Part shown: piece by piece, positions 1 through 64,000 of the stretch
Layout: the number at the start of each line of letters is the position of its first letter
Numbering within the stretch: position 1 is the stretch's first letter
DNA from: Meiothermus sp.
Lineage (GTDB): Bacteria > Deinococcota > Deinococci > Deinococcales > Thermaceae
Reading direction: 5' to 3'
NCBI RefSeq assembly: GCF_026004115.1
Contig: NZ_BPIM01000001.1
Span: forward strand, 2,212,501 to 2,276,500
DNA: 64,000 bases
Translations under genes and position numbers: made by a program
Notes under the pieces: model-generated
Told to the model about the DNA's origin: nothing
Seen by the model: only the letters and a program-made list of their open reading frames with translations
Database searches by the model: none

Positions 1-246
1 ATAATCATCCAAACCAAAGATCCCCCAGAGGCTATCTTTTTGAATCCTAGAGCACACCCCCTCCCGAACGGTCGGCGAAGAAAGCGTCTGCCTTCCAGGG
101 GGCGGTATCGCCCTCCGCTACGCGGATAACTTCCAAGGGGCGGTATCGCCCTCCGCTACGCGGATAACTTCCAAGGGGCGGTATCGCCCTCCGCTACGCG
201 GATAACTTCGGCCCGGTTAGTTCGCCGCCATCCGGCGCCGCTGGTA
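1..246 (+). mobile_element. MITE-like repeat family A, copy 1 (cut by window start)
   Basis: Non-coding repeat that matches the copies at 18774-19005 and 55097-55260. It starts inside the left hairpin loop, reads through CTTTTTGAATCCTAGAGCAC, then carries three head-to-tail 38-bp units beginning at 99, 137 and 175 (each with GGGGCGGTATCGCCC and CCGCTACGCGG). It ends in a degraded right-hand hairpin and CTGGTA at 241-246; the second hairpin arm present in the other copies is missing. No transposase is encoded. The sequence from 247 to 352 shows nothing recognisable. Confidence 0.75.
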
Positions 247-352
247 TTAAATCCTCCCCAACCCTCCCTACGAAAGGGGTAGAGTCGGCCCGCACTGAGT
301 GCGTCTGATTGGGCAGTATAGGGGTGCGCAGATTCCTGGGTAGCAGAGTTAA

Positions 353-1696
353 TCAATCAAAAATCTTACCTGGGTTAAGCAGGTTTTGGGGGTCGAAAAG
401 CTGCTTGATCTGCCGCATCCAGTCCAGGGCTGGGCCATGTTCTTTGGAGAGGTATTTTTTCTTGCGCAGCCCCACCCCGTGTTCGCCGGTGCAGGTGCCA
501 CCCAGGGCTAAGGTGTGCTCTACCAGTCGCTCAGAGAAGACCTCGCCTCGAGGGTCGCCCGGTTCACAGACCACAAGGGTGTGGAAATTGCCGTCGCCCA
601 CGTGCCCCAGGATGTTGCCGGTCAGGCCCATTTCGCGCAGCAGGCGGCTGGAATATTCCACCAGGTCAGGCATCCTGGAGATGGGCACGGCTGTATCGGT
701 GGAGAGGTACTCCTTGCCGGGAAACAGGTTGACCAGGGCCCAGTAGGCCTGATGACGGGCCTCCCACTGGGCGTTGCGCTCCTCCTGGGTGCGGGCAGTA
801 TCTATGCTGATGGCGCCGGTCTCCTGCATCAGCCCCAGGGCCATGCTTGACTCGGCTTCCAGGGCTTCTTTAGTCGAGGAGTGAAACTCCACAAACAAAG
901 CCGGTTTTTCTGGGTAGCTGCGCCCCAGGTAGTGATTGATGGCCCGGATACCTACCTCGTCCACCAGTTCCAGCCTGGCCACCGGCAGCCCACTGGCCAT
1001 CACGGCGTAAGCGGCCTGGGCCGTGTCGGAAAGGTCGTCAAAAAAGACCCGCAGGGTGTGGATGTGCTCGGGAATGGGGTGCAGCTTTAGGGTCAGGCGG
1101 GTGATGATGCCCAGGGTGCCTTCGGAGCCGATAAACAAATCCTTGAGGTTGTAGCCGGCGCTGGTTTTGCGAACCCCCCGACCCAGTTCCAGTACCTGGC
1201 CATTGGCCAGCACCACCTGCAAGGCCAGCACATTGTGCCGCATGCCCCCGTAGCGTACGGTGGTAGTGCCCGAGGCGTTGGTAGCCGCCATTCCGCCCAG
1301 GCTGGCATCCGCACCGGGGTCTACTGGAAAGAATAATCCGGTGCCCTTGAGGGCTTCATTCAGGGCCTTGCGGGTTAGACCCGGCTCCACCACTGCCATG
1401 AAGTCCTGGGGTTGAACTTCCAGCACGCGGTTCATCCTGGAAACATCCAGCGAGATGGCCCGTACCTGCGGAATAACGTGTCCTTCTATGCTGGTGCCTG
1501 CCCCGAAGGGGATTACTGGCAGATGGTGCTCCCGGGCCCAGGCCAGGGTGGTCTGTATGTCGGTTGGGCTCTCGGCAAAGACCACCGCCAGGGGTGGGTG
1601 TCGCACAGGGTAGCTTTCATCTTTGCCGTGGGTCTCGAGGTCGGTCGGGGCGGTACTGACCTTTCGAGGTAAGAGGGTTTTCAGGCTTTCCAGCAT
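353..1696 (-). CDS. FAD-linked D-lactate/glycolate dehydrogenase (GlcD/LDHD family)
   Basis: Flavin oxidoreductase oxidising a 2-hydroxy acid, most likely D-lactate or glycolate, to the keto acid. The N-terminal FAD-binding type 4 domain (about residues 35-215) contains PFGAGTSIEGH and a glycine/alanine-rich GGMAATNASGTTTVRYG segment. The C-terminal oxidase domain ends with GTCTGEHGVGLRKKKYL followed by the usual FDPQNLLNPGKIF tail. About 447 residues, normal for single-chain enzymes. The start is placed at 1696 because TAGGCT lies 6 nt upstream, typical of leaderless genes here; an in-frame ATG at 1702 is the alternative. It stands alone, so the exact substrate (dld versus glcD) cannot be decided. 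Confidence 0.9.
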   Translation of the reverse strand: MLESLKTLLPRKVSTAPTDLETHGKDESYPVRHPPLAVVFAESPTDIQTTLAWAREHHLPVIPFGAGTSIEGHVIPQVRAISLDVSRMNRVLEVQPQDFMAVVEPGLTRKALNEALKGTGLFFPVDPGADASLGGMAATNASGTTTVRYGGMRHNVLALQVVLANGQVLELGRGVRKTSAGYNLKDLFIGSEGTLGIITRLTLKLHPIPEHIHTLRVFFDDLSDTAQAAYAVMASGLPVARLELVDEVGIRAINHYLGRSYPEKPALFVEFHSSTKEALEAESSMALGLMQETGAISIDTARTQEERNAQWEARHQAYWALVNLFPGKEYLSTDTAVPISRMPDLVEYSSRLLREMGLTGNILGHVGDGNFHTLVVCEPGDPRGEVFSERLVEHTLALGGTCTGEHGVGLRKKKYLSKEHGPALDWMRQIKQLFDPQNLLNPGKIFD

Positions 1697-1702
1697 GACC
1701 AT

Positions 1703-1708
1703 AGCCTA
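1703..1708 (-). promoter_or_regulatory. Leaderless -10 box of the FAD dehydrogenase gene
   Basis: TAGGCT on the minus strand, 6 nt before the ATG at 1696. The same box with 7-nt spacing precedes the mtnN-like gene at 36739. No ribosome-binding site is present. Confidence 0.5.
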
Positions 1709-1855
1709 GCATGATATGGAAGGTGGGCAGCGTGTCTTGCTGTCCCCTGGGTTGGTGATATTTGGCCCGTCAAAAGATCCTGAGCGTTAAGTAAATCCCG
1801 TTGGTGACGAATGCGCCGAACAACCCCGAATAAGCTGCTACCCTGACCCTTGGCA

Positions 1856-2287
1856 ATGAGTACCTTGACCGACGCCTACCCACCTACCGAACGCGAGAAT
1901 CTGCAACAACTCCTCGCCGTTGCCTGGCTCAAACTTGAGCAGCAACCGCTGGAGGCGGCAGTGTTGGCACGCAGAACAGAGCATCTGGCACGGCGCTCCG
2001 GCAATAACCGGGCCTGGGCTCAGAGCCTTTTTATCTGGGGTGTGTGCAGCCTCTACGGGGGAGATAACCACGAAGCCATCGTGCTTTTGTCGAGAGCGCT
2101 GGCCGTGTATCGCTTTTTGGATGACGAACAGGGACAGTGGTCTTGCCTGAAAGCCATTGCCCTGGCCTGGGGCTATCTTGGCGATGCTGTGCAGGCCCTC
2201 GAGACCCACTCCCAGGCAAACACCTTCAAGCGTCAGGCCGAATTCGCCGGCAAAGCCCGCTGGCTGCGCTGGTTTGCTAACAACTGA
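1856..2287 (+). CDS. Small TPR-like helical protein
   Basis: Soluble protein of 143 residues with helix-turn-helix repeats of TPR type (for example HEAIVLLSRALAVYRFL, then a second helical pair around ALAWGYLGDAVQALETH). It resembles the protein at 3069-3518 in length, helix pattern and the closing KARWLRW/KVRWLDR segment, so the two are probably paralogues. TPR-like repeats usually bind peptides or proteins; no catalytic motif is visible. Start: ATG 1856 without a clear ribosome-binding site; TTG 1850 is in frame. Function unknown. Confidence 0.65.
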   Translation: MSTLTDAYPPTERENLQQLLAVAWLKLEQQPLEAAVLARRTEHLARRSGNNRAWAQSLFIWGVCSLYGGDNHEAIVLLSRALAVYRFLDDEQGQWSCLKAIALAWGYLGDAVQALETHSQANTFKRQAEFAGKARWLRWFANN

Positions 2288-2296
2288 GATTTTTTC

Positions 2297-2335
2297 CAAG
2301 CTTTGACACTTTTGCTACTGGAGTGTCAAAGCTTG
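2297..2335 (+). terminator. Perfect 14-bp stem-loop after the TPR-like gene
   Basis: CAAGCTTTGACACT (2297-2310) and its exact reverse complement (2322-2335) flank an 11-nt loop, 9 bases after the stop codon. TATCGCCG then a run of five T follows, so it may terminate, though the U-tract is displaced by 8 nt. A protein-binding operator for the downstream gene is an alternative. Confidence 0.5.
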
Positions 2336-2407
2336 TATCGCCGTTTTTATTGTCTGGCACGGGTTATTTGCTCTTGACCATGCGTCGGCTTTGTTGCAAG
2401 CTGAAGT

Positions 2408-2806
2408 ATGGCAAGTGCTGTGAAACGGGAAGTGTGGCAAGACGTAGAGGTGAGTCTGGAGCTTTCGCTCGAGTTCGACCCGGAGGAGTTTTCGCGGCGC
2501 TACCCAGGGTTGTCGCTGGTGCTGGCCGAACTGCTTATTGGCCCTCCCCGGCGCTGGCGCGACCCGGCCGAGCTGTTGCCCTATGCCGGTTGCAAAAGCC
2601 TGGAGGCCAGGTTACCCCATCTTCGCTTCAGCCCCCTGGAGACCCGCCCGCTGGGTCAGGCGCTCGACAAGCTGTTCACCATGATTGAGTTCAGTATTGT
2701 CGGGCATAAAGTCATCGCAGTTCCGCCGCCCCATAAGGCCATTGAATTATCAGAGGGTTGGCGGGCGCGGAGCGGGGTGTGGCTGTGCCACCAGCCGCTG
2801 GGGTGA
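2408..2806 (+). CDS. Hypothetical protein
   Basis: Open frame of 132 residues starting with ATG and no obvious ribosome-binding site. The first 100 residues look protein-like (acidic, amphipathic: VEVSLELSLEFDPEEF); the last 30 are rich in Pro, Trp and Arg and may be read-through of non-coding sequence. No signal peptide, membrane segment or known motif. It lies between two related TPR-like genes on the same strand. Whether it is a real gene is uncertain. Confidence 0.4.
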   Translation: MASAVKREVWQDVEVSLELSLEFDPEEFSRRYPGLSLVLAELLIGPPRRWRDPAELLPYAGCKSLEARLPHLRFSPLETRPLGQALDKLFTMIEFSIVGHKVIAVPPPHKAIELSEGWRARSGVWLCHQPLG

Positions 2807-2973
2807 GGCAAGACCACCAGTTTCGCTGGATCGCTTTCACAACTCGACTATAGTTGTGCAATAGCCGTGTATTTTCGACTAATCGCGCTCTCAATTCCTC
2901 GAGTTTGGGTTTCTTTCGATAGCCCGATAATCAAGCCCAGACAAGACATACCAGCATCGCCGGATATTAAGTG

Positions 2974-3023
2974 CAGTTACCTGTACTTTGGTGCTTCTGG
3001 TTGCTATACTTGACAGGTTACTG
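2974..3023 (+). promoter_or_regulatory. Promoter flanked by an 11-bp inverted repeat
   Basis: CAGTTACCTGT (2974-2984) and ACAGGTTACTG (3013-3023) form an inverted repeat with one mismatch. A -10-like TATACT (3005-3010) sits between the arms, and the predicted transcription start falls in the right arm. This suggests an operator for the gene at 3069. No convincing -35 was found. The rest of the 2807-3068 gap also holds a short ACAACT/AGTTGT hairpin near 2841. Confidence 0.45.
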
Positions 3024-3068
3024 TGGAAACGTTTACATAGCGTTTCTTGCAGTAAAAAGGAGTTTGAA

Positions 3069-3518
3069 GTGAGCCCTTCGTTTACGGTTGAAAGTGGTGT
3101 GATGGTCGAAAAGGTGGAGGCGCTTATTGCTCAAACCTGGCAACTGTTGGTTAACCATGAGGATGACCTCGAGTACCAGCACACCGTTCGGAAACTCGGG
3201 CTTGAAATTGAACAGCAGGCCCGTAACCTGGGCAGCGAAAGGGCTTTTGCCATGTCCCAGCTGATTCTGGGGGTCAGCGCTCTGGATCGCCATCAACCCG
3301 ACGAGGCCGTGCAGCGCCTGACCACGGCCCTGACCCGCTTCCGCTGGCAGTCCGATGTGCACCACGAATGGTACAGCCTGGCCGCCATTGCCCAGGCCTG
3401 GTATCTGCTGGACGACTACGATCAGATGCACGAAACCCTGGTTGGAGCCAAAGACCTCTCCCAGCCCAGCACGCAGGATAAAGTCCGCTGGCTTGACCGA
3501 CTCGGCATGATTCGCTAA
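3069..3518 (+). CDS. Small TPR-like helical protein, paralogue of 1856-2287
   Basis: Soluble, mostly helical protein of 149 residues. TPR-like helix pairs include ALDRHQPDEAVQRLTTAL and a following pair around AWYLLDDYDQMHETL. GTG start at 3069, supported by AAGGAG at 3057-3062 with 6-nt spacing. Its length, helical layout and C-terminal KVRWLDRL match the upstream protein at 1856-2287. No enzymatic motif; probably a protein-interaction module. The promoter region carries an inverted repeat (2974-3023), so expression may be controlled. Confidence 0.7.
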   Translation: MSPSFTVESGVMVEKVEALIAQTWQLLVNHEDDLEYQHTVRKLGLEIEQQARNLGSERAFAMSQLILGVSALDRHQPDEAVQRLTTALTRFRWQSDVHHEWYSLAAIAQAWYLLDDYDQMHETLVGAKDLSQPSTQDKVRWLDRLGMIR

Positions 3519-3571
3519 CGTGCCGGACCCTACCAATCCAAAAATGTTCTAATCTATAGGGGCCTGGCCCT

Positions 3572-4684
3572 GTGGCCATGCGCCTTATGCCACAACGCAT
3601 CCTTTTGGTCTATACCAAGGCGGGGGGTGGGCACTTTGCCCTGGCCCAGAACCTGCACAAGCTGCTGACCGAACTCGAGCCCGAATCCGAGGTTCGGCTG
3701 TTCAACTTTTTCGATGTGGGGCCGCGCTGGATTGCCCAGGCCATCCAGGACGGCTACAACTTTGCTGTTAATAAGCAGCGCTGGTTGTTTACCGTGTTTC
3801 AAGCCTTCTACCAGACCCGCCCGGCCATCCAGTCCTTTGCGCGGGTGCTGGGCATGCGCCTGGCCCCGGCCATCAACGAGTACTTAGAGGAGTTTCGTCC
3901 AGATAAGATAATTTATTGCTATCCGGTTAACCACGGTTTTCGCCGCTTGCCCTATGTACGAAAGCACAAACCCAAGACCCTTACGGTGGTGAGCGATATT
4001 TTCAGCCCCCACCTGTACTGGTTCATCGACACCAAAGATCAGTATGTGGTGGCCAGCCCCGAAGCCTACAGCATAGCCCGGCGCTACCGGGTTCCCCCGG
4101 AAAACCTGCACTACTTCCAGACCCTGATTGACCCTAAATACGACCAACCCCTGGCCCCCGAGGAGGTGGCCCGCTTGCGTCGGGAGTGGGGCCTGGTTCA
4201 CCCCTACACGGTGCTGGTAACGGGGGGTGGAGCGGGTCTCAAAATTAGCCACAGGCTGGTGCGGGAGCTGGTCAAAATCGAGGGCATCAATGTGGTGGTG
4301 GTGTGTGGCTACAACCAAAAGCTCTACCGCCAGCTCGAGGCCTTCAAGCAAAAGAACCAGATTGCCAACCTGATCCTGTTTGGCTTCACCAAGCAGATGT
4401 ACGAACTGATCAACGTGTCCAACGTGGTGGTCTCCAAAGCTGGCCCCGCCACCATTGCCGAGGTGCTTTCGCAACACAAAGACTTGATTGTTTGCGATTA
4501 CGTATGGCCGCAGGAGCACGGCAACGTAGAGCTCATTCGGCACGAGAAGCTGGGCTACTATATCCGCCGGCCCCGCAAGATTGCCGAAAAAATCCGGGAG
4601 CTAAAGAGCCGCCCCCCCGAACGCAAAACCCTCAACCTGCAAAACGATATTGTTCGCCTGGCCAGGTACATCCTGGCGTTGTGA
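3572..4684 (+). CDS. MGDG synthase/UgtP-like glycosyltransferase
   Basis: Family GT28-type enzyme predicted to move a sugar from a nucleotide-sugar donor onto diacylglycerol or a related lipid at the inner membrane face. The N-terminal acceptor domain has the family signature AGGGHFALAQNL (about residues 16-27), as in monogalactosyldiacylglycerol synthase and UgtP. The C-terminal half has the donor-site VTGGGAGL loop and SKAGPATIAEVL. About 370 residues, normal for the family. Several starts are possible (GTG 3572, ATG 3578, ATG 3587), none with a clear ribosome-binding site; the AGGGH position fits any. Glycolipids are abundant in Thermaceae membranes, which fits this role. Confidence 0.85.
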   Translation: MAMRLMPQRILLVYTKAGGGHFALAQNLHKLLTELEPESEVRLFNFFDVGPRWIAQAIQDGYNFAVNKQRWLFTVFQAFYQTRPAIQSFARVLGMRLAPAINEYLEEFRPDKIIYCYPVNHGFRRLPYVRKHKPKTLTVVSDIFSPHLYWFIDTKDQYVVASPEAYSIARRYRVPPENLHYFQTLIDPKYDQPLAPEEVARLRREWGLVHPYTVLVTGGGAGLKISHRLVRELVKIEGINVVVVCGYNQKLYRQLEAFKQKNQIANLILFGFTKQMYELINVSNVVVSKAGPATIAEVLSQHKDLIVCDYVWPQEHGNVELIRHEKLGYYIRRPRKIAEKIRELKSRPPERKTLNLQNDIVRLARYILAL

Positions 4685-4783
4685 GGCTGGAGGCCCAGAG
4701 CCGAAGGCCGAAACCTGGAGAACTGGGAGGCGAATGTTGCAAGCCAGGTTCTGATGCCAATGCCCTCGAAAAGGGTATTTGGA

Positions 4784-5746
4784 TTAACCTCGAGCCCTGC
4801 CGAGAATTTGCTCGATGCGCTCCAGGGCCTCCTGGGGTAGGTCTACCCCCGCCGCTCCCAGGCTTTCTTTGAGTTGCTCGGGCTTGGTGGCCCCGGTAAT
4901 GGCACTGCTCAGGCCTTTTTGCCGTAAGACCCAGGCCAGGGCCAGCAGGGTACGGGTCAGGCCCAGGTCGGCGGCTACTTTTTTGAGGGCCCTGACCTTT
5001 TTTACGTTTTCGTCCGTCAGGAAGCGGTTACCAAACTGCGGATAGCGCTCGAAACGGCTGTCTTTGGGTACGCCCTTGTCGTAGCGCCCGGTCAGCATAC
5101 CCATGGCCAGGGGGCTCCAGACTACCATGCCCAGCCCAAAGCGCTCGGTCTCGGGCAGGATTTCCTGCTCGACGCGTTCGCGGTAGAGCATGGAGTATTG
5201 CGGTTGCTCCACTGCAGGCGGATGCAGGCCGTTGGCCCTGGCAAACTGCACTGCTTCGACAATGCGGGCCGCCGGCCATTCGGAAGTGCCCCAGTAGAGC
5301 ACCAGGCCCCGCTCTACCAGATTGCTCACGGTGGTCACGATTTCTTCCATGGGCACCTCGGGGTCGTAGCGGTGGCAAAAGTAGAGATCGAGGTAGTCGG
5401 TGCCCATGCGCTTCAGGCTGCGCTCGAGGCTTTCCCGAACGTGCTTGCGCGATAGGCCCCGCCCGTTGGCATCCTCGCTGGTGGGCCAGTAGACCTTGCT
5501 GGAGAGCACCAGCTCGTGGCGGGGGAACTGTTCCAGGAGGGCTTTGCTCATCAGCTCCTCGGCCAGGCCCTTAGCGTATACATCGGCGTTGTCGAAGAAG
5601 TTGATGCCGCCCTCGTAAGCGATGCGGGTGATTTGTTTGATGCGCTCGAGGTCGTTTACGGCGTCGCCGTAGGTGACCCAGGCCCCCAGCGAAATTTCCG
5701 AAACCTTCAAGCCCCACTGACCAAGTTTGCGATAGCGCATGGGCAT
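4784..5746 (-). CDS. Aldo/keto reductase, Kv-beta/YghZ type
   Basis: NADPH-dependent aldo/keto reductase of 320 residues. The family opening YRKLGQWGLKVSEISLG is followed by FFDNADVYAKG, which supplies catalytic Asp and Tyr. Lys lies in SSKVYW and His in YFCHRYD, completing the tetrad. WGTSEW, VEQPQYSML and the C-terminal ITGATKPEQL are typical of the potassium-channel beta-subunit-like AKR branch. The ATG at 5746 is preceded by GGAGG at a good distance. The longer in-frame extension upstream is rejected because it runs into dispersed repeat B. Substrate unknown. Confidence 0.92.
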   Translation of the reverse strand: MPMRYRKLGQWGLKVSEISLGAWVTYGDAVNDLERIKQITRIAYEGGINFFDNADVYAKGLAEELMSKALLEQFPRHELVLSSKVYWPTSEDANGRGLSRKHVRESLERSLKRMGTDYLDLYFCHRYDPEVPMEEIVTTVSNLVERGLVLYWGTSEWPAARIVEAVQFARANGLHPPAVEQPQYSMLYRERVEQEILPETERFGLGMVVWSPLAMGMLTGRYDKGVPKDSRFERYPQFGNRFLTDENVKKVRALKKVAADLGLTRTLLALAWVLRQKGLSSAITGATKPEQLKESLGAAGVDLPQEALERIEQILGRARG

Positions 5747-5821
5747 GCTAACCTCCGCCTGCCATCTTAGGGCCTGAAGGCAGGCCCAATGTGTTTTTGC
5801 TCTCCTTGGGCCATGATCGGA

Positions 5822-5988
5822 GCGTGAACCCTGGCAAACCTCAGCCAGAAGCGCTTCAAACGCTTGGTGTTGCAAAAAATGCTCGTAGTTAGGCGACCTG
5901 ACTGGGTGTAATGCCCCCACCTAGCCTCCCCCGTTGGAAGAGGAAGGCGTTGTTTTACTTTATGAACCAGCCCTGCTCCTTAGGCCAA
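5822..5988 (+). repeat. Dispersed repeat family B, short copy
   Basis: Non-coding segment that matches, in inverted orientation, the stretch at 48148-48410. Shared blocks include GCGTGAACCC, CAAACCTCAGCCAG, CTTGG(T/C)GTTG(C/T)AAAAAATGC, GTAATGCCCCCACC-like and CCTTAGGCCA. This copy lacks about 96 bp found in the other. It fills the gap between the aldo/keto reductase and CDGSH genes. No inverted termini or coding capacity were recognised. Confidence 0.65.
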
Positions 5989-6018
5989 CTGCCTTTTCTG
6001 CAGCCTTTTTTGGCTGTG

Positions 6019-6234
6019 CTAGGCGTTGGTGTTTAGCTCGATTACGGCGGCTGGCGCTACAAACCCGGCGGCCTTGTGGGAGCCGTCGCAGAAGGGTTTG
6101 TTGCCAGAGTGCCCGCAGCGACAGAGGGAAACCCTGGCCTTCTCGATGACCACTTCCTGGTCGCCCTGGCGGAATACGTACTTACCGCCCGTTTCGATGC
6201 CGATGGAGCCATTTTCGCGGAACTCAATCTTCAT
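6019..6234 (-). CDS. CDGSH iron-sulfur domain protein
   Basis: Protein of 71 residues with one CDGSH-type 2Fe-2S motif near residues 38-53: CRCGHSGNKPFCDGSH, giving the three Cys and one His ligands of the mitoNEET family. The N-terminal strand region (MKIEFRENGSIGIETGGKYVF) is typical of the small bacterial versions. No membrane segment, so probably cytosolic, in redox or iron-sulfur trafficking. Leaderless start: TAGAAT lies 6 nt before the ATG. It is a single gene, divergent from the VOC gene. Confidence 0.9.
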   Translation of the reverse strand: MKIEFRENGSIGIETGGKYVFRQGDQEVVIEKARVSLCRCGHSGNKPFCDGSHKAAGFVAPAAVIELNTNA

Positions 6235-6240
6235 AACCCA

Positions 6241-6246
6241 ATTCTA
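6241..6246 (-). promoter_or_regulatory. Leaderless -10 box of the CDGSH gene
   Basis: TAGAAT on the minus strand, 6 nt before the ATG at 6234; a TTGCCA-like -35 lies about 15 nt further upstream. No ribosome-binding site. Confidence 0.55.
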
Positions 6247-6356
6247 TCGGGGCTTCCAGATTGGCAAAATGGGTCTGGAGGCCAAACCCACCTTGGGGTT
6301 TGGCTGAGCGAGGGGCCCGTTTGACCTGGGGGGCGGGGCGTTCCAAAATACCCTGG

Positions 6357-6752
6357 ATGTACACCACCCGTCTGGCCTACGTTCACCTGAGGGTGCGGCA
6401 CCTCGAGGCCGCCGTCACCTTTTACACCCGCTTTTTGGATTTACAGCTTTCCGAGCGCTTTGCGAATACTTCGCTGCTGGTTTCGTCGGAGAACCCGGCC
6501 CACTACGAGCTGGCCCTGACCGAGGGTGAGCCTTCGGGTTCGGTTACGCTGGGTTTTGCCGTGGCCTCAGAGGAAGACTTTAAAGCGGCCCAAGACTTTG
6601 TCCACCTCGAGGGCGTACCCCACCGGCTCGAGGATCGGGGTATTGCCCTGGTGCTCAGTCTGCAAGACCCCGACGGCAACACGGTGGAGCTTTTTTTGCG
6701 GCGTAAGCTGGGTGGGCGAGCCTTCTGGCGTGGAGAGAGCAAGCCAATCTGA
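6357..6752 (+). CDS. VOC (glyoxalase/dioxygenase) superfamily protein
   Basis: Single-domain vicinal-oxygen-chelate protein of 131 residues. It begins with a beta-alpha-beta module (LAYVHLRVRHLEAAVTFYTRFLDL), in which His in VHLRV is a likely metal ligand. It ends with DPDGNTVELFLRR, in which Glu is the usual second ligand. The ATG at 6357 starts at the domain edge; an in-frame upstream extension is not domain-like. The substrate cannot be inferred. The 3' end lies 66 nt before the penicillin acylase gene on the same strand, so they could be co-transcribed. Confidence 0.8.
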   Translation: MYTTRLAYVHLRVRHLEAAVTFYTRFLDLQLSERFANTSLLVSSENPAHYELALTEGEPSGSVTLGFAVASEEDFKAAQDFVHLEGVPHRLEDRGIALVLSLQDPDGNTVELFLRRKLGGRAFWRGESKPI

Positions 6753-6818
6753 TCAAGGTTGCCTGTAGGCCTGCTTCAGAGGTCTGGTTTTATACTAGGT
6801 TCAAAGCGGGGAGGAACC

Positions 6819-9158
6819 ATGCTTTGGTTACGTTTTCTGGGACGTTTGTTGCTGGTACTGGTAGGTCTGGTGCTGCTCTTGGGCGTGGGCGGTTGGTTCT
6901 GGCTGCGGGGGGCTACCCTCCCGCAGCATGCGGGGAGGCTGGCCCTCAAAGGGCTTTCTGCGCCCGTCGAGATGAACCGCACTGCTGAGGGGGTACTGCA
7001 CATCAAAGCCCAGACCGATGCCGATGCTTTTTTTGCGCTGGGGGTGGCCCATGCCCAGGATCGGCTGTGGCAGATGGAGTTCCAGCGCCGGGTGGGGGCC
7101 GGGCGTCTTTCAGAGGTGGTGGGAAAAGCGACCCTAACGCAAGACCGCTTTTTACGTACCTGGGGCTTCTACCGTGCAGCCGAACAGGCCTACGTGGGGT
7201 TGTCCCCCTACGCCCGATCGGCCGTGGATGCCTATGTGGCCGGCATCAATGCCTACCTTTCCACCAACCCGCCTCTGCCGCTCGAGTTCCGCCTGCTGGG
7301 CTTCCGGCCCGAGCCCTGGAAACCCGCCGACGTGCTGGTCTGGGCCAAGATGATGTCCTACGACCTTTCGGGTAACTGGCGGAGCGAGCTCCAGCGCCTG
7401 CAATGGGCCGCCAAGGGCATGACCCCCGAGCGCATGAGCCGCCTCAAACCGCCCTATCCAACCGATGCCCCTACGGTGCTACAGGCCGAGGACCTGCAAC
7501 TACCCCCACCGACCAGGCCCGATGGCGAGTCGGCCCGCTCCTTGCTCACCCTGGCCGCCCGGCTGCCCCAGGCCCTGCATCTGCCGGGTGAGCAGATGGC
7601 CCGGGCCTCCAACAACTGGGTGATTGGCCCTTCTCGTACCGTGAGTGGCAAACCCTTGCTGGCCAACGACCCGCACCTGGGGTTGGGTGCGCCCTCGGTG
7701 TGGTATCTGGTGCATATGGAAGCCCCCACCTACAAGGCCATCGGCACCAGCTTTCCGGGCCTTCCGGCGGTGGTGATTGGCCGCAACGAGCGTATCGGCT
7801 GGGGTGTTACCACCGTGGGCGCCGATGTGCAGGATCTTTACATTATGGAAGAGGTAGCGGGGGGCTACCGCTACAAGGGACAGGTGGAGCCCTGGCGTAC
7901 CCGCACCGAGGTAATCAAAGTCAAGGGTGAGCCCGACGTGACCCTACAGGTGCGGGAAAGCCGCTATGGGCCGGTCATCAACGATGTGGTGAATAACCCG
8001 GGTGCAAGGCCGCTGTCGCTACGCTGGACCAGCCTGGATGACACCGACCGCACCATGGAAGCCTTTTTGGGTATTGCCCGGGCACAAAACTGGGAACAGT
8101 TCAAAGCTGCGCTGGCTTTGTACAACGCCCCGAGCCAGAACTTTGTCTACGCAGATGTAGACGGCAACATCGGCTATATGGCCCCAGCCCGCTTTCCCAT
8201 CCGCAAGCCCGGTCATTCGGGCCTCATGCCCGTACCGGGGGATGGCAACTGGGACTGGCAGGGCTACCTGCCGCAAGACCAGTGGCCCCAGGTCTATAAT
8301 CCCAAAGAAGGTTTTATCGTAACCGCGAACAACAAGGTAACCGCGCCAGGCTACCCCCACACCATCTCGCTCGAGTGGGAGGAGCCCTACCGCGCCCAGC
8401 GCATCCGGGAGCTTATTTTGGCCAAAGACAAGCTCTCCGCTGATGATATGGTTTCGATGCAGCAGGATATTACCAGCCTGCTCTACCGCGAGTTCAAGCC
8501 TGTTCTGGAAGTGATCAACCCGCTCTCGGAAAATGCCCGCCAGTGGAAGGCCCGTTTGCTGGCCTGGGATGGGGTGATGCGGGCCGAGCAAGTAGAGCCC
8601 ACCGTCTTTCAGGTCTGGTACACCGAGCTTTCCCGCCTGCCCAGCAAAGAGGTGGGGCAGGAGTTCTGGGAACAACCCAGGTATTTGCTGGCCGCCATGC
8701 GCCAGGGTGACCCTGCCTGTCAGACCGCCGATACCCAGACCTGCCTGGATTACGCCGCCCTTGCCCTGGATAAGGCCCTGGATCGCTTTGGCAACAACCC
8801 CCCGCGCTGGGGCGAGGTTCACCGGGCCACCTTTCCCCATGCCATTCTGACCAATGTGTCGCCGCTCAACCGCTTGTCCGACCGGGCCGTGCCCCACGGC
8901 GGCGACCGCTACACCTTGAACCGGGCTTCCTACGACCCCGCCAACTTCCGTATGACCGTGGGGAGCAGCTACCGCCACATCCTGGACTTTGCCGACCTCG
9001 AGCGCTCCCTTTTTATCATCCCGATGGGCCAGTCGGGGGGGTTGCTCTCGCCGGCCTACGATAGCCTCTTGAAAAAGTGGGCCTCAGGGCAGTACCTGCC
9101 CATGCGAATGAGGGAGACCGGCTTCAGAACAGGCCAGACCCTCGAGCCCCAGCCATAG
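6819..9158 (+). CDS. Penicillin acylase family N-terminal-nucleophile hydrolase, membrane anchored
   Basis: Amide hydrolase of 779 residues in the penicillin amidase family, which includes penicillin and AHL acylases. An N-terminal membrane segment (LRFLGRLLLVLVGLVLLLG) exports or anchors it. The alpha-chain motif FALGVAHAQDRLWQME is present. The processing and nucleophile site is RASNNWV, about residue 257; autocleavage before this Ser would create the catalytic beta chain. Beta-chain landmarks include ANDPHLGL and PTFPHAILTN-like C-terminal sequence. ATG 6819 follows GGGGAGG. TATACT at 6791 could be the -10. The natural substrate (beta-lactam, AHL or N-acyl amino acid) is unknown. Confidence 0.93.
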   Translation: MLWLRFLGRLLLVLVGLVLLLGVGGWFWLRGATLPQHAGRLALKGLSAPVEMNRTAEGVLHIKAQTDADAFFALGVAHAQDRLWQMEFQRRVGAGRLSEVVGKATLTQDRFLRTWGFYRAAEQAYVGLSPYARSAVDAYVAGINAYLSTNPPLPLEFRLLGFRPEPWKPADVLVWAKMMSYDLSGNWRSELQRLQWAAKGMTPERMSRLKPPYPTDAPTVLQAEDLQLPPPTRPDGESARSLLTLAARLPQALHLPGEQMARASNNWVIGPSRTVSGKPLLANDPHLGLGAPSVWYLVHMEAPTYKAIGTSFPGLPAVVIGRNERIGWGVTTVGADVQDLYIMEEVAGGYRYKGQVEPWRTRTEVIKVKGEPDVTLQVRESRYGPVINDVVNNPGARPLSLRWTSLDDTDRTMEAFLGIARAQNWEQFKAALALYNAPSQNFVYADVDGNIGYMAPARFPIRKPGHSGLMPVPGDGNWDWQGYLPQDQWPQVYNPKEGFIVTANNKVTAPGYPHTISLEWEEPYRAQRIRELILAKDKLSADDMVSMQQDITSLLYREFKPVLEVINPLSENARQWKARLLAWDGVMRAEQVEPTVFQVWYTELSRLPSKEVGQEFWEQPRYLLAAMRQGDPACQTADTQTCLDYAALALDKALDRFGNNPPRWGEVHRATFPHAILTNVSPLNRLSDRAVPHGGDRYTLNRASYDPANFRMTVGSSYRHILDFADLERSLFIIPMGQSGGLLSPAYDSLLKKWASGQYLPMRMRETGFRTGQTLEPQP

Positions 9159-9173
9159 GCTGCGAACCAGAGT

Positions 9174-9222
9174 TTGACAACAGGGCTTTCATCGGGTAGT
9201 GTATTATATAACTAGTGCACTA
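9174..9222 (+). promoter_or_regulatory. Promoter and palindromic operator of the GntR-ABC operon
   Basis: TTGACA at 9174-9179 is a perfect -35. AT-rich TATTATATA (9202-9210) holds candidate -10 boxes, but the spacing (17 nt to TAGTGT, 22 nt to TATTAT) is not ideal. Around and after it lies an imperfect 24-bp palindrome AGTGTATTATAT/AACTAGTGCACT that contains the perfect TAGTGCACTA (9213-9222), ending just before the ribosome-binding site. YtrA-type GntR regulators repress through similar GTGTA...TACAC operators, so autorepression is inferred. Confidence 0.6.
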
Positions 9223-9236
9223 AGGAGGTGGCTCTA

Positions 9237-9611
9237 TTGTGGAATTTAGACCTGGAAAGTGGGCCCATTTATGCACAGATCGTGCGGGGGGTGGAGCGGA
9301 TGTTGGCTAGCGGTCAGATGAAACCCGGGGATAAGCTGCCTTCGGCGCGGGAGCTGGCGGCCTCTTTGAAGGTGAACCCCAACACGGTGATCCACGCCTA
9401 CAGCCAGCTCGAGATGGCCCGGATGACCGAGACCCGGCGTGGCCTGGGAACGTTTGTGCGAGAGGACGTGAATGTGGAGGGTATCCGGCTGCGCATCTTG
9501 CAGGAGGCTGCTTTGCGCTTTTTGATGGAGGTGCAGAGCTTGGGGCTGAGCCTGGAAGATGCCCAGAAGGCCCTTAAAAAAGTGAGCCCCAACGGCCAGA
9601 GGGAGGAGTAA
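9237..9611 (+). CDS. GntR family regulator, YtrA subfamily
   Basis: Transcription factor of 124 residues: an N-terminal winged helix (about residues 10-75) with the GntR signature PIYAQIVRGVERML and KLPSARELAASLKVNPNTVIHAYSQLE, then the short two-helix C-terminus typical of YtrA rather than a ligand-binding domain. The start is TTG at 9237, 8 nt after AAGGAGG (9222-9228); GTG 9228 lies inside the ribosome-binding site. The stop overlaps the next ATG (TAATG), so it is coupled to the ABC ATPase. Likely represses its own ABC operon via the palindrome just upstream. Confidence 0.88.
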   Translation: MWNLDLESGPIYAQIVRGVERMLASGQMKPGDKLPSARELAASLKVNPNTVIHAYSQLEMARMTETRRGLGTFVREDVNVEGIRLRILQEAALRFLMEVQSLGLSLEDAQKALKKVSPNGQREE

Positions 9612-10291
9612 TGCTGGCGAAGCTCTCGAACGTGACAAAGCGCTTTGGCAAGACCGACGGGGTACATGACCTAAGCCTCGAGCTCTACCCAGGGCAGGCG
9701 GTTGGGCTGCTGGGACTGAACGGTTCGGGTAAGACCACTACCCTCAAGCTTCTGGCTGGGATGTTGTTTCCCACCCAGGGGCAGGTAGAAGTGTTGGGTA
9801 AAACCCCTCGCGAGAACCGTGGTCAGATTGCTTATTTGTCGGACGCTGACAACCTCTATGCCTGGATGACCCCCCGCGATGCCGAGCGCTTGATGGCGGG
9901 CCTGTATCCAGACTTCAACCCAGGCCGCTACCGCGAACTGCTGGCTTTTCTGGAAGTGCCCCAGCAGGGCTATCGCTCGATGTCGCGGGGGCAACGGGCG
10001 AGGTTGCGTTTGGCGATGGTATTGGCCCGCGATGCCAGGCTATTTTTGCTAGACGAGCCGCTCTCGGGCATAGACGTAATTTCACGTGACCGCATCCTCA
10101 AGAGCCTGGTGCGGGAGTGGCGCGAGGACGCCTGCTTGGTGCTCTCGACTCACGAGGTCAGCGAAGCCGAGGGAATTTTTGAACGGGTGCTGCTCTTGAA
10201 AGAAGGCAGGCTAGCGATGGATGCTAAGGCCGAAGATTTGCGGGTCAAGGGGCAAAGTGTGAAAGATGCCTTTATCGAGGTGTTGGCTTGA
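9611..10291 (+). CDS. ABC transporter ATP-binding protein
   Basis: ATPase of 226 residues that powers an exporter with the membrane protein at 10413. Walker A is GLNGSGKTT (about residues 35-43), the signature SRGQRARLRLAMVLARD, and Walker B LFLLDEPLSGID, followed by the H-loop LSTHEVSEAE. It belongs to the YtrB-like class. Translationally coupled to the GntR gene by a one-base overlap. The 121-nt gap to the permease gene has a fresh ribosome-binding site but no promoter I can identify. Confidence 0.92.
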   Translation: MLAKLSNVTKRFGKTDGVHDLSLELYPGQAVGLLGLNGSGKTTTLKLLAGMLFPTQGQVEVLGKTPRENRGQIAYLSDADNLYAWMTPRDAERLMAGLYPDFNPGRYRELLAFLEVPQQGYRSMSRGQRARLRLAMVLARDARLFLLDEPLSGIDVISRDRILKSLVREWREDACLVLSTHEVSEAEGIFERVLLLKEGRLAMDAKAEDLRVKGQSVKDAFIEVLA

Positions 10292-10412
10292 TAGGTCTAG
10301 GGAGCAGGGGAGTTGTGGTGCAGGGGCGAGAGAGTTCCAGGCGGTATGTAGTTGGCGGTTTGCCGGTTCTTTACACGCATCAACGATTGATCCAGCTGGG
10401 AGGTACATCTAA

Positions 10413-11168
10413 ATGAACGCACTTACCACACTCTTGTGGCTCGAGCTTCGCAAGTTCGGCGTATTCGGGCTGGGGCTTTTACTGGTCGTGGCGGGATGGT
10501 TCTTTATGGCCCGACAAACTTTCGAGTGGAACGGCTACAAGCTCGAGTCGGCGGCAATCGTGTTGGCGTTCACCGCGTTTGTTGCGGTGGGGGGAAGCAT
10601 AGCCTACCTGGCTGCTCTGATTATGGACTTCGGGCGGGAGTACCGTGCCGGGCGGTGGTCTTTGCTCCTGGGCTCACCTCAACCTGGTTGGCTATACCTG
10701 GCTGCCCGAACCCTGATGGGCGTGGGGGTTCTAACCCTCTTCAATGGCGGCTTGTGGCTGGTGCAGACCTTCTGGCTGAGCCAGGTCGGGGTCAGCCTGC
10801 CCATTGGCCTGGGGGCAGGGATCTGGCTCTATCTGCTGGGCGGTCTGGCCCTGGTGGTTCCGGCACTTTTCCTGGGTCTCTGGGTGGCGGCTTACATCCC
10901 CGGTAAGGCCACCCTGATCGCCTTGATCATCGGTGTGATGGGTCTGGGGCAGGCATTGGAATGGGGCGCTCGGCTTTGGGGTAGCCAGTTTTATAGGTGG
11001 TTGCCTGCCTGGAAACTACCAGCGCCCGGTGTGGAGCAGAACCCGGCGGTGCGGATGGAGTGGGAAAACTTCCCGGGCCTGCCGAGCGAGGCCTTTGTGA
11101 TTTTGTCGGTGCTGACTGCGCTTTTCTTTTTCGCCGCCAGCCGTTTGTGGCAGGAAGTGGAGGCCTGA
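10413..11168 (+). CDS. ABC transporter permease (ABC-2 type)
   Basis: Integral membrane protein of 251 residues with about six hydrophobic segments, starting with FGVFGLGLLLVVAGWFF and including VLAFTAFVAVGGSIAYLAALI and LIALIIGVMGLG. The pattern is that of YtrC/ABC-2 permeases, which pair with the preceding ATPase. ATG 10413 follows GGGAGGT. The substrate is unknown; YtrA-regulated exporters are often linked to cell-envelope antibiotics. The stop is one base from the next small membrane protein gene. Confidence 0.8.
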   Translation: MNALTTLLWLELRKFGVFGLGLLLVVAGWFFMARQTFEWNGYKLESAAIVLAFTAFVAVGGSIAYLAALIMDFGREYRAGRWSLLLGSPQPGWLYLAARTLMGVGVLTLFNGGLWLVQTFWLSQVGVSLPIGLGAGIWLYLLGGLALVVPALFLGLWVAAYIPGKATLIALIIGVMGLGQALEWGARLWGSQFYRWLPAWKLPAPGVEQNPAVRMEWENFPGLPSEAFVILSVLTALFFFAASRLWQEVEA

Positions 11169-11169
11169 G

Positions 11170-11346
11170 ATGCCTGGTGCGCAATTCGGAACCGTGGAGA
11201 TTATTGTGTTTGGGGCGGTGTTTGCCTGGCTGGTCTATGCTGGCTACCGCTTGTGGACCGCAACCTATAGCCCAACAGCTCGCTGGCTGGGAATGGGCTT
11301 TGTTGCCTTAGCCGTCCTTGGGTTGATTGAGGGTTTGCTTAAGTAA
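11170..11346 (+). CDS. Small two-helix membrane protein of the ABC operon
   Basis: Short gene of 58 codons beginning one base after the permease stop. The product has two hydrophobic helices, VEIIVFGAVFAWLVYAGYRL and LGMGFVALAVLGLIEGLL, separated by a short polar loop, so it is probably a membrane protein. Tight coupling with the permease suggests an accessory subunit or stabiliser. The permease end GGAAGTGGAGG serves as a ribosome-binding site. No family recognised. Confidence 0.65.
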   Translation: MPGAQFGTVEIIVFGAVFAWLVYAGYRLWTATYSPTARWLGMGFVALAVLGLIEGLLK

Positions 11347-11395
11347 CCCTATTGTTTTGGGCTTCGCTAGGGCACACTAAAGGGGGTGAAGGGAA

Positions 11396-12010
11396 ATGCT
11401 CGATGTGCTGCTACAGCCCACTAACTTTTTCCGTGCGCTCTCGGAGCGCAAACCCAACCTGGTGGCTCCATTTTTTATCATCGTGGCCAGTACAGTCGCG
11501 GCCTCGCTGGGGCAGGTGTTGCTGGTTCGACTCTTGCCCAGTTTTCTGCCGGGGGGATTACCCGTGCAACTGGTGTTTGCGCTTTTGGGTGGGGTGGTAT
11601 TTGGCATGCTGCTGTGGGGGATAGGGGGGCTGATTATTCGCCTGCTGGCCGGGCCGGATAGCCGGGCCTGGGAGGTCTATGGTTGGGCCTCGGTACCGGC
11701 TTTGCTGGTGGGGCTGGTACTGGTTCCCCTGGGGGCTTTGTTTCCCATCACCGGCGATCTGCCCCCCCTGCCGCCGGCCACCGACCCCGAGGCTCTGCGG
11801 GCCTGGCAGCGCGAGTACCAGCAGGTCGTCGGGGCGGCCAGTGGAACCCGCGTGCTGCAAGGGCTGGGGATAGTGGGCTCCCTCTGGTCGCTCTGGATTA
11901 TCTGGTCGGGCCTCAGGGTGCTGGCGCCCAGCCGGGCCCTGCTGGCCACTTTGGGCGTGGCGGTGGTTTCGCTGGCCTTTACACTTTGGGGCATTCTGGG
12001 TTCGCGTTAG
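11396..12010 (+). CDS. YIP1-family membrane protein
   Basis: Membrane protein of 204 residues with the Yip1-type layout: a short cytosolic opening (MLDVLLQPTNFFRALSERKPNL), then about five transmembrane segments (FFIIVASTVAASLGQVLLV; VFALLGGVVFGMLLWGIGGLI; ALLVGLVLVPLGALF; the last two near WSLWIIWSGLRVLA and LGVAVVSLAFTLWGILG). Ribosome-binding site GGGGGTGAAGG. It sits 57 nt upstream of the MacA-like gene and may be the first gene of that efflux operon. Bacterial YIP1 proteins have no defined activity. Confidence 0.75.
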   Translation: MLDVLLQPTNFFRALSERKPNLVAPFFIIVASTVAASLGQVLLVRLLPSFLPGGLPVQLVFALLGGVVFGMLLWGIGGLIIRLLAGPDSRAWEVYGWASVPALLVGLVLVPLGALFPITGDLPPLPPATDPEALRAWQREYQQVVGAASGTRVLQGLGIVGSLWSLWIIWSGLRVLAPSRALLATLGVAVVSLAFTLWGILGSR

Positions 12011-12067
12011 GGCTCTGTCCGGGTTCATTGAGGGGTGGCCCGAATTAGCTAACTGGAGGCAATGCGC

Positions 12068-13297
12068 ATGAAACGCTGGATTTGGATCGGGCTGGTGGCC
12101 CTCTCGCTGGGCCTGACCCTTTTTGGGCTGCTGCGCCCCAGGGCCGAGCAGGGCCTGGCGGTCACGGTGGTGCAAGCCGAACGGGGTGAGTTTGTACGGG
12201 AAGTGCGGGCGACCGGCGTGGTGGAGGCGCGGGTTTACACCCTCACCTTTTCTCGGCCGGGGCGGGTGGCCGAGGTGCGGGTCCAGGAGGGGCAAACCGT
12301 GGAGGCGGGGCAGGTGCTGGCCGTGCTCGAGACCGCGGGCGAACAGGCCCAACTGCGCTCGATACGAGAGGCGCTTTTGGCCTTGCAGTCCCGCGCCCAG
12401 GCCGCCGAGGCCGACTACCAGAGCAACCGCACCCGCCTGCAAAACCAGCTGCTCGAGGTCAGGCGTAACCTGCGCATCTCCGAGGAGCTCCTGCGGGTGG
12501 GTGGGGTGGCCCGCAGCGAGGTGGAGCGCCTGGAGCGCCAGGTGGCCGACCTCGAGGCCCAGCTCGCCAGCCTGGGCCAGGCCCGCACCAGTACCCAGCG
12601 CGACCTGCAGGCCCAGCTTCAGGCCCGCCAGACCGAGCTGGCCAACCTCGAGCGCAATCTTGCCCAATCAACCTTGCGCACACCCGTGGCCGGTACGGTG
12701 GCTGCGGTGGGCTATCTGGCGGGGGTCGAGACCACTGCGCCCAGCGGTGGAACCGGCCTGAGCGCCGCCTCGATCCGGTTGGTGGAAGCCGGAAGTCTGC
12801 GGGTACAGGCCCGCCTGTCCGAGGCCGATGTCCCCTGGGTGCGACCTGGCCAACCGGTGCGCCTCGAACTCGACGCCGCGCCCGGCCAGCCCCTGGTGGG
12901 CAAGGTGGATCGCCTGGGGGTGCAGGCCGAGGTGGCCGGAACCGGGGGGAGTGCGGTGCTGCCGGTGTTTATTCGTTTTCTCGACGAGAAGGCCGAATCG
13001 CTGGCCCGGCCTGGCCTGACCGCTACGGCCCGCATCACCACCCTGCGCCTGCCCAGTGCGCTCAAGGTGCCCCTGGAAACCCTGGTGGAAGGGGGGGGCC
13101 AAACCTACCTGTGGGTGGTGGATTCGGCCACCCGCACGGTGCGCAAGCAAGCGGTTACGGTACTCGCCCGTAACCTCACCCAGGCCGCCATAGAAGGTAT
13201 TCCCGACCAAAGCATCCTGATCTCGCTACCCCCCGAAGCCCTCAAGGAGGGGGCCCGGGTTAGCTACCGCTTGAGTAGCCCGGAGGCTCGTCCATGA
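12068..13297 (+). CDS. MacA/HlyD-type periplasmic adaptor of an efflux system
   Basis: Membrane-fusion protein of about 409 residues linking an inner-membrane ABC pump to an outer-membrane channel. An N-terminal anchor (WIWIGLVALSLGLTLFGLL) is followed by a lipoyl half-motif (GRVAEVRVQEGQTVEAGQVLAVLE), a long coiled-coil hairpin (about residues 100-190, with AQLRSIREALLALQSRAQAAEADY-type heptads), the second lipoyl half (LRTPVAGTVAAV) and a beta-barrel domain. ATG 12068 is 8 nt after GGAGG; ATG 12062 is only 2 nt away. It overlaps the ATPase gene by ATGA. Confidence 0.9.
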   Translation: MKRWIWIGLVALSLGLTLFGLLRPRAEQGLAVTVVQAERGEFVREVRATGVVEARVYTLTFSRPGRVAEVRVQEGQTVEAGQVLAVLETAGEQAQLRSIREALLALQSRAQAAEADYQSNRTRLQNQLLEVRRNLRISEELLRVGGVARSEVERLERQVADLEAQLASLGQARTSTQRDLQAQLQARQTELANLERNLAQSTLRTPVAGTVAAVGYLAGVETTAPSGGTGLSAASIRLVEAGSLRVQARLSEADVPWVRPGQPVRLELDAAPGQPLVGKVDRLGVQAEVAGTGGSAVLPVFIRFLDEKAESLARPGLTATARITTLRLPSALKVPLETLVEGGGQTYLWVVDSATRTVRKQAVTVLARNLTQAAIEGIPDQSILISLPPEALKEGARVSYRLSSPEARP

Positions 13298-13989
13298 CCC
13301 CAGTGGTGCAGATGCAGGGCGTGACCAAGGTCTACCGCTCGGGCTCGAGCACCCGCACGGTGGAGGTGCATGCGCTCTCGGGTGTAGACCTGGTCATTTA
13401 TCCAGGTGAATATGTGGCCCTGATGGGCCCTTCGGGCTCGGGTAAGTCCACCCTGATGCACATCATCGGCCTGCTCGATTCGCCCACCGAGGGCCAGTAC
13501 AGCCTGGGGGGCGAGCCCGTTCGGGGTCTGGGCGAAGCGCAGCTAGCCCGCATCCGCAACCAGCGGGTGGGGTTTGTGTTTCAGGCGTTTTTCTTGTTGC
13601 CACGCCTGACCGCCCTGCACAACGTGGCCCTGCCCCTGGTCTACCGGGGGCTGCCTGCTGCCGAACGGCTCAAACGAGCCAGGAAGGCCCTGGAGTCGGT
13701 GGGTTTGGGCGACCGCCTCGACCACCTGCCCTCCGAGCTTTCGGGCGGGCAAAAACAGCGGGTGGCCATTGCCCGGGCCCTGGTGCAGGAACCCGACTTA
13801 CTCCTGGCCGATGAACCGACCGGCAACCTCGACTCCAAATCCTCCGATGAAATTATGGAGCTGTTCGACGCCCTGCACCGCCAGGGCAAGACCATCGTGA
13901 TGGTCACCCACGAACCCGATGTGGGGGCCCGGGCCGAGCGCATCGTGCGCCTGCGCGATGGCAAGGTGGCCGATGGGGGGATGGCATGA
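13294..13989 (+). CDS. MacB/LolD-type ABC ATPase
   Basis: ATPase of 231 residues for the MacAB-like exporter. Walker A is MGPSGSGKST (about residues 43-52), the signature is LSGGQKQRVAIARALV, and Walker B is LLLADEPTGNLD, with VTHEPDVGARAERIVRLRDG after it, all classic for the LolD/MacB/FtsE group. Its start overlaps the adaptor stop and its stop overlaps the permease start (ATGA at both junctions), indicating translational coupling. Confidence 0.94.
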   Translation: MTPVVQMQGVTKVYRSGSSTRTVEVHALSGVDLVIYPGEYVALMGPSGSGKSTLMHIIGLLDSPTEGQYSLGGEPVRGLGEAQLARIRNQRVGFVFQAFFLLPRLTALHNVALPLVYRGLPAAERLKRARKALESVGLGDRLDHLPSELSGGQKQRVAIARALVQEPDLLLADEPTGNLDSKSSDEIMELFDALHRQGKTIVMVTHEPDVGARAERIVRLRDGKVADGGMA

Positions 13990-15248
13990 ACCCGGCTCAA
14001 CGGGCTACGTCTGCGGCGAACACAGCCCCAATGGGCATGAACCCGCTGGAGAACTTCCGCATGGCCTTCGAGTCGCTGTGGGGCAACAAGCTCCGCAGCT
14101 TCCTGGCCTTGCTGGGCATCGTGATCGGGGTGTTTGCGGTCACGGCCATGATCTCGCTGGGCCAGATGGCCACCGCAGGCATTACCCAGGACCTGGAAGC
14201 GGTGGCGGGTCGCTCGATCTTTGTGCAGCCCAACTTCAACGAGGGCCAGGACTTTAGCTCTGCTCCCATCCGTGAGGAAGACCTACAGGCCCTGCAGGCG
14301 CTGCCCGTCACGGTGATCCCTCAACTCTTTACCAGCATTCAGTACGAAAGCAAGCCCGGAGAGCGACGCTCCATGCAACTGCAAGGCACCCCGGGGGATT
14401 TACCCAAACTCGATCCCACCAACAAAATCGCCAGGGGGCGCTATTTTACCGACCTCGAGGCCCGGGGTGGTCTGGCGGTGGCGGTACTCTCCGACCGGGC
14501 CGCCAAAGATCTTTTTCCAGGCCGTGAAGCGGTGGGTCAGGTGGCCCGCCTGTACTACCCCGGCGGGGCCCGCATCGACCTCACGGTGGTAGGGGTTTTG
14601 GAGCCTCCCAGTGGTATTTTTGGGGGGCTTGGCTCGAGCGCAACCGTCTATACCCCCATCCAGCTTATCTGGAATACCTCTCCTACCGCACGGCGGGGCG
14701 AGTATGCGTTTGTTATTCTGCCCCTCAAGAAAGGAGCCGACGCCCAGCAGGTCACGCGGCAGGTGCAGCGCATCTTTGAGAGCCGCTACGGCAAAGGCAA
14801 GTACCAGGTGCAGTCCACCGAAAGCTTCCAGGGCACCCTGCGTTCAGTCACCCTCATCTTGCAAGCGCTGCTGGGAGCCATTGCAGGCTTATCGCTCCTG
14901 GTAGGGGGTATTGGCATCATGAACATCATGCTGGTTTCGGTGACCGAGCGCACCCGTGAAATTGGCCTGCGGAAAGCCCTGGGGGCCACCTCGGGACAGA
15001 TCCGCCAGCAGTTCTTGATTGAGGCGGTGGTACTGACGCTCGTGGGGGGTCTGCTGGGAGTAGTTCTGGCCGCAGGGCTGCTCTTGCTCATAACCGCCAC
15101 GGTGCCTTTCTTCAAGGTGTACATTCTGAGCCCCACCACGGTTGTTCTGGCTCTGGCAGTGAGCGCCCTGGTGGGCTTGTTTTTTGGGGTATGGCCTGCT
15201 GCGCGGGCGGCTGCACTTGACCCGATTGAGGCCCTCCGGTACGAATAA
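13986..15248 (+). CDS. MacB/FtsX-type ABC permease
   Basis: Permease of 420 residues. One N-terminal transmembrane helix (LLGIVIGVFAVTAMISLG) is followed by a large periplasmic domain (about residues 75-285) and three C-terminal helices of the FtsX fold. The conserved NIMLVSVTERTREIGLRKALGA motif is present at the cytosolic loop. It pairs with the preceding ATPase and adaptor; no TolC-like channel is encoded here. The start overlaps the ATPase stop; a second ATG at 14031 lies closer to the conserved NFRMAFESLWGNKLRSFLA segment. Confidence 0.92.
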   Translation: MNPAQRATSAANTAPMGMNPLENFRMAFESLWGNKLRSFLALLGIVIGVFAVTAMISLGQMATAGITQDLEAVAGRSIFVQPNFNEGQDFSSAPIREEDLQALQALPVTVIPQLFTSIQYESKPGERRSMQLQGTPGDLPKLDPTNKIARGRYFTDLEARGGLAVAVLSDRAAKDLFPGREAVGQVARLYYPGGARIDLTVVGVLEPPSGIFGGLGSSATVYTPIQLIWNTSPTARRGEYAFVILPLKKGADAQQVTRQVQRIFESRYGKGKYQVQSTESFQGTLRSVTLILQALLGAIAGLSLLVGGIGIMNIMLVSVTERTREIGLRKALGATSGQIRQQFLIEAVVLTLVGGLLGVVLAAGLLLLITATVPFFKVYILSPTTVVLALAVSALVGLFFGVWPAARAAALDPIEALRYE

Positions 15249-15275
15249 AAAAACCAGGGACTTTTGAGTCCCTGG
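15246..15275 (-). terminator. Intrinsic terminator between convergent permease and barrel genes
   Basis: CCAGGGAC and GTCCCTGG form an 8-bp stem with a 6-nt loop (15254-15275). On the minus strand a run of eight T follows (15246-15253), so it terminates the gene at 15291-15749. It may also act on the plus-strand operon. Confidence 0.8.
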
Positions 15276-15290
15276 CCGGTGCTGTAGCGG

Positions 15291-15749
15291 TTAGCGGAAG
15301 TAGAGCCTGGGCCCAAATTCGATTCCCAGGACAAAATCGCTGGCGCCGCCAGAAAAGCGAAGCGCGGGTTGTAGCTCCACAAAAAAGTTGAAATCGCGGC
15401 TTACGGGAATTTCCAGCCCGGCGTTGCCGTTGATGCTGAACAGCGTGCCGCCGCCTGCCACCAGGCCCAGACCTCCCCCAAAGTAGAAGTCGAGACTGCC
15501 GCTCGAGCGCAGGAAGTAAATCACATCGGCCCCGATGGCAAACTGGGTTCCGCCACCGGTGAACAGCCCAAAGCCGCCCCGCAGCGCCAGCGGACCAATC
15601 ACATTCTCGGCGCCCATGCGGGCCTGAACGCTCAGGCTAAACCCAGGAACCAGGCTCATGTTGCCGCTGGCAATCTCGCCGAACAACCGTCCCTGGGCGA
15701 AGGCCCCGCTCAAAATTGCGACCATCACAAGAGCAATCAGTTTTTTCAT
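15291..15749 (-). CDS. Small secreted, probably outer-membrane beta-barrel-like protein
   Basis: Protein of 152 residues with a signal peptide (MKKLIALVMVAILSGAFA, cleavage before QGRLF). The mature part is made of short amphipathic strands rich in Gly and aromatic residues (FGLFTGGGTQFAIGADVIYFL; FYFGGGLGLVAGGG) and ends in Phe-Arg after an aromatic-rich strand, GPRLYF. This resembles small outer-membrane barrels. GGGGAGG precedes the ATG. Function unknown. Confidence 0.75.
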   Translation of the reverse strand: MKKLIALVMVAILSGAFAQGRLFGEIASGNMSLVPGFSLSVQARMGAENVIGPLALRGGFGLFTGGGTQFAIGADVIYFLRSSGSLDFYFGGGLGLVAGGGTLFSINGNAGLEIPVSRDFNFFVELQPALRFSGGASDFVLGIEFGPRLYFR

Positions 15750-15846
15750 TTGTAACCTCCCCAGGGCAGTATATCAGAGCTTTCCTAATGGGGCCTTGGG
15801 CTTAGAGCACACACTTGAGGTAAGCTAACTTTCCAAAGGAGGCAAC

Positions 15847-16878
15847 ATGCAGCGTTGGTTCGTGGTGCTTGTCGCGTATTTTGGGTTTGCGTTGGCGCAG
15901 GGTTCGGTTCAGGCTCCTGCAGGCTGGCAGGAGATTCGTCCTGGGGGTGCGGCGGTCTGCTCGGACGGCTCACCCTGGCGTTTTTATGTGGCGCCTGGGG
16001 CTACCGATAAGGTGATTGTAAATTTCCAAGGAGGCGGGGCTTGCTGGGACGCCGCGACATGTAACCCCCAGTCGCGCCTGTACACCACCCGGCTGCAAAT
16101 CCAGGACTTGCAAGCAGGGCAGGGGGTCTTCAATCGCAACAACCCCGAAAACCCCTTCCGCGACTGGACCCACGTGTTTGTACCCTACTGCACCGCCGAC
16201 CTACACTGGGGCAACAATCTCGCCCGCTATGGCGACCTGAGCATTCAGCACAAAGGGGCGGTGAATGCCCGGCAGGCTGTGCTGTGGGTTTTTAACAACA
16301 TTCCCAACCCCCAGAACGTGATGGTTACGGGCTGTAGCGCAGGGGGATATGGCTCCATTATGTGGGCGCCCTACTTCATGCGCCGCTATCCCAACGCCAA
16401 CGTGGTGCAGTTGGGGGATGCAGCGCTGGGGGTGGCCCCCGCGTCCTTTTTCCCGGTGGCCTCGGCAGCCTGGGGCATCCAGGGGGCCCTGCCGGGCTGG
16501 ATAGGGGGCCTCGAGCCCGCCCGGCTTGGCTCCAACGACCTGTACCAGGTCTTTGCCAGGGCCTACCCCAGCCGCAGTTTTGCCCAGTACAGCACCCTGC
16601 TGGACGAGGTTCAGATTTTCTTCTATAGCCTGATCCTGGGCCAGCCGCGTCCCACGCCAGAAATTGCCCAGCAGTGGGTTCGGGGTGCCCTTTCGAACCT
16701 CGCGGCCATCAAGCAGTCGGCCCCCAACTTCTATAGCTACCTGGCCCCCGGCAGCCAGCACTGCATCATCGGGCGGCCCGAGTTCTACAGCACCAAGGTG
16801 GGTGATGTAAGTTTTGCCGACTGGGTGCGCAAGCTGGTCTCGGACGGGAAGCCCGGGGATGTGGCCCCGCCCAGGTAA
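15847..16878 (+). CDS. Secreted pectin acetylesterase/Notum-family hydrolase
   Basis: Serine esterase of 343 residues with signal peptide MQRWFVVLVAYFGFALAQG. Family hallmarks are FQGGGACWD (oxyanion region), the nucleophile elbow GCSAGGYG (about residue 164), an Asp in QLGDAALG and the C-terminal His in GSQHCIIG. These match the pectinacetylesterase family, whose members deacetylate plant polysaccharide or lipidated substrates. Ribosome-binding site AAAGGAGG. A single gene; the actual substrate is unknown. Confidence 0.88.
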   Translation: MQRWFVVLVAYFGFALAQGSVQAPAGWQEIRPGGAAVCSDGSPWRFYVAPGATDKVIVNFQGGGACWDAATCNPQSRLYTTRLQIQDLQAGQGVFNRNNPENPFRDWTHVFVPYCTADLHWGNNLARYGDLSIQHKGAVNARQAVLWVFNNIPNPQNVMVTGCSAGGYGSIMWAPYFMRRYPNANVVQLGDAALGVAPASFFPVASAAWGIQGALPGWIGGLEPARLGSNDLYQVFARAYPSRSFAQYSTLLDEVQIFFYSLILGQPRPTPEIAQQWVRGALSNLAAIKQSAPNFYSYLAPGSQHCIIGRPEFYSTKVGDVSFADWVRKLVSDGKPGDVAPPR

Positions 16879-16919
16879 GTCCAAACCGCAGGGCCCCGGG
16901 CGAGTATTGGGGCTTTGGG

Positions 16920-17732
16920 TCACGATCCTTCCAGTTCTTCCCAGTGAAGTCCCTGCGGGGTTGTCCCGGTAGAGGGCTTTCGCTGGGGGGAAAAGCTGGC
17001 AAACCAGTCACGCAGGTGCGGCTCGAGGCCGACCAACAGCTTGTGTACCGTAGACTTCTTAAGGGGAGCTGCTTGTAGCAGGCCTTTTAGGAGCATGTCG
17101 CTCTTTTCCTCCACCAGTCGTGCGGCCTCGAGGGTAAACTGCCCCTGGAACCACAGCTGATCGGAAAGCCCTTTGGGCTTGCTATCGTAGCTGCCCAGGC
17201 TGGGCTGGCTGGGCGTGAGGTGGGCCAGCAGCAGGCCCCACTGCCTGGCCTGGGGGTAGAGTTCCGGTAGGGCCTGCTGGAGCGCCAGAAGATAAAGGTA
17301 GTTGGCCAGAAACTCGTCTACCCAGCGAACCCGGGTACGCAGCTTCCAGGCCACGGCTACGGCGTGGGCGTACTCGTGTCCCAGGTTGAGATCCAGAAAG
17401 TCGCTGGGCTGGCCGGGAGGCTTGCCGGCCCTCTTGATGGCCGGCACCAGGGTCTCGCGCAGCCGCCAAATTAAACGTTCGGGGTAGTGGGCCGGCAGGA
17501 ACAAATAAAGGCCTTCCCGCAGGCTGGTGCGTTGGAAAGGAAAGCCATAGGGGTGCTTGACCCGGGTCTTCCAGTCGGTCTCATCCAGCACCATCAGGTG
17601 CACCGGAGGCACCTCGGCGTAGCGCGCTAGCACCGCTCGCAAGTCCAGCAGGTAGGCCTGCATGGCCCTGGCCCGCAGCACCGAGCCCTCCGAGGCCTGC
17701 AGGGGGATATGGGGGTGGGGGAGGGCCTGCAC
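16920..17732 (-). CDS. HExxH-containing putative zinc peptidase
   Basis: Soluble protein of about 270 residues, function unknown. The motif HEYAHAVAVAW followed about 20 residues later by WVDEFLAN is the layout of a gluzincin-type metalloprotease (two His, catalytic Glu, downstream Glu ligand). No signal peptide is visible, so it is probably cytosolic. The frame is open to 17816, but that start overlaps galE by 68 nt, so GTG 17732, 17 nt after the galE stop, is preferred. It may share the galE transcript. Confidence 0.6.
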   Translation of the reverse strand: MQALPHPHIPLQASEGSVLRARAMQAYLLDLRAVLARYAEVPPVHLMVLDETDWKTRVKHPYGFPFQRTSLREGLYLFLPAHYPERLIWRLRETLVPAIKRAGKPPGQPSDFLDLNLGHEYAHAVAVAWKLRTRVRWVDEFLANYLYLLALQQALPELYPQARQWGLLLAHLTPSQPSLGSYDSKPKGLSDQLWFQGQFTLEAARLVEEKSDMLLKGLLQAAPLKKSTVHKLLVGLEPHLRDWFASFSPQRKPSTGTTPQGLHWEELEGS

Positions 17733-17748
17733 AGCTTGATTGTAAGCG

Positions 17749-18753
17749 TCAGGCGTACCCCAGAATTGCCTTGCGCTTCTGCCCCCAGGCCAGGGCGCTG
17801 GCAATGCCTTCGTCAATCGAGTGCTCGGCCCTCCAGCCCAAAAGCTCCAAAGCCCGGTCGGCGTTGGCGTAGGCTCCGGCTACATCTCCTGGGCGGGGTG
17901 GGGCTTCGCGCTTGGGGATTGGCTTTCCGTACACACGCTCGAAGGCTGCGACCAGCTCCTTCACCGTGACCCCGTTGCCGGTGCCCAGGTTTATCACCAC
18001 ATAGGGGCTTTTGGTTTTTTGTATGACCGTGTCGAACTGCTCTACCGCCTTCACGTGGGCCATGGCTAGATCCCACACGTGGATATAGTCACGAATGCCC
18101 GAGCCGTCGCGGGTGGGCCAATCCACGCCGGTAATGGTGAACTCGGGCAGCTTGCCCAGGGCCACGTCTACCATCTTGCCCAGTACGTGGCTGGGTTCGC
18201 GCACATGGATGCCGGTGCGCAGTTTGGGGTCGGCCCCGATGGGGTTGAAGTATCGAAGGGCAATGCCGCGCAGGGGGGTGGCTTTCGCCAGGTCTTCCAG
18301 CACCATCTCCATCATGTACTTGGTGCGGGCGTAGGGTGAGCTGGGTTTGAGCGGCGAGGTCTCGGTCACCTTGAACCCCGGCACGGCGTCGTAGATGGAG
18401 GCCGAGGAGCTGAACACCACCCGGGGGTAGCCGAGTTCCCCCAGGTTTTTGAATAGCTCGAGGCTTTTGCAGACGTTCTCGCGGTAATAGAGGTAAGGCT
18501 CCTGCACCGACTCCGGCACCACAATGCGCGCAGCGCAGTGGATGGTGCTGTGAATATCGGGGTGCTCCAGAAAGATCCGCTCCAGTAAGGCTTTGTCGGC
18601 GATGTCGCCCTGGTAGAAAATTTTGCCCTCGGTAAAGGCCCGGGGGCCCGTTACCAGCGAGTCCAGCAGCACTGGCACATGGCCGGTGTCCTCTAGCGCG
18701 TTGGCGACGGTGCTGCCGATGTACCCTGCTCCGCCTGTAATTAGAACCTTCAT
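17749..18753 (-). CDS. galE: UDP-glucose 4-epimerase
   Basis: Short-chain dehydrogenase-type epimerase interconverting UDP-glucose and UDP-galactose for glycolipid and polysaccharide synthesis. 334 residues. It has an N-terminal Rossmann motif (MKVLITGGAGYIGS), the catalytic SSSASIYD with YARTKY (Tyr-X3-Lys), and the substrate motif LRYFNPIGA. ATG 18753 is right at the Rossmann strand, and TACAAT sits 7 nt upstream (leaderless). The longer in-frame extension is translated MITE sequence and is rejected. It is divergent from the CoA-transferase gene with the MITE in between. Confidence 0.95.
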   Translation of the reverse strand: MKVLITGGAGYIGSTVANALEDTGHVPVLLDSLVTGPRAFTEGKIFYQGDIADKALLERIFLEHPDIHSTIHCAARIVVPESVQEPYLYYRENVCKSLELFKNLGELGYPRVVFSSSASIYDAVPGFKVTETSPLKPSSPYARTKYMMEMVLEDLAKATPLRGIALRYFNPIGADPKLRTGIHVREPSHVLGKMVDVALGKLPEFTITGVDWPTRDGSGIRDYIHVWDLAMAHVKAVEQFDTVIQKTKSPYVVINLGTGNGVTVKELVAAFERVYGKPIPKREAPPRPGDVAGAYANADRALELLGWRAEHSIDEGIASALAWGQKRKAILGYA

Positions 18754-18760
18754 GGGCCCG

Positions 18761-18766
18761 ATTGTA
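18761..18766 (-). promoter_or_regulatory. Leaderless -10 box of galE
   Basis: TACAAT on the minus strand, 7 nt before the ATG. The -35 region would fall inside the left end of the MITE copy at 18774-19005. Confidence 0.55.
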
Positions 18767-18773
18767 CCTGCAA

Positions 18774-19005
18774 TACCGGATTCAAAAAGGCAGTCAACAA
18801 GACCAAAAGCCCTGGCGACTGTCTTTTTGAATCCTAGAGCACACCCCTCCCGAACGGTCGGCGAAGAAAGCGTCTCCATTCCAAAGGGGCTTACGCCCTC
18901 CGCTACGCGGATAACTTCCAAGGGGCGGTGTCGCCCTCGGCTACGCGGATAACTTCGGTTGGGTTGGTTCGTCACGGTTTGGCGACGAACCAACCGAATC
19001 TGGTA
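18774..19005 (+). mobile_element. MITE-like repeat family A, copy 2 (complete)
   Basis: A 232-bp non-coding element bounded by TACCGGATTC (18774-18783) and GAATCTGGTA (18996-19005). Inside the left end GGATTCAAAAAG pairs with CTTTTTGAATCC to form a hairpin. The TAGAGCACACCCC block and two 38-bp units follow. The right end is a hairpin, GGTTGGTTCGTC/GCGACGAACCAACC. The flanks are CAA and TGA, so no clear target duplication. No transposase; mobilisation in trans is inferred. Confidence 0.8.
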
Positions 19006-19013
19006 TGAAGCCT

Positions 19014-19019
19014 TAGTAT
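19014..19019 (+). promoter_or_regulatory. Leaderless -10 box of the CoA-transferase gene
   Basis: TAGTAT, 7 nt before ATG 19027. The -35 region would lie in the right end of the adjacent MITE. Confidence 0.5.
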
Positions 19020-19026
19020 TTTGACC

Positions 19027-20307
19027 ATGGGTGCACTGGACGGTCTCAAAGTGCTCGACCTTTCCCGTATTCTGGCGGGCCCTTACTGTACCCAGATGCT
19101 GGCTGACCTGGGCGCAGAGGTTTGGAAAATCGAGCCCCCCAGGGGCGACGACACCCGCAGTTGGGGCCCCCCCTTTATCAGGGGATGGGGGTTAGGGGTT
19201 AGCAATTCGCTGGAGAAAGGTAAATTCTCCTTAGAAACTGCCTCGCCGAGATGGGAGGTTGCACCCGAGGGCGAAAGCGCTTACTTCCTCTCCTGCAACC
19301 GGGGCAAGAAGAGCTTGGTGGTGAATCTCAAAGACCCCCGGGGCCAGCAGATTGTGCAGGCGCTGGCCAGGCAGGCCGATGTGCTGGTGGAGAACTACAA
19401 AACCGGCGACCTGGCCCGCTATGGCCTGGACTATGCCAGCCTCTCCCGGCTGAACCCAGGGCTTATATACCTCTCCATCACCGGCTACGGCCAGACCGGC
19501 CCCCGCGCACAGGAACCCGGCTACGACGTGGCGGTGCAGGGGCTTTGCGGCATCATGTCGGTGACGGGGGAACCGGAAGGCCCGCCCATGCGGGTTCCGG
19601 TGGCCTGGATAGACCTGATGACCGGGATGAACGGGGCCATTGCGGTGCTGGGGGCCCTCCAGGAGCGGACTCGAAGCGGGTTGGGTCAGCATATTGACCT
19701 AGCGCTTTTTGATGTGGGGTTGGCGGCCATGGTTAACCTGGCCCAGAGTTACCTGGTGACCCAGCAGTTACCCGAGCGGCTGGGCAACGCCCATCCCCAG
19801 ATTGTCCCCTACGGCGCTTTTGCCGCCTCGGATGGCTGGTTCATGCTGACCGTGGGCAACGACGAGCAGTACCGGCGGGTCTGCGAGGCTGCCGAGCACC
19901 CAGAACTCTGGGAGGATGTGCGTTTTCAGACAAATGCAGGCCGGGTGACCCATCGCGCCGAGCTACTGCCCAGGCTCGAGGCTATTCTGCGCACCCGCTC
20001 CCGCCGGGAGTGGCTGCGGCGCTTCAGCCAGGCCGGCGTTCCGGTCACCCCCATCAACAACCTGGCCGAGGCCTTTGCCGAGCCCCAAGCCCAGGCCCGG
20101 GGTATGCGCCTGGAGGTTGCGCACCCGACCCTGGGCGCCATTCCCCTGGTGGGCTCCCCGCTGGCCCACCTGTCGCGCACCCCTGCTCAGGTTCAAGCCC
20201 ACCCGCCGCTGTTGGGAGAGCATACGCGGGCCGTGCTCACGGAGGTGCTGGGCTACACGCCGGAGCAAGTCCAGAACCTGGTAGACGCCGGGGTGGTCAA
20301 GGTTTGA
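19027..20307 (+). CDS. Class III (CaiB/BaiF) CoA-transferase
   Basis: Transfers CoA between carboxylic acids through an Asp-linked thioester. 426 residues. Opening GLKVLDLSRILAGPYCTQMLADLGAEVWKIEPP, then FLSCNRGKKSLVVNLK and GYDVAVQG, whose Asp is the catalytic residue. The C-terminal part has PHPPLLGEHTRAVL-type family sequence (here AHPPLLGEHTRAVL). Residues about 52-80 (19180-19265) form an insertion, absent from the usual RSWGPPF-ESAYFLS continuity, encoded by a less G+C-rich stretch with a hairpin. It is leaderless. Substrate unknown; no partner enzymes nearby. Confidence 0.92.
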   Translation: MGALDGLKVLDLSRILAGPYCTQMLADLGAEVWKIEPPRGDDTRSWGPPFIRGWGLGVSNSLEKGKFSLETASPRWEVAPEGESAYFLSCNRGKKSLVVNLKDPRGQQIVQALARQADVLVENYKTGDLARYGLDYASLSRLNPGLIYLSITGYGQTGPRAQEPGYDVAVQGLCGIMSVTGEPEGPPMRVPVAWIDLMTGMNGAIAVLGALQERTRSGLGQHIDLALFDVGLAAMVNLAQSYLVTQQLPERLGNAHPQIVPYGAFAASDGWFMLTVGNDEQYRRVCEAAEHPELWEDVRFQTNAGRVTHRAELLPRLEAILRTRSRREWLRRFSQAGVPVTPINNLAEAFAEPQAQARGMRLEVAHPTLGAIPLVGSPLAHLSRTPAQVQAHPPLLGEHTRAVLTEVLGYTPEQVQNLVDAGVVKV

Positions 20308-20404
20308 GATAGGGCGGTAGAAAAGAAGATTTTGCCACCGTGAGCCTGAGCGGTGCCGGCCTGGTGTGCTCGAGGCCCCTATTTGAGCCCGGCGCGCGTG
20401 CTTC

Positions 20405-21352
20405 CTACGGGGGAACGATGTCGAAGATGACGCTGGTGCTGGCCGCCACCCCCATCTCCGAGGTGGGCAGCACCGGCCCGCTGAAGCTGGCCTTGCCGTC
20501 GTTGATGGCATACAGGAACAAGAAGGTTCTGCCGGCAGGAACTACCACCTGGTCGGCTGGGATGGTAAAGCTGCGGTTCGTACCGGGGATGCTGGTAACC
20601 ACATAGTTGAGCGGGCCGTTGCCCAGCAGGTGCAGGTAGAAGCGGTCGGGGTCGGGGCCAGTATAACTCCAGGTGACGGTCAGGGGTTGGTTTGCTGTGA
20701 TGCGAGCGTCGGCAGCGGGAGCGGTGAGGATAGGGGCCGGGGGGATGGCCGCCGAGCCGTTGATGGTGCCTTCCGGCACGGTGATGCTCAGGTTGAGCAC
20801 GGTGCCCGCCGTTGCGCCGGGAATGCTGGTTGCGGAGTAGGAACCGGGCGGGTTTAGGTAGGTGAGTGGGGTACCGTTGATGGTGACGGTAGCCGAACTG
20901 AAGGCCACGCCCGTATCGGTGGAGAGGTACAGGTTGGGGTTGCTGGCCCCCAACCAGTTACCCCATACCCGGTACTTTGTGGAAGCCAACGCTGGGGTCT
21001 CCACCTCGGCGGAGTTGTTCCATTCGCTCTGGAGGCTGGCGTTCACCGCCCGGATGCGGTAGGTGTAGCGGGTGCTGGGGGCCAGGCCGCTGTCGGTGTG
21101 GCTCTGTCCCGGAGGGCCGCCCATCTCGTGGGGGATGCTTGTGAGCAGGCTGAAGCTGCCACTGCCCACCTTGCGTTCAATCTGGTAAGCGGTAGCGCCG
21201 TCCACCTTTAGCCAGGTCAAGCCGATGGTGGTGCTCGAGCCCACCGTGGCCGTGAAATTGCCCGGTTTGCCCAGGGTGGGCGGGGGTGGGTTCTGCGGGC
21301 AAGCGGTCAGGAAGACCATAGCTACCAGGTAGAGCCAGGGATAAGGTTTCAC
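20405..21352 (-). CDS. Lipoprotein with fibronectin type III domain
   Basis: Exported lipoprotein of 315 residues: signal peptide with lipobox LTAC (about residue 18), a Pro-rich linker, then an FN3 domain (about residues 30-118; KPGNFTATV, TYTYRIRAVN-like strands RYTYRIRAV). Two further beta-rich modules follow (SATVTINGTPLTY; a region around QPLTVTWSYTGPDPDRFYLHL). Last gene of a five-gene operon from 23296, 11 nt after the preceding gene. Probably a surface adhesion or binding protein; no enzyme motif seen. Confidence 0.8.
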   Translation of the reverse strand: MKPYPWLYLVAMVFLTACPQNPPPPTLGKPGNFTATVGSSTTIGLTWLKVDGATAYQIERKVGSGSFSLLTSIPHEMGGPPGQSHTDSGLAPSTRYTYRIRAVNASLQSEWNNSAEVETPALASTKYRVWGNWLGASNPNLYLSTDTGVAFSSATVTINGTPLTYLNPPGSYSATSIPGATAGTVLNLSITVPEGTINGSAAIPPAPILTAPAADARITANQPLTVTWSYTGPDPDRFYLHLLGNGPLNYVVTSIPGTNRSFTIPADQVVVPAGRTFLFLYAINDGKASFSGPVLPTSEMGVAASTSVIFDIVPP

Positions 21353-21363
21353 GGGCTTTTCTC

Positions 21364-22026
21364 CTATTTACGGCATTCGAGCCGCACCCGGAAGCTGGGA
21401 TCCGGTACGGTGTAGCGGATCTTGAGCGAGGTGAGCATCTTGTTGGCATCCAGCAGTAGCAATAGCTTGGTGGGGGTGCGCTCGATTTCGTCGGAGTAGA
21501 AGAGGGCCTCCTCCACCATGCTGGTGCCCTGGGCAAAGGGCTTGTCGCGCATTTCGAGGTATTGCGACTCTATGGTGTTGCCGTTGTCGAGTACCAGCCT
21601 GAGGCCCTGCCAACCGGTGCCCGCCAGGGCCGCGCCGTTGGCAGTGGTGCCGTTGCGCAGCTCGAGCCTGGCCTTCCAGCCCCTACGGCCCTCCGCAGGC
21701 AGCGGCTCCAGGCTAAGCACCCGGAAGCGCCAGATGCCGTTAAAGAGCCACTCGTTCTGACAGCCCTCCAGCGCAGCAATCTGGTTGGCCCCGCCCTGGG
21801 CCGTCGGTGTGCTGGGTAGGGTTAGGCTCAGGGTGGCGCCGGAGAGACTGACCCCCACCCCGGCGGCCCTCAGCGCATCCAGCGGCACGTAGGTCTTGCC
21901 GCCTACCACGATGGCCGGGGCGCTGGCGGCCTTGCTGTTGATGAGCAAGCGGTAGGTTTTCTGGGCGGCCTGGGCCAGGGCCAGGGTTGTAAATAGCAGG
22001 AAAAGTGCCATCAAGATTCTTTGCAT
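21364..22026 (-). CDS. Secreted protein with copper amine oxidase N-terminal-like domain
   Basis: 220-residue protein with signal peptide MQRILMALFLLFTTLALAQA. After it comes a short stalk-like domain of the copper amine oxidase N-terminal type (INSKAASAPAIVVGGKTYVPLDALRAAGVGVSLSG), which usually mediates surface association and is not catalytic. The C-terminal part is a beta-rich domain of unknown type with two Cys (ALEGCQNEW and the last residues ECRK) that could form a disulfide. Fourth gene of the operon. Confidence 0.8.
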   Translation of the reverse strand: MQRILMALFLLFTTLALAQAAQKTYRLLINSKAASAPAIVVGGKTYVPLDALRAAGVGVSLSGATLSLTLPSTPTAQGGANQIAALEGCQNEWLFNGIWRFRVLSLEPLPAEGRRGWKARLELRNGTTANGAALAGTGWQGLRLVLDNGNTIESQYLEMRDKPFAQGTSMVEEALFYSDEIERTPTKLLLLLDANKMLTSLKIRYTVPDPSFRVRLECRK

Positions 22027-22036
22027 AGGCTAGCTC

Positions 22037-22975
22037 CTAAGGGTTAATCACCAGAATGTTGAACTGGGTGCCGCTTGGGATGTTGGTGGTGGCGCTGGGG
22101 CTGATCAAACACCACCGGTTGACAGCAGTGCTGTAATAAACTCCCACCGGAATGGAGAGGGTTCCGGTGGAGGGGCCGCTGCGGAAGGTTACCAGCACGA
22201 TGGCATTAGGCTCGTTGTTGAGGAACGGGTGATCCATGCAGGAGGTGGATGCAGCGCTGGTGGTGGTGTGAATAAAGGCCGGTGAGCGGTTGTCTGTGGC
22301 GGTAGGATAGGTCTTGATGCGACCATAAATGGCTAGAGCTGTACCGCCGGGCTCTGAATTGCCTGCATAAACTGCAATAGCATCGTTCCTGTAAGCCACG
22401 GCAGAAAAGCCTTTATCGCCAGAGCCGTAGACATCAGCCCTGAAAGCGTCTTTGGCTGCACCGTTTGTGGTCAGGCGCAGACCCCAGGGTGGGGGTGACG
22501 CGGATGGAACCGATCCGTTGTACGGGAGTGAGAGACCATCTTCACCCCAGGTCAGATTCCCGCTGCTGACCTTGAGCACGCGGTTGTCGGCTGCTCCGAT
22601 GGCGGAGAGCTTGTTCAAGGTGACCCCACCGTTTTTGATGGAGAATGTGCTGCCGGAAAGCTCGAGGCTGCTGCCATCGGCGCTGTAGGTGCTGCCCCCG
22701 CTGCCCGCGTCGTCTGGCTCGCAGACTACGGTGCCGTCGGCATAGATGGCTCGGATGCTGCTACCCTCGCCACAGGTGGCGGTGACGCGGTTTTGCTTGC
22801 CGGTCTCGAGGGCCTCGATCCCTGCTTTGAGGGTGCTAAAGTTGGCGTTGACCTCGCTCGACTTGATGGGGGTATTGGGGGAAAAGAGGATGAGATTGCC
22901 CACCGCTGTCACATAGAGCCCCCCGGCGGCCAGCAAGGCCCCCAGGGCGAAAAACATCAGGCTGCGTCCGCGCAT
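22037..22975 (-). CDS. Secreted beta-rich hypothetical protein
   Basis: 312-residue protein with an N-terminal signal or anchor (MRGRSLMFFALGALLAAGGLYV) and a tail-fibre-like opening IKSSEVNANFSTLKAGIEALE. A Gly/Ser-rich region with repeated LSGSTFSIKNGGVTLNKL-type strands follows, then a C-terminal domain with one short Cys motif, STSCMDHPF. The start at 22975 is supported by AAGGAGGG; a longer in-frame start upstream overlaps the small lipoprotein gene and is rejected. Third gene of the operon. Function unknown. Confidence 0.75.
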   Translation of the reverse strand: MRGRSLMFFALGALLAAGGLYVTAVGNLILFSPNTPIKSSEVNANFSTLKAGIEALETGKQNRVTATCGEGSSIRAIYADGTVVCEPDDAGSGGSTYSADGSSLELSGSTFSIKNGGVTLNKLSAIGAADNRVLKVSSGNLTWGEDGLSLPYNGSVPSASPPPWGLRLTTNGAAKDAFRADVYGSGDKGFSAVAYRNDAIAVYAGNSEPGGTALAIYGRIKTYPTATDNRSPAFIHTTTSAASTSCMDHPFLNNEPNAIVLVTFRSGPSTGTLSIPVGVYYSTAVNRWCLISPSATTNIPSGTQFNILVINP

Positions 22976-22985
22976 GGCTCCCTCC

Positions 22986-23111
22986 TTACTGCCAGTTGGC
23001 CCCATCCCAAGTGCTGCTATCCCAGATAGCGCCTTGTGGGGCGGTGGAACCACCACAGGCCGCTAGCAGCAACAAGATCACCAATAACCTGAGCTTCCAG
23101 GGCTTTTTCAT
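22986..23111 (-). CDS. 41-residue micro-lipoprotein
   Basis: Very short gene with AGGAGG 8 nt upstream of its ATG. The product starts MKKPWKLRLLVILLLLAACGG, a full lipoprotein signal with lipobox LAAC, leaving a mature peptide of only about 23 residues rich in Trp, Asp and Ser (IWDSSTWDGANWQ). Its ATG overlaps the previous gene's stop (ATGA) and its stop TAA overlaps the next gene's ribosome-binding site, so it is well embedded in the operon. Function unknown. Confidence 0.7.
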   Translation of the reverse strand: MKKPWKLRLLVILLLLAACGGSTAPQGAIWDSSTWDGANWQ

Positions 23112-23296
23112 TGCTCTGACCTCCTATTGGGGGGGAGGTTCTCGAGCGCAAACACCCCTTCCAGATACCGCGCCAAAGCCTTCAGGCTGGCAAAGTAGCG
23201 TGGTGGGCTGTGGTCGGAGGGTTGCAGCTCAATACGCAACTGCCCTTCATCGTCCCGGGAAAGCTTAAGCAGGTAGGTCTGCCTAAGTGGGGGCAC
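23108..23296 (-). CDS. Small conserved protein, paralogue of 58704-58895
   Basis: 62-residue protein, no signal peptide, first gene of the five-gene operon. GTG start at 23296 follows GGGAGGTGAG. The pattern TYLLKL...RYFASLKALARYLEGVF matches that of the small protein at 58704-58895 (VYVVRI...RYFTEPSALAAFLQQE). Both genes belong to SARP-linked secretome islands. Looks like a small alpha/beta domain; function unknown. Confidence 0.7.
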   Translation of the reverse strand: MPPLRQTYLLKLSRDDEGQLRIELQPSDHSPPRYFASLKALARYLEGVFALENLPPNRRSEQ

Positions 23297-23315
23297 CTTC
23301 TCACCTCCCGGCGCC

Positions 23316-23350
23316 AGTATGCCGGGCGCGGTGTCGCAAGAGCGTCACAA
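23316..23350 (-). promoter_or_regulatory. SARP-type operator/promoter C of the 23296-20405 operon
   Basis: Minus strand: TTGTGAC, 4 nt, TTGCGAC, that is GTGAC (23344-23348) and GCGAC (23333-23337) repeated with 11-bp periodicity, then exactly 11 nt to the -10-like CATACT (23316-23321). The geometry equals that of operators A and B. The neighbouring gene is SARP-type regulator 1. The predicted leader is short, with its ribosome-binding site at about 23300-23308. Confidence 0.7.
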
Positions 23351-23363
23351 GGTGTGGGCAGGA

Positions 23364-26300
23364 CTACAAGAGCAGCGGGGCCAGGGGCCAGCGGCCCTGC
23401 AAGGCCTCCTGGATGCCCCGGTTGTAGGCGAAAGCCTCCAGGTAGCGGGCCTGCTGAGCAGGGGGGAGCTGGGTCAGGGACTCCAGGAGCAGCTTCCCGG
23501 CTTGTTGCAAGGCTTCCTGGGCAGCCTCTGGTTGGTTCAGCCGGTGCAGAATTTGGGCCTGTATCCAGGCCACCTGCTGGATGGGTAGGTCGGCCTTCAG
23601 GCAGTGGAGGCGGGCGTAGGCCAGCCTCGAGGCTTCCAGCGCCTCACGGAGCCGGCCCTGCTGCAAGAGGTTGAAGGCCCGCATACTCTGGCAAAGTTCC
23701 AGCAGGGTAGGCTCCGGGCTTTGCAGGGTTTCGCGGAGCCAGCGCTCGCTTTCGTGGGGTTGATTGGCGCGGGTCTCCACCAAAGCCGCCACATACCGGG
23801 CCTCGCGGGCCTGCCAGGAGTGGGCTCCCAGGCCGGGCAAGGCAAAGGTAATCTGCTCGCGGGCCTCCTCCAGCCGGCCCAGGTGTACCAGCGCCAAGGC
23901 CCGTAGCATGGCCCGGTAGTGATGGGCGTAGGGGGTGGGGGCTTGTAAGCGCTCGAGCGCTGGCTCAAACGAGCCCAAGCCAATCTCGATCAGGGCCAGG
24001 TGGGTCTGGGCGCTTTGCCAGATGAACTCCATGCCCAGCTCTCTCGCCAGGGCCTGGGTCTGCGCAAAACGCCGCAGGGCCTCCTGGGTATGGCGGGCGG
24101 TGTGCAGGGCCACCGCCAGGTTGTGCAAGAGGGCCACCTCATCGCCCTGGAGGTGCAGTTCCTGGGCGAGGGCCAGCCCCTCCTGACCCAGGGCAATGCT
24201 CCCCTCCGCATTGCCGCTGTGGTAAAGAAAGCGGGCCTTGGAGCGCAGAAAGCGCACCCGGTGAACGGGCGCGCCCTGGGTGTAGGGCTCGGCCCGGTCG
24301 TACCAGTGCAAGGCCTGTTCGGGCTGGGCCTGCTCGAGGGCCAGCTCGGCCAGCAGCAAAGCGGCGCGGAAGGCGTTTTCCGGCGATTCGGGTTGCTGCA
24401 AGACCGCCAGGGCAGCCTCGCGGGCCCCCTCGACGATGCCCAGGTGCTCAAGGGCATACACCAGCTCCAGCCGGGCGGCCTGGTTCTGGCTTTGGCGCAG
24501 CCAGTGGACGGCTTGTTCAAAGTCGCCCAGCACCCGCGCCAGCCGCCCTTTGCGGTAGGCCAGTTCCGAGGCCAGCTCGGGCCGGGCCAGGGCTCCCAGG
24601 CGGGCCAGTTCGGCCTGTTGGGCCTGGGGGTCGGCCATCTGGTAGTAGATTTCCTCGAGCTCGAGGCGAAGCTGGGCCTCGAGGGCAGGGTCGTGGTGGA
24701 GCAGGCCCAAAGCCCGTTCGAGGTGCGCCAGGGCCTGGGGCCAGACCGCCAGCCTGCGGGCCTCCTGGGCGGCCTGCCGGCTCAAACGCAACATGGCCTG
24801 GGGTTCCCCGGCCCCAATGGCGTGATCCAGCAGGACGGCAGCGGGGACGGGCTCGTCCTGGGCGCTCAGGGCCTCGAGCAGCCGCCCATGCAGGTAACGC
24901 CGGGTGGCCGGGGGCATGAGCGCCTGGGTGGCTTCCAGCAGCAGGTCGTGGGCGAAGCATCCGTTCTTTAGGAGGCCGGCTTGCTCGAGTAGATCGCCAT
25001 TCTCCGCAATGCTCAGGGGGCTTTTTTGCAATGCCTGAGTGGCCAGCCGGGGGGTGTAGCGTTCGCCGGCCAGGGCAGCCAGTCGGAGCAGTTCCAGGGC
25101 ATCCGGCAAAAGCCGCCCCAGGCGTTGCTGGAGCATGGCCTGCACCCGCCCGGAGCGGGGCAGCCTGGGCCAGGCCGCCTCAAAGTCGGTCTCGCTTAGC
25201 TCCAGCCACCCCTGTTCCTCCAGGCTGCGCAGGGTTTCCAGCACGAACAGCGGGTTGCCCCCGGTCAGCCGGTGCAGGGGCCGGGCCAGTCGACGGGTTG
25301 CAGGGGGTAGGGGCAGGGCCCCGATCATCTCCTCCAGGCCCGCCATCCCAAGGGGCGCCAGCGCCAACCCCAGCGCCTCCCCGGAGGCCAGCAGCTGCTG
25401 CACCAGGGCTTGCCCTCGAGCCGAGAGTTCGTCCGGACGGTAGGCCAGCAGGAAGGGGGTGCCCGGAAGCTCGGCCAGTACGTAGTCCAAAAGCTCGAGG
25501 CTGGCTCCGTCCACAAACTGCACATCGTCGGCCCCCAGTGCCGGCTTTTGGGCCTGCTGCCACGCTTGGAGCAGGGTCAGAATGGCCTTATATAAGCGCA
25601 GGCGGTCTTCCGCACCGTGCAAAGGAGGTGGGCTTTCGTCCAGGTCGGGCAGCAAACGGGCCAGTTCCCGGCGCACCCAAGGGGGTAGCCCGCCGGGTGA
25701 TACCTGGGCCAGGGCCTGCTCGAGCCACCGGGTCGCGCTGGCGTAGGGCACCCCGGCATCGCCGGGCCGCCCCTGCATTAGCCCAGAAGCGACCCCCTGC
25801 GCGGCGATGAATTCCTGCAGTAGCCGGGTCTTGCCCACCCCCGGCTCGCCCTCCATCAAAATCCGCTTTCCTGTCCGCCAAGCGGACTGAAGCCATGCCC
25901 ACTCGGGGCTACGGCCCACCAGAGGAGGGCTGCTGAGCTCGGAGGCCGGGTGCATAGTTCGACCTGTGCGCAGGCTCTCGGCCAGCAGCCGGGTCTCCCG
26001 GCTAGGGGCCAGGCCCAGCTCCCGCTCCAAAAAAGCGGCGTAGCGATGGTATTGTTCCAGCGCTTGGGCCGCCTGGCCCAGCCCGGCCCAGAGTTCCATG
26101 CACTCGCGCCAGACCTCCTCCTGCAAAGGGTCGCGGGTCAGGAGCTCCTGATAGCTCAGAAGGGCCTCGTTTGGCTGGCCGGCGGCTTTTTGTTGTCGGG
26201 CCAGGCCCAGCAAGGCGCCGTTGTAACGTTCTTCCCAACGGGCCCGGGCAAGCTCCAGCCAGTCCTCGAAGGCCGGAGCCTCGGCGAGCTCGAGGCCCAA

Positions 26301-26651
26301 CAGCAGCGGCCCCCGGTACAGGCGCTTGGCCTCGGCATACTGCCCGGCCTGCTGGAGCTGCTCAAACTGGGCGGCGTCCGTCTCGAGGTTATCCAGGTAA
26401 AGTACGCCCTGGTTTTCCCACACGGCTCCGACCAGATGAGTTTTTTTCAAGCGGTACAACTCGTTGCGCAGGTTGGCCCTGGCCCGCTCTTCCTCGGCCT
26501 CCCAGAACAAAGCGGCCAGGGTGCTGCGGGGGGTGGGGCCTTCCAGGGCCAGATAGGCCAGAAGCCCCAGCAGCTTGCGAGTGGGCAGGTGCAGCCGCTC
26601 ACCCCCCAGCCAGGGCTCGGGGCTTCCCAACAATAGCAGGCGAACCTTCAT
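23364..26651 (-). CDS. SARP-type transcriptional regulator 1 (wHTH-BTAD-ATPase-TPR)
   Basis: Large regulator of 1095 residues. The N-terminal winged helix (about 1-75; LPTRKLLGLLAYLALEG, RANLRNELYRLKK) is followed by a BTAD helical domain (about 95-230; LYRGPLLLG, ELGLAPSRETRLL). Next is an AAA/STAND ATPase with Walker A GEPGVGKT (268-275) and a Walker B-like ADDVQFVDG. The second half is a long series of TPR-like helices. AfsR/SARP proteins of this build bind direct repeats and activate transcription, with the ATPase and TPR part sensing a signal. It probably controls the operon that starts 68 nt beyond its 3' end (operator C). Confidence 0.9.
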   Translation of the reverse strand: MKVRLLLLGSPEPWLGGERLHLPTRKLLGLLAYLALEGPTPRSTLAALFWEAEEERARANLRNELYRLKKTHLVGAVWENQGVLYLDNLETDAAQFEQLQQAGQYAEAKRLYRGPLLLGLELAEAPAFEDWLELARARWEERYNGALLGLARQQKAAGQPNEALLSYQELLTRDPLQEEVWRECMELWAGLGQAAQALEQYHRYAAFLERELGLAPSRETRLLAESLRTGRTMHPASELSSPPLVGRSPEWAWLQSAWRTGKRILMEGEPGVGKTRLLQEFIAAQGVASGLMQGRPGDAGVPYASATRWLEQALAQVSPGGLPPWVRRELARLLPDLDESPPPLHGAEDRLRLYKAILTLLQAWQQAQKPALGADDVQFVDGASLELLDYVLAELPGTPFLLAYRPDELSARGQALVQQLLASGEALGLALAPLGMAGLEEMIGALPLPPATRRLARPLHRLTGGNPLFVLETLRSLEEQGWLELSETDFEAAWPRLPRSGRVQAMLQQRLGRLLPDALELLRLAALAGERYTPRLATQALQKSPLSIAENGDLLEQAGLLKNGCFAHDLLLEATQALMPPATRRYLHGRLLEALSAQDEPVPAAVLLDHAIGAGEPQAMLRLSRQAAQEARRLAVWPQALAHLERALGLLHHDPALEAQLRLELEEIYYQMADPQAQQAELARLGALARPELASELAYRKGRLARVLGDFEQAVHWLRQSQNQAARLELVYALEHLGIVEGAREAALAVLQQPESPENAFRAALLLAELALEQAQPEQALHWYDRAEPYTQGAPVHRVRFLRSKARFLYHSGNAEGSIALGQEGLALAQELHLQGDEVALLHNLAVALHTARHTQEALRRFAQTQALARELGMEFIWQSAQTHLALIEIGLGSFEPALERLQAPTPYAHHYRAMLRALALVHLGRLEEAREQITFALPGLGAHSWQAREARYVAALVETRANQPHESERWLRETLQSPEPTLLELCQSMRAFNLLQQGRLREALEASRLAYARLHCLKADLPIQQVAWIQAQILHRLNQPEAAQEALQQAGKLLLESLTQLPPAQQARYLEAFAYNRGIQEALQGRWPLAPLLL

Positions 26652-26705
26652 GGCCTTGGGGTTAGTGTACGTACAAGTTAGCGCATTTGTTTTTTTATAA
26701 AGAAA

Positions 26706-26725
26706 GAGGGCCCTAGGGGGCCCTC
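26706..26725 (-). terminator. Intrinsic terminator after subtilase 1 gene
   Basis: GAGGGCCC-TAGG-GGGCCCTC hairpin, 30 nt after the subtilase stop on the minus strand, followed on that strand by TTTCTTTAT. It separates the subtilase gene from regulator 1. Confidence 0.75.
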
Positions 26726-26755
26726 CTGAAAGACCGGATCAGGTTCTTAATCAAG

Positions 26756-29275
26756 CTAATCAAGGGTGCAGCGATATACCTTGATATCCGGCAGGCTGCG
26801 GGTGCTCGAGTTGCCCAGCGAGTCGGTAGCGGTCAGGGTTAGCCGCACGACCTGGCCGTTGTAGGCGTTGGTCACCGAGCAGGCTGCAAACAGCGATGGA
26901 GTGTTGGAGGGTGTCCAGGCTAGGTTGCCGCTGGTGGTGGTGGGGCCGCTTACAACCACATTGCTGGCGAAAACCGTGGAAGTGCTACCGCCGGGTGCGT
27001 AGGAGGTGGCCCGCCAGGTGTAGGTAATGGGGGTGTTGCCCTCGGGGTCGGTGGCGCTGGCACTGGCGCTAAGGGGGGTCGTCCAGGTGTAGCCATCACT
27101 GTTGTAGTTGATGCCAGGGGACAGGTTACCCAGCGTAATGTTGGGTGGCAGGTTGGGTGGGGCGGGGTTGATGGTGATGCTAACGCTGGCCGTTGCGCTG
27201 AGCCCTTGGGGGTCGGTGGCGGTGAGGGTGAGGGTGCGGGCGCCGGTACTGCTAAAGCTAATCTCGGTATTGCAGCCGGCGCGGGGGAAGGTGGTATCGC
27301 TGGGGTTGCTGCTGGTCCAGCGGCAGGCGATGGGGCCGGGGCCAGGGTCGGGGCCTTCGTTGAGGTCGGTGGCTGAACCCAAAAGCTGTACGGTTTGCCC
27401 CACAAAGAAGGTGGCACCGGTGGTGGGCTGGGAGATGGAGACCACAGGAGCCGAGTTGATCACGCTCACCGTCCGGGTTGCGCTGCTTTCGCGGCCCAGC
27501 AAGTCCCTGGTCGAGACCCGTAGCGTGCGGCTTCCTGCCGTATTGAACCGGTAAAAGGCGGTGTTGCCCACAACCCGTGTGGGGGTCGGTTCAAAAGTCA
27601 GGGGGCAGTACACGGGGGGGCAGTTGCTGCCGGCGAAATCGGTCACGTTGGCGGTAACGCTCCATTCGCGGTTGAGGTTGGCGTTGGCCGGGCCGCTCAG
27701 TGCGATGCTGGGGCCGCTGGGGCCCGCATCCAGGGCCCTGGAGACCGCGGCAAAGGCATTCACCCGCCGCTCGTGTCCCCGCACCCCCACCCCGCCCACA
27801 TGGGCGGTGTCGCGCAAAATAGTCCAGACCTGGCCGGCATTCAGGGACGGGTTGGCGGCCCAGACCAATGCTGCCACGCCCGCCACAAAAGGGGAGGAAT
27901 AACTGGTACCGGCACTCAGGCGGGCCTGATTGGCCCGGTTATCGGGGTCTGGGCCGACCCAGAGCCAGTAAGGGCCATAAATGTCCACGCTGTTGTCGTC
28001 GAGCTTGCTGCCAAAGTTGGAGCCGGCGTCGCGGGCCGTGGCGTCGTGGGCCATGCCGCCCACACAAATCACCGAGCGTGATTCACAGGGAATGAAGGTG
28101 GAGCCTTCGATGCCGCCGCCGTTGTCCACGTCCTTGCCCGCATTTCCTGCCGAAGCAAAAATCAGCTTGCCGCTAGCCGCAACCGCCCAGGTAAAACCGT
28201 CTATAATCTCGCTGGGTGCGGGGCAAAGGCCAAAGCAGGCAACCTTGACCGCGACGTCCCAGCCCAGATCGAGCTCGAAGCCAAAGCTCATGTTGATGAT
28301 TTTGGGATTGCCGAAAAGGGTAGCGGTGATGATGCGCTCGAGGGTGGTGATGATGCCGATAAAGTCCCCCTGGAAAGGCACCGCCAAGAGCTCCCCTACC
28401 GGCCCGGCGGGGCCGGCCACGCCAAAGGCATTGTCGGGGCGGCCCATGGCCGAGGTGGTGACATGCGTGCCGTGCCAGGGGCAGGAAAAGCCCCCCGAGC
28501 ATTGTAGGGCGCTGGGTTCGTTCCAGCTTCCCACCACCTGGCGGGTCTCGGGGAAGTCGCCGCTGGGTGCGAACCCGCCGTCCAGAATCATGATGCGAAC
28601 CTTGTTGTCAAAACGCCCGGCCCGTTCGAGCAAACGCCAGGCCTCGCCCACCCCAATGTCCTGGGCGCTGCCCCGGCTCATGTAGGGCCACTCGAAGGCG
28701 TTGGGGCTATACGGGATGTCGGGGGTGCTTGAGGTGGCAGCTTCGCTGGTGCTTCCGCTCGAAATGGCCCCGGAGGTGAGCACAAAGTTGGGGGTGACGG
28801 TCATTTTTTCCTGGTTGGCTTCGGCCAGCGCAACTGCCAGCAACTGAGCGGCGGCTGGGCTCGAGGTGCTGAACCGTCCCTTCAGGTCGGGTACGTTCTG
28901 GTTGAGCTGTTGCAGGATGCGCTCCACCTGGGCCGCCGAGGGGTCGAGTTGCACCTGGTAGGTTTTGGGGGCGTCGCCCACCTTTTCCACCTGGCCGATT
29001 ACCCGCCCGCCCCAGCGGGCCAGGAAGGCGTTGAGCCGGGACTCGTCATCGGTGCTGACCACCAGCTCGCCCAGCACAAAGTCCATGGCAATACCGCTTT
29101 CGCCCACCATGCGGGCCAGCGGGCGCGGGCTGCCATCGGGGCCGGGGAGGGTGGCTTGTGCGGGGGCCAGGCTGGTATCTACCGGTATTTGCAGAGTACC
29201 AGAGGGCTTGTTGCTTCCGCAGGATGCCAACAAGAGCAGCGAGCTGACAAAGATTGCTTTCCAAAGGTGTTTCAT
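26756..29275 (-). CDS. Subtilisin-like (S8) serine protease lipoprotein 1
   Basis: 839-residue exported protease. Lipoprotein signal with LASCG (Cys about residue 19), then an inhibitor-type prodomain (about 60-150). The S8 domain (about 215-520) has catalytic Asp in IMILDGGF, His in WHGTHVT, oxyanion Asn in SAGNAG and Ser in GTSYSSPF. The last 300 residues form several Ig/PKD-like beta domains (TGATFFVGQTVQLLGSATD; LTLTATDPQGLSATASV). GAAGGAGG precedes the ATG. It has its own operator-promoter (29322-29356) of the B type. Likely cell-surface proteolysis. Confidence 0.93.
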   Translation of the reverse strand: MKHLWKAIFVSSLLLLASCGSNKPSGTLQIPVDTSLAPAQATLPGPDGSPRPLARMVGESGIAMDFVLGELVVSTDDESRLNAFLARWGGRVIGQVEKVGDAPKTYQVQLDPSAAQVERILQQLNQNVPDLKGRFSTSSPAAAQLLAVALAEANQEKMTVTPNFVLTSGAISSGSTSEAATSSTPDIPYSPNAFEWPYMSRGSAQDIGVGEAWRLLERAGRFDNKVRIMILDGGFAPSGDFPETRQVVGSWNEPSALQCSGGFSCPWHGTHVTTSAMGRPDNAFGVAGPAGPVGELLAVPFQGDFIGIITTLERIITATLFGNPKIINMSFGFELDLGWDVAVKVACFGLCPAPSEIIDGFTWAVAASGKLIFASAGNAGKDVDNGGGIEGSTFIPCESRSVICVGGMAHDATARDAGSNFGSKLDDNSVDIYGPYWLWVGPDPDNRANQARLSAGTSYSSPFVAGVAALVWAANPSLNAGQVWTILRDTAHVGGVGVRGHERRVNAFAAVSRALDAGPSGPSIALSGPANANLNREWSVTANVTDFAGSNCPPVYCPLTFEPTPTRVVGNTAFYRFNTAGSRTLRVSTRDLLGRESSATRTVSVINSAPVVSISQPTTGATFFVGQTVQLLGSATDLNEGPDPGPGPIACRWTSSNPSDTTFPRAGCNTEISFSSTGARTLTLTATDPQGLSATASVSITINPAPPNLPPNITLGNLSPGINYNSDGYTWTTPLSASASATDPEGNTPITYTWRATSYAPGGSTSTVFASNVVVSGPTTTSGNLAWTPSNTPSLFAACSVTNAYNGQVVRLTLTATDSLGNSSTRSLPDIKVYRCTLD

Positions 29276-29321
29276 TTACTTCCTCCTTCTAGGTCTTCGA
29301 CTTGCTTCCGAAGCTGCCCTA

Positions 29322-29356
29322 AGGGTAGAGGGAAGGGGTTGAACGACCCATGAACG
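29322..29356 (-). promoter_or_regulatory. SARP-type operator/promoter B1 of subtilase 1
   Basis: Minus strand: CGTTCAT, 4 nt, CGTTCAA. TTCAT (29350-29354) and TTCAA (29339-29343) are 11 bp apart, followed by exactly 11 nt and TACCCT (29322-29327). Same word as B2 and B3, all clustered around SARP-type regulator 2. Confidence 0.72.
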
Positions 29357-29377
29357 GTTTGGAGTGCAAGGCCTAGA

Positions 29378-29403
29378 TAAAAAATCCCGCCCAGGGGCGG
29401 GAT
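29378..29403 (-). terminator. Intrinsic terminator after NHL-like lipoprotein gene
   Basis: ATCCCGCCC and GGGCGGGAT form a 9-bp G+C-rich stem (29384-29403), followed on the minus strand by six T. It lies 20 nt after the stop at 29423. Confidence 0.85.
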
Positions 29404-29422
29404 TGAGGAACTGGCCCGGGGT

Positions 29423-30748
29423 CTATGGCAGCTTGTGGTAGAGCGGTAGGCCTGCCGGGGCAGGGTAGAGCGCCAGGGCTCCTGCACTTCCAATGCTGGA
29501 GCTGGTGATAATCCGCTCGGGGGTGGTGGGGCTACCCGAGGTGCTGCTGGTGCTAAGCTGTGTTGAGGAGAGCCGGGCAAACTTGCCAGCGGAGTAGGTG
29601 ATCCATAGCCCGCCCCCCTCGTCAAAAGCCATACCTTCCAGTACCGCTGATACCGGCACACTGACCTGAATGGCCGGGGTTAGGGTCTTGGTTCCACTGC
29701 CCCCCTGGTCGCTGCTGGTCAGGCGGTACAGCACATTGCCGCCAAAAGCCATGACCCACAGGTTCCCCGAGGCATCGAAGGCCAACAGGTTAGCGTCCAG
29801 GGTGTTTATGACCGGGCTTGGGGTCTGGGACTGGATGGTCAGGTCGGGGCCGCTGGTGCTGGCATTCAGGCGACTGGCATTGAACTTGACCACGCGCTTA
29901 GCGCCCGCATTGGCGATCCAGAGATTCCCCGCCGAATCAAAAGCCAGACCCTCGGGTCCATCGAGCCCCGTGATTTCGACCCCTGGCGTGACCGTAGAAG
30001 CACTGAGCTGCGCCGCAGCAATGCGCACGACCTTGTTGGCGCAGGGCACGCTGACCCAGAGGTTGCCGTTTGCGTCAAAGGCCAGCCGGGCAGGCCCGGG
30101 CAAGCAGCTAATACCACTGATATTGATGCTGCGGTCGCGGGTTTTGCTGCCCGAAGTGCCCAGCGCGCTGGCCGGGTAGCGGGCCAGGTTGGGGTCTGCC
30201 GTGGTACCCCCGATGCCCCAGAGGTTGCCGTCCTGGTCGAAGGTCAGGTCGCGCAGGTTGATGGTGCCGGCACTCACGCTGGGGCTCTGGGTGGCGGTGC
30301 TGCCCAAGAGCGATGCGGCAAAGGCCAGCACGGGCGAGGCCCCGCTGGGCGGGTTGCTGTTGTCCATCCAGAGCTTGTTGCTGCTGGGAATGGGGCTGTA
30401 GGAAACGTTTATGGTGGCATTCTGGCCGTTGCGTACGCAGGCTGGGCTATCACTTACACTGGGGCTATAGGCGGTGCGGATGAGGGGGTCGCTCTGGGCC
30501 ACTTTTTCCGCAGTGGCGCTGTAGCTGCCGGCAGGGGTACCCGTAAAGGTCTGGCTGGCGGTAAGGGTCTGGGTACCCGAGGGGCCGACAAGCGTAACCT
30601 TGGCGTTTAGACCTGCGGGCAGGCCGCTCACGTTCACGACCAGATTGCCGGTGCCGGTGGGGTCGCAGGCGGTGGTGGGACCGCCTGCGGGACAGGCCGT
30701 AAGCAATAGAGAAATCACTACGAATAGGCCGAACCAGGATTGTTGCAT
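29423..30748 (-). CDS. NHL/beta-propeller lipoprotein
   Basis: 441-residue lipoprotein (lipobox LTAC). After a short beta domain (NLVVNVSGLPAGLNAKVTL) that resembles one in the large protein at 55303, it carries repeated blade motifs of NHL/SMP-30-like propellers: LTFDQDGNLWGIG, LAFDANGNLWVSV, LAFDSAGNLWIAN, LAFDASGNLWVMA, MAFDEGGGLWITY. Such propellers bind ligands or proteins outside the cell. AAAGGAGGG precedes the ATG. Own operator-promoter at 30802-30836, terminator at 29378-29403. Confidence 0.85.
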   Translation of the reverse strand: MQQSWFGLFVVISLLLTACPAGGPTTACDPTGTGNLVVNVSGLPAGLNAKVTLVGPSGTQTLTASQTFTGTPAGSYSATAEKVAQSDPLIRTAYSPSVSDSPACVRNGQNATINVSYSPIPSSNKLWMDNSNPPSGASPVLAFAASLLGSTATQSPSVSAGTINLRDLTFDQDGNLWGIGGTTADPNLARYPASALGTSGSKTRDRSINISGISCLPGPARLAFDANGNLWVSVPCANKVVRIAAAQLSASTVTPGVEITGLDGPEGLAFDSAGNLWIANAGAKRVVKFNASRLNASTSGPDLTIQSQTPSPVINTLDANLLAFDASGNLWVMAFGGNVLYRLTSSDQGGSGTKTLTPAIQVSVPVSAVLEGMAFDEGGGLWITYSAGKFARLSSTQLSTSSTSGSPTTPERIITSSSIGSAGALALYPAPAGLPLYHKLP

Positions 30749-30801
30749 TTATTCCCTCCTTTAACGCTTTACTCTAGTGTGCCATACTCGAGCACCCCCG
30801 A

Positions 30802-30836
30802 AGATTAACGAAACGCCCCTTAACGCTCCATGAACG
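30802..30836 (-). promoter_or_regulatory. SARP-type operator/promoter B2 of the NHL lipoprotein
   Basis: Minus strand: CGTTCAT, 4 nt, CGTTAAG. TTCAT (30830-30834) and TTAAG (30819-30823) are 11 bp apart, then exactly 11 nt and TAATCT (30802-30807). The same DNA lies just upstream of the leaderless -10 of regulator 2 on the plus strand, so binding could affect both directions. Confidence 0.72.
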
Positions 30837-30850
30837 CAGGCCAACCCCAG

Positions 30851-30856
30851 TAGACT
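30851..30856 (+). promoter_or_regulatory. Leaderless -10 box of SARP-type regulator 2
   Basis: TAGACT, 6 nt before ATG 30863; no ribosome-binding site. Operator B2 covers the corresponding -35 region. Confidence 0.55.
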
Positions 30857-30862
30857 AAGGTC

Positions 30863-33235
30863 ATGCTGTACACGCTGGGCGGCTTGCGGCTCGAGGGCAG
30901 CAACTTTGGCCGGGAAAAGCCCTTGCTGCTCCTGGCCTACCTGGCCCTGGAAGGCCCCAAACCGAGGCGCTTTCTGGCCGAGCTGTTCTGGCCCGAGGCC
31001 GCCGACCCCATGAACTCGCTGGCGGTGGCCTTGAGCAAACTGCGCAAGCTGGGGGCCATCTACGGCGACGAGAGCCGGGCCTGGGTAGACCTGGACTGCG
31101 ACGCCCTGGACTTGCAGGATACCCTGCGCTCCGGGCGCTGGGAGGAGGGTTTGCGGCTTTACCGGGGGCCTTTTGCCGAGGGACTCAAGGAAGCCCTGGG
31201 GGCCGAGCTGGAGGAGTGGGTTTTGGAAGTGCGCGAGCGACTGGCCCTGGAGGTGCGCCTGGCCCACCTGGTGCTGGCCGAGCGGGCGGCCACCCAAGCC
31301 GACTTTGCCGAGGCTGCGGCCCAGGCCGAGCAGGCCTACCGGGTGGCGGGCGCGCCGCCCCTCGAGCCCGAAGTTCTGCCCAAGCTGCACCGGCTGTTGC
31401 TGGCGGCAGCACACCCCCTGGCCGAAACCCTCGAGCGGGAGGCGCGGGAGCTGGGCCTGAGCCTCTCGCGCAGCACGCCTTCGCGCAACCCGGCCCAGCC
31501 GGGCCTGGTGGGGCGCGAACAGGAACTGCAAAGCCTGCTAAACACCCCGGAGGGTGCTTGGGTCTGGGTGAAGGGTGGGGCTGGATTGGGCAAAAGCGCT
31601 TTGTTGCGGGAGCTCGAGGTTCGTACCGGTTGGCTGTACCTGCCGGCCCGCTCGGGGCTGCCCTATGCCACCCTCGAGCCCTTGCTGGAGTCCGTGCAAG
31701 GGGGTGAAGAAACCCTTTTGCGCCGACTGGCTTCCTTGGGCGAAAACCTGATGGTAGACGGATGGGAGCAGATAGACCCCGAAAGCCAGCGCCTGCTCAC
31801 TCGCCTTCGCAACCTGCGGCCACCCGGGCGGGTGCTGCTGGCAGGCCGGGGCGAGCCCCCCTTTGGGGTAGAGGTGCTGCTGGAATTGAAACCGCTGGGC
31901 CCGGGGGAGCTGAGCGCTTTTCCGGGAGCCTACGAGGCCACTGGAGGACTCCCGGCCCTGGTAGCGGCCTGGCTGCGGGGTGAGCCGCTCGAGGCCGCCC
32001 TCGAGACCCGCCTGCTGGCCCTGGGCGAGGAGGCCCGGCAGGTCTACATGGCCCTGGCCCTGCTGGAGAACCCCGACCTGCTCCTGGCCCGCAACGCCGC
32101 GGGACTGGGTGCTACCGCCATGGCCCAGGCAGTCGACGAACTGCTCTCGGCGGGCCTGATTGACCTGAACGGAGCCGTGTATGGGCGCGAGGCGGCCTTG
32201 CGCTTCGTGGCCGAACGCCCGGCCCAGGAGGCCCGCCTGAGCCTGGGGCTGGCCCGCCAGCTCAGGCCCCAACAGGCCCTGCCGTTTTTCCGGCGGGCCC
32301 GCGCCCTCATTGAAAAAGCAGACCTGCCCCACCTGCTGCAGGCCTACGCCACCTGGGCCACCGAGCTCATCCGGCGGGGCTTTCCCAGACGGGCTGCCGA
32401 GGAACTGGCCGAAGCGCCCCAGCACCCCGAACTGAGCCTGCTGCGGGCCCGGGCGCTGGAGCGGGCCGGGCTCTACAGAGAGGCCCTCGAGGCCATGCGC
32501 TTTTTGCCCGATACGCCCGAGCACCTGGCCTTGAAGGCCGCCCTGTTTCACCGCTCGGGCCGCGCCGACGAGGCGCAGCAGGCAGCCGAAAAAGCCCTCT
32601 CGGGCGGCATAGAATCCCGCGCCGAGGCCCACAACACCCTGGGCCTTATCCATCTGGCCCGGGGCCAGCTGGCCGAGGCCTCGGCGGCTTTCCGGCGGGC
32701 GGCGGCGCTGTGGCTGGGGCTGGGGGACGAAAGCCGCCGGCTGGGTGCCTTGGGCAACCTGGCCATCGTGCGGGCCCGGCAGGGCCAGGATGCCGCCGAA
32801 GCCTTCGCCGAGGTGCTGGAGGCCGCGCAAGACAACCCCCAGGTGCAGGCCCAGGCCCTTATCAACCTGGGCAAGGAGTACGAGCGCAAGCGCAACCTTG
32901 TAGAGGCCCTGCAAAGCTTTCTCCAGGCGGAGCAGGTGGCCCTGGCGTCGGGCAACCTCAAGCAGCTGGCCCTGGCGCTCAACAACGCCGGGGCCGTGCA
33001 GCACACCCTGGGGCAGACCGACACGGCCCGAACCTTCTACCAGCGGGCCGTGGCCGCCGCGCGGGAGGCCGGCGAGGCGTATGTGCTGGCCCTGGCTCTT
33101 TCCAACCTGGCCGAACTGGAGGGCGACCTCGAGGTCTGGCAGGAGGCCATTGCGGTCTCGGAGAATGCGGGTTACTCCGATCTGGCCCAGCAACAACGCG
33201 AGCAGCTAAGGGTGTTCATGGAGCGTTCAGGGTAG
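30863..33235 (+). CDS. SARP-type transcriptional regulator 2 (wHTH-BTAD-ATPase-TPR)
   Basis: Regulator of 790 residues and paralogue of those at 23364 and 49344. It begins directly with the winged helix (MLYTLGGLRLEG; LLLLAYLALEGPKPRRFLAELFW), then BTAD (about 85-205; LYRGPFAEGL). A P-loop ATPase follows with Walker A GGAGLGKS (238-245), then a TPR-rich C-terminal half (AHNTLGLIHLARGQLAEASAAF-like units). It is shorter than the other two in the ATPase and TPR part. Operators of the B type lie on both sides (30802-30836 and, in its own last codons, 33213-33247) and before subtilase 1. Confidence 0.9.
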   Translation: MLYTLGGLRLEGSNFGREKPLLLLAYLALEGPKPRRFLAELFWPEAADPMNSLAVALSKLRKLGAIYGDESRAWVDLDCDALDLQDTLRSGRWEEGLRLYRGPFAEGLKEALGAELEEWVLEVRERLALEVRLAHLVLAERAATQADFAEAAAQAEQAYRVAGAPPLEPEVLPKLHRLLLAAAHPLAETLEREARELGLSLSRSTPSRNPAQPGLVGREQELQSLLNTPEGAWVWVKGGAGLGKSALLRELEVRTGWLYLPARSGLPYATLEPLLESVQGGEETLLRRLASLGENLMVDGWEQIDPESQRLLTRLRNLRPPGRVLLAGRGEPPFGVEVLLELKPLGPGELSAFPGAYEATGGLPALVAAWLRGEPLEAALETRLLALGEEARQVYMALALLENPDLLLARNAAGLGATAMAQAVDELLSAGLIDLNGAVYGREAALRFVAERPAQEARLSLGLARQLRPQQALPFFRRARALIEKADLPHLLQAYATWATELIRRGFPRRAAEELAEAPQHPELSLLRARALERAGLYREALEAMRFLPDTPEHLALKAALFHRSGRADEAQQAAEKALSGGIESRAEAHNTLGLIHLARGQLAEASAAFRRAAALWLGLGDESRRLGALGNLAIVRARQGQDAAEAFAEVLEAAQDNPQVQAQALINLGKEYERKRNLVEALQSFLQAEQVALASGNLKQLALALNNAGAVQHTLGQTDTARTFYQRAVAAAREAGEAYVLALALSNLAELEGDLEVWQEAIAVSENAGYSDLAQQQREQLRVFMERSG

Positions 33236-33247
33236 GTCGTGCACGAT
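33213..33247 (+). promoter_or_regulatory. SARP-type operator/promoter B3 of subtilase 2
   Basis: TGTTCAT, 4 nt, CGTTCAG. TTCAT (33215-33219) and TTCAG (33226-33230) are 11 bp apart, then 11 nt to CACGAT (33242-33247), a weaker -10 than in the other copies. The direct repeats lie inside the last codons of regulator 2. Confidence 0.62.
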
Positions 33248-33305
33248 GGGTTTATGCCGAAGAGCGCGTACTTGCTCGAGGAAACCCTGTGGTTGGAGGT
33301 TCAGG

Positions 33306-34892
33306 ATGCGATGGATAGCGGTGTGGGCTGTGTTGGTAGCGCTGGCGGCTTGCGACCTTTCGGGCAGTGGTGGGGAGCCGGTCTCGGCCACGGTTTACCC
33401 GACCCCGCGGCGGGCTACCTGGGGCGAGGAGGTGCGATTGAACCTGCCCTGGCGGGCCGGCTCGAGCCTGCGCCTGAGCCTGGCGGGGGAGCCAACCCCG
33501 ATAGTTCGCAGCGAGGTTCTCGGGACGGGTAGCACGGTAATCTTTCAGGTGCCCAGCAACTTGTGGGGCGGCCCCCAGACCCTCGAGCTTACCGAGGGTG
33601 AAAACCGCGCCACCGGCAGCCTGACGGTGCTGGGCGAAGGGGTGGGTACCGAGGCCCTCCTGGTTGTGCGGCCTGAAGTAACCGAGGCCAGCCTGAGCCA
33701 GAAGATGGCCAGCGCTGGTCTACGCCTGGTGCCCAACACCAAGGGGGAAGTGTTGGTGCCGCTGGGCGGGGCCAGCGGGCCCTGCGCCGGACGGCTGGCC
33801 CAGGTGGCCCAGGCCTCCGGTGCACCCCTGGCCATCGGGGCTTTGTTGGAGCGCCTCGAGGCGGCTGCTGCGGGATTGGTGGTGGATCTGGACGGCATTG
33901 TGGGCATAGACCCCCTCACCGGCTACGACACCGACCAGAGCCCGTCTCCGGGTACCAGCCCCATCGACGCGCGGCAGGCTATAAGGCGCAACCCGTCCAG
34001 CAACTTCACCGGGGCCGGCACCACCATCGCCATTGTGGACACCGGGGTGGCCAGCCTGGCTAGCCTTAACCTGCGCCCCGGGGCCGACTTCACCAATCTC
34101 GAGACCCCCAACCCCAACCAGGACGAGTACCAGGATGGCCTGGGCCACGGCACGGCTGCGGCCGTGCTGGCCGCCGACGCTGCCTACGGGGTGGCCCCCG
34201 CTGCCGGGATTCTGCCCATCAAGAGCTGCGATAAAAACGGCAAATGTGCGCTAGCCGCCGTCATCCGGGGTATCTGCTATGCGGTAGCCTATGCCGAACA
34301 GAACAAGAACCAGAAGCTCATCCTCAACCTGAGCTTAGGCAGCGACACCCCCAGCGAGATCGTCTACATCCTGCTCAAGGATGCCCTGATGAAGCGCGGA
34401 GTAAACGGGATTCCGGTGGTGGTGGCCGCCGGCAACCAGTGGGCTATTCGCACCAGCAAAAAAGGTACGCTGCACCACTTCCCGGCCTCCTTTGGGGGGA
34501 ACCGTGGGCTATCGGTGAGCCGCGACCCCGCGCGCCGCATGACCCCGCTAAAGGGCCTGCTGAGCGTGGGGGCGGTGGGACTATTTGGTTCTGATTATCG
34601 GGTCAGCAGCTTTAGCAACAACGGCGACTTTGTAGACCTGGTGGCCCCCGGCGAGCGGGTACGCAGCCTGCGCCCCAACAACACCCAGGCCGAGTTCACC
34701 GGCACTTCGTTTGCCGCCCCTCTGGTGGCTGGTGCGGCTACGGTTGTGCGCCAGGCCAGCGCCCTCACCCCCCTGACCCCGGAGGCCCTGGAGCTCACCC
34801 TGCTGACCAACCTGACCGACCCCAGCGGGCTGGGAGACGCGCCGGTGGAGGCCCGGGGTCAGGGCTTGCTGGATATGACCCGGGGCCCTTAA
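33306..34892 (+). CDS. Subtilisin-like (S8) serine protease lipoprotein 2
   Basis: 528-residue exported protease. Lipoprotein signal MRWIAVWAVLVALAACD. A beta-rich N-terminal domain (about 25-110) and a propeptide-like segment precede the S8 domain (about 240-520) with Asp in IAIVDTGV, His in LGHGTAAA, Asn in AAGNQW and Ser in GTSFAAPL. GGAGG at 33295-33299 fixes the ATG at 33306. Its TAA shares bases with the stop of the convergent prs gene (palindrome TTAA). Controlled from operator B3. Confidence 0.92.
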   Translation: MRWIAVWAVLVALAACDLSGSGGEPVSATVYPTPRRATWGEEVRLNLPWRAGSSLRLSLAGEPTPIVRSEVLGTGSTVIFQVPSNLWGGPQTLELTEGENRATGSLTVLGEGVGTEALLVVRPEVTEASLSQKMASAGLRLVPNTKGEVLVPLGGASGPCAGRLAQVAQASGAPLAIGALLERLEAAAAGLVVDLDGIVGIDPLTGYDTDQSPSPGTSPIDARQAIRRNPSSNFTGAGTTIAIVDTGVASLASLNLRPGADFTNLETPNPNQDEYQDGLGHGTAAAVLAADAAYGVAPAAGILPIKSCDKNGKCALAAVIRGICYAVAYAEQNKNQKLILNLSLGSDTPSEIVYILLKDALMKRGVNGIPVVVAAGNQWAIRTSKKGTLHHFPASFGGNRGLSVSRDPARRMTPLKGLLSVGAVGLFGSDYRVSSFSNNGDFVDLVAPGERVRSLRPNNTQAEFTGTSFAAPLVAGAATVVRQASALTPLTPEALELTLLTNLTDPSGLGDAPVEARGQGLLDMTRGP

Positions 34893-35833
34893 ATGAGCAC
34901 ACTCACCGACTGGTTGGTATGCACCCGCCGGATGGCCTGGGCCAGGAGGGGTGCGGTGGGCAGAATGGTATAGCCCAGCGCCGGGCTGAGGGCAATGGTG
35001 TCGGTAAAGACGACCTCGAGGATGGCCGGGTGGGCCAGGTTCTCGCGAGCATTGCCCACCAGCACTGCGTGCGAGGCCATCACCACGACTTCAGGAGCGG
35101 CACCTGCGGCCACCAGGGCCTCCACCCCGCGCCGGATGGTGCCGCCGGTGGAGATGATGTCATCAATAATCAGGGGGCGTTTGCCGGCCACGTCCCCAAT
35201 CACATAGCTGACCTGGGTTTCGCGGGGGCCGGTGCGGCGCTTGGCCAGGATGGCCAGGGGCAGGCCCAGCCGCTCGGAAAGCCGGCGGGCCTGTTCGGCC
35301 CGCCCCGAGTCGGGCGAGACCACCACCGCATTCTCAGTCAGATTCCGCTCTTCCAGGTACTCGGCAAACAGGCGCACCGCCGAGAGTTCGTCTACGGGTT
35401 GATAAAAAAACCCCTGGATCTGGGGGGCGTGCAGGTCTACGGTAATCACCCGGTGGATGCCCACGTGTTCCAGCAGGCCGGCCACCAGCCGGGCCGTGAT
35501 GGGTTCGCGGCCCTGGGTTTGCTTGTCCTGGCGGGCATAGCCAAAATAGGGAATCACCGCGTTGATGCGCCCTGCGCTGCTGCGGCGCACTGCGTCGGCC
35601 AGCACCAGCAGCTCCATGAGGTTGTCGTTGACCGGGGGGGCGGTGGGCTGGATCAGGTACACATCGTCGCCGCGGATGCTCTCCAAAAGGCGCACCCGTA
35701 CCTCGCCGTCGGGGAAGCGCTCGACGGTGGCTTGCCCGAGCTGGATGCCCAGAGCCCTGGCGACGGCCTCGGCCAGGGGACGGTTGGCGTTGCCGCTAAA
35801 AAGTTTGACGTGGCCGCCATTGCTGTGCTGCAT
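34889..35833 (-). CDS. prs: Ribose-phosphate pyrophosphokinase
   Basis: Makes PRPP from ribose 5-phosphate and ATP for nucleotide, His and Trp synthesis. 314 residues. Landmarks: KLFSGNANRPLAEAVA, FPDGEVRVRL, YFGYARQDK, the divalent-metal site VDLHAPQIQGFF, SPDSGRAEQARRL, and the PRPP loop LIIDDIISTGGTI. The start shown gives the usual length; an in-frame ATG at 35884 has a better ribosome-binding site (GGGAGGGAG) and would add 17 residues. TATACT near 35940 on this strand may be the -10. Confidence 0.95.
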   Translation of the reverse strand: MQHSNGGHVKLFSGNANRPLAEAVARALGIQLGQATVERFPDGEVRVRLLESIRGDDVYLIQPTAPPVNDNLMELLVLADAVRRSSAGRINAVIPYFGYARQDKQTQGREPITARLVAGLLEHVGIHRVITVDLHAPQIQGFFYQPVDELSAVRLFAEYLEERNLTENAVVVSPDSGRAEQARRLSERLGLPLAILAKRRTGPRETQVSYVIGDVAGKRPLIIDDIISTGGTIRRGVEALVAAGAAPEVVVMASHAVLVGNARENLAHPAILEVVFTDTIALSPALGYTILPTAPLLAQAIRRVHTNQSVSVLI

Positions 35834-36055
35834 TTCCTCTTGTGGTGTTGAACCCAGCCGCTCAGTTACGGATGCGCCCCCCATACTCCCTCCCCCAATT
35901 CCCGCACGCCCAACCATGTACTATCCAGATACCTCAGTATACCTGTGGATCTTTCCCAGCATCAGTGGGGCAGCCAGGATGAGGTCTTAATCCAAAACAA
36001 AGTCCATAAACCCGTGTGGAAGCGGTACAACCCCGGCTGGCTGCCATTGGTTGGC

Positions 36056-36739
36056 TTAAGTGCTCAATACCTGGCCGATGAGACCAGCCAGGCGCTTGGA
36101 CGCACTTTCTAAAAAGGTTTCAAAGGCCACGGGGGCTTCGCTGCCGGCCTGGTCGGTAATGGCCCGCAGCAGGGCCATGGGCATCCCCATGCGCTTGGCC
36201 GTCCACAAAGCCGCGGCACCTTCCATTTCTACGGCGTCTGCGGCGAACACCCGGCGCACCTCCTCGGCCTCGCTGCGGAGGGCCAGAAAACGGTCGGCGC
36301 TGGCGATGCGCCCCAGGTAGATGGGCAGCCCCATAGCCAGCGCGGTGCGCAAAACCCTTGAGGTGAGCCCCGCATCGGCGGGAATGAAGCGCTCGCCGGT
36401 GGCCAGTTCGCCCGGTGCGCGGCCAAAGGCCGTAATGTCCACGTCGTACTGCACGGCATCCTGGGCCAGAATTAGATCCAGGGTCTTAAGGTCGGGGTTC
36501 AAGGCCCCCGCTACGCCTACCCAGAACGATTGGGACGGGTTGAAGCGAACCTTGGCGTAGGCCACAGCAGCGGCGGCGGCCGCTTTGCCCACCCCGGTTT
36601 CGATCAGTACCACCGGATAGCGCCCCAGCTCGCCCTGGTGGATAACCCAGGGGCCATCCAGGGCCTCTTGCAAGCTAAGCTGTCCTCGCAAAGCTTGGGC
36701 TTCGGCGCCTTCGGCAGCAAACAAGGCAACCATCGACAT
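36056..36739 (-). CDS. mtnN: 5'-methylthioadenosine/S-adenosylhomocysteine nucleosidase
   Basis: Hydrolyses MTA and SAH to adenine plus the thioribose product. 227 residues of the nucleoside phosphorylase fold. Motifs are VALFAAEGAEAQAL, ETGVGKAAAAAAVAY, VGVAGALNPDL, and the substrate Met-Glu motif AVEMEGAAALW followed by RAITDQAG (catalytic Asp). Leaderless: TAGGCT is 7 nt before ATG 36739. It lies 219 nt downstream of luxS on the same strand, so the two steps of SAH recycling (SAH to S-ribosylhomocysteine to homocysteine) are neighbours with separate promoters. Confidence 0.9.
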   Translation of the reverse strand: MSMVALFAAEGAEAQALRGQLSLQEALDGPWVIHQGELGRYPVVLIETGVGKAAAAAAVAYAKVRFNPSQSFWVGVAGALNPDLKTLDLILAQDAVQYDVDITAFGRAPGELATGERFIPADAGLTSRVLRTALAMGLPIYLGRIASADRFLALRSEAEEVRRVFAADAVEMEGAAALWTAKRMGMPMALLRAITDQAGSEAPVAFETFLESASKRLAGLIGQVLST

Positions 36740-36746
36740 ACCGGGT

Positions 36747-36752
36747 AGCCTA
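36747..36752 (-). promoter_or_regulatory. Leaderless -10 box of mtnN
   Basis: TAGGCT on the minus strand, 7 nt before the ATG, with TTGGAA 18 nt further upstream as a candidate -35. The rest of the 36740-36958 gap shows nothing recognisable. Confidence 0.6.
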
Positions 36753-36958
36753 GCATTCACAAGGGTGAACTTCCAACACCAGGGCTTCGGAAAATGCCCA
36801 AATCTCAAGCAGCAAAACCGGGTATATGTATCTAACCGGCTAGTGGTCAGGTAACCAGGAAATCGGTATGCACTACTGTCCCCTTCAATAAGCCGCACAT
36901 CGCAACTATGGGCAATCAATGTGCTTCAAAACACGCCGCCAAATAAGTTACCGGTGCA

Positions 36959-37435
36959 CTAGGACGAAATTTCAACGGTTTCTTGCACATGCAGACCCTC
37001 ATTCAGTACCCGCTTGGCCCAGGCCCTGGCGCCCTGGGGGTCGTGGTCGCGGTAGTTGCCGCACTCGAGCTCGCTTACCCCGGGTACGGGTTCAGTATGG
37101 TTCACCACGTCTTTGAGCGTTTCCCGGAAAGCCTCCAGCACCTTCTGGGGCCCCGGCTCCCCCAGCACCACCATATAAAACCCGGTGCGGCAGCCCATGG
37201 GCGAAATGTCTACTACCCCCTCGAGGTGACCGCGGATATAGGTGGCCAGGAGGTGCTCGAGGGTGTGTACCGTACCGGTGTTCAGGGCTTCCTGGTTGGG
37301 CTGGGCCAGACGCAGGTCATACTTTTCTATCCGGTCGCCCTTAGGCGTCTCCTTCACCCCTGCCAGCCGCACGTAGGGGGCCCGAACTTTTTTGTGGTCA
37401 AGGCGAAACGATTCTGGGATGGGTGGCCTGGACAT
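36959..37435 (-). CDS. luxS: S-ribosylhomocysteine lyase
   Basis: Cleaves S-ribosylhomocysteine to homocysteine and the AI-2 precursor DPD. 158 residues, the usual size. The metal site is HTLEH (two His, catalytic Glu) plus the later Cys in ECGNYRDHD. Opening FRLDHKKVRAPYVRLAG and SPMGCRTGFYM (catalytic Cys) are hallmark LuxS sequences. ATG 37435 is 7 nt after TAGACT (leaderless); the upstream in-frame extension is not conserved-looking. Confidence 0.96.
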   Translation of the reverse strand: MSRPPIPESFRLDHKKVRAPYVRLAGVKETPKGDRIEKYDLRLAQPNQEALNTGTVHTLEHLLATYIRGHLEGVVDISPMGCRTGFYMVVLGEPGPQKVLEAFRETLKDVVNHTEPVPGVSELECGNYRDHDPQGARAWAKRVLNEGLHVQETVEISS

Positions 37436-37442
37436 CGGTTTC

Positions 37443-37448
37443 AGTCTA
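37443..37448 (-). promoter_or_regulatory. Leaderless -10 box of luxS
   Basis: TAGACT on the minus strand, 7 nt before the ATG at 37435. The same hexamer precedes SARP-type regulator 2. Confidence 0.55.
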
Positions 37449-37543
37449 CCGCAGCGCGATGGCTGAAGAAAGCCATAATTCAAGGGACAAACGCTGAAGG
37501 CTGGGCGAGATGCGGGCAGGAGTGAACCTCAATGGCCATGGCC

Positions 37544-39037
37544 CTAGCCCCGCAGCTTTTTCCAGAGTTCTGGCGTCAGCAACAAGAATACCGGTATCAA
37601 CTCAATGCGCCCCGCCCACATTTGAAAAATCAGAATGACCTTCGAGAGCGGCTCCAGACCGGCATAGCTCCCCATGGGCCCTACCTCGCCCAGCCCGGGC
37701 CCGATGTTGCCTACGGCCTGTGCGCTGGCGGTAAAGCCAACCACAAAGCTGTTCTCCAGCACTGAAATAAGCAGGGCCCCCGCGGCCACCAGGGCCGCAT
37801 AGAGGGTGATGAACGCTGCTACCGAGCGCATCACGTCCTCGCCCAGGATTTTGCTGCCCAGGCGAAGGGTGATGATGGCCTGGGGGTGCAACGAACGTAT
37901 AAGTTCTCGCCGCACAATGGCCCCTACCACCAGCCAGCGGATCACCTTGATGCCCCCAGCCCCCGAGCCCGCACACCCGCCCACAAACATGGCCGCGACC
38001 AGGATGGCCTGGGCGGCCGGAACCCACAGGGCAAAGTCGGCACTGGCGTAGCCGGTGGTGGTGATGATGGAGGTGACGTTGAAGAAGGCATGGCGCAGCG
38101 CATCGCCCCAGCTATAGTTCATGGCCTGGGTGTGATGGGTCATCAGGAAAGCAGCCAGCGACAAGCTAAAAACCAGCACAATCAGGGTATAGACCCGCAG
38201 CTCTACGTCCTTGAGCAAGGGCCGGGGGTCTTTAGTAAAAAAAAACTTGTACTGCAACACAAACCCTGCACCGCCCAAGAACATGAACAGGGTGCCGAAC
38301 CACTGGGCCAGCGGGGTGTACTGTTCAAAGCTACGGGGGTTGGGGCTGAAGCCGGCTGCGGGCAGGGTGGTCAGGGCGTTACAGACGGCCTCAAATGCTG
38401 GTACACCCGCAATCCAGTAGCACACAGCGGCTGCCAGGGTGAGGACAGCGTACACCTTGAGGATGCTCAGGGCGGCCGTGCGCAAACGAGGGGTGAAGGG
38501 TTCTTTTTGGACCCCGGTGCTCTCGGTGATAAAAAGCTGGCGCCCGGCCACGGCCAGATGGGCCAGCAGGGCCACCGCCAGCACCAGGAAGCCCACCCCC
38601 CCAAACCACTGCATCAGGCTGCGCCAGAAGAACAGGCTGTAGCCAAACTGGGAAAAATCGGCTAGAGCGGTAGCCCCGGTGGTGGTAAAGCCCGACATGG
38701 ACTCAAACAGCGCATCCAGGTAGGGCATTCCGCCGGCAATCCAGAAGGGGATAGCTCCCAAAGCGGGCACCAGCAGCCAGACCAGGGCGATGGAGAGCAG
38801 GGCTTCGGCCCGGCCCGGCTCGTGTTTGGGGTCGCCCAGCTTGCGAAACCAGGCGCCCAGCCCCAGGCCCACCACCGCTCCGGCCAGGAAACCCCAGGGC
38901 GATTCGCGCAGGAGCAGCGAGAGGGCCTCGAGCCCCAGCATCACCACCCCCATAGCCAGGTAGACCACCCCCAGAAAGTAGTAGGCAAAGCGCAGGTTTT
39001 CCAGTAGCCAGGGTTTCGCTCTGTTGCGCATAAGCAT
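37544..39037 (-). CDS. trkH: TrkH-type potassium transporter subunit, second copy
   Basis: 497-residue membrane protein of the TrkH/KtrB superfamily with about ten transmembrane helices and four pore-loop repeats, including SGFTTTGATALADF and a TSIITTTGYASADFALW selectivity segment. It pairs with cytosolic TrkA rings to import K+. It starts 6 nt after the stop of the other trkH (39044-40528), with which it shares length and all pore motifs, so the two arose by tandem duplication. Third gene of a trkA-trkH-trkH operon. Confidence 0.92.
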   Translation of the reverse strand: MLMRNRAKPWLLENLRFAYYFLGVVYLAMGVVMLGLEALSLLLRESPWGFLAGAVVGLGLGAWFRKLGDPKHEPGRAEALLSIALVWLLVPALGAIPFWIAGGMPYLDALFESMSGFTTTGATALADFSQFGYSLFFWRSLMQWFGGVGFLVLAVALLAHLAVAGRQLFITESTGVQKEPFTPRLRTAALSILKVYAVLTLAAAVCYWIAGVPAFEAVCNALTTLPAAGFSPNPRSFEQYTPLAQWFGTLFMFLGGAGFVLQYKFFFTKDPRPLLKDVELRVYTLIVLVFSLSLAAFLMTHHTQAMNYSWGDALRHAFFNVTSIITTTGYASADFALWVPAAQAILVAAMFVGGCAGSGAGGIKVIRWLVVGAIVRRELIRSLHPQAIITLRLGSKILGEDVMRSVAAFITLYAALVAAGALLISVLENSFVVGFTASAQAVGNIGPGLGEVGPMGSYAGLEPLSKVILIFQMWAGRIELIPVFLLLTPELWKKLRG

Positions 39038-39043
39038 TTCACT

Positions 39044-40528
39044 TCAAGTCCTAAGGCGGCGCCAAAGCTCGGGTGTAAACAGGGAAAAGACCGCAATTAG
39101 CTCAATGCGACCGGCCCACATTTGAAAAATCATGACGGCTTTGGAAACAGGGTGCAGATTGCCGTAATGGGCCATGGGCCCCACCTCCCCTAACCCAGGC
39201 CCCACGTTGCCGATAGCCGCTGCCGAGGCGGTAAAGGCCACCACAAAGTCTTCTTCCAGAACCCCCATTACCAGCACACCCAGGGCAAAAAGGCTCACAT
39301 ACAGGGTGATAAAAGCCGCCACCGAACGCATCACGTCCTCGCCGATGTTCTTGTTGCCCACCCGCAATGGCAGCACGGCCTGGGGGTGCAGGGCCCGCTG
39401 CAACTCCCGCCGCACCAGGGCGCCTATCACCAGCCAGCGGATGACCTTGATGCTCCCTCCCACGCTGCCGGCGCTGCCCCCGATGAACATCAGCATGACC
39501 AGAAGGGTCTGGGCAGGTACCACCCACTGGGCAAAGTCGGCCGAGGCAAAGCCGGTGCCGGTGATGATGGAGGCGGTCTGAAAGAAAGCGTGGCGCAGAG
39601 CCGGCTCCAGGCTATAGTCGTGCCGCAGGTAGAGCACGCCTGCCATGAGCAGCGCTACCGTAAGCACAATCAGGGCGTAGGCGCGAAACTCGGGGTCGCG
39701 CAGGGGCGCGGTGTACTCGCGGCCAAAAATAGCCCGGTACTGGAGCAACAGGTTGACCCCGGTGAGGAACATGACGATGGCGGCAATCCACTGGGTGAGG
39801 GGGGCGTAGGCAGCAAAGCTCTGGGGGTTAGGGCTAAAACCGCCAGCGGAGACGCTCGAGAGGGTGTTGGCTAAAGCTTCGAAGACGGGCACCCCGGTTG
39901 CCAGATACGCGGTCAGGGTGAGCAGGGTCAGCAGCAGGTAGACCCGCAGGATGTAGTTGGCAGTCTGTCGCAGTTTGGGGGTGAGCTGCTGCTTTTGTAC
40001 GCCGGTGGTCTCGGCAAAAAACATCTGCCGTCCGGCCAGGGCCAGGTGGGGCAAGACTACAATAAAGAGCAGCAGGATGCCCAAACCACCAAACCACTGG
40101 CTCAGGCTGCGCCAGAAAAAAAGCCCGTAGCTAAAATGTGAAAAGTCGGCCAGGATGGTGGCCCCGGTGGTGCTGAAGCCCGAGGTGGCCTCGAACAGGG
40201 CGTCCAGGTAGCTAAGCCCCCCGGAAATCCAGTAGGGGATGGCCCCCAGGATGGGCACCAGAATCCAGAGGCCGGCCACTGTGAGCAGGGCTTCGGCCCG
40301 GCGCGGCTCGGCCTGGGGGCTGCCCAGCTGCCGGAGAACCCAACCAAGGGCCAGCCCAATGGCCGCCCCAACGAAAAAGCCCAGGGCATCTTCGCCCATG
40401 AGCGTATCGGTCAGGCCCAGCAGGCCCATCACCGCGCCCAGCGCCACATATACCGTTCCGGTCATGTAGGTAGCCACCGGGATGGGGTTGGCCGCTTTGG
40501 ACTTAGCGAACCTGGGCCAAGACTTCAT
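39044..40528 (-). CDS. trkH: TrkH-type potassium transporter subunit, first copy
   Basis: 494-residue K+ transporter membrane subunit. Pore-loop motifs are SGFSTTGATILADF, SAGGFSPNPQSF, ASIITGTGFASADFAQW and IGNVGPGLGEVGP, matching its downstream paralogue. The ATG at 40528 lies within the end of trkA (26-nt overlap), consistent with coupling; a later start is possible but would shorten the first helix. K+ uptake supports turgor and pH control. Confidence 0.92.
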   Translation of the reverse strand: MKSWPRFAKSKAANPIPVATYMTGTVYVALGAVMGLLGLTDTLMGEDALGFFVGAAIGLALGWVLRQLGSPQAEPRRAEALLTVAGLWILVPILGAIPYWISGGLSYLDALFEATSGFSTTGATILADFSHFSYGLFFWRSLSQWFGGLGILLLFIVVLPHLALAGRQMFFAETTGVQKQQLTPKLRQTANYILRVYLLLTLLTLTAYLATGVPVFEALANTLSSVSAGGFSPNPQSFAAYAPLTQWIAAIVMFLTGVNLLLQYRAIFGREYTAPLRDPEFRAYALIVLTVALLMAGVLYLRHDYSLEPALRHAFFQTASIITGTGFASADFAQWVVPAQTLLVMLMFIGGSAGSVGGSIKVIRWLVIGALVRRELQRALHPQAVLPLRVGNKNIGEDVMRSVAAFITLYVSLFALGVLVMGVLEEDFVVAFTASAAAIGNVGPGLGEVGPMAHYGNLHPVSKAVMIFQMWAGRIELIAVFSLFTPELWRRLRT

Positions 40529-41840
40529 CGGCCACCTGCCGGTCGGTGAGCACCAGGAGCTTGTCGCCTGCCGTAACGGCCAGCATGGGAGAACGCAGAT
40601 AAACCTTGGTGCCGCGCTCGAGGGCCACCGCCACCGCGCCGTTGGGCATGGACAACTTGTCGAAGGGGGTCTCGCGGAAATCGGGGGGCACCTCGAACTC
40701 CAGAAGCTCGACCTGGTCTTCGATCAGGGCCAGGTGGTCTACGTTGTCGGGAGCGATCCAGTCCACCACCTCACGCACCGCAGCGGCGCGGGGAGTGAGG
40801 GGAATGTCGATACCTACGTGCTCGAAGAGGCGGCGGTTTTCGCCCCGGTTGACCCGGGTAATCACCTTGGCCACCCCCACCTGCTTGGCCAACAGAGAAA
40901 CCAGCAGGTTTTTCTCGTCGTTTTCCGTGACCGCTACCATCACATCTACTTGGTCGAGGCCCTCGGACTCCAAAAGCTCCAGGTCGGTACCGTCGCCCTC
41001 GAGCACCAGCGCCCCCGGCAGGTGCTCGGCCAGCCAGGCGCAACGGTCGGGGTTGTGGTCGATGATGGTGACCTCGAGGCGGTGTTTGATCAGCTCTTGG
41101 GCCACCATAAAACCCACGTTGCCACCCCCCACTACCATCACCCGCCGCACCCGCTCGCGGGGGGCAAAGCAGGCCTGAATGGCATCGAAGCCCTGCGGGG
41201 TGGTCATGAAGAAGATGCGGTCTTCGGGCTCGAGGGTCAGCTCATTGAACTTGGGGTCGGTCGCGGCGTAGAACCTACCCTCGCGCAGAATGCCGGCCAG
41301 GAAACTGCCAGGAGGCCAGTCCAGCGAAGCCAGGGCCTTGCCTGCATAGGGGCCGCCCTCCCGCACCTGATACTCCACAAAGCGCAGCCGCCCTCCGGCC
41401 AGCACCTCGGTATCGACCGCCCCGGGGATTCGGATGACCTCGACAATTTCCCTGGCCAGCGAGCGCTGGGGCCAGAAGACCTGGTCGATGCGGGTGCCCA
41501 GAATTTCCACCGTGCGGGGGTCGGTCAGGATGTCCACATAGGATTGTTTGCCCACAAAACACAGGGTTTCCTTGGCCCCCAGCCCCTTGGCCAGCATGCA
41601 GGCAATCAGGTTGACCTCGTCCCAGTTCGTCGTAGCCAGAAAGGTGTCGCAGAGATCTACCTTGGCCTCGCGCAGGGTTTCGGGGTCGGTGACGCTGCCA
41701 ATCACCACCTGCACATCCAGCCCCCCGAGGCGTTCTTTGGCCTCGGGGTTGGTATCCACCACCACCAGATCGTGCTGGGTGTGGAGCGCTTTGGCAATCT
41801 GCGAGCCGATCTCGCCGCCGCCGGCAATCACAATGTACAT
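40503..41840 (-). CDS. trkA: TrkA-type potassium uptake regulator
   Basis: 445-residue cytosolic gating subunit with two RCK (TrkA-N plus TrkA-C) halves. Rossmann motifs are MYIVIAGGGEIGSQIAKAL at residues 1-19 and RVMVVGGGNVGFMVAQEL at about 217, each followed by an acidic strand end (VVVDTN; TIIDHN) for NAD(H) binding. ATG 41840 has GGAG 7 nt upstream and sits at the first Rossmann strand; an in-frame upstream start adds nine residues only. First gene of the trk operon; one regulator for two TrkH channels. Confidence 0.94.
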   Translation of the reverse strand: MYIVIAGGGEIGSQIAKALHTQHDLVVVDTNPEAKERLGGLDVQVVIGSVTDPETLREAKVDLCDTFLATTNWDEVNLIACMLAKGLGAKETLCFVGKQSYVDILTDPRTVEILGTRIDQVFWPQRSLAREIVEVIRIPGAVDTEVLAGGRLRFVEYQVREGGPYAGKALASLDWPPGSFLAGILREGRFYAATDPKFNELTLEPEDRIFFMTTPQGFDAIQACFAPRERVRRVMVVGGGNVGFMVAQELIKHRLEVTIIDHNPDRCAWLAEHLPGALVLEGDGTDLELLESEGLDQVDVMVAVTENDEKNLLVSLLAKQVGVAKVITRVNRGENRRLFEHVGIDIPLTPRAAAVREVVDWIAPDNVDHLALIEDQVELLEFEVPPDFRETPFDKLSMPNGAVAVALERGTKVYLRSPMLAVTAGDKLLVLTDRQVADEVLAQVR

Positions 41841-41990
41841 AGTGGGCTCCGCTTTGCTAACTGCCAAAAGCTGAAAGCCAAAGGCTGAAGATCCCTGTGG
41901 CGGTTTTCAGGGGTTTCAGTCTCCCGGTTTTGTCGAATGCTCAAGTCCAGACAGACCTGAAAAGGTTCCATAGGCCAAACCGGGTTCAGC

Positions 41991-43367
41991 TTACACCTGA
42001 ATTGTTTCTGTGGCTACGTTGTGCATCACCGGCACCCCTGGTTTCCAGGACACCCGACCCACCATCTGGCCATGCAGGTCGTAGGCTTCGGCCTGCGTGA
42101 CCCTAACCCGGATGAGGTCGCCGATCTTGACCGTTGCGTCGGTTTCGGCGTACACCAGGCCATCGATGCCCGGCGCGTCGTACTTGGAGCGGCCCACCAC
42201 CTGGCCCGGAAGCTCGCCGTAGTCGTCCACAATGACCTCCAGGGTCTGGCCTACCCTGGCCTGGTTTTTCTCGAGGCTAATCTGTTGCTGCAAGGCCATC
42301 AGGCGAGCCCGGCGCTCCTCCTTGACCTCCTGGGGCACCGCGCCCGGCAGGGCGTTGGCGTCGGCCCCTTCCACCTCGGAGTAGGTGAAGCAGCCCACCC
42401 GGTCAAGCCGCGCCTCAGCGAGGAAGTCCAGCAAAAGCGCAAAGTCTTCCTCGGTTTCGCCAGGGAAGCCCACGATAAAGCTCGAGCGGATCGCCAGGTC
42501 GGGGGCGACGGCACGCCATTCCCGGATGGTTTTGAGGTGGCTTTCGGCCCCCCCCGGGCGGCGCATAGCCCGCAGGATTTTGGGAGAAGCGTGCTGCAAC
42601 GGCACGTCCAGGTAGGGTAGCAGCTTGCCCTCGGCCATCAGGGGAATCAGGTCGCGCACATGGGGGTAAGGGTAGACATAGTGCAACCGCAGCCAGGCCC
42701 CGAGCCCCGTGAGTTTGTTAACCAGATCCACCAGGTGGGCCCGCACCGGTTGGCCCGCGTAGTCCGATGGGCGGTGGCGGATGTCCACCCCGTAGGCCGA
42801 GGTGTCCTGGGCAATGACCAGTAGCTCTTTGGTGCCGGTGCCCACCAGCCGGGCCGCCTCGAAGAGGATATCGGCGGCGTCGCGGCTTTGTTGCAGGCCG
42901 CGCAGTTTGGGGATGATACAGAAGCTGCATTTGTGGTTGCAGCCCTCGGCAATTTTCAAGTAGGCGTAGTGGCGGGGGGTGAGCTTGACCTGGGGCGGCA
43001 CCAGGGCTGTGAAGGGGTTCGTGTCGATCGGGGCCACCCGCTGCACGGCGGCCAGTACCTTGTCGACTTCGCCGGGGCCGGTGACTTCCAGCACCTGCGG
43101 ATGGGCCTGCTGAATGACCTCGGGGCGGGCCCCCAGGCAGCCGGTCACGATCACCTTACCATTCTCCGAGAGGGCCTCGCCAATGGCGGTGAGGGACTCT
43201 TCCACCGCCGGGGTGATGAAGCCGCAGGTATTCACCACCACCACATCGGCGTCCTGATAGGTGGGGGCGGTCTCGTACCCCTGGGCCCGCAAACGCGAGA
43301 GTATCTGCTCCGAATCCACCAGGGCCTTGGGACAGCCCAGACTCACAAACCCAACCTTGCCTGCCAT
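41991..43367 (-). CDS. rimO: Ribosomal protein S12 methylthiotransferase
   Basis: Radical-SAM enzyme adding a methylthio group to an Asp of ribosomal protein S12. 458 residues. The N-terminal UPF0004 domain binds one Fe-S cluster ([24 protein letters not shown]). The central radical-SAM domain has CNHKCSFC, and the C-terminal TRAM domain (about 385-450) ends the protein. CPKALVDSE distinguishes RimO from MiaB. AGGAG precedes ATG 43367. TATACT on the minus strand (43406-43411) is a likely -10. Confidence 0.95.
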
Positions 43368-43598
43368 TCGATCTCCTGCGCGCCTTTCGCGCGACAACGC
43401 GCTCGAGTATAGCAGCAATAGCTCTGATTAAGTGTAAAAGGCAAAGTTGAGGGGGTTACGTCTGTTGTAGCCAAGCCATTGGCCCGTCAGCGCACCAAAC
43501 GCCAGGAACCACCTACAAATCTCCTGCAAGGGGTAATGCTAGAATCTGTGGGGTTTCTAGGAATCTGCATTCGTAGCCAGTGGAAACCGGAGGTCAAT

Positions 43599-44183
43599 AT
43601 GGCAGGACTCATGGATTTGCTTGGAGCGGCCCTCAACGAAAACACCATCCAGCAGATGGCGGGCCGACTGGGGGCTTCGGACACCCAGGTACAGAGCGCG
43701 ATCGGGATGGCACTACCGGCCCTTTTGCAGGGCTTGCAGCGCAACGCCGCCGACCCCCAGGGGGCCAAGTCGCTGGCGAATGCTTTAGAGCGCGATCACG
43801 ATGGGAGTGTTCTGGACAATTTGATGGATTTTTTAGGCAATGCCCAGCAGGGACCGGGGGCAGGCATCCTGCGGCACGTGCTGGGTGACCAGCAGGTGGT
43901 GGTGCAGCAAGGCATTGGACAGGCCTCCGGCATCAACCCCAACCAGATTGGCGGTTTGTTGGAGATGCTGGCCCCAATCGTGATGGGAGCGCTGGGCAAA
44001 ACCACCCGTCAGCAAGGTGCGGGTACGGGAGGATTGCTGGATTTGCTGGGGCAGGCCACCGGGCAGATGCAGCAGCAACAGCCCCAGGCCTTCAATTTAG
44101 TCACCATGCTGCTCGACCAGAACCGCGACGGCAATGTGATGGACGATGTGGTGCGGATGCTAGGCAATTTCCTGAAGCGATAG
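43599..44183 (+). CDS. DUF937 (YidB-like) protein
   Basis: 194-residue soluble protein of the DUF937 family. Repeated helical motifs: LMDLLGAALNENTIQQMAGRLG, AIGMALPALLQGLQRNA, LLEMLAPIVMGALGK, plus two DRDGNVMDDV/DHDGSVLDNL-like acidic loops. ATG 43599 follows CGGAGG; the in-frame stretch before it is upstream DNA. TAGAAT at 43540-43545 may be the -10. Family function is unknown. A terminator follows at 44199. Confidence 0.85.
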   Translation: MAGLMDLLGAALNENTIQQMAGRLGASDTQVQSAIGMALPALLQGLQRNAADPQGAKSLANALERDHDGSVLDNLMDFLGNAQQGPGAGILRHVLGDQQVVVQQGIGQASGINPNQIGGLLEMLAPIVMGALGKTTRQQGAGTGGLLDLLGQATGQMQQQQPQAFNLVTMLLDQNRDGNVMDDVVRMLGNFLKR

Positions 44184-44198
44184 GGGGCTGAAAGAAAT

Positions 44199-44226
44199 AA
44201 GGCCGGACGCGTGCTCCGGCCTTTAT
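44199..44226 (+). terminator. Intrinsic terminator, probably bidirectional
   Basis: AAGGCCGGA-7 nt-TCCGGCCTT hairpin followed by TTATT, 16 nt after the DUF937 stop and 38 nt before the convergent rodZ-like stop. Confidence 0.8.
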
Positions 44227-44264
44227 TCACATGAAATCACTGTCTTTATCGCTTTTTTACCGGA

Positions 44265-45215
44265 TCACTGTCCGTAGCGCTGGGTTACGACCTGCCCTAC
44301 GTTGCCCATGCGGCCGCGATCCTGGCCGCCCACAACGACCCGCACCACCCCGGCATTACCGGCCCGTACCACCACCGGGAGGGGGAAGCTGAGCTGGGTT
44401 CCGCCGGGGGCGGTGCCCTCGTAGAGCTGCCTGCCGGTGCGGGCATCGGTCACGCGGATCCAACTGGTGCCCTCGAGCCGGAGCACCAGGCCGGTGGTGG
44501 GCGTGGGTGTGGTTGGATTGGCGGGGGGCGTGGTTCCTGGGGGTGGTTCGGGGGTGCTGGGAGTAGGCGCAGGGGGAACGGGGGTCAGGGCGAAGCTCAG
44601 GTTGCGGTCGTTTTGCAAGGTGAGTACCTGCTCGTACTTCTGGTAGCCGGAGGCCTCGATGCGAAGGGTACGTTCGCCGGCCTCCACACGGGCCTCGAGG
44701 GGAGCCTGCCCCAGCAAAAATCCATCCAGGTAAACCCGCGCCCCGGTAGGCTGGGTGGCAATGCGCAGGCTGATCTGCTTGGGGGGCGGGGGTGTGACGG
44801 GGGCCGCTGGAGGAGGGACTGGGGTAGAAGTGCTGGGGGGGTTCAAAGCCCGGTAACCCAGCCAGCTCAGGATTGCCAGGAGCAAAACCAGTGGCACCAA
44901 CCACATCCAGCCAGCGCCGGAAGGTGAGGCCGGAGCTTTTGGGCCCGGCGTGGCTTTGCTCGAAGCAACAGGCCCGCCCAGCTCGGGGATGCCGATGGGG
45001 TACAGGGCCAGCAGGGGGGCGGGCTCGAGGCCCAGCAGCTGGGCGTAGCGTTTGAGGTAGCCTCGAGCCAGGGCGGGTTCGGGCAGTTCGTCGAAACGGC
45101 AGTCTTCCAGGGCCTCCAGAATGGCCCGCCGCACCTTGAGAACCTCCGCTGCCTGGGCTATTTCCAGGCCCTTAGCCTCGCGGGCTTCCCTTAACCGCTT
45201 CCCCAGCTCACACAT
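44265..45215 (-). CDS. rodZ: RodZ-like cell-shape protein with PEGA domain
   Basis: 316-residue membrane protein that likely links MreB to the envelope. An N-terminal HTH domain of the RodZ/HTH_25 type (about 1-68; GKRLREAREAKGLEIAQAAEVLKV, LARGYLKRYAQLLG) is followed by a single transmembrane helix (about 102-123; WMWLVPLVLLLAILSWLGY). The external part has a Pro/Thr-rich linker, a PEGA domain (about 148-212; RIATQPTGARVYLDGFLLGQ), another Pro-rich linker and the RodZ C-terminal beta domain (WIRVTDARTGRQLYEG, GNAGVVRV). The PEGA insertion is unusual. Leaderless start (TAGAAT, 8 nt). Confidence 0.85.
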   Translation of the reverse strand: MCELGKRLREAREAKGLEIAQAAEVLKVRRAILEALEDCRFDELPEPALARGYLKRYAQLLGLEPAPLLALYPIGIPELGGPVASSKATPGPKAPASPSGAGWMWLVPLVLLLAILSWLGYRALNPPSTSTPVPPPAAPVTPPPPKQISLRIATQPTGARVYLDGFLLGQAPLEARVEAGERTLRIEASGYQKYEQVLTLQNDRNLSFALTPVPPAPTPSTPEPPPGTTPPANPTTPTPTTGLVLRLEGTSWIRVTDARTGRQLYEGTAPGGTQLSFPLPVVVRAGNAGVVRVVVGGQDRGRMGNVGQVVTQRYGQ

Positions 45216-45223
45216 TGCGTCTT

Positions 45224-45229
45224 ATTCTA
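45224..45229 (-). promoter_or_regulatory. Leaderless -10 box of rodZ
   Basis: TAGAAT on the minus strand, 8 nt before the ATG at 45215. It lies in the 29-nt gap after the psuG stop, so rodZ may also be read from psuG. Confidence 0.45.
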
Positions 45230-45244
45230 TGCTACAAAATCAGC

Positions 45245-46156
45245 TCACGTGCAGCCAATCTGTTCTGGCTCGGATAGCTGGGCAAGAGCCAGCGCAATTT
45301 GGGCCGCCAGCCGCGCATTTTCTTCAAGCAGCCGCAGATTGGCCTCGTCGGTCTGGCCCCCACTCAGCTCGGAGATGCGCCGCAGCAAAAAGGGTGTCAG
45401 GGCTTTGCCGCCCACCCCGGTGCGGGCGGCCTCCTGGGTGGCTTGCTCAACCCAGCGCTGTACCTGGCTAAACTCCAGCCCTTTGGAGATGGGGTTGAGT
45501 ACCAGCGAGGCGCCCGGCAATCCCAGATCTCGGGCGGTTCGAAAAGCCCGGGCGGCCTCCTGGGCAGATTCCACCCGGGCAGGTAGGGGATAAGGGCTGG
45601 TGGGGCTGTGAAAGGCGGGAAGATGGTTTGTTTTGTAGCCCAGCAGGGCCACGCCCAGCGACTCCAGGCGCTCCAGGGTGGCGGCCAGATCCAGGATGCT
45701 TTTGGGGCCCGCCGAGACCACCACAATGGGGGTTCGGGAAAGCTCGAGCAGATCCGCCGATTCGTCGTAGGGATGGGGGTGCACCCCGCCGATACCCCCG
45801 GTGGCGAAAACCTGAATTCCGGCCTTGTGGGCCAGGAAGGTGGTGGAGGCCACGGTGGTGCCGGCGTTTTTGCCCTGGGCCACCAGGGCACCCAGGTTCC
45901 ACAGACTGGCCTTGTCGGCGGTGTCGTCGGCAGCGATGGCCTGCAGCTCGTCCGGGGTCAGGCCCACCACCACTTCGCCCTTGAGGATGGCAATGGTAGC
46001 GGGGATGGCCCCGGCCTGCCGCACGGTGTCCTCGAGCTTCTGGGCCAGCTCCAGGTTGAGGGGGCGGGGCAGGCCGTGGGTGATCACGGTGGACTCGAGG
46101 GCCACCACCGCTTGGCGGGCTCGCAGGGCCTGGGCAACTTCGGGGTGTACGCGCAT
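45245..46156 (-). CDS. psuG: Pseudouridine-5'-phosphate glycosidase
   Basis: Cleaves pseudouridine 5'-phosphate to uracil and ribose 5-phosphate. 303 residues. Conserved PsuG segments are VALESTVITHGLPRP, PATIAILKGEVVVGL, TTVASTTFLAHKAGI, FATGGIGGVH, VVSAGPKSILDL, GYKTNHLPAF and the C-terminal GGKALTPFLLRRI. No psuK kinase is next to it. Leaderless: TATGCT 6 nt before the ATG. Confidence 0.95.
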   Translation of the reverse strand: MRVHPEVAQALRARQAVVALESTVITHGLPRPLNLELAQKLEDTVRQAGAIPATIAILKGEVVVGLTPDELQAIAADDTADKASLWNLGALVAQGKNAGTTVASTTFLAHKAGIQVFATGGIGGVHPHPYDESADLLELSRTPIVVVSAGPKSILDLAATLERLESLGVALLGYKTNHLPAFHSPTSPYPLPARVESAQEAARAFRTARDLGLPGASLVLNPISKGLEFSQVQRWVEQATQEAARTGVGGKALTPFLLRRISELSGGQTDEANLRLLEENARLAAQIALALAQLSEPEQIGCT

Positions 46157-46162
46157 GTGTAC

Positions 46163-46168
46163 AGCATA
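46163..46168 (-). promoter_or_regulatory. Leaderless -10 box of psuG
   Basis: TATGCT on the minus strand, 6 nt before the ATG at 46156; no ribosome-binding site. Confidence 0.55.
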
Positions 46169-46241
46169 AGGGAGGGAACCGGGGATTGGGGGTGAGGGAG
46201 AAGTCTGATCCCTGGTTGCTGGTCAGCGCGCTTCGGTTCCT

Positions 46242-48077
46242 TTATCCCGTTACTTGCGGGAATACCCGATTGCGCCCCGCTCGCTTGGCCGCGTAGAGTT
46301 GCTCATCGGCGGCGGCGAGGAGTTTTTCGTGATCGGAGAGAGTGGGGTCGTTGCTCACCCCAATGCTCACCGTGACCTTCAGATGGGGGTGAATGGTGCT
46401 CCAGTCGTAGCTCTCCACGCGTTGCCGCAGTCGTTCACAGGCCACCAGCGCACCCAGCAGGTCGGTCTGTGGAAAGACCAGGGCAAATTCTTCACCCCCG
46501 TAGCGGGCTGCAAAGTCTACGCCACGGCAGTTGGACTCGAGCATCTGTGCCACCAGCCTCAGCACATCGTCGCCTACCTGATGGGAAAAGCGATCGTTAA
46601 TCTGCTTGAAATGGTCAATATCCACCATGGCGATGCTGAGGGGGAAGTTATAACGTTTGGAAGCGGCAAACTCGCGCCCTAGGTTTTCCTCCAGGTAGCG
46701 GCGGTTATAGAGCCGGGTGAGGGGGTCCTGACGGGCCAGGCGCTCTAGCTCTTTAGACTGCTGGCGCAGCTTGTCCAGCAGGCGGGTCTTTTCGGCGTTG
46801 GCTTCCTTGAGGCTTTCGATGGCACGGGCCAGCTCGCGGTTGGCGCGGGCCAGCTCGGTGTTGCGCAGGCGCTCGATTTCAGCTTCCTGTCGGGCTTTTT
46901 CTACCTGGAACCCGGCCAGCAGGGCGGCGGTTTTTTGGGCTTGTTGTTCCTTGTGCAGCCTGCGCTCAATTTCAATGGCCTGCTTGAGGTGGTAGAGGGC
47001 GAGCGCGGGTTTGTGAAGCTGTTCAAACACCTTCGAAAGCGCCTGGTGGAACTCGAGCAAAGGCTTTTGGGGTCCTAGCTCCTCGGCCATTTTGAGCCCT
47101 TTTTGCAGGGCCAGGGTGGCGGCTTCCGCTTGTTCTAGGTGGCCGAGGGTCGCGCCTATCTGCAGCCATGTGCTGAGCTCACCCAGCCGATTGCCCTGCT
47201 CCTGGTAGAGATTTTTGGAAGCCTGGAATAATTCCAGAGCTTTTTCCAGGTTGCCCAGGGTGGCATGGGAGAGGCCCAGGTTTTCCAGACAGGTAGCCCG
47301 TACCTGGGGGCTACCCAACCGGCTGGCAATTTCCAGGGCCTGCTGGTGGTAGTCCAGGGCTTCCTGGGTGCGGCCCAGCCGCTGGAAAACCACACCCAGG
47401 TTGGAGAGGGCGTTGGCCTCGCCCTGGAGGTCGCCCAGTGCACGCTTAATCTCCAGGCTTTCGCGGTAGAGCTGTACCGCCCCTGGATAGTCGCCCATCT
47501 CGAGGTAGACCAGTCCCAGGTTGTTCAGGGTGCCCGATTCGGTCAGGCGGTCGCCGATCTCGCGCTTGAGGGCCAGGCTGCGCAAAAAATACTTGGTGGC
47601 CTCCTGGTAGTTGCCCAGGGTGTACTGGATGATGCCTACCCCGCTCAGGGCGTGGGATTCCTGGGCTTTGAGTTCGTATTTACGGCTTTGCTCGAGGGCT
47701 TCCAGATAATACTCAAGGGCTTTGGGAAAAGTACCCTGAAAGTAGTAGAAGTTGCCCAGGGCATTCAAGGTGTCGATCTCGCCCTTGACTTCACCGGCCC
47801 TGCGCAAGATGGCGAGGGCTTCCTCGAGACACCCCTGGGATGCCGGCAGGTTGCCCTGGCGAAAATGAAAATCGCCCAGGTTTTTGAGGGCCAGGCCGCG
47901 CCCGGCCGGATAGGCGGGGTTCTGCGACAGAATCAGCATTTCTTCCACGGTCTCTTTGGCCCGATGCAGGTCGCTCAGACGCAGAAACTGGTAGAGCTGA
48001 TCAAGCAACTCCAGTTTCTCCGATAGGGCCTGGGTCTGGCTGAGTTGGGCCTCGAGGGCCTGGAGGGTTGGATTCAT
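46242..48077 (-). CDS. TPR-GGDEF diguanylate cyclase
   Basis: 611-residue cytosolic signalling protein. The first 380 residues are tandem TPR units (ALNALGNFYYFQGTFPKALEYYLEAL, GTLNNLGLVYLEMGDYPGAVQLY, ALSNLGVVFQRLGRTQEALDYH). A coiled coil (about 385-440) links them to a GGDEF domain with active-site GGEEF and, five residues upstream, RGVD, an intact RxxD inhibitory site. It should make c-di-GMP with product inhibition. No membrane segment. TATTAT about 30 nt before the ATG with TTTGCT 16 nt upstream is a possible promoter. Confidence 0.93.
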   Translation of the reverse strand: MNPTLQALEAQLSQTQALSEKLELLDQLYQFLRLSDLHRAKETVEEMLILSQNPAYPAGRGLALKNLGDFHFRQGNLPASQGCLEEALAILRRAGEVKGEIDTLNALGNFYYFQGTFPKALEYYLEALEQSRKYELKAQESHALSGVGIIQYTLGNYQEATKYFLRSLALKREIGDRLTESGTLNNLGLVYLEMGDYPGAVQLYRESLEIKRALGDLQGEANALSNLGVVFQRLGRTQEALDYHQQALEIASRLGSPQVRATCLENLGLSHATLGNLEKALELFQASKNLYQEQGNRLGELSTWLQIGATLGHLEQAEAATLALQKGLKMAEELGPQKPLLEFHQALSKVFEQLHKPALALYHLKQAIEIERRLHKEQQAQKTAALLAGFQVEKARQEAEIERLRNTELARANRELARAIESLKEANAEKTRLLDKLRQQSKELERLARQDPLTRLYNRRYLEENLGREFAASKRYNFPLSIAMVDIDHFKQINDRFSHQVGDDVLRLVAQMLESNCRGVDFAARYGGEEFALVFPQTDLLGALVACERLRQRVESYDWSTIHPHLKVTVSIGVSNDPTLSDHEKLLAAADEQLYAAKRAGRNRVFPQVTG

Positions 48078-48512
48078 AGCCCAAAAGTCTTGAACTTAAT
48101 AATACTGTTTTACGACCCAAAGCAAACCTGGTTGCCACGTATGCCCTTGGCCTAAGGGGCTGGTGCATAAAGAAAAACCACTCCTTCTTCCCCAGCGGGG
48201 GAGGCTGGGTGGGGGCATAACACCCTGTTGGGTAGCCGAGTTGCGGGCATTTTTTACAACGCCAAGCACTCGAAGCGCTCCTTCGCGTTTCCCACCTTTA
48301 CGCTGCACGCGATGCAGCGTAGATTACCCCCCCTCGCCCTAGCTTCCAAAGGATGCCGTAGGGGGTATTCTTGGGAACCGCTCCTGGCTGAGGTTTGCGA
48401 GGGTTCACGCACCGCCCCTGCCCGCACTGTCGAAGAGATACTGGTCGGCAGTTGTTAAACAATTGAACCAAAAACCGCAGTCTTGCGACCCAGGGTATGT
48501 CATCCTGCGCTC
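48078..48512 (+). other. Intergenic region holding repeat B, long copy
   Basis: 435 bp without a gene. It holds the putative promoter of the TPR-GGDEF gene (near 48090-48125, minus strand) and the repeat described at 48148-48410. The remainder up to 48512 shows no recognisable element. Confidence 0.6.
48148..48410 (-). repeat. Dispersed repeat family B, long copy
   Basis: Inverted match to 5822-5988. This copy carries about 96 extra bp (near 48284-48380), flanked by GGAGCG at each side. The extra block contains a palindromic ACGCTGC/GCAGCGT hairpin. No open frame or transposase. Confidence 0.65.
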
Positions 48513-49148
48513 ATGGCACGATGGCTCATGATGGGTTGTTTTGGTTTTTTACTTTTTTTGGGGCTGGCGGGCTGGGCAGCGTATTCGTTCCTGATTCGTC
48601 CGGCCCAGGCCCTGGTCAACAATTTTCAGCAGATTATCGCCCTGGACAGCGATGTAAAACGGCAGACCGCGTATACACCCGCCGCCAATGGGTTGCTGAG
48701 TCCCGATCAGGTACAGCGCTTTTTGAGGGTGCAGCGTAGCGTTAAGCAACAACTGGGAGAGCGCTACCAGCGCGTGGAGGCCCGGCTTAACCAGTTGGCC
48801 AACCAGCAAGTTGGACAGCTTACGCTGGACTACCGCACAGCACTGGACTTGTTTCGTGAAGGGGGCTCGCTGGTGCTGGATGCCAAAGGGATGCAGGTAC
48901 AGGCCCTGAACCGGCAGGATTTTTCGCTCGAGGAGTACGCCTGGGTGCGCTCGCAGGTCTATGCTGCGCTGGGCTATGGGGTGCCCAACCTGAACCCCCA
49001 GGAGATACTGCGTCAGATAGGGGCCCGAGACTTCAACCCCAGGGTCGAGCTGGCCAGGCCCGAAGCCCCGGCGGCCAATGTGCGCTTGGTGGAGCCTTAC
49101 CGCGACGAATTGGTGAGCTACTATCCTTTAACCTGGTTTGGCTTGTAG
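48513..49148 (+). CDS. Membrane-anchored hypothetical protein
   Basis: 211-residue protein with one N-terminal membrane segment (about 8-25; FGFLLFLGLAGWAAYSFLI) and a soluble helical domain presumed outside the membrane (LSPDQVQRFLRVQRSVKQQLGERYQRVEARL). The remainder includes YRTALDLFREGG and a C-terminal PYRDELVSYYPLTWF. No family recognised. ATG 48513 lacks a ribosome-binding site. It lies just upstream of SARP-type regulator 3 on the same strand. Confidence 0.65.
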   Translation: MARWLMMGCFGFLLFLGLAGWAAYSFLIRPAQALVNNFQQIIALDSDVKRQTAYTPAANGLLSPDQVQRFLRVQRSVKQQLGERYQRVEARLNQLANQQVGQLTLDYRTALDLFREGGSLVLDAKGMQVQALNRQDFSLEEYAWVRSQVYAALGYGVPNLNPQEILRQIGARDFNPRVELARPEAPAANVRLVEPYRDELVSYYPLTWFGL

Positions 49149-49331
49149 AGCAAGACCCCGAGTTGAAGGTAAGGGCAGCTGAGCCCAGAAAAGGTAAAGT
49201 ATTCAGGCTCGAATGACCACAGCATGGCTCAATCCTACGATCAGGCTCCAGGAGCCTGGACTTGGCTCGTGAATGGCGCTGGAGTGGGATGCTATTGTGC
49301 CAAACGAACATCCGGCCTTGACGCGGGTTCC

Positions 49332-49337
49332 TACAAT
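49332..49337 (+). promoter_or_regulatory. Leaderless -10 box of SARP-type regulator 3
   Basis: TACAAT, 6 nt before ATG 49344; no ribosome-binding site. A perfect 17-bp palindrome (49242-49258, arms CAGGCTCC/GGAGCCTG) lies about 75 nt upstream. Confidence 0.55.
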
Positions 49338-49343
49338 GCTTAA

Positions 49344-52300
49344 ATGCCGGAGCGTAAACGCCCCCAGCAGGTTCCTGTAGCAAACGAGGCCCCTACGACC
49401 CGGGGACGCCTCGAGCTGCTGGGTGTACCGGTTTTGCAGATCCAAACGCGCCAGCTTCGCCCGGTTGAGCGCAAGACGGCGGGCATCCTGGCCTACCTGA
49501 CCCTGGAAGGCCCCACCAGCCGCTCTAAGCTGGCGGGCTTGCTTTGGCCCGAGTCCTCCGAGGCCACTGCCCGCAACAACCTGGCCCAGGCCCTGCGGCG
49601 GCTCAAACAGGCTACGGGGTTCGAGCTGGTAAGGGGTGCGGATGTCCTGGAGTTGCAAGGGCTGGAGGTGGACGTGGCCGCCCTCGAGGTCGCCCACTTT
49701 GCGGGCCGCCATGGCGAGGTGGTACAAGGCCAGGGCCGCTTGCTCGAGGGCCACGACTACGACGACTGCCCCGACTTCGACGACTGGCTCTTGATCAGGC
49801 GCGAACGCTTGGACGATTTGCGTCGCAACTCGCTAACTGCGCTGACCGACGAGCTCGAGCAGGCCGGGCAGTACCGCGAGGCCCTGAGCTACGCCGAGCG
49901 CCTCCTGGAGTCCGATTCTATCTCCGAAACCGCCCACCGCCGGGTGATGCGCTTGTGGTACTTACTGGGCGACCGGAGCGCAGCTATTGCGGCCTTTGAG
50001 CGGTGTCGGGGGATGCTGCTGCGGGAGATGGGGGTAGAGCCCTTACCCGAGACCCGAGCGCTGCTCCGCTTGATCGAGTTGGGGGAGCCCATCACCCCCC
50101 ACGGACCCACGCCCCGCCTGGAAATCCCCCTCTCGGTGTTGCGCCCCCCCCGGCTTCTGGGGCGTGAGGCCGAATGGATCGAGATGGAACAGGCCTGGGC
50201 CCAGGGGCAGGCCATTGTGCTTTCGGGTCCGCCTGGGGCGGGTAAAAGCCGATTGGTACAGGATTTTCTGAGTAGCCTGGGTCAAGCTTTTGTTTTTGAA
50301 GGCCGCCCGGGCGACGTGGGTATTCCCTACGCTACCCATAGCCGTATTTGCCGCCAGATCCTGGGGTATTTTCCGGGTCTGGCCCTACCGGACTGGGTGA
50401 GGCTCGAGCTGGCCCGTTTGCTGCCTGAGCTGGGCCCAGCCCAACCTCCCCTGCAAACCCAGGCCGAAAAGCTTCGATTTTTCCAGGCCCAAGCCGAGCT
50501 GGTGCGGCTGGCGGTGGCCGAGGGAATGGGGCTGGTTTGCCTGGACGACCTGCATTTTGCCGACATGGCTAGCCTCGAGGTGTTGCATTTTGTGTATAGC
50601 CCTTACTGGGGTCGCCCAGGCCCGCTGCGCACGGCCCTGTCTTTTCGTACAGGCGAGCTTCCGGCAGGAATAGAGGAGCTACTGAGCCAGGCGGTTCAGA
50701 GCGGCCTGGCCGTGCGGATAGAGCTACAGCCGCTGGACGCTGCTGCGGTTCAAAGCTTGCTGGAGAGCCTCGAGCTACCAGGGCTGCAAGAGGTGGCGTC
50801 GGACTGGGCCCAGGCGCTCTGCCGCCATACCGGTGGCAACCCTTTTTTCCTGCTCGAGACCCTGCGCAGCCTGTGGGAATCGGGCGGGCTGGGCCAGCGC
50901 AAACCGGGCCGCCTGCCGGTTTCCAGCAAGATCACCACCCTGGTCCAGTCCCGCCTGCAGCGCCTTTCCCTGAGCGCCCAGCGGCTGGTACGCACGGCGG
51001 CGGTGGCCGGGCCGGACTTCTGCCCCGAGCTGGCCGCTGCTGTGCTCCAGAGTACGCCAATGGAGCTGCTCGAGCCCTGGGCCGAACTCGAGGCGGCTCA
51101 GCTACTGCGCGGCCCCACCTTCGTCCACGACCTGCTCTACGAGGCCACCCTGAGCAGTGTTCCGGCCAGCATCAAAACCTATTTGCACCAGCAAACCGCG
51201 CTGTATCTGGAAAGCCAACAGGCCGACCCGGCCCGCATTGCCGGGCACTGGCTCGAGGGCGAGCCCCCCCGGGCCATTCCCTTTCTGGTGCAGGCTGCCC
51301 GCAAGGCCGAAGAAGCCTACCGGCTGACCGAGGCGTCCCAGTTCTACCAGCGGGCCCTCGAGCATGCCAGCCAAACCCAGGCCTTCGAACTACTGGAGGC
51401 CCTCAGCCAGGTGATGAGCCGCTTCGATACCGGCCAGCGGCACGCGGCCCTGGTCGAGCGCATGCTGGCCCTGGCCGCTACCCCCGCCGAGCGGGCCCGG
51501 GCCTGGCTGTGCGAGGCTATCCGCCTGGGCGAGCACGCCTATGGCTCCGAGGCCGAGCAGGCTGCTCGCCAGGGCTTGCAGCAGGCCGAGGAGGCCGGGC
51601 GGTTCGACCTGCGGGTTCGCTTGTTGGACGCCCTGGCTCAGTCGCTTTTTGTCCAGCGCAAGACCCCGGCTCTGATAGAGGCCCTGGAGCAGCTCCGGCA
51701 GCTTCATCTGGAGCGGGGCGATGCGCTGCAGGCGGCCATCTGTACTTCGCGGCTGGGCATTGCTTACGACCAGCTCGAGCGCCACCGCGAGGCCCTGGGG
51801 TTCTACCGCGAGGCCGAGCCCCTTCTGGAGCAGTCCGGGAACCGGCTGATGCGGGTCGGCTTCCACCACAACCGTGCGGTCTGCCTGGCCGCGCTGGGCT
51901 ACGCCGAGGCGGCTCTGGAAGCCCAGTTGCAGGCGCAGCGCTTGCTCGAGGGTATGCAAGGCGTGGTCGGCCGTGAGGTGCACCACCTCAACAACCTGGC
52001 CCTGCGCTACTACGACCTGGGGCGCTACGCTGAAGCCCAGCAAGCCCTGGAACGCGCTTTGCAAATTGTGCCCGAAGAATGGGGCTGGACACGGGCTTTC
52101 AGCGAGTACCAGATGGCCCGCTTGTACTGGGTGTGGGGCGAGTGGAAGCTGGCTTCGGACTGGCTGGGTCGGGCCTTGGGCGAGCCCGATCTTCCGCGGC
52201 GGGACGAGGCCACCTACCGGGTTCTGGAAGCCCTTCTGGCCCACCAACTGTGCGAGCCGGTAGGGCCGCTGCTGGAGCGCCTCGAGGCCCTGTTTGCCGG

Positions 52301-52763
52301 GTACCGGGGCCTGGCGTATGGCCGCTACCTGCTGGCCAGAGCCCGCACGAGCCTCTCGGGGCAGGCTTTACAACTTCTTCAAGAGGCCCTGGCCCTGGCC
52401 CAGCAGAACGACTGGCCGAGCCTCGAGATCGCGGCCCACACCCTCTGGGCTAAAGTTTGCCTGGAAGTGCCCGCTTCTTCCCGACATTTGAAAGAAGCCC
52501 AGCGCCACATTCAGGCGGCAGTGGAGAAGCTAAAGACGTACTGGCCCACAGGCTGTACAAGGCTCGAGGTGCTGTGGGTTCACTACCGGGTTCAGGCGAC
52601 CGGCCACAAGGCCGATAGCACCCAGCTTCGACCGGTGGTAGACTACCTGCTACAGGTTGCCGAACAAGTACCCCCTGCGCACCGCCCCGGCTTTCTGAGC
52701 CAAAACCCCCTCTGCAAGACGATACTCGAGGCGGCCCAGTCGGCGGGGGTTGCTACTTTTTAG
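49344..52763 (+). CDS. SARP-type transcriptional regulator 3 (wHTH-BTAD-ATPase-TPR)
   Basis: 1139-residue regulator. A short basic N-terminal extension precedes the winged helix (about 22-95; LELLGVPVLQI, ERKTAGILAYLTLEGP, NNLAQALRRLKQ). BTAD follows (about 110-245; YREALSYAERLLESD, MGVEPLPETRALL). The ATPase has Walker A GPPGAGKS (295-302) and Walker B LVCLDDLHFAD. The C-terminal half has many TPR-like repeats (LNNLALRYYDLGRYAEAQQALERAL-type). It is most like regulator 1 in length. Operators of the A type (52768, 55063, 58899) all lie downstream, marking its likely regulon. Confidence 0.9.
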   Translation: MPERKRPQQVPVANEAPTTRGRLELLGVPVLQIQTRQLRPVERKTAGILAYLTLEGPTSRSKLAGLLWPESSEATARNNLAQALRRLKQATGFELVRGADVLELQGLEVDVAALEVAHFAGRHGEVVQGQGRLLEGHDYDDCPDFDDWLLIRRERLDDLRRNSLTALTDELEQAGQYREALSYAERLLESDSISETAHRRVMRLWYLLGDRSAAIAAFERCRGMLLREMGVEPLPETRALLRLIELGEPITPHGPTPRLEIPLSVLRPPRLLGREAEWIEMEQAWAQGQAIVLSGPPGAGKSRLVQDFLSSLGQAFVFEGRPGDVGIPYATHSRICRQILGYFPGLALPDWVRLELARLLPELGPAQPPLQTQAEKLRFFQAQAELVRLAVAEGMGLVCLDDLHFADMASLEVLHFVYSPYWGRPGPLRTALSFRTGELPAGIEELLSQAVQSGLAVRIELQPLDAAAVQSLLESLELPGLQEVASDWAQALCRHTGGNPFFLLETLRSLWESGGLGQRKPGRLPVSSKITTLVQSRLQRLSLSAQRLVRTAAVAGPDFCPELAAAVLQSTPMELLEPWAELEAAQLLRGPTFVHDLLYEATLSSVPASIKTYLHQQTALYLESQQADPARIAGHWLEGEPPRAIPFLVQAARKAEEAYRLTEASQFYQRALEHASQTQAFELLEALSQVMSRFDTGQRHAALVERMLALAATPAERARAWLCEAIRLGEHAYGSEAEQAARQGLQQAEEAGRFDLRVRLLDALAQSLFVQRKTPALIEALEQLRQLHLERGDALQAAICTSRLGIAYDQLERHREALGFYREAEPLLEQSGNRLMRVGFHHNRAVCLAALGYAEAALEAQLQAQRLLEGMQGVVGREVHHLNNLALRYYDLGRYAEAQQALERALQIVPEEWGWTRAFSEYQMARLYWVWGEWKLASDWLGRALGEPDLPRRDEATYRVLEALLAHQLCEPVGPLLERLEALFAGYRGLAYGRYLLARARTSLSGQALQLLQEALALAQQNDWPSLEIAAHTLWAKVCLEVPASSRHLKEAQRHIQAAVEKLKTYWPTGCTRLEVLWVHYRVQATGHKADSTQLRPVVDYLLQVAEQVPPAHRPGFLSQNPLCKTILEAAQSAGVATF

Positions 52764-52767
52764 CGCC

Positions 52768-52802
52768 TGTCATCTTTCAGTCATGCCCCGGGGGTTATTT
52801 TC
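52768..52802 (+). promoter_or_regulatory. SARP-type operator/promoter A1 of subtilase 3
   Basis: CTGTCAT, 4 nt, CAGTCATGC. GTCAT at 52770-52774 and 52781-52785 (11 bp apart), then exactly 11 nt to TATTTT (52797-52802). It begins 5 nt after the stop of regulator 3. Confidence 0.75.
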
Positions 52803-52868
52803 CATGACATGGTTGTCGGATTTTTTTCTAAAGCAAAAGGGCTTTTGATCAGGAACAGGAGGCAGGCC

Positions 52869-54998
52869 ATGTATGCAAGGTACGCAAGGTGGTTATTGGG
52901 TGGGGTGTTGTTGACGCTTCTGACGGCTTGCCCGGGGGGAGGGTCGGGCAGTATTGGGGGTACGGTCTCGCTGGGCTCCAGCATCACCGGGCAACGCCTT
53001 CAGATTGACTCCCAGCCGGGCAAACTCCGGCGCACGGGCGAGGCGCGCTTTGTGCCGGGCGAGGTGTTGGTGGAGTTTCGGGGAGGGGTGAGCCTCCAGT
53101 CGGTGAGCAGCCTGCGGCTTGAGGTGCAGGGTAGGCCGGTGGAACTCCAGCAGGTGCGGCCTCTGGGTCTGGCCAACACAGCCCTCTACCGCGCCGATTT
53201 GAGCGAGGCCGAGACACCAGCCTTGCTGATCGCCCTTCGCAGTCGTTCGGACGTGGCTTCCGCCGACCTGAACTGGCTCGAGCAGCCCTTGGCCGCGCCC
53301 AACGATACGCTTTACAACCTGCAGTGGCACTACCCTGCCATCAACCTGCCCCAGGCCTGGGATCGAACCACGGGCTCCAACAGCGTAGTGGTGGCCATCC
53401 TGGATACCGGGGTACTCTTCAACCCGAGTAACGCTGCCCAGTCGCACCCGGATATCGGCACTCGCTTGCTGCCCGGCTACGATATGGTTTCGCCCATCAG
53501 CGGCCCCAACCCCTTTGCCAACGCGGGCGACGGCAATGGCCGTGACCCCGACCCCTACGACGCAGGCGACGAGCAAAGCACCAGCTACCACGGTACGCAT
53601 GTGGGTGGAACCGTGGGGGCCGCGACCAACAACAACCTGGGTGTGGCCGGGGTAGACTGGACGGCCCGCCTCCTGCATGTGCGGGTGATAGGCCTGCTGG
53701 GGGCCACCGTGGCCGACCAGATCGATGCCATCCTGTGGGCCGCAGGCGAGCCGGTGCCCGGCCTGCCCGCCAACGCCAACCCGGCCAAGGTCATCAACAT
53801 GAGCCTGGGAGGCAAGGGCCCCTGCACCACCGCCCGCCAGAACGCCATTAATCTGGTCACAGGCAAGGGGGTGGTGGTGGTGGTGGCCGCCGGCAACGAA
53901 AACGACGATGCCTCGCTCTATAGCCCGGCCAGTTGCGCCAATGTGATTACCGTGGGGGCTACCGACTATGCGGGGGCCCGCGCGCCTTACTCCAACTACG
54001 GTCCCCGCGTGGATGTGATGGCCCCCGGGGGCGACGTCAGCAAAGACCTCAACAACGATAACTTTATGGATGGGGTGCTGAGTCTGGGGTTCGACGACCA
54101 GGCCCAGCAGTTCAACTACAAGTTCGAGAACGGTACCTCGATGGCCGCGCCCCACGTGGCGGGTGTGGTGGCCCTGATGAAGGCCCTCAGCCCCAGCCTC
54201 AATACCGCGCAGACCCTGCAGATCTTGAAATCCACGGCCAGACCCCTGAACGCCACCCAGTGCAACCGGCCCAGCGGCAACGACTGCGGCGCGGGTCTAG
54301 TTGATGCCAATGCGGCCCTGGCGGCGGTGCAGGGCGGCAGCACCTCGAGCTTTAGCCTGTCCACCGCCAATACCATCCTGACCGCTCAGCCAGGCGGCAG
54401 TGTGAATGTACCCATCACCATTAGCCGCAGCGGTGGATTCAGCGGAGCGGTGAGCCTGAGCCTGCAAGGTGCGCCCACCGGGGTGAGCGGGAGCTTCAAC
54501 CCGGCCAACACCACCTCGAACGACAGCACCCTGACCCTGAATGTAGCCGCCAGTGTCCCCAACGGAACCTATGCCCTGACGGTGCGGGGCACATCGGGCA
54601 GCACCTTTGCCAGCCTGCCGCTGAGCCTGAGGGTGGGGAGTGGCACCAGTGCCAGCGTGCAAGATACGGTGGTACTGGCCTGTTATGTAGCACAGGGCGA
54701 CTGCGATCCGAACCGCTCCAAGGCCATCCAGGTCAATCAGGGCGGTACCTCGGCCAGCTACACCATCGCCGATCTGACCGACGGCGACTATGCCGTGCTG
54801 GGCTGGAAAGACCTCAACAACAACGACGATGTAGACCGAGGCGACTACCTGGGCGCGGTGGTGGATCAAAGCGGCAACCTGGTTGCTGTGCGGCCCGGCA
54901 ACCTACAGGCCAACTTCCAGCTCGACGCGCTGAGCGACGACTTATCGCAGCTCGCCCCAGGGGTGTTGCGGAGCCTCGAGCAGTCTAAAATCAAGTAG
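52869..54998 (+). CDS. Subtilisin-like (S8) serine protease lipoprotein 3
   Basis: 709-residue exported protease. Lipoprotein signal YARWLLGGVLLTLLTACPGG, then an I9-like propeptide (VPGEVLVEFRGG, about 55-140). The S8 domain (about 150-470) has Asp in VAILDTGV, His in YHGTHVGG, Asn in AAGNEN and Ser in GTSMAAPH. The C-terminus has two beta domains and a final YAVLGWKDLNNNDDVDRGDY acidic calcium-like loop. AGGAGG fixes ATG 52869; an upstream in-frame start overlaps the promoter. A terminator follows at 55014. Confidence 0.94.
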   Translation: MYARYARWLLGGVLLTLLTACPGGGSGSIGGTVSLGSSITGQRLQIDSQPGKLRRTGEARFVPGEVLVEFRGGVSLQSVSSLRLEVQGRPVELQQVRPLGLANTALYRADLSEAETPALLIALRSRSDVASADLNWLEQPLAAPNDTLYNLQWHYPAINLPQAWDRTTGSNSVVVAILDTGVLFNPSNAAQSHPDIGTRLLPGYDMVSPISGPNPFANAGDGNGRDPDPYDAGDEQSTSYHGTHVGGTVGAATNNNLGVAGVDWTARLLHVRVIGLLGATVADQIDAILWAAGEPVPGLPANANPAKVINMSLGGKGPCTTARQNAINLVTGKGVVVVVAAGNENDDASLYSPASCANVITVGATDYAGARAPYSNYGPRVDVMAPGGDVSKDLNNDNFMDGVLSLGFDDQAQQFNYKFENGTSMAAPHVAGVVALMKALSPSLNTAQTLQILKSTARPLNATQCNRPSGNDCGAGLVDANAALAAVQGGSTSSFSLSTANTILTAQPGGSVNVPITISRSGGFSGAVSLSLQGAPTGVSGSFNPANTTSNDSTLTLNVAASVPNGTYALTVRGTSGSTFASLPLSLRVGSGTSASVQDTVVLACYVAQGDCDPNRSKAIQVNQGGTSASYTIADLTDGDYAVLGWKDLNNNDDVDRGDYLGAVVDQSGNLVAVRPGNLQANFQLDALSDDLSQLAPGVLRSLEQSKIK

Positions 54999-55013
54999 GC
55001 TCCCAATCCTTCC

Positions 55014-55044
55014 AACAGACCCCTGCGGGGGTCTGTTCTTGTTT
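55014..55044 (+). terminator. Intrinsic terminator after subtilase 3 gene
   Basis: AACAGACCCC and GGGGTCTGTT form a 10-bp stem with a 4-nt loop, followed by CTTGTTT. It lies 16 nt after the stop. Confidence 0.85.
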
Positions 55045-55062
55045 AGCGTGGGAACCGCTCCA

Positions 55063-55095
55063 GTCATCCTCCAGTCATGCGGGCTGTTCTACCTT
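55063..55095 (+). promoter_or_regulatory. SARP-type operator/promoter A2 of the repeat protein gene
   Basis: CAGTCAT, 4 nt, CAGTCATGC. GTCAT at 55063-55067 and 55074-55078, then exactly 11 nt to TACCTT (55090-55095). MITE copy 3 begins two bases later, so transcripts would start inside the element. Confidence 0.75.
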
Positions 55096-55096
55096 A

Positions 55097-55260
55097 TACC
55101 AGATTCGGTTAGTTTGGCGCCGGATGGCGGCGAACTAACAGGGCCGAAGTTATCCGCGTAGCGGAGGGCGATACCGCCCCTTGGAAGGGAGTGCTCTAGG
55201 ATTCAAAAAGATAGCCTCTGGGGGTCTTTGGTTTGGATGATTATCTTTTTGAATCCGGTA
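55097..55260 (-). mobile_element. MITE-like repeat family A, copy 3 (complete)
   Basis: A 164-bp element bounded by TACCAGATTC (55097-55106) and GAATCCGGTA (55251-55260), inverted relative to copies 1 and 2. It holds one 38-bp unit, the GTTAGTT/AACTAAC hairpin and the GGATTCAAAAAGATA/TATCTTTTTGAATCC hairpin. TTA lies directly on each side (55094-55096 and 55261-55263), a probable 3-bp target duplication. It forms most of the leader of the gene at 55303. Confidence 0.82.
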
Positions 55261-55302
55261 TTAGCTGCACACTCCCCCAGAGGGTTGAGCAAGGAGGAAG
55301 TC

Positions 55303-57873
55303 ATGCAAGGGATGCGAAGGCTGGCTGTGGGTATTTTGCTGATGCTTGGTTTGTTAGGCTCCAATGCCCTGGCGGCTCGTGCTTTCTTCGACAGTAATTT
55401 TGTATCAGTCAGCACAATTTGCCCGGTGACCGGCAACATGGTGGTCGCAACACAGAATACTGTAGGCTACTTTACCGACCCTAACGAACCCTACCCCAAG
55501 ACAGGTGATTTGGCCTATGTGCGGGCCAGCTCTACCAATGTAAGTCCGTGTACCAACGATGCAGTCGGTTTTGATTTTTTTCTGCCCGAGGGAGCCAGCT
55601 TTGCCGTTAGCAACCAGCATCCGGTGTATTGCTACCTAATTAGGCTCTCGGACGGCTACACCATCGATGTTTCCAACAACCCCCAGGGTTTTCAGGGAAA
55701 TTGCTCTCAAACTCCACAAACTGCTGGAGCCGGGGGAACCGCTTATGGCTGGGCTGTACTTCCGTCGGGTTGGCAGTTTCAGGTGCGCGTGCCTGTGCAG
55801 TTCAACAAACAACTTTTGGGCCTTGCTGGCCCCAACACCCACCGCCTGAAGGCGACGGCCGTCACGACCTACGGTAATGCCACCCCAGAGCAGCCTGTGA
55901 CGATCTTCTATCGGGCTGACTTCCAGAATTTGCAGAGCAGCGGTATCACGACCAACTCGGCTACTTTGGGCGTTAACCTTTATAGCTATTATAAGGGCGG
56001 CCTGCTGTATGTGGATTACGGAACCACCAGCTCATTTGGCTCGAGCACCCCTTCCACCAGCGTGCCCACTGCCCTTAATTTCCCCAACGTCAGCGCCAAC
56101 CTTACGGGCTTGAGCCCCGGCACCACGTACTACTGGCGTTACCGCTTCGTCACCGATGCAGGAACTTTCAATAGTTCCACCCAGACCTTCACCACCTCGG
56201 CGGCTCCTACCTTTGCCCTTTCGGTCAACAAAAACGGTACGGGCTCGGGCACCGTGACGAGCAGTCCCTCAGGTATCAACTGCGGCGCTACCTGTTCGGG
56301 CAGCTTCACCCAGGGCGCTACGGTCACCCTAGCTGCTGCACCTGCGTCGGGCTCGGTATTTGCCGGGTGGAGTGGATCCGGCTGTAGCGGTACGGGTAGC
56401 TGTACGGTAACCATGAGCGCAGCTCAAAGCGTCACCGCTACCTTCAACACCGCGCCCGCCTCTACCTTCAACCTGACCGTCAACAAATCCGGCAGTGGCA
56501 GCGGTACCGTCACCAGCAACCCAACTGGCATCAACTGCGGTGCTACCTGCTCGGCTTCGTTCAACGCCGGGGCCTCGGTAACCCTAAGTGCAGCGGCGGC
56601 CAGCGGCGCTACCTTTGCCGGTTGGAGTGGGGCCTGCACGGGTACGGGTACCTGCACCGTCACCATGAATGCCGCCCAAACCGTGACCGCTACTTTCAAC
56701 ACCGCGCAAAGCTTCGGCACCCTCAATCTACAGGTGTCGGGCCTGCCCAGCGGCAACAGCGCCACCCTCACCATCACTGGTCCGGACGGCTTCAATCAAC
56801 AGCGGACCATTTTGACCGGCACCGGCCAATCGCTATCCGATGTGGTGACCGGTGTTTACACCGTCACGGCTCCCAGTGTGGTGGTGAGCGGTACTACCTA
56901 CAACCCCAACCCGGCCAGCCAGAACGTCACTGTGACCACCGGCAGTGCCACCGCCAGCGTGAACTACACCCAGGCACCTGCTGCCACCTTCGCGCTTTCG
57001 GTAAGTAAGGGTGGAACAGGGGGTGGAACCGTCAGCAGCAGCCCAGCAGGCATCAACTGTGGCGCGACCTGTTCCGCCAACTATAGCTCCGGGGCTAACG
57101 TGATCCTGAGCGCGGTTGCCGACACAGGCTCGAGCTTCGCCGGCTGGGGTGGGGCCTGTAGCGGTACGGGTACCTGCTCGGTCACGATGGACGCAGCCAG
57201 GTCGGTCATAGCTACCTTCAACACCGCACCCGCAGGCGCCTTGACCATCAGCGCAGCCAAGCCCGCCAACGCCCCCACCGATGCCACCCGCAACAAAGGC
57301 CAGAGCAGCGTCTTGATGCTGGCCTTCACCCTCAACCCCTCGCAGGCCACCCAGTTGCAAAACATCACCCTGCAGGCCAGCGGCAGCGGCAACGACAGCC
57401 TCGACCTCACGGTGGTCAAGCTGATCCGCGATGCCAACGCCAACGGCCAGATTGACAGCGGTGAAACCCCCATTGCCAGCGGCACCTTTAGCGCCGACAA
57501 TGGTACCCTTACCCTCACTTTGTCCACCCCGCTGGCCCTCGGTACGGGCGACAGCCAGTTCCTGGTGGCCGCCGATATCGCCAGCACCCTGGCGGCCCGT
57601 CCGGCGGTACTGAAGGCCCAGAGCCTCCCGGCCCTGCCCACGCCCTTGCTGCTTACCTTGCTGCCCCTGGTACTCCTGGGTGCGTGGCGGATGCGCTCGC
57701 TGCGGGTGGGACTCCTGGCCCTGGCCCTGAGCCTGGCCGCCTGCGGCGGCGGTCAGAGCACCACCCCGGTTAACAAGACCTATCAGATCAACCTGACCGC
57801 CGTGAGCGCCCAGGGCAGCCCCACCCTGAGCGGCCTGCCCATTACCGGTGCCACCATCACGGTGCAGAAATAA
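55303..57873 (+). CDS. Large secreted repeat protein (FN3, InlB-B-like repeats, odd C-terminus)
   Basis: 856-residue exported protein. Signal peptide RRLAVGILLMLGLLGSNALA, a novel N-terminal domain with several Cys (to about 215), then an FN3-like domain (about 225-310; LTGLSPGTTYYWRYRF). Three related repeats of about 80 residues (starting near 56209, 56461 and 56986), each with GINCGATC, GWSG/GWGG and TVTM.AA..V.ATFN, resemble divergent InlB B-repeats. A SGLP-type beta domain lies between repeats 2 and 3. The end has a hydrophobic helix, RMRSLR, a second hydrophobic stretch with lipobox-like LSLAAC, and a 40-residue tail. AGGAGG fixes ATG 55303. Expected under operator A2. Confidence 0.85.
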   Translation: MQGMRRLAVGILLMLGLLGSNALAARAFFDSNFVSVSTICPVTGNMVVATQNTVGYFTDPNEPYPKTGDLAYVRASSTNVSPCTNDAVGFDFFLPEGASFAVSNQHPVYCYLIRLSDGYTIDVSNNPQGFQGNCSQTPQTAGAGGTAYGWAVLPSGWQFQVRVPVQFNKQLLGLAGPNTHRLKATAVTTYGNATPEQPVTIFYRADFQNLQSSGITTNSATLGVNLYSYYKGGLLYVDYGTTSSFGSSTPSTSVPTALNFPNVSANLTGLSPGTTYYWRYRFVTDAGTFNSSTQTFTTSAAPTFALSVNKNGTGSGTVTSSPSGINCGATCSGSFTQGATVTLAAAPASGSVFAGWSGSGCSGTGSCTVTMSAAQSVTATFNTAPASTFNLTVNKSGSGSGTVTSNPTGINCGATCSASFNAGASVTLSAAAASGATFAGWSGACTGTGTCTVTMNAAQTVTATFNTAQSFGTLNLQVSGLPSGNSATLTITGPDGFNQQRTILTGTGQSLSDVVTGVYTVTAPSVVVSGTTYNPNPASQNVTVTTGSATASVNYTQAPAATFALSVSKGGTGGGTVSSSPAGINCGATCSANYSSGANVILSAVADTGSSFAGWGGACSGTGTCSVTMDAARSVIATFNTAPAGALTISAAKPANAPTDATRNKGQSSVLMLAFTLNPSQATQLQNITLQASGSGNDSLDLTVVKLIRDANANGQIDSGETPIASGTFSADNGTLTLTLSTPLALGTGDSQFLVAADIASTLAARPAVLKAQSLPALPTPLLLTLLPLVLLGAWRMRSLRVGLLALALSLAACGGGQSTTPVNKTYQINLTAVSAQGSPTLSGLPITGATITVQK

Positions 57874-57939
57874 AGCCCTGGGGTGTCGGCTCCGGGCTGC
57901 CTCCTCAGGGCCGACACCCACCTTCTGGAAGGGAGAATC

Positions 57940-58701
57940 ATGAGTCAGACTCGAAAAGCCCTGGCTTTCCTCGCCACCCTGGCAGCCCTGAGCCCTGTCC
58001 TGGCCCAGTGGGTTGCGCCAGGCACCACCTTCGGCGCACCCAGCGGCATGAGCTATTCCCAGGCCATGGCCTACGCGAGCGTTCAGACGAATACAGCCGC
58101 AGTTCGGCGGGCCCAGGGAGAACTGAACCGCATCAACAGCCTCAACCGCAACAACCCCAGCGCCCAGGCCACCGCCCGCACCCAGGCCCAGACCGCCCCC
58201 CAGACCCGCTTCCGTCCCGGCCCACAGCGGCTGATGGTGAGTGGGTTTGTCCGCAGCCTGAGCCGCGACCCCGCCACCGTCCGCGAGATGACTATGGCTT
58301 TCAATGAAGCCTTCAAGGCCTTCGAGGCCGAGGCCAAGCGGCTGGGTAGGCCCAACAACGTGGCCATGGCTTTCACCTATCTAGTGGGGGTCTGCTACAT
58401 GGTGTACTACGGTGAGGAGCCCAGCGAGACCGCACTCATGAACCTTCAGGCCAATACCGATGCGGCCTTTGGGAGGTCGGCGGCCTTCATGGCGCTGTCG
58501 GCCCAGGATCGCCAGAAGCTCTACGAGACCTTTGTGCTGATGGCTACCCTCCCGCTTTTGGGCTACACGGTGGCGGTGCAGGAAAGCGACCCGAAACTCC
58601 TGGAGACCTACCGCGAAATTGCGGGGGTGGCCCTCGAGAGCGCCCTGGGGGTGCGCCCCGACCGTCTGAAGTTCACGGCAACGGGCCTCGAGCTGCGCTA
58701 A
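57940..58701 (+). CDS. Secreted helical hypothetical protein
   Basis: 253-residue protein with signal peptide KALAFLATLAALSPVLAQ. A Gln/Asn/Thr-rich linker (residues about 45-95) leads to a helical domain (MAFNEAFKAFEAEAKRLGRPNNVAMAFTYLVGVCYMVYYGEE; LYETFVLMATLPLLGYTVAVQ). No family named with confidence and no catalytic motif. It starts 66 nt after the large repeat protein with GGAAGGGAG before the ATG, so co-transcription from operator A2 is likely. Confidence 0.8.
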   Translation: MSQTRKALAFLATLAALSPVLAQWVAPGTTFGAPSGMSYSQAMAYASVQTNTAAVRRAQGELNRINSLNRNNPSAQATARTQAQTAPQTRFRPGPQRLMVSGFVRSLSRDPATVREMTMAFNEAFKAFEAEAKRLGRPNNVAMAFTYLVGVCYMVYYGEEPSETALMNLQANTDAAFGRSAAFMALSAQDRQKLYETFVLMATLPLLGYTVAVQESDPKLLETYREIAGVALESALGVRPDRLKFTATGLELR

Positions 58702-58703
58702 AG

Positions 58704-58895
58704 GTGGAAACCGTGGCGCCTAACAGCACCCAAGTATACGTGGTTCGCATCTGGTACGAGCCCACCTCCCAAGGGGAGGTCTGGCGGGCTTCGATCAGCC
58801 AGGGTGAGGAGCGCCGTTACTTCACTGAACCCAGCGCCCTGGCGGCGTTTTTGCAACAAGAGATAGAAGAGTCCAGGGAAGAGGCGACCGAGTAG
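58704..58895 (+). CDS. Small conserved protein, paralogue of 23108-23296
   Basis: 63-residue protein without a signal peptide, 2 nt after the preceding stop. GTG start with AAAGG upstream; GTG 58713 is another option. It shares the pattern VYVVRI...RYF....ALA..L with the first gene of the SARP 1-linked operon and ends in an acidic tail (EIEESREEATE). Function unknown; possibly a cytosolic partner or chaperone of the exported proteins. Confidence 0.65.
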   Translation: METVAPNSTQVYVVRIWYEPTSQGEVWRASISQGEERRYFTEPSALAAFLQQEIEESREEATE

Positions 58896-58898
58896 CCG

Positions 58899-58931
58899 GT
58901 CATGCCTCAGTCATGCTGGATTGTCTACCCT
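58899..58931 (+). promoter_or_regulatory. SARP-type operator/promoter A3 of the tandem lipoprotein operon
   Basis: CGGTCATGC, 2 nt, CAGTCATGC. GTCAT at 58899-58903 and 58910-58914, then exactly 11 nt to TACCCT (58926-58931), the same -10 as in B1. The ribosome-binding site CAGGAGG of the next gene follows at once. Confidence 0.75.
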
Positions 58932-58949
58932 TGGCACCAGGAGGTACGG

Positions 58950-60041
58950 ATGTACAGAATTCCCATCACGCCGGCGCTGTTGCTGCTCTTGGTCGCTTGT
59001 GGGGGTGGCGGGGGAAACAACCCTACCAACCCTAACCCAAGCAACCCCCCCAACCCTACCGGCAGCTTCCCCGCCGAGCTCTCGGGGGTCTGGCAGGACA
59101 CCCTGGCCAGCAGCGGCAACTTCAAGAACCCCCTTACCGGCTTCGAGTTCACCATGACCGAGGGTTATTCGGCCCAACTCAAGGTGAAGCCCAATGGCGA
59201 GTTCTACTTCGCCCACTACTCCCAGGGGGTTGCGTCCAACTGTAGCCTGGTGAGCTTCTTTGACCAAATGGTGGGGCTGGCCGAGTGGAACAACAACCGG
59301 CTCGTCCTGCGCCCCCGCGAGCGCCGGTTGGACGTGCGGAACTGCGCCCAGTCGGGCACCTTCAACCAGCGGCTCGACCCGGTGGTGTTCGAGGCTTCGG
59401 TGAGCGAGTACCCCACCTTCCTGGATACCAGCTTGCTGATGAAACTCTCCGGCGGGCCCTATCCCCTTCGCTTCAAGCTGCTGAACCGTACCCCGCCCGC
59501 CAACCTGCCCCAACCGCCCCAACCCCCTGACTTCGAGTTGGGTCAGGACGGCCCCTACGACGAAATCCTGGGGCTGTGGGGCCGCAACGAGACCAACTTC
59601 TACAACCCCCAGACCGGGGCCTACCAGTTTCCCGACTGCTGCGGGGAGAACCGCTTTGTGCGCTTCTCGCCCGAGGGCTACGAGCTGGGCATGGCTTTTG
59701 TGCGGGTGAACCTCGAGGGGGTCTGTGAGAAAGACCTGATCTACTACGAAAAGGGCCAGGCCCTGTTCAAAATCACCTACCAGCGCGACAGCGACACCTA
59801 CCAGGGGGATGTGCGTCTGGCCGCCAGCGAGGCCCGGCTAATCGTGCGAATCCGCGAGTGCGGGGCCGACGACGGGGTGCAAACCTATACCTTGCAGCCC
59901 CTTACCCGCTACCACCGCTGGAGCTACACCCTGCCCGTCGGGGGGGAGAGCTTCATGCTGGGCTGCCAGTACCCCACGCACTTCTGGGGGTTTGCGGTCT
60001 GCTACGGAGCCTACCCCTGGTACACCTACCAGCGGCGGTAA
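58950..60041 (+). CDS. Lipoprotein with internally duplicated domain, tandem paralogue 1
   Basis: 363-residue lipoprotein: MYRIPITPALLLLLVACGGGG (lipobox LVAC), a Pro/Asn-rich linker, then two related domains. Domain 1 (about 40-190) runs GVWQDT...FKNPLTGFEF...FYFAHYSQGVASNC...NRLVLRP; domain 2 (about 200-340) runs GLWGRN...FYNPQTGAYQF...GVCEKDLIYYEKGQ...EARLIVRIREC. Conserved Cys pairs suggest disulfides. No known family. AGGAGG supports ATG 58950. First gene after operator A3, followed 14 nt later by its paralogue. Confidence 0.8.
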   Translation: MYRIPITPALLLLLVACGGGGGNNPTNPNPSNPPNPTGSFPAELSGVWQDTLASSGNFKNPLTGFEFTMTEGYSAQLKVKPNGEFYFAHYSQGVASNCSLVSFFDQMVGLAEWNNNRLVLRPRERRLDVRNCAQSGTFNQRLDPVVFEASVSEYPTFLDTSLLMKLSGGPYPLRFKLLNRTPPANLPQPPQPPDFELGQDGPYDEILGLWGRNETNFYNPQTGAYQFPDCCGENRFVRFSPEGYELGMAFVRVNLEGVCEKDLIYYEKGQALFKITYQRDSDTYQGDVRLAASEARLIVRIRECGADDGVQTYTLQPLTRYHRWSYTLPVGGESFMLGCQYPTHFWGFAVCYGAYPWYTYQRR

Positions 60042-60055
60042 AGGAAGAAGGGTCT

Positions 60056-61126
60056 ATGGTCACACCTAAAGCCACTATGTTCACCCTGGGGTGTTTGATT
60101 TTGGCTGGAAACCCCAGCCCGATTCGGGCACAGAACCAGGGTTTCCCCGCTCTGCTGGTGGGGGTCTGGCGGCAAACAGCAAGTTCTGCCGAAGACTACA
60201 CCAACACCGTAACGGGCGAGCGGTTCCGCCTGGGCAGTGGTTTTTCGGTCAAGCTGATTTTGCATGCCGATGGGCGCTACGTCTTGCAGCACTACACCCA
60301 GGGGGTGAGCTCGAGCTGCGCCCGCGTCAGCTACCTAGACGACTCGGTGGGAACCGCAACCGTTCAGGATAACCGGCTTGTCATGCGGCCCAGCCAGCGC
60401 ACCCTGACCATCGTCAACTGCACCAGCCCCGGCAAACGCACCCTGCCCAACAACCCCCTGGTGTTTAATGCCAGCCTCGAGTACTACGAAACCCTGATCA
60501 AGGAAGTCACCCTGAAGCTGGAACTCCAGGGGGGGCCCTTTCCCTTGAGTCTCAAGCTGCTGCAACTCGACCCCATGCTGGAGCTACCGCCGCCCGCCCA
60601 GCCCGAGGGTTTTCAACTGGGCCAGGATCCCCCCTACCGCGAACTGCTGGGTTTGTGGGCCGACGCCCAGGATTCCGATACGGGCTTTTATAACCCGCAA
60701 ACCGGGGCTTTTTACATTCCCAAATACAACGCAAGGGAAAACCGCTGGCTGCGCTTTGTGTCGGGTGGCTACGAACTGGCCAAGGTCTTTGAAGATGCCA
60801 ACACGGAGGGGGTTTGCAAAAAAGACCTGATCTACTACGAAAAGGGCAGCGCCCTCGTCCAGGCGTTGAACGTAAACAACGATACCTACTCGGGCGACGT
60901 GCGCTTCCAGGCCAGCGAGGCCCGCCTGATCGTCCAGGTTCGTGGCGAGGGCTGCGGCAGCTTTGCGGGGACCAAGCGCTACAACCTCAAACCCCTGACG
61001 GCTTATTACAAGTTTGGCTTTACCGAGTCGGTGGGGTTTCAGTTGGGCTGTGAGTGGCCCCAGCATCGGTGGCAGTTTGCGGTCTGCGTCAACCGCGCGG
61101 GCTGGAACAGCTATCGCAAGCGGTAG
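60056..61126 (+). CDS. Secreted protein with internally duplicated domain, tandem paralogue 2
   Basis: 356-residue protein related throughout to the previous one (GVWRQT, QHYTQGVSSSC, NRLVMRPSQRTL, FYNPQTGAFYI, GVCKKDLIYYEKG, SEARLIVQVRGEGC). Instead of a lipobox it has a cleavable-type signal (MFTLGCLILAGNPSPIRAQ), so it is probably released or periplasmic while paralogue 1 is lipid-anchored. AAAGGAAG precedes ATG 60056; an internal ATG at 60077 would give a shorter signal. Function unknown. Confidence 0.78.
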   Translation: MVTPKATMFTLGCLILAGNPSPIRAQNQGFPALLVGVWRQTASSAEDYTNTVTGERFRLGSGFSVKLILHADGRYVLQHYTQGVSSSCARVSYLDDSVGTATVQDNRLVMRPSQRTLTIVNCTSPGKRTLPNNPLVFNASLEYYETLIKEVTLKLELQGGPFPLSLKLLQLDPMLELPPPAQPEGFQLGQDPPYRELLGLWADAQDSDTGFYNPQTGAFYIPKYNARENRWLRFVSGGYELAKVFEDANTEGVCKKDLIYYEKGSALVQALNVNNDTYSGDVRFQASEARLIVQVRGEGCGSFAGTKRYNLKPLTAYYKFGFTESVGFQLGCEWPQHRWQFAVCVNRAGWNSYRKR

Positions 61127-61140
61127 TAGGGGGATCCTTG

Positions 61141-62247
61141 ATGCGTATTGGAATGCTCCTGGGTTTGGTTGGGTTGGTGGCTTGCTCGAGCCCCCCTCTG
61201 GCCCGCCCCCACTATGTGCTGGTCAGCCAGGCGGGCTCCAGCACCGTGGCGGTGATAGACCCCACGCAGGGTAAAACCATCCAGCACATCACGGTGGGCG
61301 GATTGCCGCACCGGATGATTCTGAGCCCGGATGGCCGCAAGGTGTATGTGGTGCTGGTGGGCTCGCAGGCGGTGGCCGAGGTAGACGTTCGTTCGCTGGC
61401 GGTAACCCGTACCTTCCTGACCGCTCCCGTGCCCGAAAGACGCGCCGACGGCACCCTCATCCAGGCCCACTTCGACCAGGGCGCATTTACCCATACCACC
61501 TGCTTTGCCTGCCATAACCCTGGCGGGGCCAAACCCTTCATTGTGGGTGCGCGGCCCGTGGGGATTGCGCTCTCGAGCGACGCCTCCAGGCTTTTCATTT
61601 CGCACATCCGCCAGGGGCTCCTGAGCGAGATTAGCCTGCGAGATGGCGCAGTCGTGCGCTCAGCAAGCCTGCCGCCCTCCGGTTCGGCCAACGAGGCCGC
61701 CGATGTAGCCCGCGTGGGTTCGAAATTGGTGGTGGCCCTGCGCCCCCGCCAGCCCAGCACCGAAGCCAGCGCAGTACGCTGGCTGGACGAGCAAAACTGG
61801 CAACCCCTGGCCGAAGCCCCTACCGGCTCCGACCCCGCGTTTGTGTTGCCGCTGAAGGAGGGGGCTTTGGTCTCCAACTTCGAGTCCAACACCCTCAGCT
61901 TGCACGTGCCGGGTGCCGCCCCTCAACGCTTTACCGTCACACCGGGGCCGCTGGGGATGTTGCGGGTAGGGGAGGGGCAGGTTCTCTCGCTCAACTACTA
62001 CTCCAACGCGGTTTCGCTGCTCGACCTGGAGACCGGCCAGAGCGAAAACCACCGGCTCGAGCTTGCGGGCACGACCTTCGTCAACCCCACCCACGCGGCC
62101 CTCTCGCCGGATGGACGCCTGGCCTACATCGTTAGCAGCGGCACCGAGGGTCGCCTGCTGGTATTCGATTTGAAAAGCGCCAGGGTTCTGCGGGCCATTC
62201 CGATTGATGGCCTTTCGTTTGATGTGGTGGTGGTCGGGCGGCACTAG
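61141..62247 (+). CDS. YVTN-type beta-propeller lipoprotein with CXXCH haem motif
   Basis: 368-residue lipoprotein (MRIGMLLGLVGLVACSS). Blade motifs of YncE/YVTN propellers recur: NTVAVIDPTQGK-like STVAVIDPTQGKTI, GGLPHRMILSPDGRKVYVV, RPVGIALSSDASRLFIS, HAALSPDGRLAYIVSSG. Between blades 2 and 3 (about residue 122) lies TTCFACHNP, a single c-type haem attachment motif. This suggests a surface redox or sensing protein. It starts 14 nt after the preceding stop; same operon. Confidence 0.82.
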   Translation: MRIGMLLGLVGLVACSSPPLARPHYVLVSQAGSSTVAVIDPTQGKTIQHITVGGLPHRMILSPDGRKVYVVLVGSQAVAEVDVRSLAVTRTFLTAPVPERRADGTLIQAHFDQGAFTHTTCFACHNPGGAKPFIVGARPVGIALSSDASRLFISHIRQGLLSEISLRDGAVVRSASLPPSGSANEAADVARVGSKLVVALRPRQPSTEASAVRWLDEQNWQPLAEAPTGSDPAFVLPLKEGALVSNFESNTLSLHVPGAAPQRFTVTPGPLGMLRVGEGQVLSLNYYSNAVSLLDLETGQSENHRLELAGTTFVNPTHAALSPDGRLAYIVSSGTEGRLLVFDLKSARVLRAIPIDGLSFDVVVVGRH

Positions 62248-62284
62248 CGCTGGGAAGGGGCTTTGGAAGTCCCAGGAGGATACT

Positions 62285-64000
62285 ATGAAGAACAACCTTG
62301 GTTTAGTGGCGTTGCTGGGCTTTTTGGTGGCTTGTGGCGGTGAAAACAATGGTGGAGGTAACACTGCCCCCAGCGCCCCCAATACCGTGGCCGGTCTGGT
62401 GACCGATATTGGCTCCGGGGTGCGGCTTGCGGGCGTGACGGTGCGGGTGGTGGGCAGCAGCCGAAGCACCACCACCGACAACCGGGGCGAGTTCATCCTG
62501 CAAAACCTGCCTGCCGGCCTGGTCAAGCTGGACTTCGAGAAGGTGGGCTACGCTCCAGGCCACGGCATCGCCGAGTCCACCAGCAGCGCCCAAACGGTGG
62601 TGGTAGCCCTCAAGAAGGAGGGCACCGAGCAAGGCTACGACCCCACCCAGGCCCGCACCCTGTTCCAGCGCACCGAGGCCGGCCCTTATGCCGTCATCTT
62701 CCAGCCCAATAGCCTGGACACCACCGATACCAACCTGCGGGTGGTGGTGACACCGCTCGACCCCACGAAGGAAGATACCGCCCTGCCTGGCGACCTGGTG
62801 GCCGGCGGGGCCAGTCCCACCCCCCTGGCCCCGGTGACCTTTGCCGAGTTTAGCATCCTGGACTCGCAAAACCGCCGTATCAACCTCAAGCCAGGCTCCA
62901 GCGCCATAGTGGAACTGCCCATTCCTCCTGAACTGCGCAGCCGCTACCGGATAGGCGATAAGATTCACTGCTACGCCTACAACCCCCAGACCGGGCGTTG
63001 GGAAGACTTTGTGGAGGGTACGGTGGAGCGCTCGAGCGTGGATGGCACCACTCCGGTGCTCAAGGCCAGCATCCGGCACTTCTCCTGGTATGGCGGGGCC
63101 CCGGCGGTGCAGGATCAGGAGTGTGTGGCTGTCGAGGTGCGCAACCGCTTTGGGCCGCTGGAAGGCGCAGTGGTTACGGCGCGTCCTGGGTTGCGGGCGG
63201 TAACCAACCGCTATGGACAAGCCTCTATCACTATAGAAAAGGGCGTGCCGGTCAACTTCACGGCCACCAAAACATATACCGATACCTTTGTGGATAACAA
63301 CGGCAATCTGATTCCAAAACCTGGCGCGAAGGTCATAGTCATCGGCAAGGTCTACGAGGACGACTTGATCGGCCTCGACGGCAAAAACTACAGCCGCACG
63401 CCGGGGCCGTGTCCGGGTGCTTCGGTGCAGTCGGTGCGGCCTGCCGCCACCAACCCCCTCCCGATTCGCGTGGCCCCCGCCCCGGAGGGTTTTTTCCAGG
63501 CCACCGCGCTATTGCAGCCGGGGGGTGTGGCTCTTGTGCAGCTCGAGAAGGGCATCCCCAACGCCGACGGCGACCTGGACAACGCCGAACCGGCCAGCGG
63601 CGCCCAGATCATCATCAGCGATAACACCGGTAAGACCGCGACTCTGAGTGAACTTGCACCGGGCAGCGGGGCGTATTTTGCGAATAACTTCACCGTCGAA
63701 CCTGGCAAACGTTACACCCTGAACATCGACGCTGACGGTAACGGCAGCTTGGATGGCAGCGGATCGGCCTTTGCGGTGGGCAATGTGGCCTGGAGCAACC
63801 TGTCGAACGGCGGGAGCTACAGTGCCTCCAGCCTAACCGCTACCTGGAGCGATAGCGCTGCTGCCCAGCCCGGCTACAACGCTTTGTACCAGGTCACCTT
63901 GCAACGCAACGGCGGCTCTGGGGTTTCCGACCTCGCTTTTTATGTGGGCTCAGAGCGCAGCTTCCAGCCCCGTGCCCAGACCAACCCACCCACCCCGCTG
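62285..64000 (+). CDS. Lipoprotein with carboxypeptidase regulatory-like domain (cut by window end)
   Basis: At least 572 residues; open to the last base. Lipoprotein signal MKNNLGLVALLGFLVACGG, then a carboxypeptidase regulatory-like/CNA-B-type domain (about 32-105; GVRLAGVTVRVVGSSRSTTTDNRGEFILQ). Further beta domains carry acidic DADGNGSLDGSG and NADGDLDNAEPASG loops that look calcium-binding. AGGAGG precedes the ATG. It starts 37 nt after the propeller gene and is probably in the same A3-controlled transcript. Full length and C-terminus cannot be seen. Confidence 0.82.
   Translation, partial: MKNNLGLVALLGFLVACGGENNGGGNTAPSAPNTVAGLVTDIGSGVRLAGVTVRVVGSSRSTTTDNRGEFILQNLPAGLVKLDFEKVGYAPGHGIAESTSSAQTVVVALKKEGTEQGYDPTQARTLFQRTEAGPYAVIFQPNSLDTTDTNLRVVVTPLDPTKEDTALPGDLVAGGASPTPLAPVTFAEFSILDSQNRRINLKPGSSAIVELPIPPELRSRYRIGDKIHCYAYNPQTGRWEDFVEGTVERSSVDGTTPVLKASIRHFSWYGGAPAVQDQECVAVEVRNRFGPLEGAVVTARPGLRAVTNRYGQASITIEKGVPVNFTATKTYTDTFVDNNGNLIPKPGAKVIVIGKVYEDDLIGLDGKNYSRTPGPCPGASVQSVRPAATNPLPIRVAPAPEGFFQATALLQPGGVALVQLEKGIPNADGDLDNAEPASGAQIIISDNTGKTATLSELAPGSGAYFANNFTVEPGKRYTLNIDADGNGSLDGSGSAFAVGNVAWSNLSNGGSYSASSLTATWSDSAAAQPGYNALYQVTLQRNGGSGVSDLAFYVGSERSFQPRAQTNPPTPL

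Follow-up and report, generated by a model that had tools for sequence, protein, structure and literature searches.

In the 3.35-Mb genome of a hot-spring Meiothermus, a copy of a high-copy MITE of this genus lies one base behind the −10 element of a conserved promoter and separates this promoter from the leader of a gene for an 856-aa secreted or surface protein (Table 1). The insertion was analyzed within a window of 64,000 nucleotides (the whole stretch of DNA studied) and compared across 18 Meiothermus genomes, including those of M. hypogaeus, M. granaticius, and M. rufus. We consider it likely that the MITE transposed into a TTA that overlaps the last two −10 bases in an activator-dependent promoter and left this promoter in place, that the transcription start would have moved into the MITE, at ~55102, and that a BTAD (SARP/AfsR-like) regulator would still be able to drive the gene past the inserted element. 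The mRNA would thus gain ~167 strongly folded nucleotides ahead of an unchanged ribosome-binding site; control would not be lost, and any change in initiation rate or in the stability of the mRNA would be mild or neutral.

Table 1 Features of the locus (positions in the window unless another locus is named).
Feature	Position	Strand	Basis or remark
Predicted activator, 1139-aa BTAD-AAA-TPR protein, SARP/AfsR-like layout	49344–52763	+	PF03704, PF13191, TPR
Second predicted operator and −10-like site, before the subtilase gene	52767–52801	+	One mismatch
Intrinsic terminator of the upstream subtilase gene	55014–55037	+	10-pair stem, T-rich tail; same place in relatives
Operator, direct repeats CAGTCAT-CCTC-CAGTCAT, 11-bp period	55061–55078	+	Predicted site of the BTAD regulator
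−10 element TACCTT	55090–55095	+	11 nt past the second repeat; conserved in relatives
Target-site duplication TTA, left copy	55094–55096	+	Overlaps the last two −10 bases; single copy in relatives
MITE, 164 bp	55097–55260	+	Terminal repeats, target-site duplication, genome matches, empty sites
Hairpin I of the MITE, GTTAGTTTGGCGCC/GGCGGCGAACTAAC	55108–55139	+	Pairing and covariation over copies
38-bp internal unit, tandem in other family copies	55146–55183	+	Copy length classes
Long terminal hairpin of the MITE, GGATTCAAAAAGATA/TATCTTTTTGAATCC	55199–55256	+	
Target-site duplication TTA, right copy	55261–55263	+	
Shine-Dalgarno AAGGAGG, native leader	55291–55297	+	Conserved in three relatives
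Target gene, 856-aa secreted or surface protein, three divergent InlB B-repeats	55303–57873	+	PF18998, E 1.8e-21
Third predicted operator and −10 site, before the predicted lipoprotein gene starting at 58950	58897–58931	+	One mismatch
Insertion sequences nested inside MITE copies	L063 1007–2172; L066 864–2206		

The MITE, its family, and its insertion

The MITE at 55097–55260 begins and ends with TACCAGATTC … GAATCCGGTA, its inverted terminal repeats being TACCAGATTC and TACCGGATTC; it contains no transposase ORF and has no coding capacity. The span 55063–55302, to which the preliminary description referred, consists of the promoter, the MITE, and the native leader and not of the MITE alone. 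The fold of the element is more stable than each of 200 shuffles (z −3.7). In 26 distinct MITE copies, 93% of the hairpin I cells are paired, and two-sided changes occur at five pairs compared to a shuffled mean of 1.9 (none of 500 shuffles was as high), with a similar covariation score in one slid control. No Rfam family and no tRNA were found in the 64-kb window.

A genome search with TNATACCRGATTC, a pattern combining the end and the target, gave 274 sites (144 + 130) compared to none for the reversed pattern used as a control, which argues against a chance origin of the MITE. With the MITE itself as a query, at least 69 scored matches were obtained (218 candidates seen, only 40 scored), and among the scored matches at least 11 other full-length copies are 92–98% identical to it. 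An exact 3-bp duplication was present in 25 of the 35 extracted copies, 23 of these having the TNA form, and all but one of 34 copies are intergenic as judged from rough ORF maps. The copies fall into length classes of 125/126, 163–166, ~195, 201/202, 232, 240, 278, and 316 bp, explained by zero to five 38-bp units plus an optional stretch of ~32 bp. The 38-bp unit (GAAGTTATCCGCGTAGCGGAGGGCGATACCGCCCCTTG) is repeated two to five times in copies L016, L018, L019, and L020 and at 109–240 of the window, forming a minisatellite inside the MITE. Two further family members are present in the window (1–240 and 18774–19005, both on the minus strand), and the family was found in 15 of the 18 Meiothermus genomes. 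A plasmid search retrieved copies on only two Meiothermus/Allomeiothermus plasmids, where they are unannotated, and an open-access literature search for Meiothermus and MITE found no paper on Meiothermus MITEs.

The insertion is derived and not ancestral, since M. hypogaeus, M. granaticius, and an uncultured Meiothermus (G016) possess an uninterrupted site (TACCTTAGCTGCAC in M. hypogaeus); removing the MITE and one TTA from the window restores the site of these three relatives. The orthologues or homologues of G001, G009, G010, G012, G013, and G015 also have no MITE between the −10 and the start. Another family copy occurs in the same intergenic region of G016, upstream of the terminator; it is flanked by a separate TCA duplication (TGA on the opposite strand) and is an independent event. 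The preliminary description, which had recognized a MITE behind the −10 and taken its insertion to be lineage-specific, is thus borne out by the ends, the TTA/TTA duplication, the many copies, and the empty sites in relatives; the contrary case that it had listed, a leader ancestral in all relatives, is false, as M. hypogaeus, M. granaticius, and G016 lack the MITE.

No autonomous partner with the MITE ends was found among the 18 DDE_Tnp_1 matches examined, which cover that transposase family only. Two of them are bracketed by MITE ends, and both belong to insertion sequences that have landed within MITE copies. The L063 element, which is embedded in MITE sequence and bounded by ends of its own (GAGGCTGTCG), was rejected as the parent, as was the L066 element (380-aa transposase), considered nested because its other copies are without MITE ends. 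A pattern for divergent MITE ends retrieved two ordinary MITE copies only and no parent. A TNA target duplication is typical of the IS1031 group. An origin from this group of the IS5 family would fit the duplication; no DDE_Tnp_1 transposase with matching ends was found.

The promoter and its predicted regulator

The repeat pair CAGTCAT-N4-CAGTCAT occurs once in this genome and 18 times in 10 of the 18 Meiothermus genomes, compared to once in the reversed control. A TANNNT is located exactly 11 nt past the pair at 16 of the 18 exact sites, with a start codon close behind and usually a ribosome site, and the repeats and TANNNT precede an orthologue or homologue of the target gene in nine other Meiothermus genomes. 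As the repeat pair and its spacing to TANNNT are conserved in the genus, we regard the promoter as real. Upstream of it, ~17 bp (AGCGTGGGAACCGCTC, 55044–55060) between the terminator and the operator are absent in close relatives and unique in this genome; in G012 (L032), the opposite strand carries 14 of these bases, at a place upstream of the same terminator. A 15-bp sequence before the operator, GCGTGGGAACCGCTC, was considered as a second repeat element and rejected, being unique in the genome.

The 1139-aa regulator carries a BTAD domain (PF03704 at 6.7e-15); for its N-terminal 285 residues, Pfam gives BTAD/TPR and sub-threshold hits only and no winged-helix domain. Ten of the 18 genomes encode a full-length orthologue of this regulator (65–100% identical), and the exact operator was found in these ten only; the co-occurrence corresponds to one in 43,758 partitions under an independence of the genomes that does not hold. 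M. rufus (G006), whose orthologue is broken across two frames, has no exact operator, and its sites deviate from it by one or two mismatches. The regulator gene immediately precedes the target gene in G013 and G015, where the operator occupies the interval between the two genes. We infer that the BTAD regulator probably binds the CAGTCAT repeats and activates the target gene.

With up to two mismatches, the operator has three sites in the genome, all at this locus (52767, 55061, and 58897), and the reversed control has none in the 18 genomes. The site at 55061 alone has a MITE. From 49344 to 62300, the BTAD gene would be followed by three operator-driven transcripts, encoding the subtilase, the InlB-repeat protein with a DUF6683 protein, and a lipoprotein group, and we predict that this stretch is a local regulon. 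Because the operator, the spacing, and the −10 are intact at 55061, the BTAD regulator may still drive the target gene. The MITE replaces all bases from the −10 to the native leader, and promoter opening may be weaker or stronger.

The new leader and its possible consequences

The gene start at 55303 is correct: AAGGAGG and ATGCAAGGGATG are conserved in M. hypogaeus, M. granaticius, and G016; orthologues of the gene in four Meiothermus genomes are 78–88% identical. For a transcription start ~7 nt past the −10, the leader would measure 201 nt with the MITE and 34 nt without it. An ATG within the MITE (55237) is in frame and could extend the protein by 22 residues, but it has no good ribosome site. 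Between the target gene and the DUF6683 gene (57873–57930), a strong hairpin (GGGGTGTCGGC...CTGCCTCCTC...GCCGACACCC) was observed, and a similar GGTGTCGG...GGAGGAGGCA...CCGACACC (other strand) occupies the same place in G009, G012, G013, and G015; this is a conserved intergenic structure.

The modeled mean unpaired probability of AAGGAGG was 0.68 with the MITE and 0.69 without it at 37 °C, and 0.70 and 0.82, respectively, at 55 °C. As these values are nearly the same, occlusion of the ribosome site by the MITE leader would be small, and it was not retained as an explanation. Cleavage of the leader by RNase III was likewise left unsupported: the genome (99.8% complete) has no match to TIGR02191 or PF00636, while control genomes match. 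The control Thermus composti was silent too, so a divergent RNase III is conceivable. The preliminary description had placed the MITE directly behind a regulated promoter and expected the transcript to start inside the element and include its hairpins. The conserved CAGTCAT repeats and the TACCTT −10, one base from the MITE, agree with this placement, and a transcript from this promoter would indeed begin within the MITE. Its further suggestion, that the leader alters translation or mRNA stability, has found no support so far, given the near-equal accessibility and the lack of a detected RNase III, and the insertion may be neutral for the gene.

An unlikely alternative is that the MITE, through the sequence it brings after the −10, inactivates or strongly weakens the promoter, so that this strain would express the gene barely or not at all. 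The element does replace the whole discriminator and start region; against a loss of the promoter, the frame of 856 aa is still intact, and neither the ribosome site nor the start codon has changed. No gene decay is therefore visible, and the insertion may be too young for it. We find it somewhat less likely again that the MITE has its own outward promoter and frees the gene from the regulator, like the Correia element at meningococcal mtrCDE. Outward promoters are known for Correia elements (PMC2649163, PMC10969869), but no sigma-70-like site was detected here between 54950 and 55400 at the scan threshold, weaker sites and other promoter types being outside the scan. It is very improbable that the leader with its hairpins has been domesticated as an RNA element controlling the target gene: the fold beats all shuffles and hairpin I covaries, but copies genome-wide, in both orientations, share the structure, which is thus a property of the transposon family and not of the site, selection at this position is not apparent, ribosome-site accessibility is barely changed, and RNase III was not found. 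We rate lowest of all the adoption of the leader as a structured RNA, for example a temperature-dependent one, that tunes the surface-protein gene in a genome without a recognizable RNase III.

Relation to known systems

Correia elements have Correia ends and a TA duplication, which the Meiothermus MITE, with TACCRGATTC ends and a 3-bp TNA duplication, does not share. At mtrCDE of Neisseria meningitidis, a Correia repeat (CREE) is inserted between promoter and gene and transcribed as a leader; cleavage by RNase III and a loss of control by MtrR/MtrA have been reported there (PMC2649163). This is the closest precedent. At both loci, a MITE separates a gene from its native, regulator-controlled promoter, giving, or in our case predicted to give, a hairpin-bearing mRNA leader. 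In contrast to the Neisseria element, the Meiothermus MITE has unrelated ends and an unrelated duplication, and no RNase III was found. The arrangement of a MITE as a leader is therefore already known from Neisseria, and the Meiothermus case involves a different MITE family. As far as its description goes, the BrickBuilt MITE of Porphyromonas gingivalis (PMC4596501) likewise has an internal tandem-repeat unit, from which the Meiothermus unit would differ by its 38 bp and its zero to five copies.

SARP sites are described as directly repeated heptamers spaced by 4 bp in the vicinity of the −35, and the AfsR site is stated to be 8 bp before the −10 (PMC10972967, PMC7040171). The CAGTCAT operator fits this pattern by its heptamers, 11-bp period, and predicted position in the −35 area, and the regulator combines BTAD with AAA and TPR as in the Streptomyces SARP/AfsR proteins. 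However, the CAGTCAT unit ends 11 nt before the −10, and the phylum and the targets differ.

With its operator and −10 untouched and empty sites in sister species, this locus would be a clean natural case of a MITE made into an mRNA leader. The locus also leads us to predict a SARP/AfsR-like regulator outside the actinobacteria whose small regulon would comprise secreted-protein genes of the same locus.

Follow-up and report, generated by a model that had tools for sequence, protein, structure and literature searches.

The surface repeat protein encoded in the window (the whole stretch of 64,000 nucleotides of Meiothermus DNA that was analysed) raises the question of why a chain with an N-terminal export signal should carry, close to its other end, a second hydrophobic segment and a cysteine arranged like the start of a lipoprotein. 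The open reading frame extends on the + strand from a TTG at 55228 to 57873, and translation likely starts at the ATG at 55312, so the gene was taken as 55312..57873 (+), with the stop codon at 57871-57873. The N-terminus MRRLAVGILLMLGLLGSNALA was recognised by eye as a Sec-type signal. A Pfam search placed after it a weak fn3-like stretch and then three InlB-type repeats, and the protein ends with a split terminal domain and an internal lipoprotein signal.

The N-part of the terminal beta-sandwich domain (57238..57582, +) comprises 115 residues and all strands except the last two. It is followed by the linker STLAARPAVLKAQSLPAL (57583..57636, +) and by TM1, PTPLLLTLLPLVLLGAW, a putative stop-transfer helix (57637..57687, +) that coincides with helix 135-151 of the structural model described below. 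The segment RMRSLR (57688..57705, +) would be both a basic cytoplasmic loop and the n-region of the internal signal. TM2, VGLLALALSLAA (57706..57741, +; model helix 159-168), is the predicted h-region of this type II signal and ends with LSLAA. The lipobox cysteine (57742..57744, +) precedes 42 residues reaching 57870, namely the post-Cys linker GGGQSTTPVN (57745..57774, +) and the tail KTYQINLTAVSAQGSPTLSGLPITGATITVQK (57775..57870, +), whose homologues are the two closing strands of uninterrupted domain copies and the mature part of lipoproteins encoded by split genes. The internal signal sits behind 800 residues and the stop-transfer helix. Its LSLAAC conforms to a lipobox, with a residue of the G/A/S set before the invariant cysteine, after basic residues and a hydrophobic stretch.

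Two neighbouring genes were also inspected. The upstream S8 peptidase gene (52809-54998 of the window, +) starts with its own lipoprotein-like N-terminal signal, LLTLLTACPGGG; the peptidase has a complete, uninterrupted copy of the Ig-like domain discussed below, and the end of this domain matches the NCBIfam model NF058595 at profile positions 83-112. The downstream neighbour (57940-58701, +) encodes a DUF6683 protein (E 1.5e-88).

Orthologues reaching the last residue were found in 10 other genomes of the genus and in one genome of the sister genus (G020). All 17 rows of alignment A1, which came from 13 genomes, retained the layout, and the cysteine was invariant (17/17); four genomes contributed rows from another kind of host protein (L067-L070), and G018 from a third (L021). 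When the phylum was searched with the A1 profile, 52 of 111 genomes gave matches, and in 18 of these, judged by reading the rows, the match extended as far as the tail; the remaining matches were partial and lay in other proteins. Other families of the order are among the 18 (L096, L112, L113, L097, L098, L099 and L036). Beyond Deinococcota, the fused layout was detected in one genome of the gammaproteobacterial class (L147, G152) and at three Planctomycetota loci.

The degree of selection was estimated from 10 orthologues (45 pairs). The segment RMRSLR-TM2-Cys had the lowest dN/dS of all segments (0.100), followed by the tail strands (0.116), while the preceding domain gave 0.156, the post-Cys linker 0.163, the linker before TM1 0.181 and TM1 itself 0.338. 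By this measure, both the tail and the signal-bearing half of the hairpin are conserved no less strongly than the domain. The order TM1-RMRSLR-TM2-LAAC-tail claimed for the C-terminal end in the preliminary description was thus confirmed as in frame, conserved and under purifying selection.

Several features varied among the fused forms. Compared with the window gene, the open frames of orthologues L014, L015, L016 and L008 ranged from 624 to 903 residues, because the number of InlB-type repeats varied and the terminal module was fixed. Of the 28 fused sequences read, 25 have G, A or S immediately ahead of the cysteine; the exceptions were T in L162 and Q in L017 and L018. The latter two (in G003 and G005) have AGQC in place of a canonical lipobox and retain the tail, and they may serve to test the need for cutting. 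A frame of 237 residues at L036/L117 (G052:C10:97681-97905, - strand) ends with a tail that is preceded by a well-formed hairpin and lipobox; the part upstream of the hairpin is not the domain, and the preceding reading frame may be broken. The fused hairpin-lipobox forms of Planctomycetota (L161:1360-2094:+, L162:1366-2100:+ and L169:1183-1917:-) have a different tail (FDP.. AVVTL.. PLASGTLSVSN), which the combined tail profile described below failed to recognise (AUC 0.60).

Homology of the tail to the last strands of uninterrupted domains

The preliminary description had noted about 40 polar residues after the cysteine. This stretch is real; what was missed is that it corresponds to the last two beta-strands of the domain located before TM1. 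The correspondence emerged from a scan with a profile of the N-part alone, which took no account of the downstream sequence and detected the domain in other phyla as well. Among the Planctomycetota genomes searched, 20 of 119 contained the domain (E <= 1e-10). Most of these copies were devoid of the hairpin: a strand ending with FLV or LLV plus a few residues was followed by a short turn and then by a continuation such as GQTFQARVTAISATGENHSGLPTAAVAGLRIHAPAITV, the counterpart of which in the window is KTYQINLTAVSAQGSPTLSGLPITGATITV. A further search gave six matching genomes among 369, of which three carried a split (L146), a fused (L147) and an uninterrupted (L150) form; the other three loci (L148, L149 and L151), with matches confined to the front of the profile, were excluded from the counts. 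No Pfam family matched the terminal domain of the window protein, L077, L079 or L080.

It was observed separately that in L120 and L125 the uninterrupted domain is followed by a short Cys motif, one TM and an Arg-rich end, an arrangement that looked MYXO-CTERM-like by eye, so members of one domain family have different anchors. When plasmids were searched, neither the module nor an acidobacterial tail sequence gave a match.

The likeness of the tails was evaluated with profiles built from three sets of sequences, i.e., 76 continuations of uninterrupted copies, 14 fused tails and 9 split-gene tails, and each sequence was compared with 50 shuffles of itself. The continuations were drawn from a subset of the matching loci, plus L078-L080, L150, L193 and L195; 80 were collected, and three fused ones and one shorter than 45 residues were removed. 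Many of the 76 are copies within the same proteins and are thus non-independent. The fused profile was made from 14 tails chosen out of 25 from Deinococcota and gammaproteobacteria.

With the continuation profile, 13 of the 14 fused tails reached or exceeded the 95% shuffle mark and 12 surpassed all 50 shuffles (AUC 0.963). All nine split-gene lipoproteins scored above all shuffles with the fused-tail profile, and in the reverse direction the split-tail profile placed 13 of 14 fused tails above all shuffles, with L099 failing (0.5 bits). The continuation profile was less effective with split tails (4/9 at the 95% mark, AUC 0.80), and 41 of 76 continuations reached this mark with the combined tail profile (AUC 0.824). 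Six controls, which were neighbouring stretches of the same beta-rich proteins, gave AUC values of 0.48-0.56. The tail of the window protein was aligned to positions 3-46 of the 56 positions of the continuation profile; therefore, it begins where the N-part ends. Because the tail matches the last two strands and uninterrupted copies run straight into these strands, it may be concluded that the hairpin and lipobox are inserted in the domain.

Structure prediction was consistent with this arrangement. The uninterrupted copy L079 was predicted to be a beta-sandwich (mean pLDDT 75.5) with its last strand at 151-155, and the best VIA-align 2 matches of this model were N-terminal domains of Bacteroidetes sialidases (Z 10.6, 142 residues), with the next kind of match at 7.7. 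The window module was modelled with AlphaFold2 from alignment A7, in which the uninterrupted rows were cut before the tail and the row of the L077 lipoprotein was also handled by cutting or leaving out. Two helices (135-151 and 159-168) appeared in the model, along with strands at 180-190 and 208-210. Its comparison with the sialidase N-terminal domains gave Z 12.7 and rmsd 2.7 for 140 aligned residues over model range 1..210. Since the N-part has only 115 residues, some twenty or more of the aligned residues lie beyond it, and the simplest reading is that the tail strands replace the last strands of the sandwich in this model. The tail was packed on the domain across the hairpin with a pLDDT of only about 52; for this reason, the model supports the packing, short of proving it.

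Other structural searches should be mentioned. The first Foldseek match of the model of L079:2896-3378 was TTHA1873 of Thermus thermophilus, a protein of unknown function (7wwo, E 3.5e-4, TM 0.35). Comparison of the domain profile with the sequences of solved structures yielded only calcium-site and designed-protein matches, which have little meaning.

Split genes and a second interrupted domain

At L077, the large protein stopped exactly where the N-part ends (...DSDYLVTYDY, stop); an open reading frame overlapping that stop encoded MTTSIKTTRSGG...STVMFVAAC, a Pro-rich linker and KTFQTSLDEV...GFSGATATMP. The available part of the large protein contained TSP_3 and FG-GAP repeats. In the gammaproteobacterial order to which L077 belongs, the domain was found in 11 of 396 genomes (E <= 1e-6), and a search of the relatives of G642 added no genome to these 11. 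Nine of the 11 had the split form, in which the large protein lacks the last strands and an adjacent small lipoprotein gene supplies them (L077/L146, L183, L184, L185, L186, L189, L190, L192 and L194). The question of whether the last 60 residues occur elsewhere as a separate gene was thus answered positively, directly behind the large gene in 9/11 domain-bearing genomes. In this deeper sense, the earlier idea of two joined genes has some substance, as the last ~55 residues do exist as a lipoprotein gene of their own in this order.

The split lipoproteins were 73-92 residues long, all nine with a true N-terminal lipoprotein signal, and the point at which the domain was cut was identical in 9/9 pairs. 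The large protein of the split form has no membrane helix at its end; its open frame comprised approximately 2,200-2,800 residues in seven of the nine cases and 521 in G686, and it was cut by the contig end in G642. Four of the lipoprotein genes overlapped the large gene by exactly 11 nt, and the other five started 4, 13, 17, 41 and 103 nt past it. A programmed frameshift between the split genes was also considered; it is unlikely because five of the nine pairs do not overlap. The two remaining genomes of the 11 (L187 and L193) had a complete domain at the protein end, and such a lipoprotein was not seen in the 420 bases behind it.

A similar break was found in another domain. The model NF058595 of NCBIfam release 20 is named 'lipo-invert putative C-terminal anchoring domain' (invert_tail). 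The window protein scored 23.8 bits against it, below the curated cut-off of 37, and the cut-off was passed in none of the 101 genomes of relatives; four proteins on a Granulicella plasmid passed it. In one of these four, L141, uninterrupted Ig-like copies (...TLTGTVAGTYSVVVTGISGTLSHTATISVTVS) precede a last copy that is split at the same point by a hairpin and lipobox (...LTITTTT, hairpin, GCGGG..., MNYNVSVSGTSGSITTATTVVVTV). When acidobacterial tails were compared with the end of the L141 domain, 4 of 5 scored above nearly all of 300 shuffles, and L143 was not recognised. Tail-only matches to NF058595 in Deinococcota were ends of uninterrupted Ig-like domains in all 14 cases inspected. The same device thus breaks two domain families, apparently unrelated in sequence, ahead of their final strand pair.

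Proposed mechanism of anchoring and its rivals

The reading that we consider probable, with some reserve, is that a membrane hairpin separates the last two strands of the terminal beta-sandwich from the rest of it, that the second half of this hairpin acts as a type II signal peptide, and that the lipidated strand pair completes the domain. The N-terminal signal would export the chain until TM1 halts the transfer. RMRSLR would remain in the cytoplasm, and TM2 would re-enter the membrane and end at the lipobox. Lgt, the presence of which is assumed, would then lipidate the cysteine, and LspA, assumed likewise, would probably cut before it, releasing a lipidated peptide of 43 residues. The strands of this peptide may complete the domain of the main chain and thereby tie it non-covalently by strand complementation; the membrane that finally holds the lipid could be the inner or the outer one. 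In the two-gene form, an equivalent lipidated strand pair would be made by the separate gene, and it would be the only tie there.

Several observations run counter to this mechanism. TM1 of the fused form would by itself keep the main chain in the inner membrane, and a further, non-covalent tie makes sense only if TM1 is removed; no exosortase was detected in any of the 18 module-bearing genomes. In addition, the Q that precedes the cysteine in L017 and L018 fits a lipobox poorly. The low pLDDT of the tail, the incomplete recognition of split tails and continuations across profiles, the failure of L099 with the split-tail profile and the unrecognised fused tails of Planctomycetota also count against it.

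The main rival to cutting and docking is an arrangement in which Lgt modifies the cysteine, LspA does not cut, and the domain closes round the covalently joined hairpin, which then bears an extra lipid. The sequence evidence for a split domain is common to both readings, and a continuous chain needs no docking step. LspA may refuse the lipobox of L017 and L018; however, most lipoboxes look canonical, and, to judge by the two-gene form, a chain of its own can supply the strand pair. This uncut arrangement is possible but was judged unlikely.

The preliminary description had proposed, as its second alternative, a C-terminal hairpin in which an internal cysteine is used, and as regards layout this proposal holds, being kept throughout A1 with the cysteine invariant. 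A plain hairpin, in which TM1 and TM2 serve as the anchor, the cysteine stays unlipidated and the tail is a periplasmic stub, was considered very improbable. Two hydrophobic stretches with a basic loop do make a valid hairpin, and the model contains the two corresponding helices (135-151 and 159-168). However, the cysteine stands in a lipobox context in 17/17 rows, dN/dS is lowest of all segments at RMRSLR-TM2-Cys, and at the corresponding position the nine split-gene proteins start with a genuine lipoprotein signal.

It seems highly improbable that the tail is a remnant of an unrelated lipoprotein and that both its likeness to the last strands and the gene pairs are a coincidence of generic beta-strand sequence. 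The control stretches, taken from the same beta-rich proteins, stayed at an AUC of 0.48-0.56; the cut point of the domain was identical in all nine split pairs; and a second domain family has the same break. These findings are set against the shortness of the tails, the commonness of beta-strand patterns and the weak scores of some members in the cross-profiles.

An accident, i.e., a recent fusion of two genes by loss of a stop codon or a sequencing frameshift, was suggested solely in the preliminary description and was rejected as having a negligible probability, since the layout is conserved in the genus and phylum with low dN/dS, and the frame is continuous in every orthologue reaching the end and in several other host proteins. 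Homologues without the second hydrophobic stretch, which the preliminary description had named as a refutation, were only distant uninterrupted copies with the tail joined directly to the domain.

Returning to cutting and docking, it appears an even question whether this is a general bacterial principle of anchoring, in which a lipid on a detached strand pair holds a surface protein non-covalently through domain completion, in at least two domain families and in both one-gene and adjacent two-gene forms. In the open-access literature searched, no paper named lipo-invert, none of the papers listed mentioned an internal lipobox, and searches on a second or C-terminal lipobox and on related anchors returned nothing on this layout. 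As far as could be seen, this kind of anchor was previously known by name only; what is added here is that the interrupted domain is read as split, that a second domain family is involved and that a two-gene form exists. The anchor thereby gains a concrete and testable mechanism, in which the part after the lipid would be the missing piece of the domain, and one-gene and two-gene solutions to the same problem are linked. If true, the mechanism would also show how a lipid can come to hold a folded secreted protein after its export, with no sortase involved.

Comparison with known anchoring systems

The N-terminal beta-sandwich of Bacteroidetes sialidases (e.g., PDB 7qy9 and 6myv) has the same fold as the terminal domain of the window protein; it is uninterrupted and has ~12% sequence identity, so the likeness is one of shared fold and is not claimed as family membership.

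The window protein resembles the lipo-invert members L139-L142 in having a TM, a basic loop, a TM and a lipobox-like cysteine near the C-terminus. According to our own reading of the members, which is no published criterion, the tail is like the closing strand pair of the domain before it, both in the window kind and in the members except L143. The host domains differ, as the acidobacterial members have an Ig-like repeat and the window protein has a sialidase-N-like domain. NF058595 is known here by its model name, and as far as this name tells, the two-gene form is absent from the model. The window protein behaves like a lipo-invert protein, yet it is not filed as a member of NF058595, being below the cut-off and having another domain.

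A sorting-type membrane segment in the middle of a protein is described by NCBIfam NF033207, midcut-by-XrtH. L161 matched it weakly (14.7 bits, cut-off 45), and the window did not match it. Exosortase-dependent removal of TM1 was rejected as a candidate: exosortases were the family searched for, and none of the 18 module-bearing genomes contained a member (PF09721, 0/18).

The MYXO-CTERM/myxosortase system is also a C-terminal device with an invariant cysteine that is predicted to be lipidated, as in the window protein; in that system (PMC11980579), the order is cysteine, TM and Arg-rich end, and the protein retains the lipid at its own C-terminus. The order in the window protein is instead TM, basic loop, TM, cysteine and domain strands, which differs from the cysteine, single TM and Arg-rich end that define MYXO-CTERM.

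Lipoproteins with an N-terminal type II signal share with the window protein the basic stretch, the hydrophobic stretch, the lipobox cysteine and a polar or Gly-rich linker. Their signal is located at the N-terminus, as it is in the nine split-gene lipoproteins, whereas in the window protein it is internal.

In fimbriae, donor-strand complementation builds polymers or caps subunits. A beta-sandwich is completed there by strands of another chain or segment, Mfa4 (PMC4789730) being an example. In the anchor proposed here from sequence and model, by contrast, the donor strands would bear a lipid and would themselves act as the anchor.
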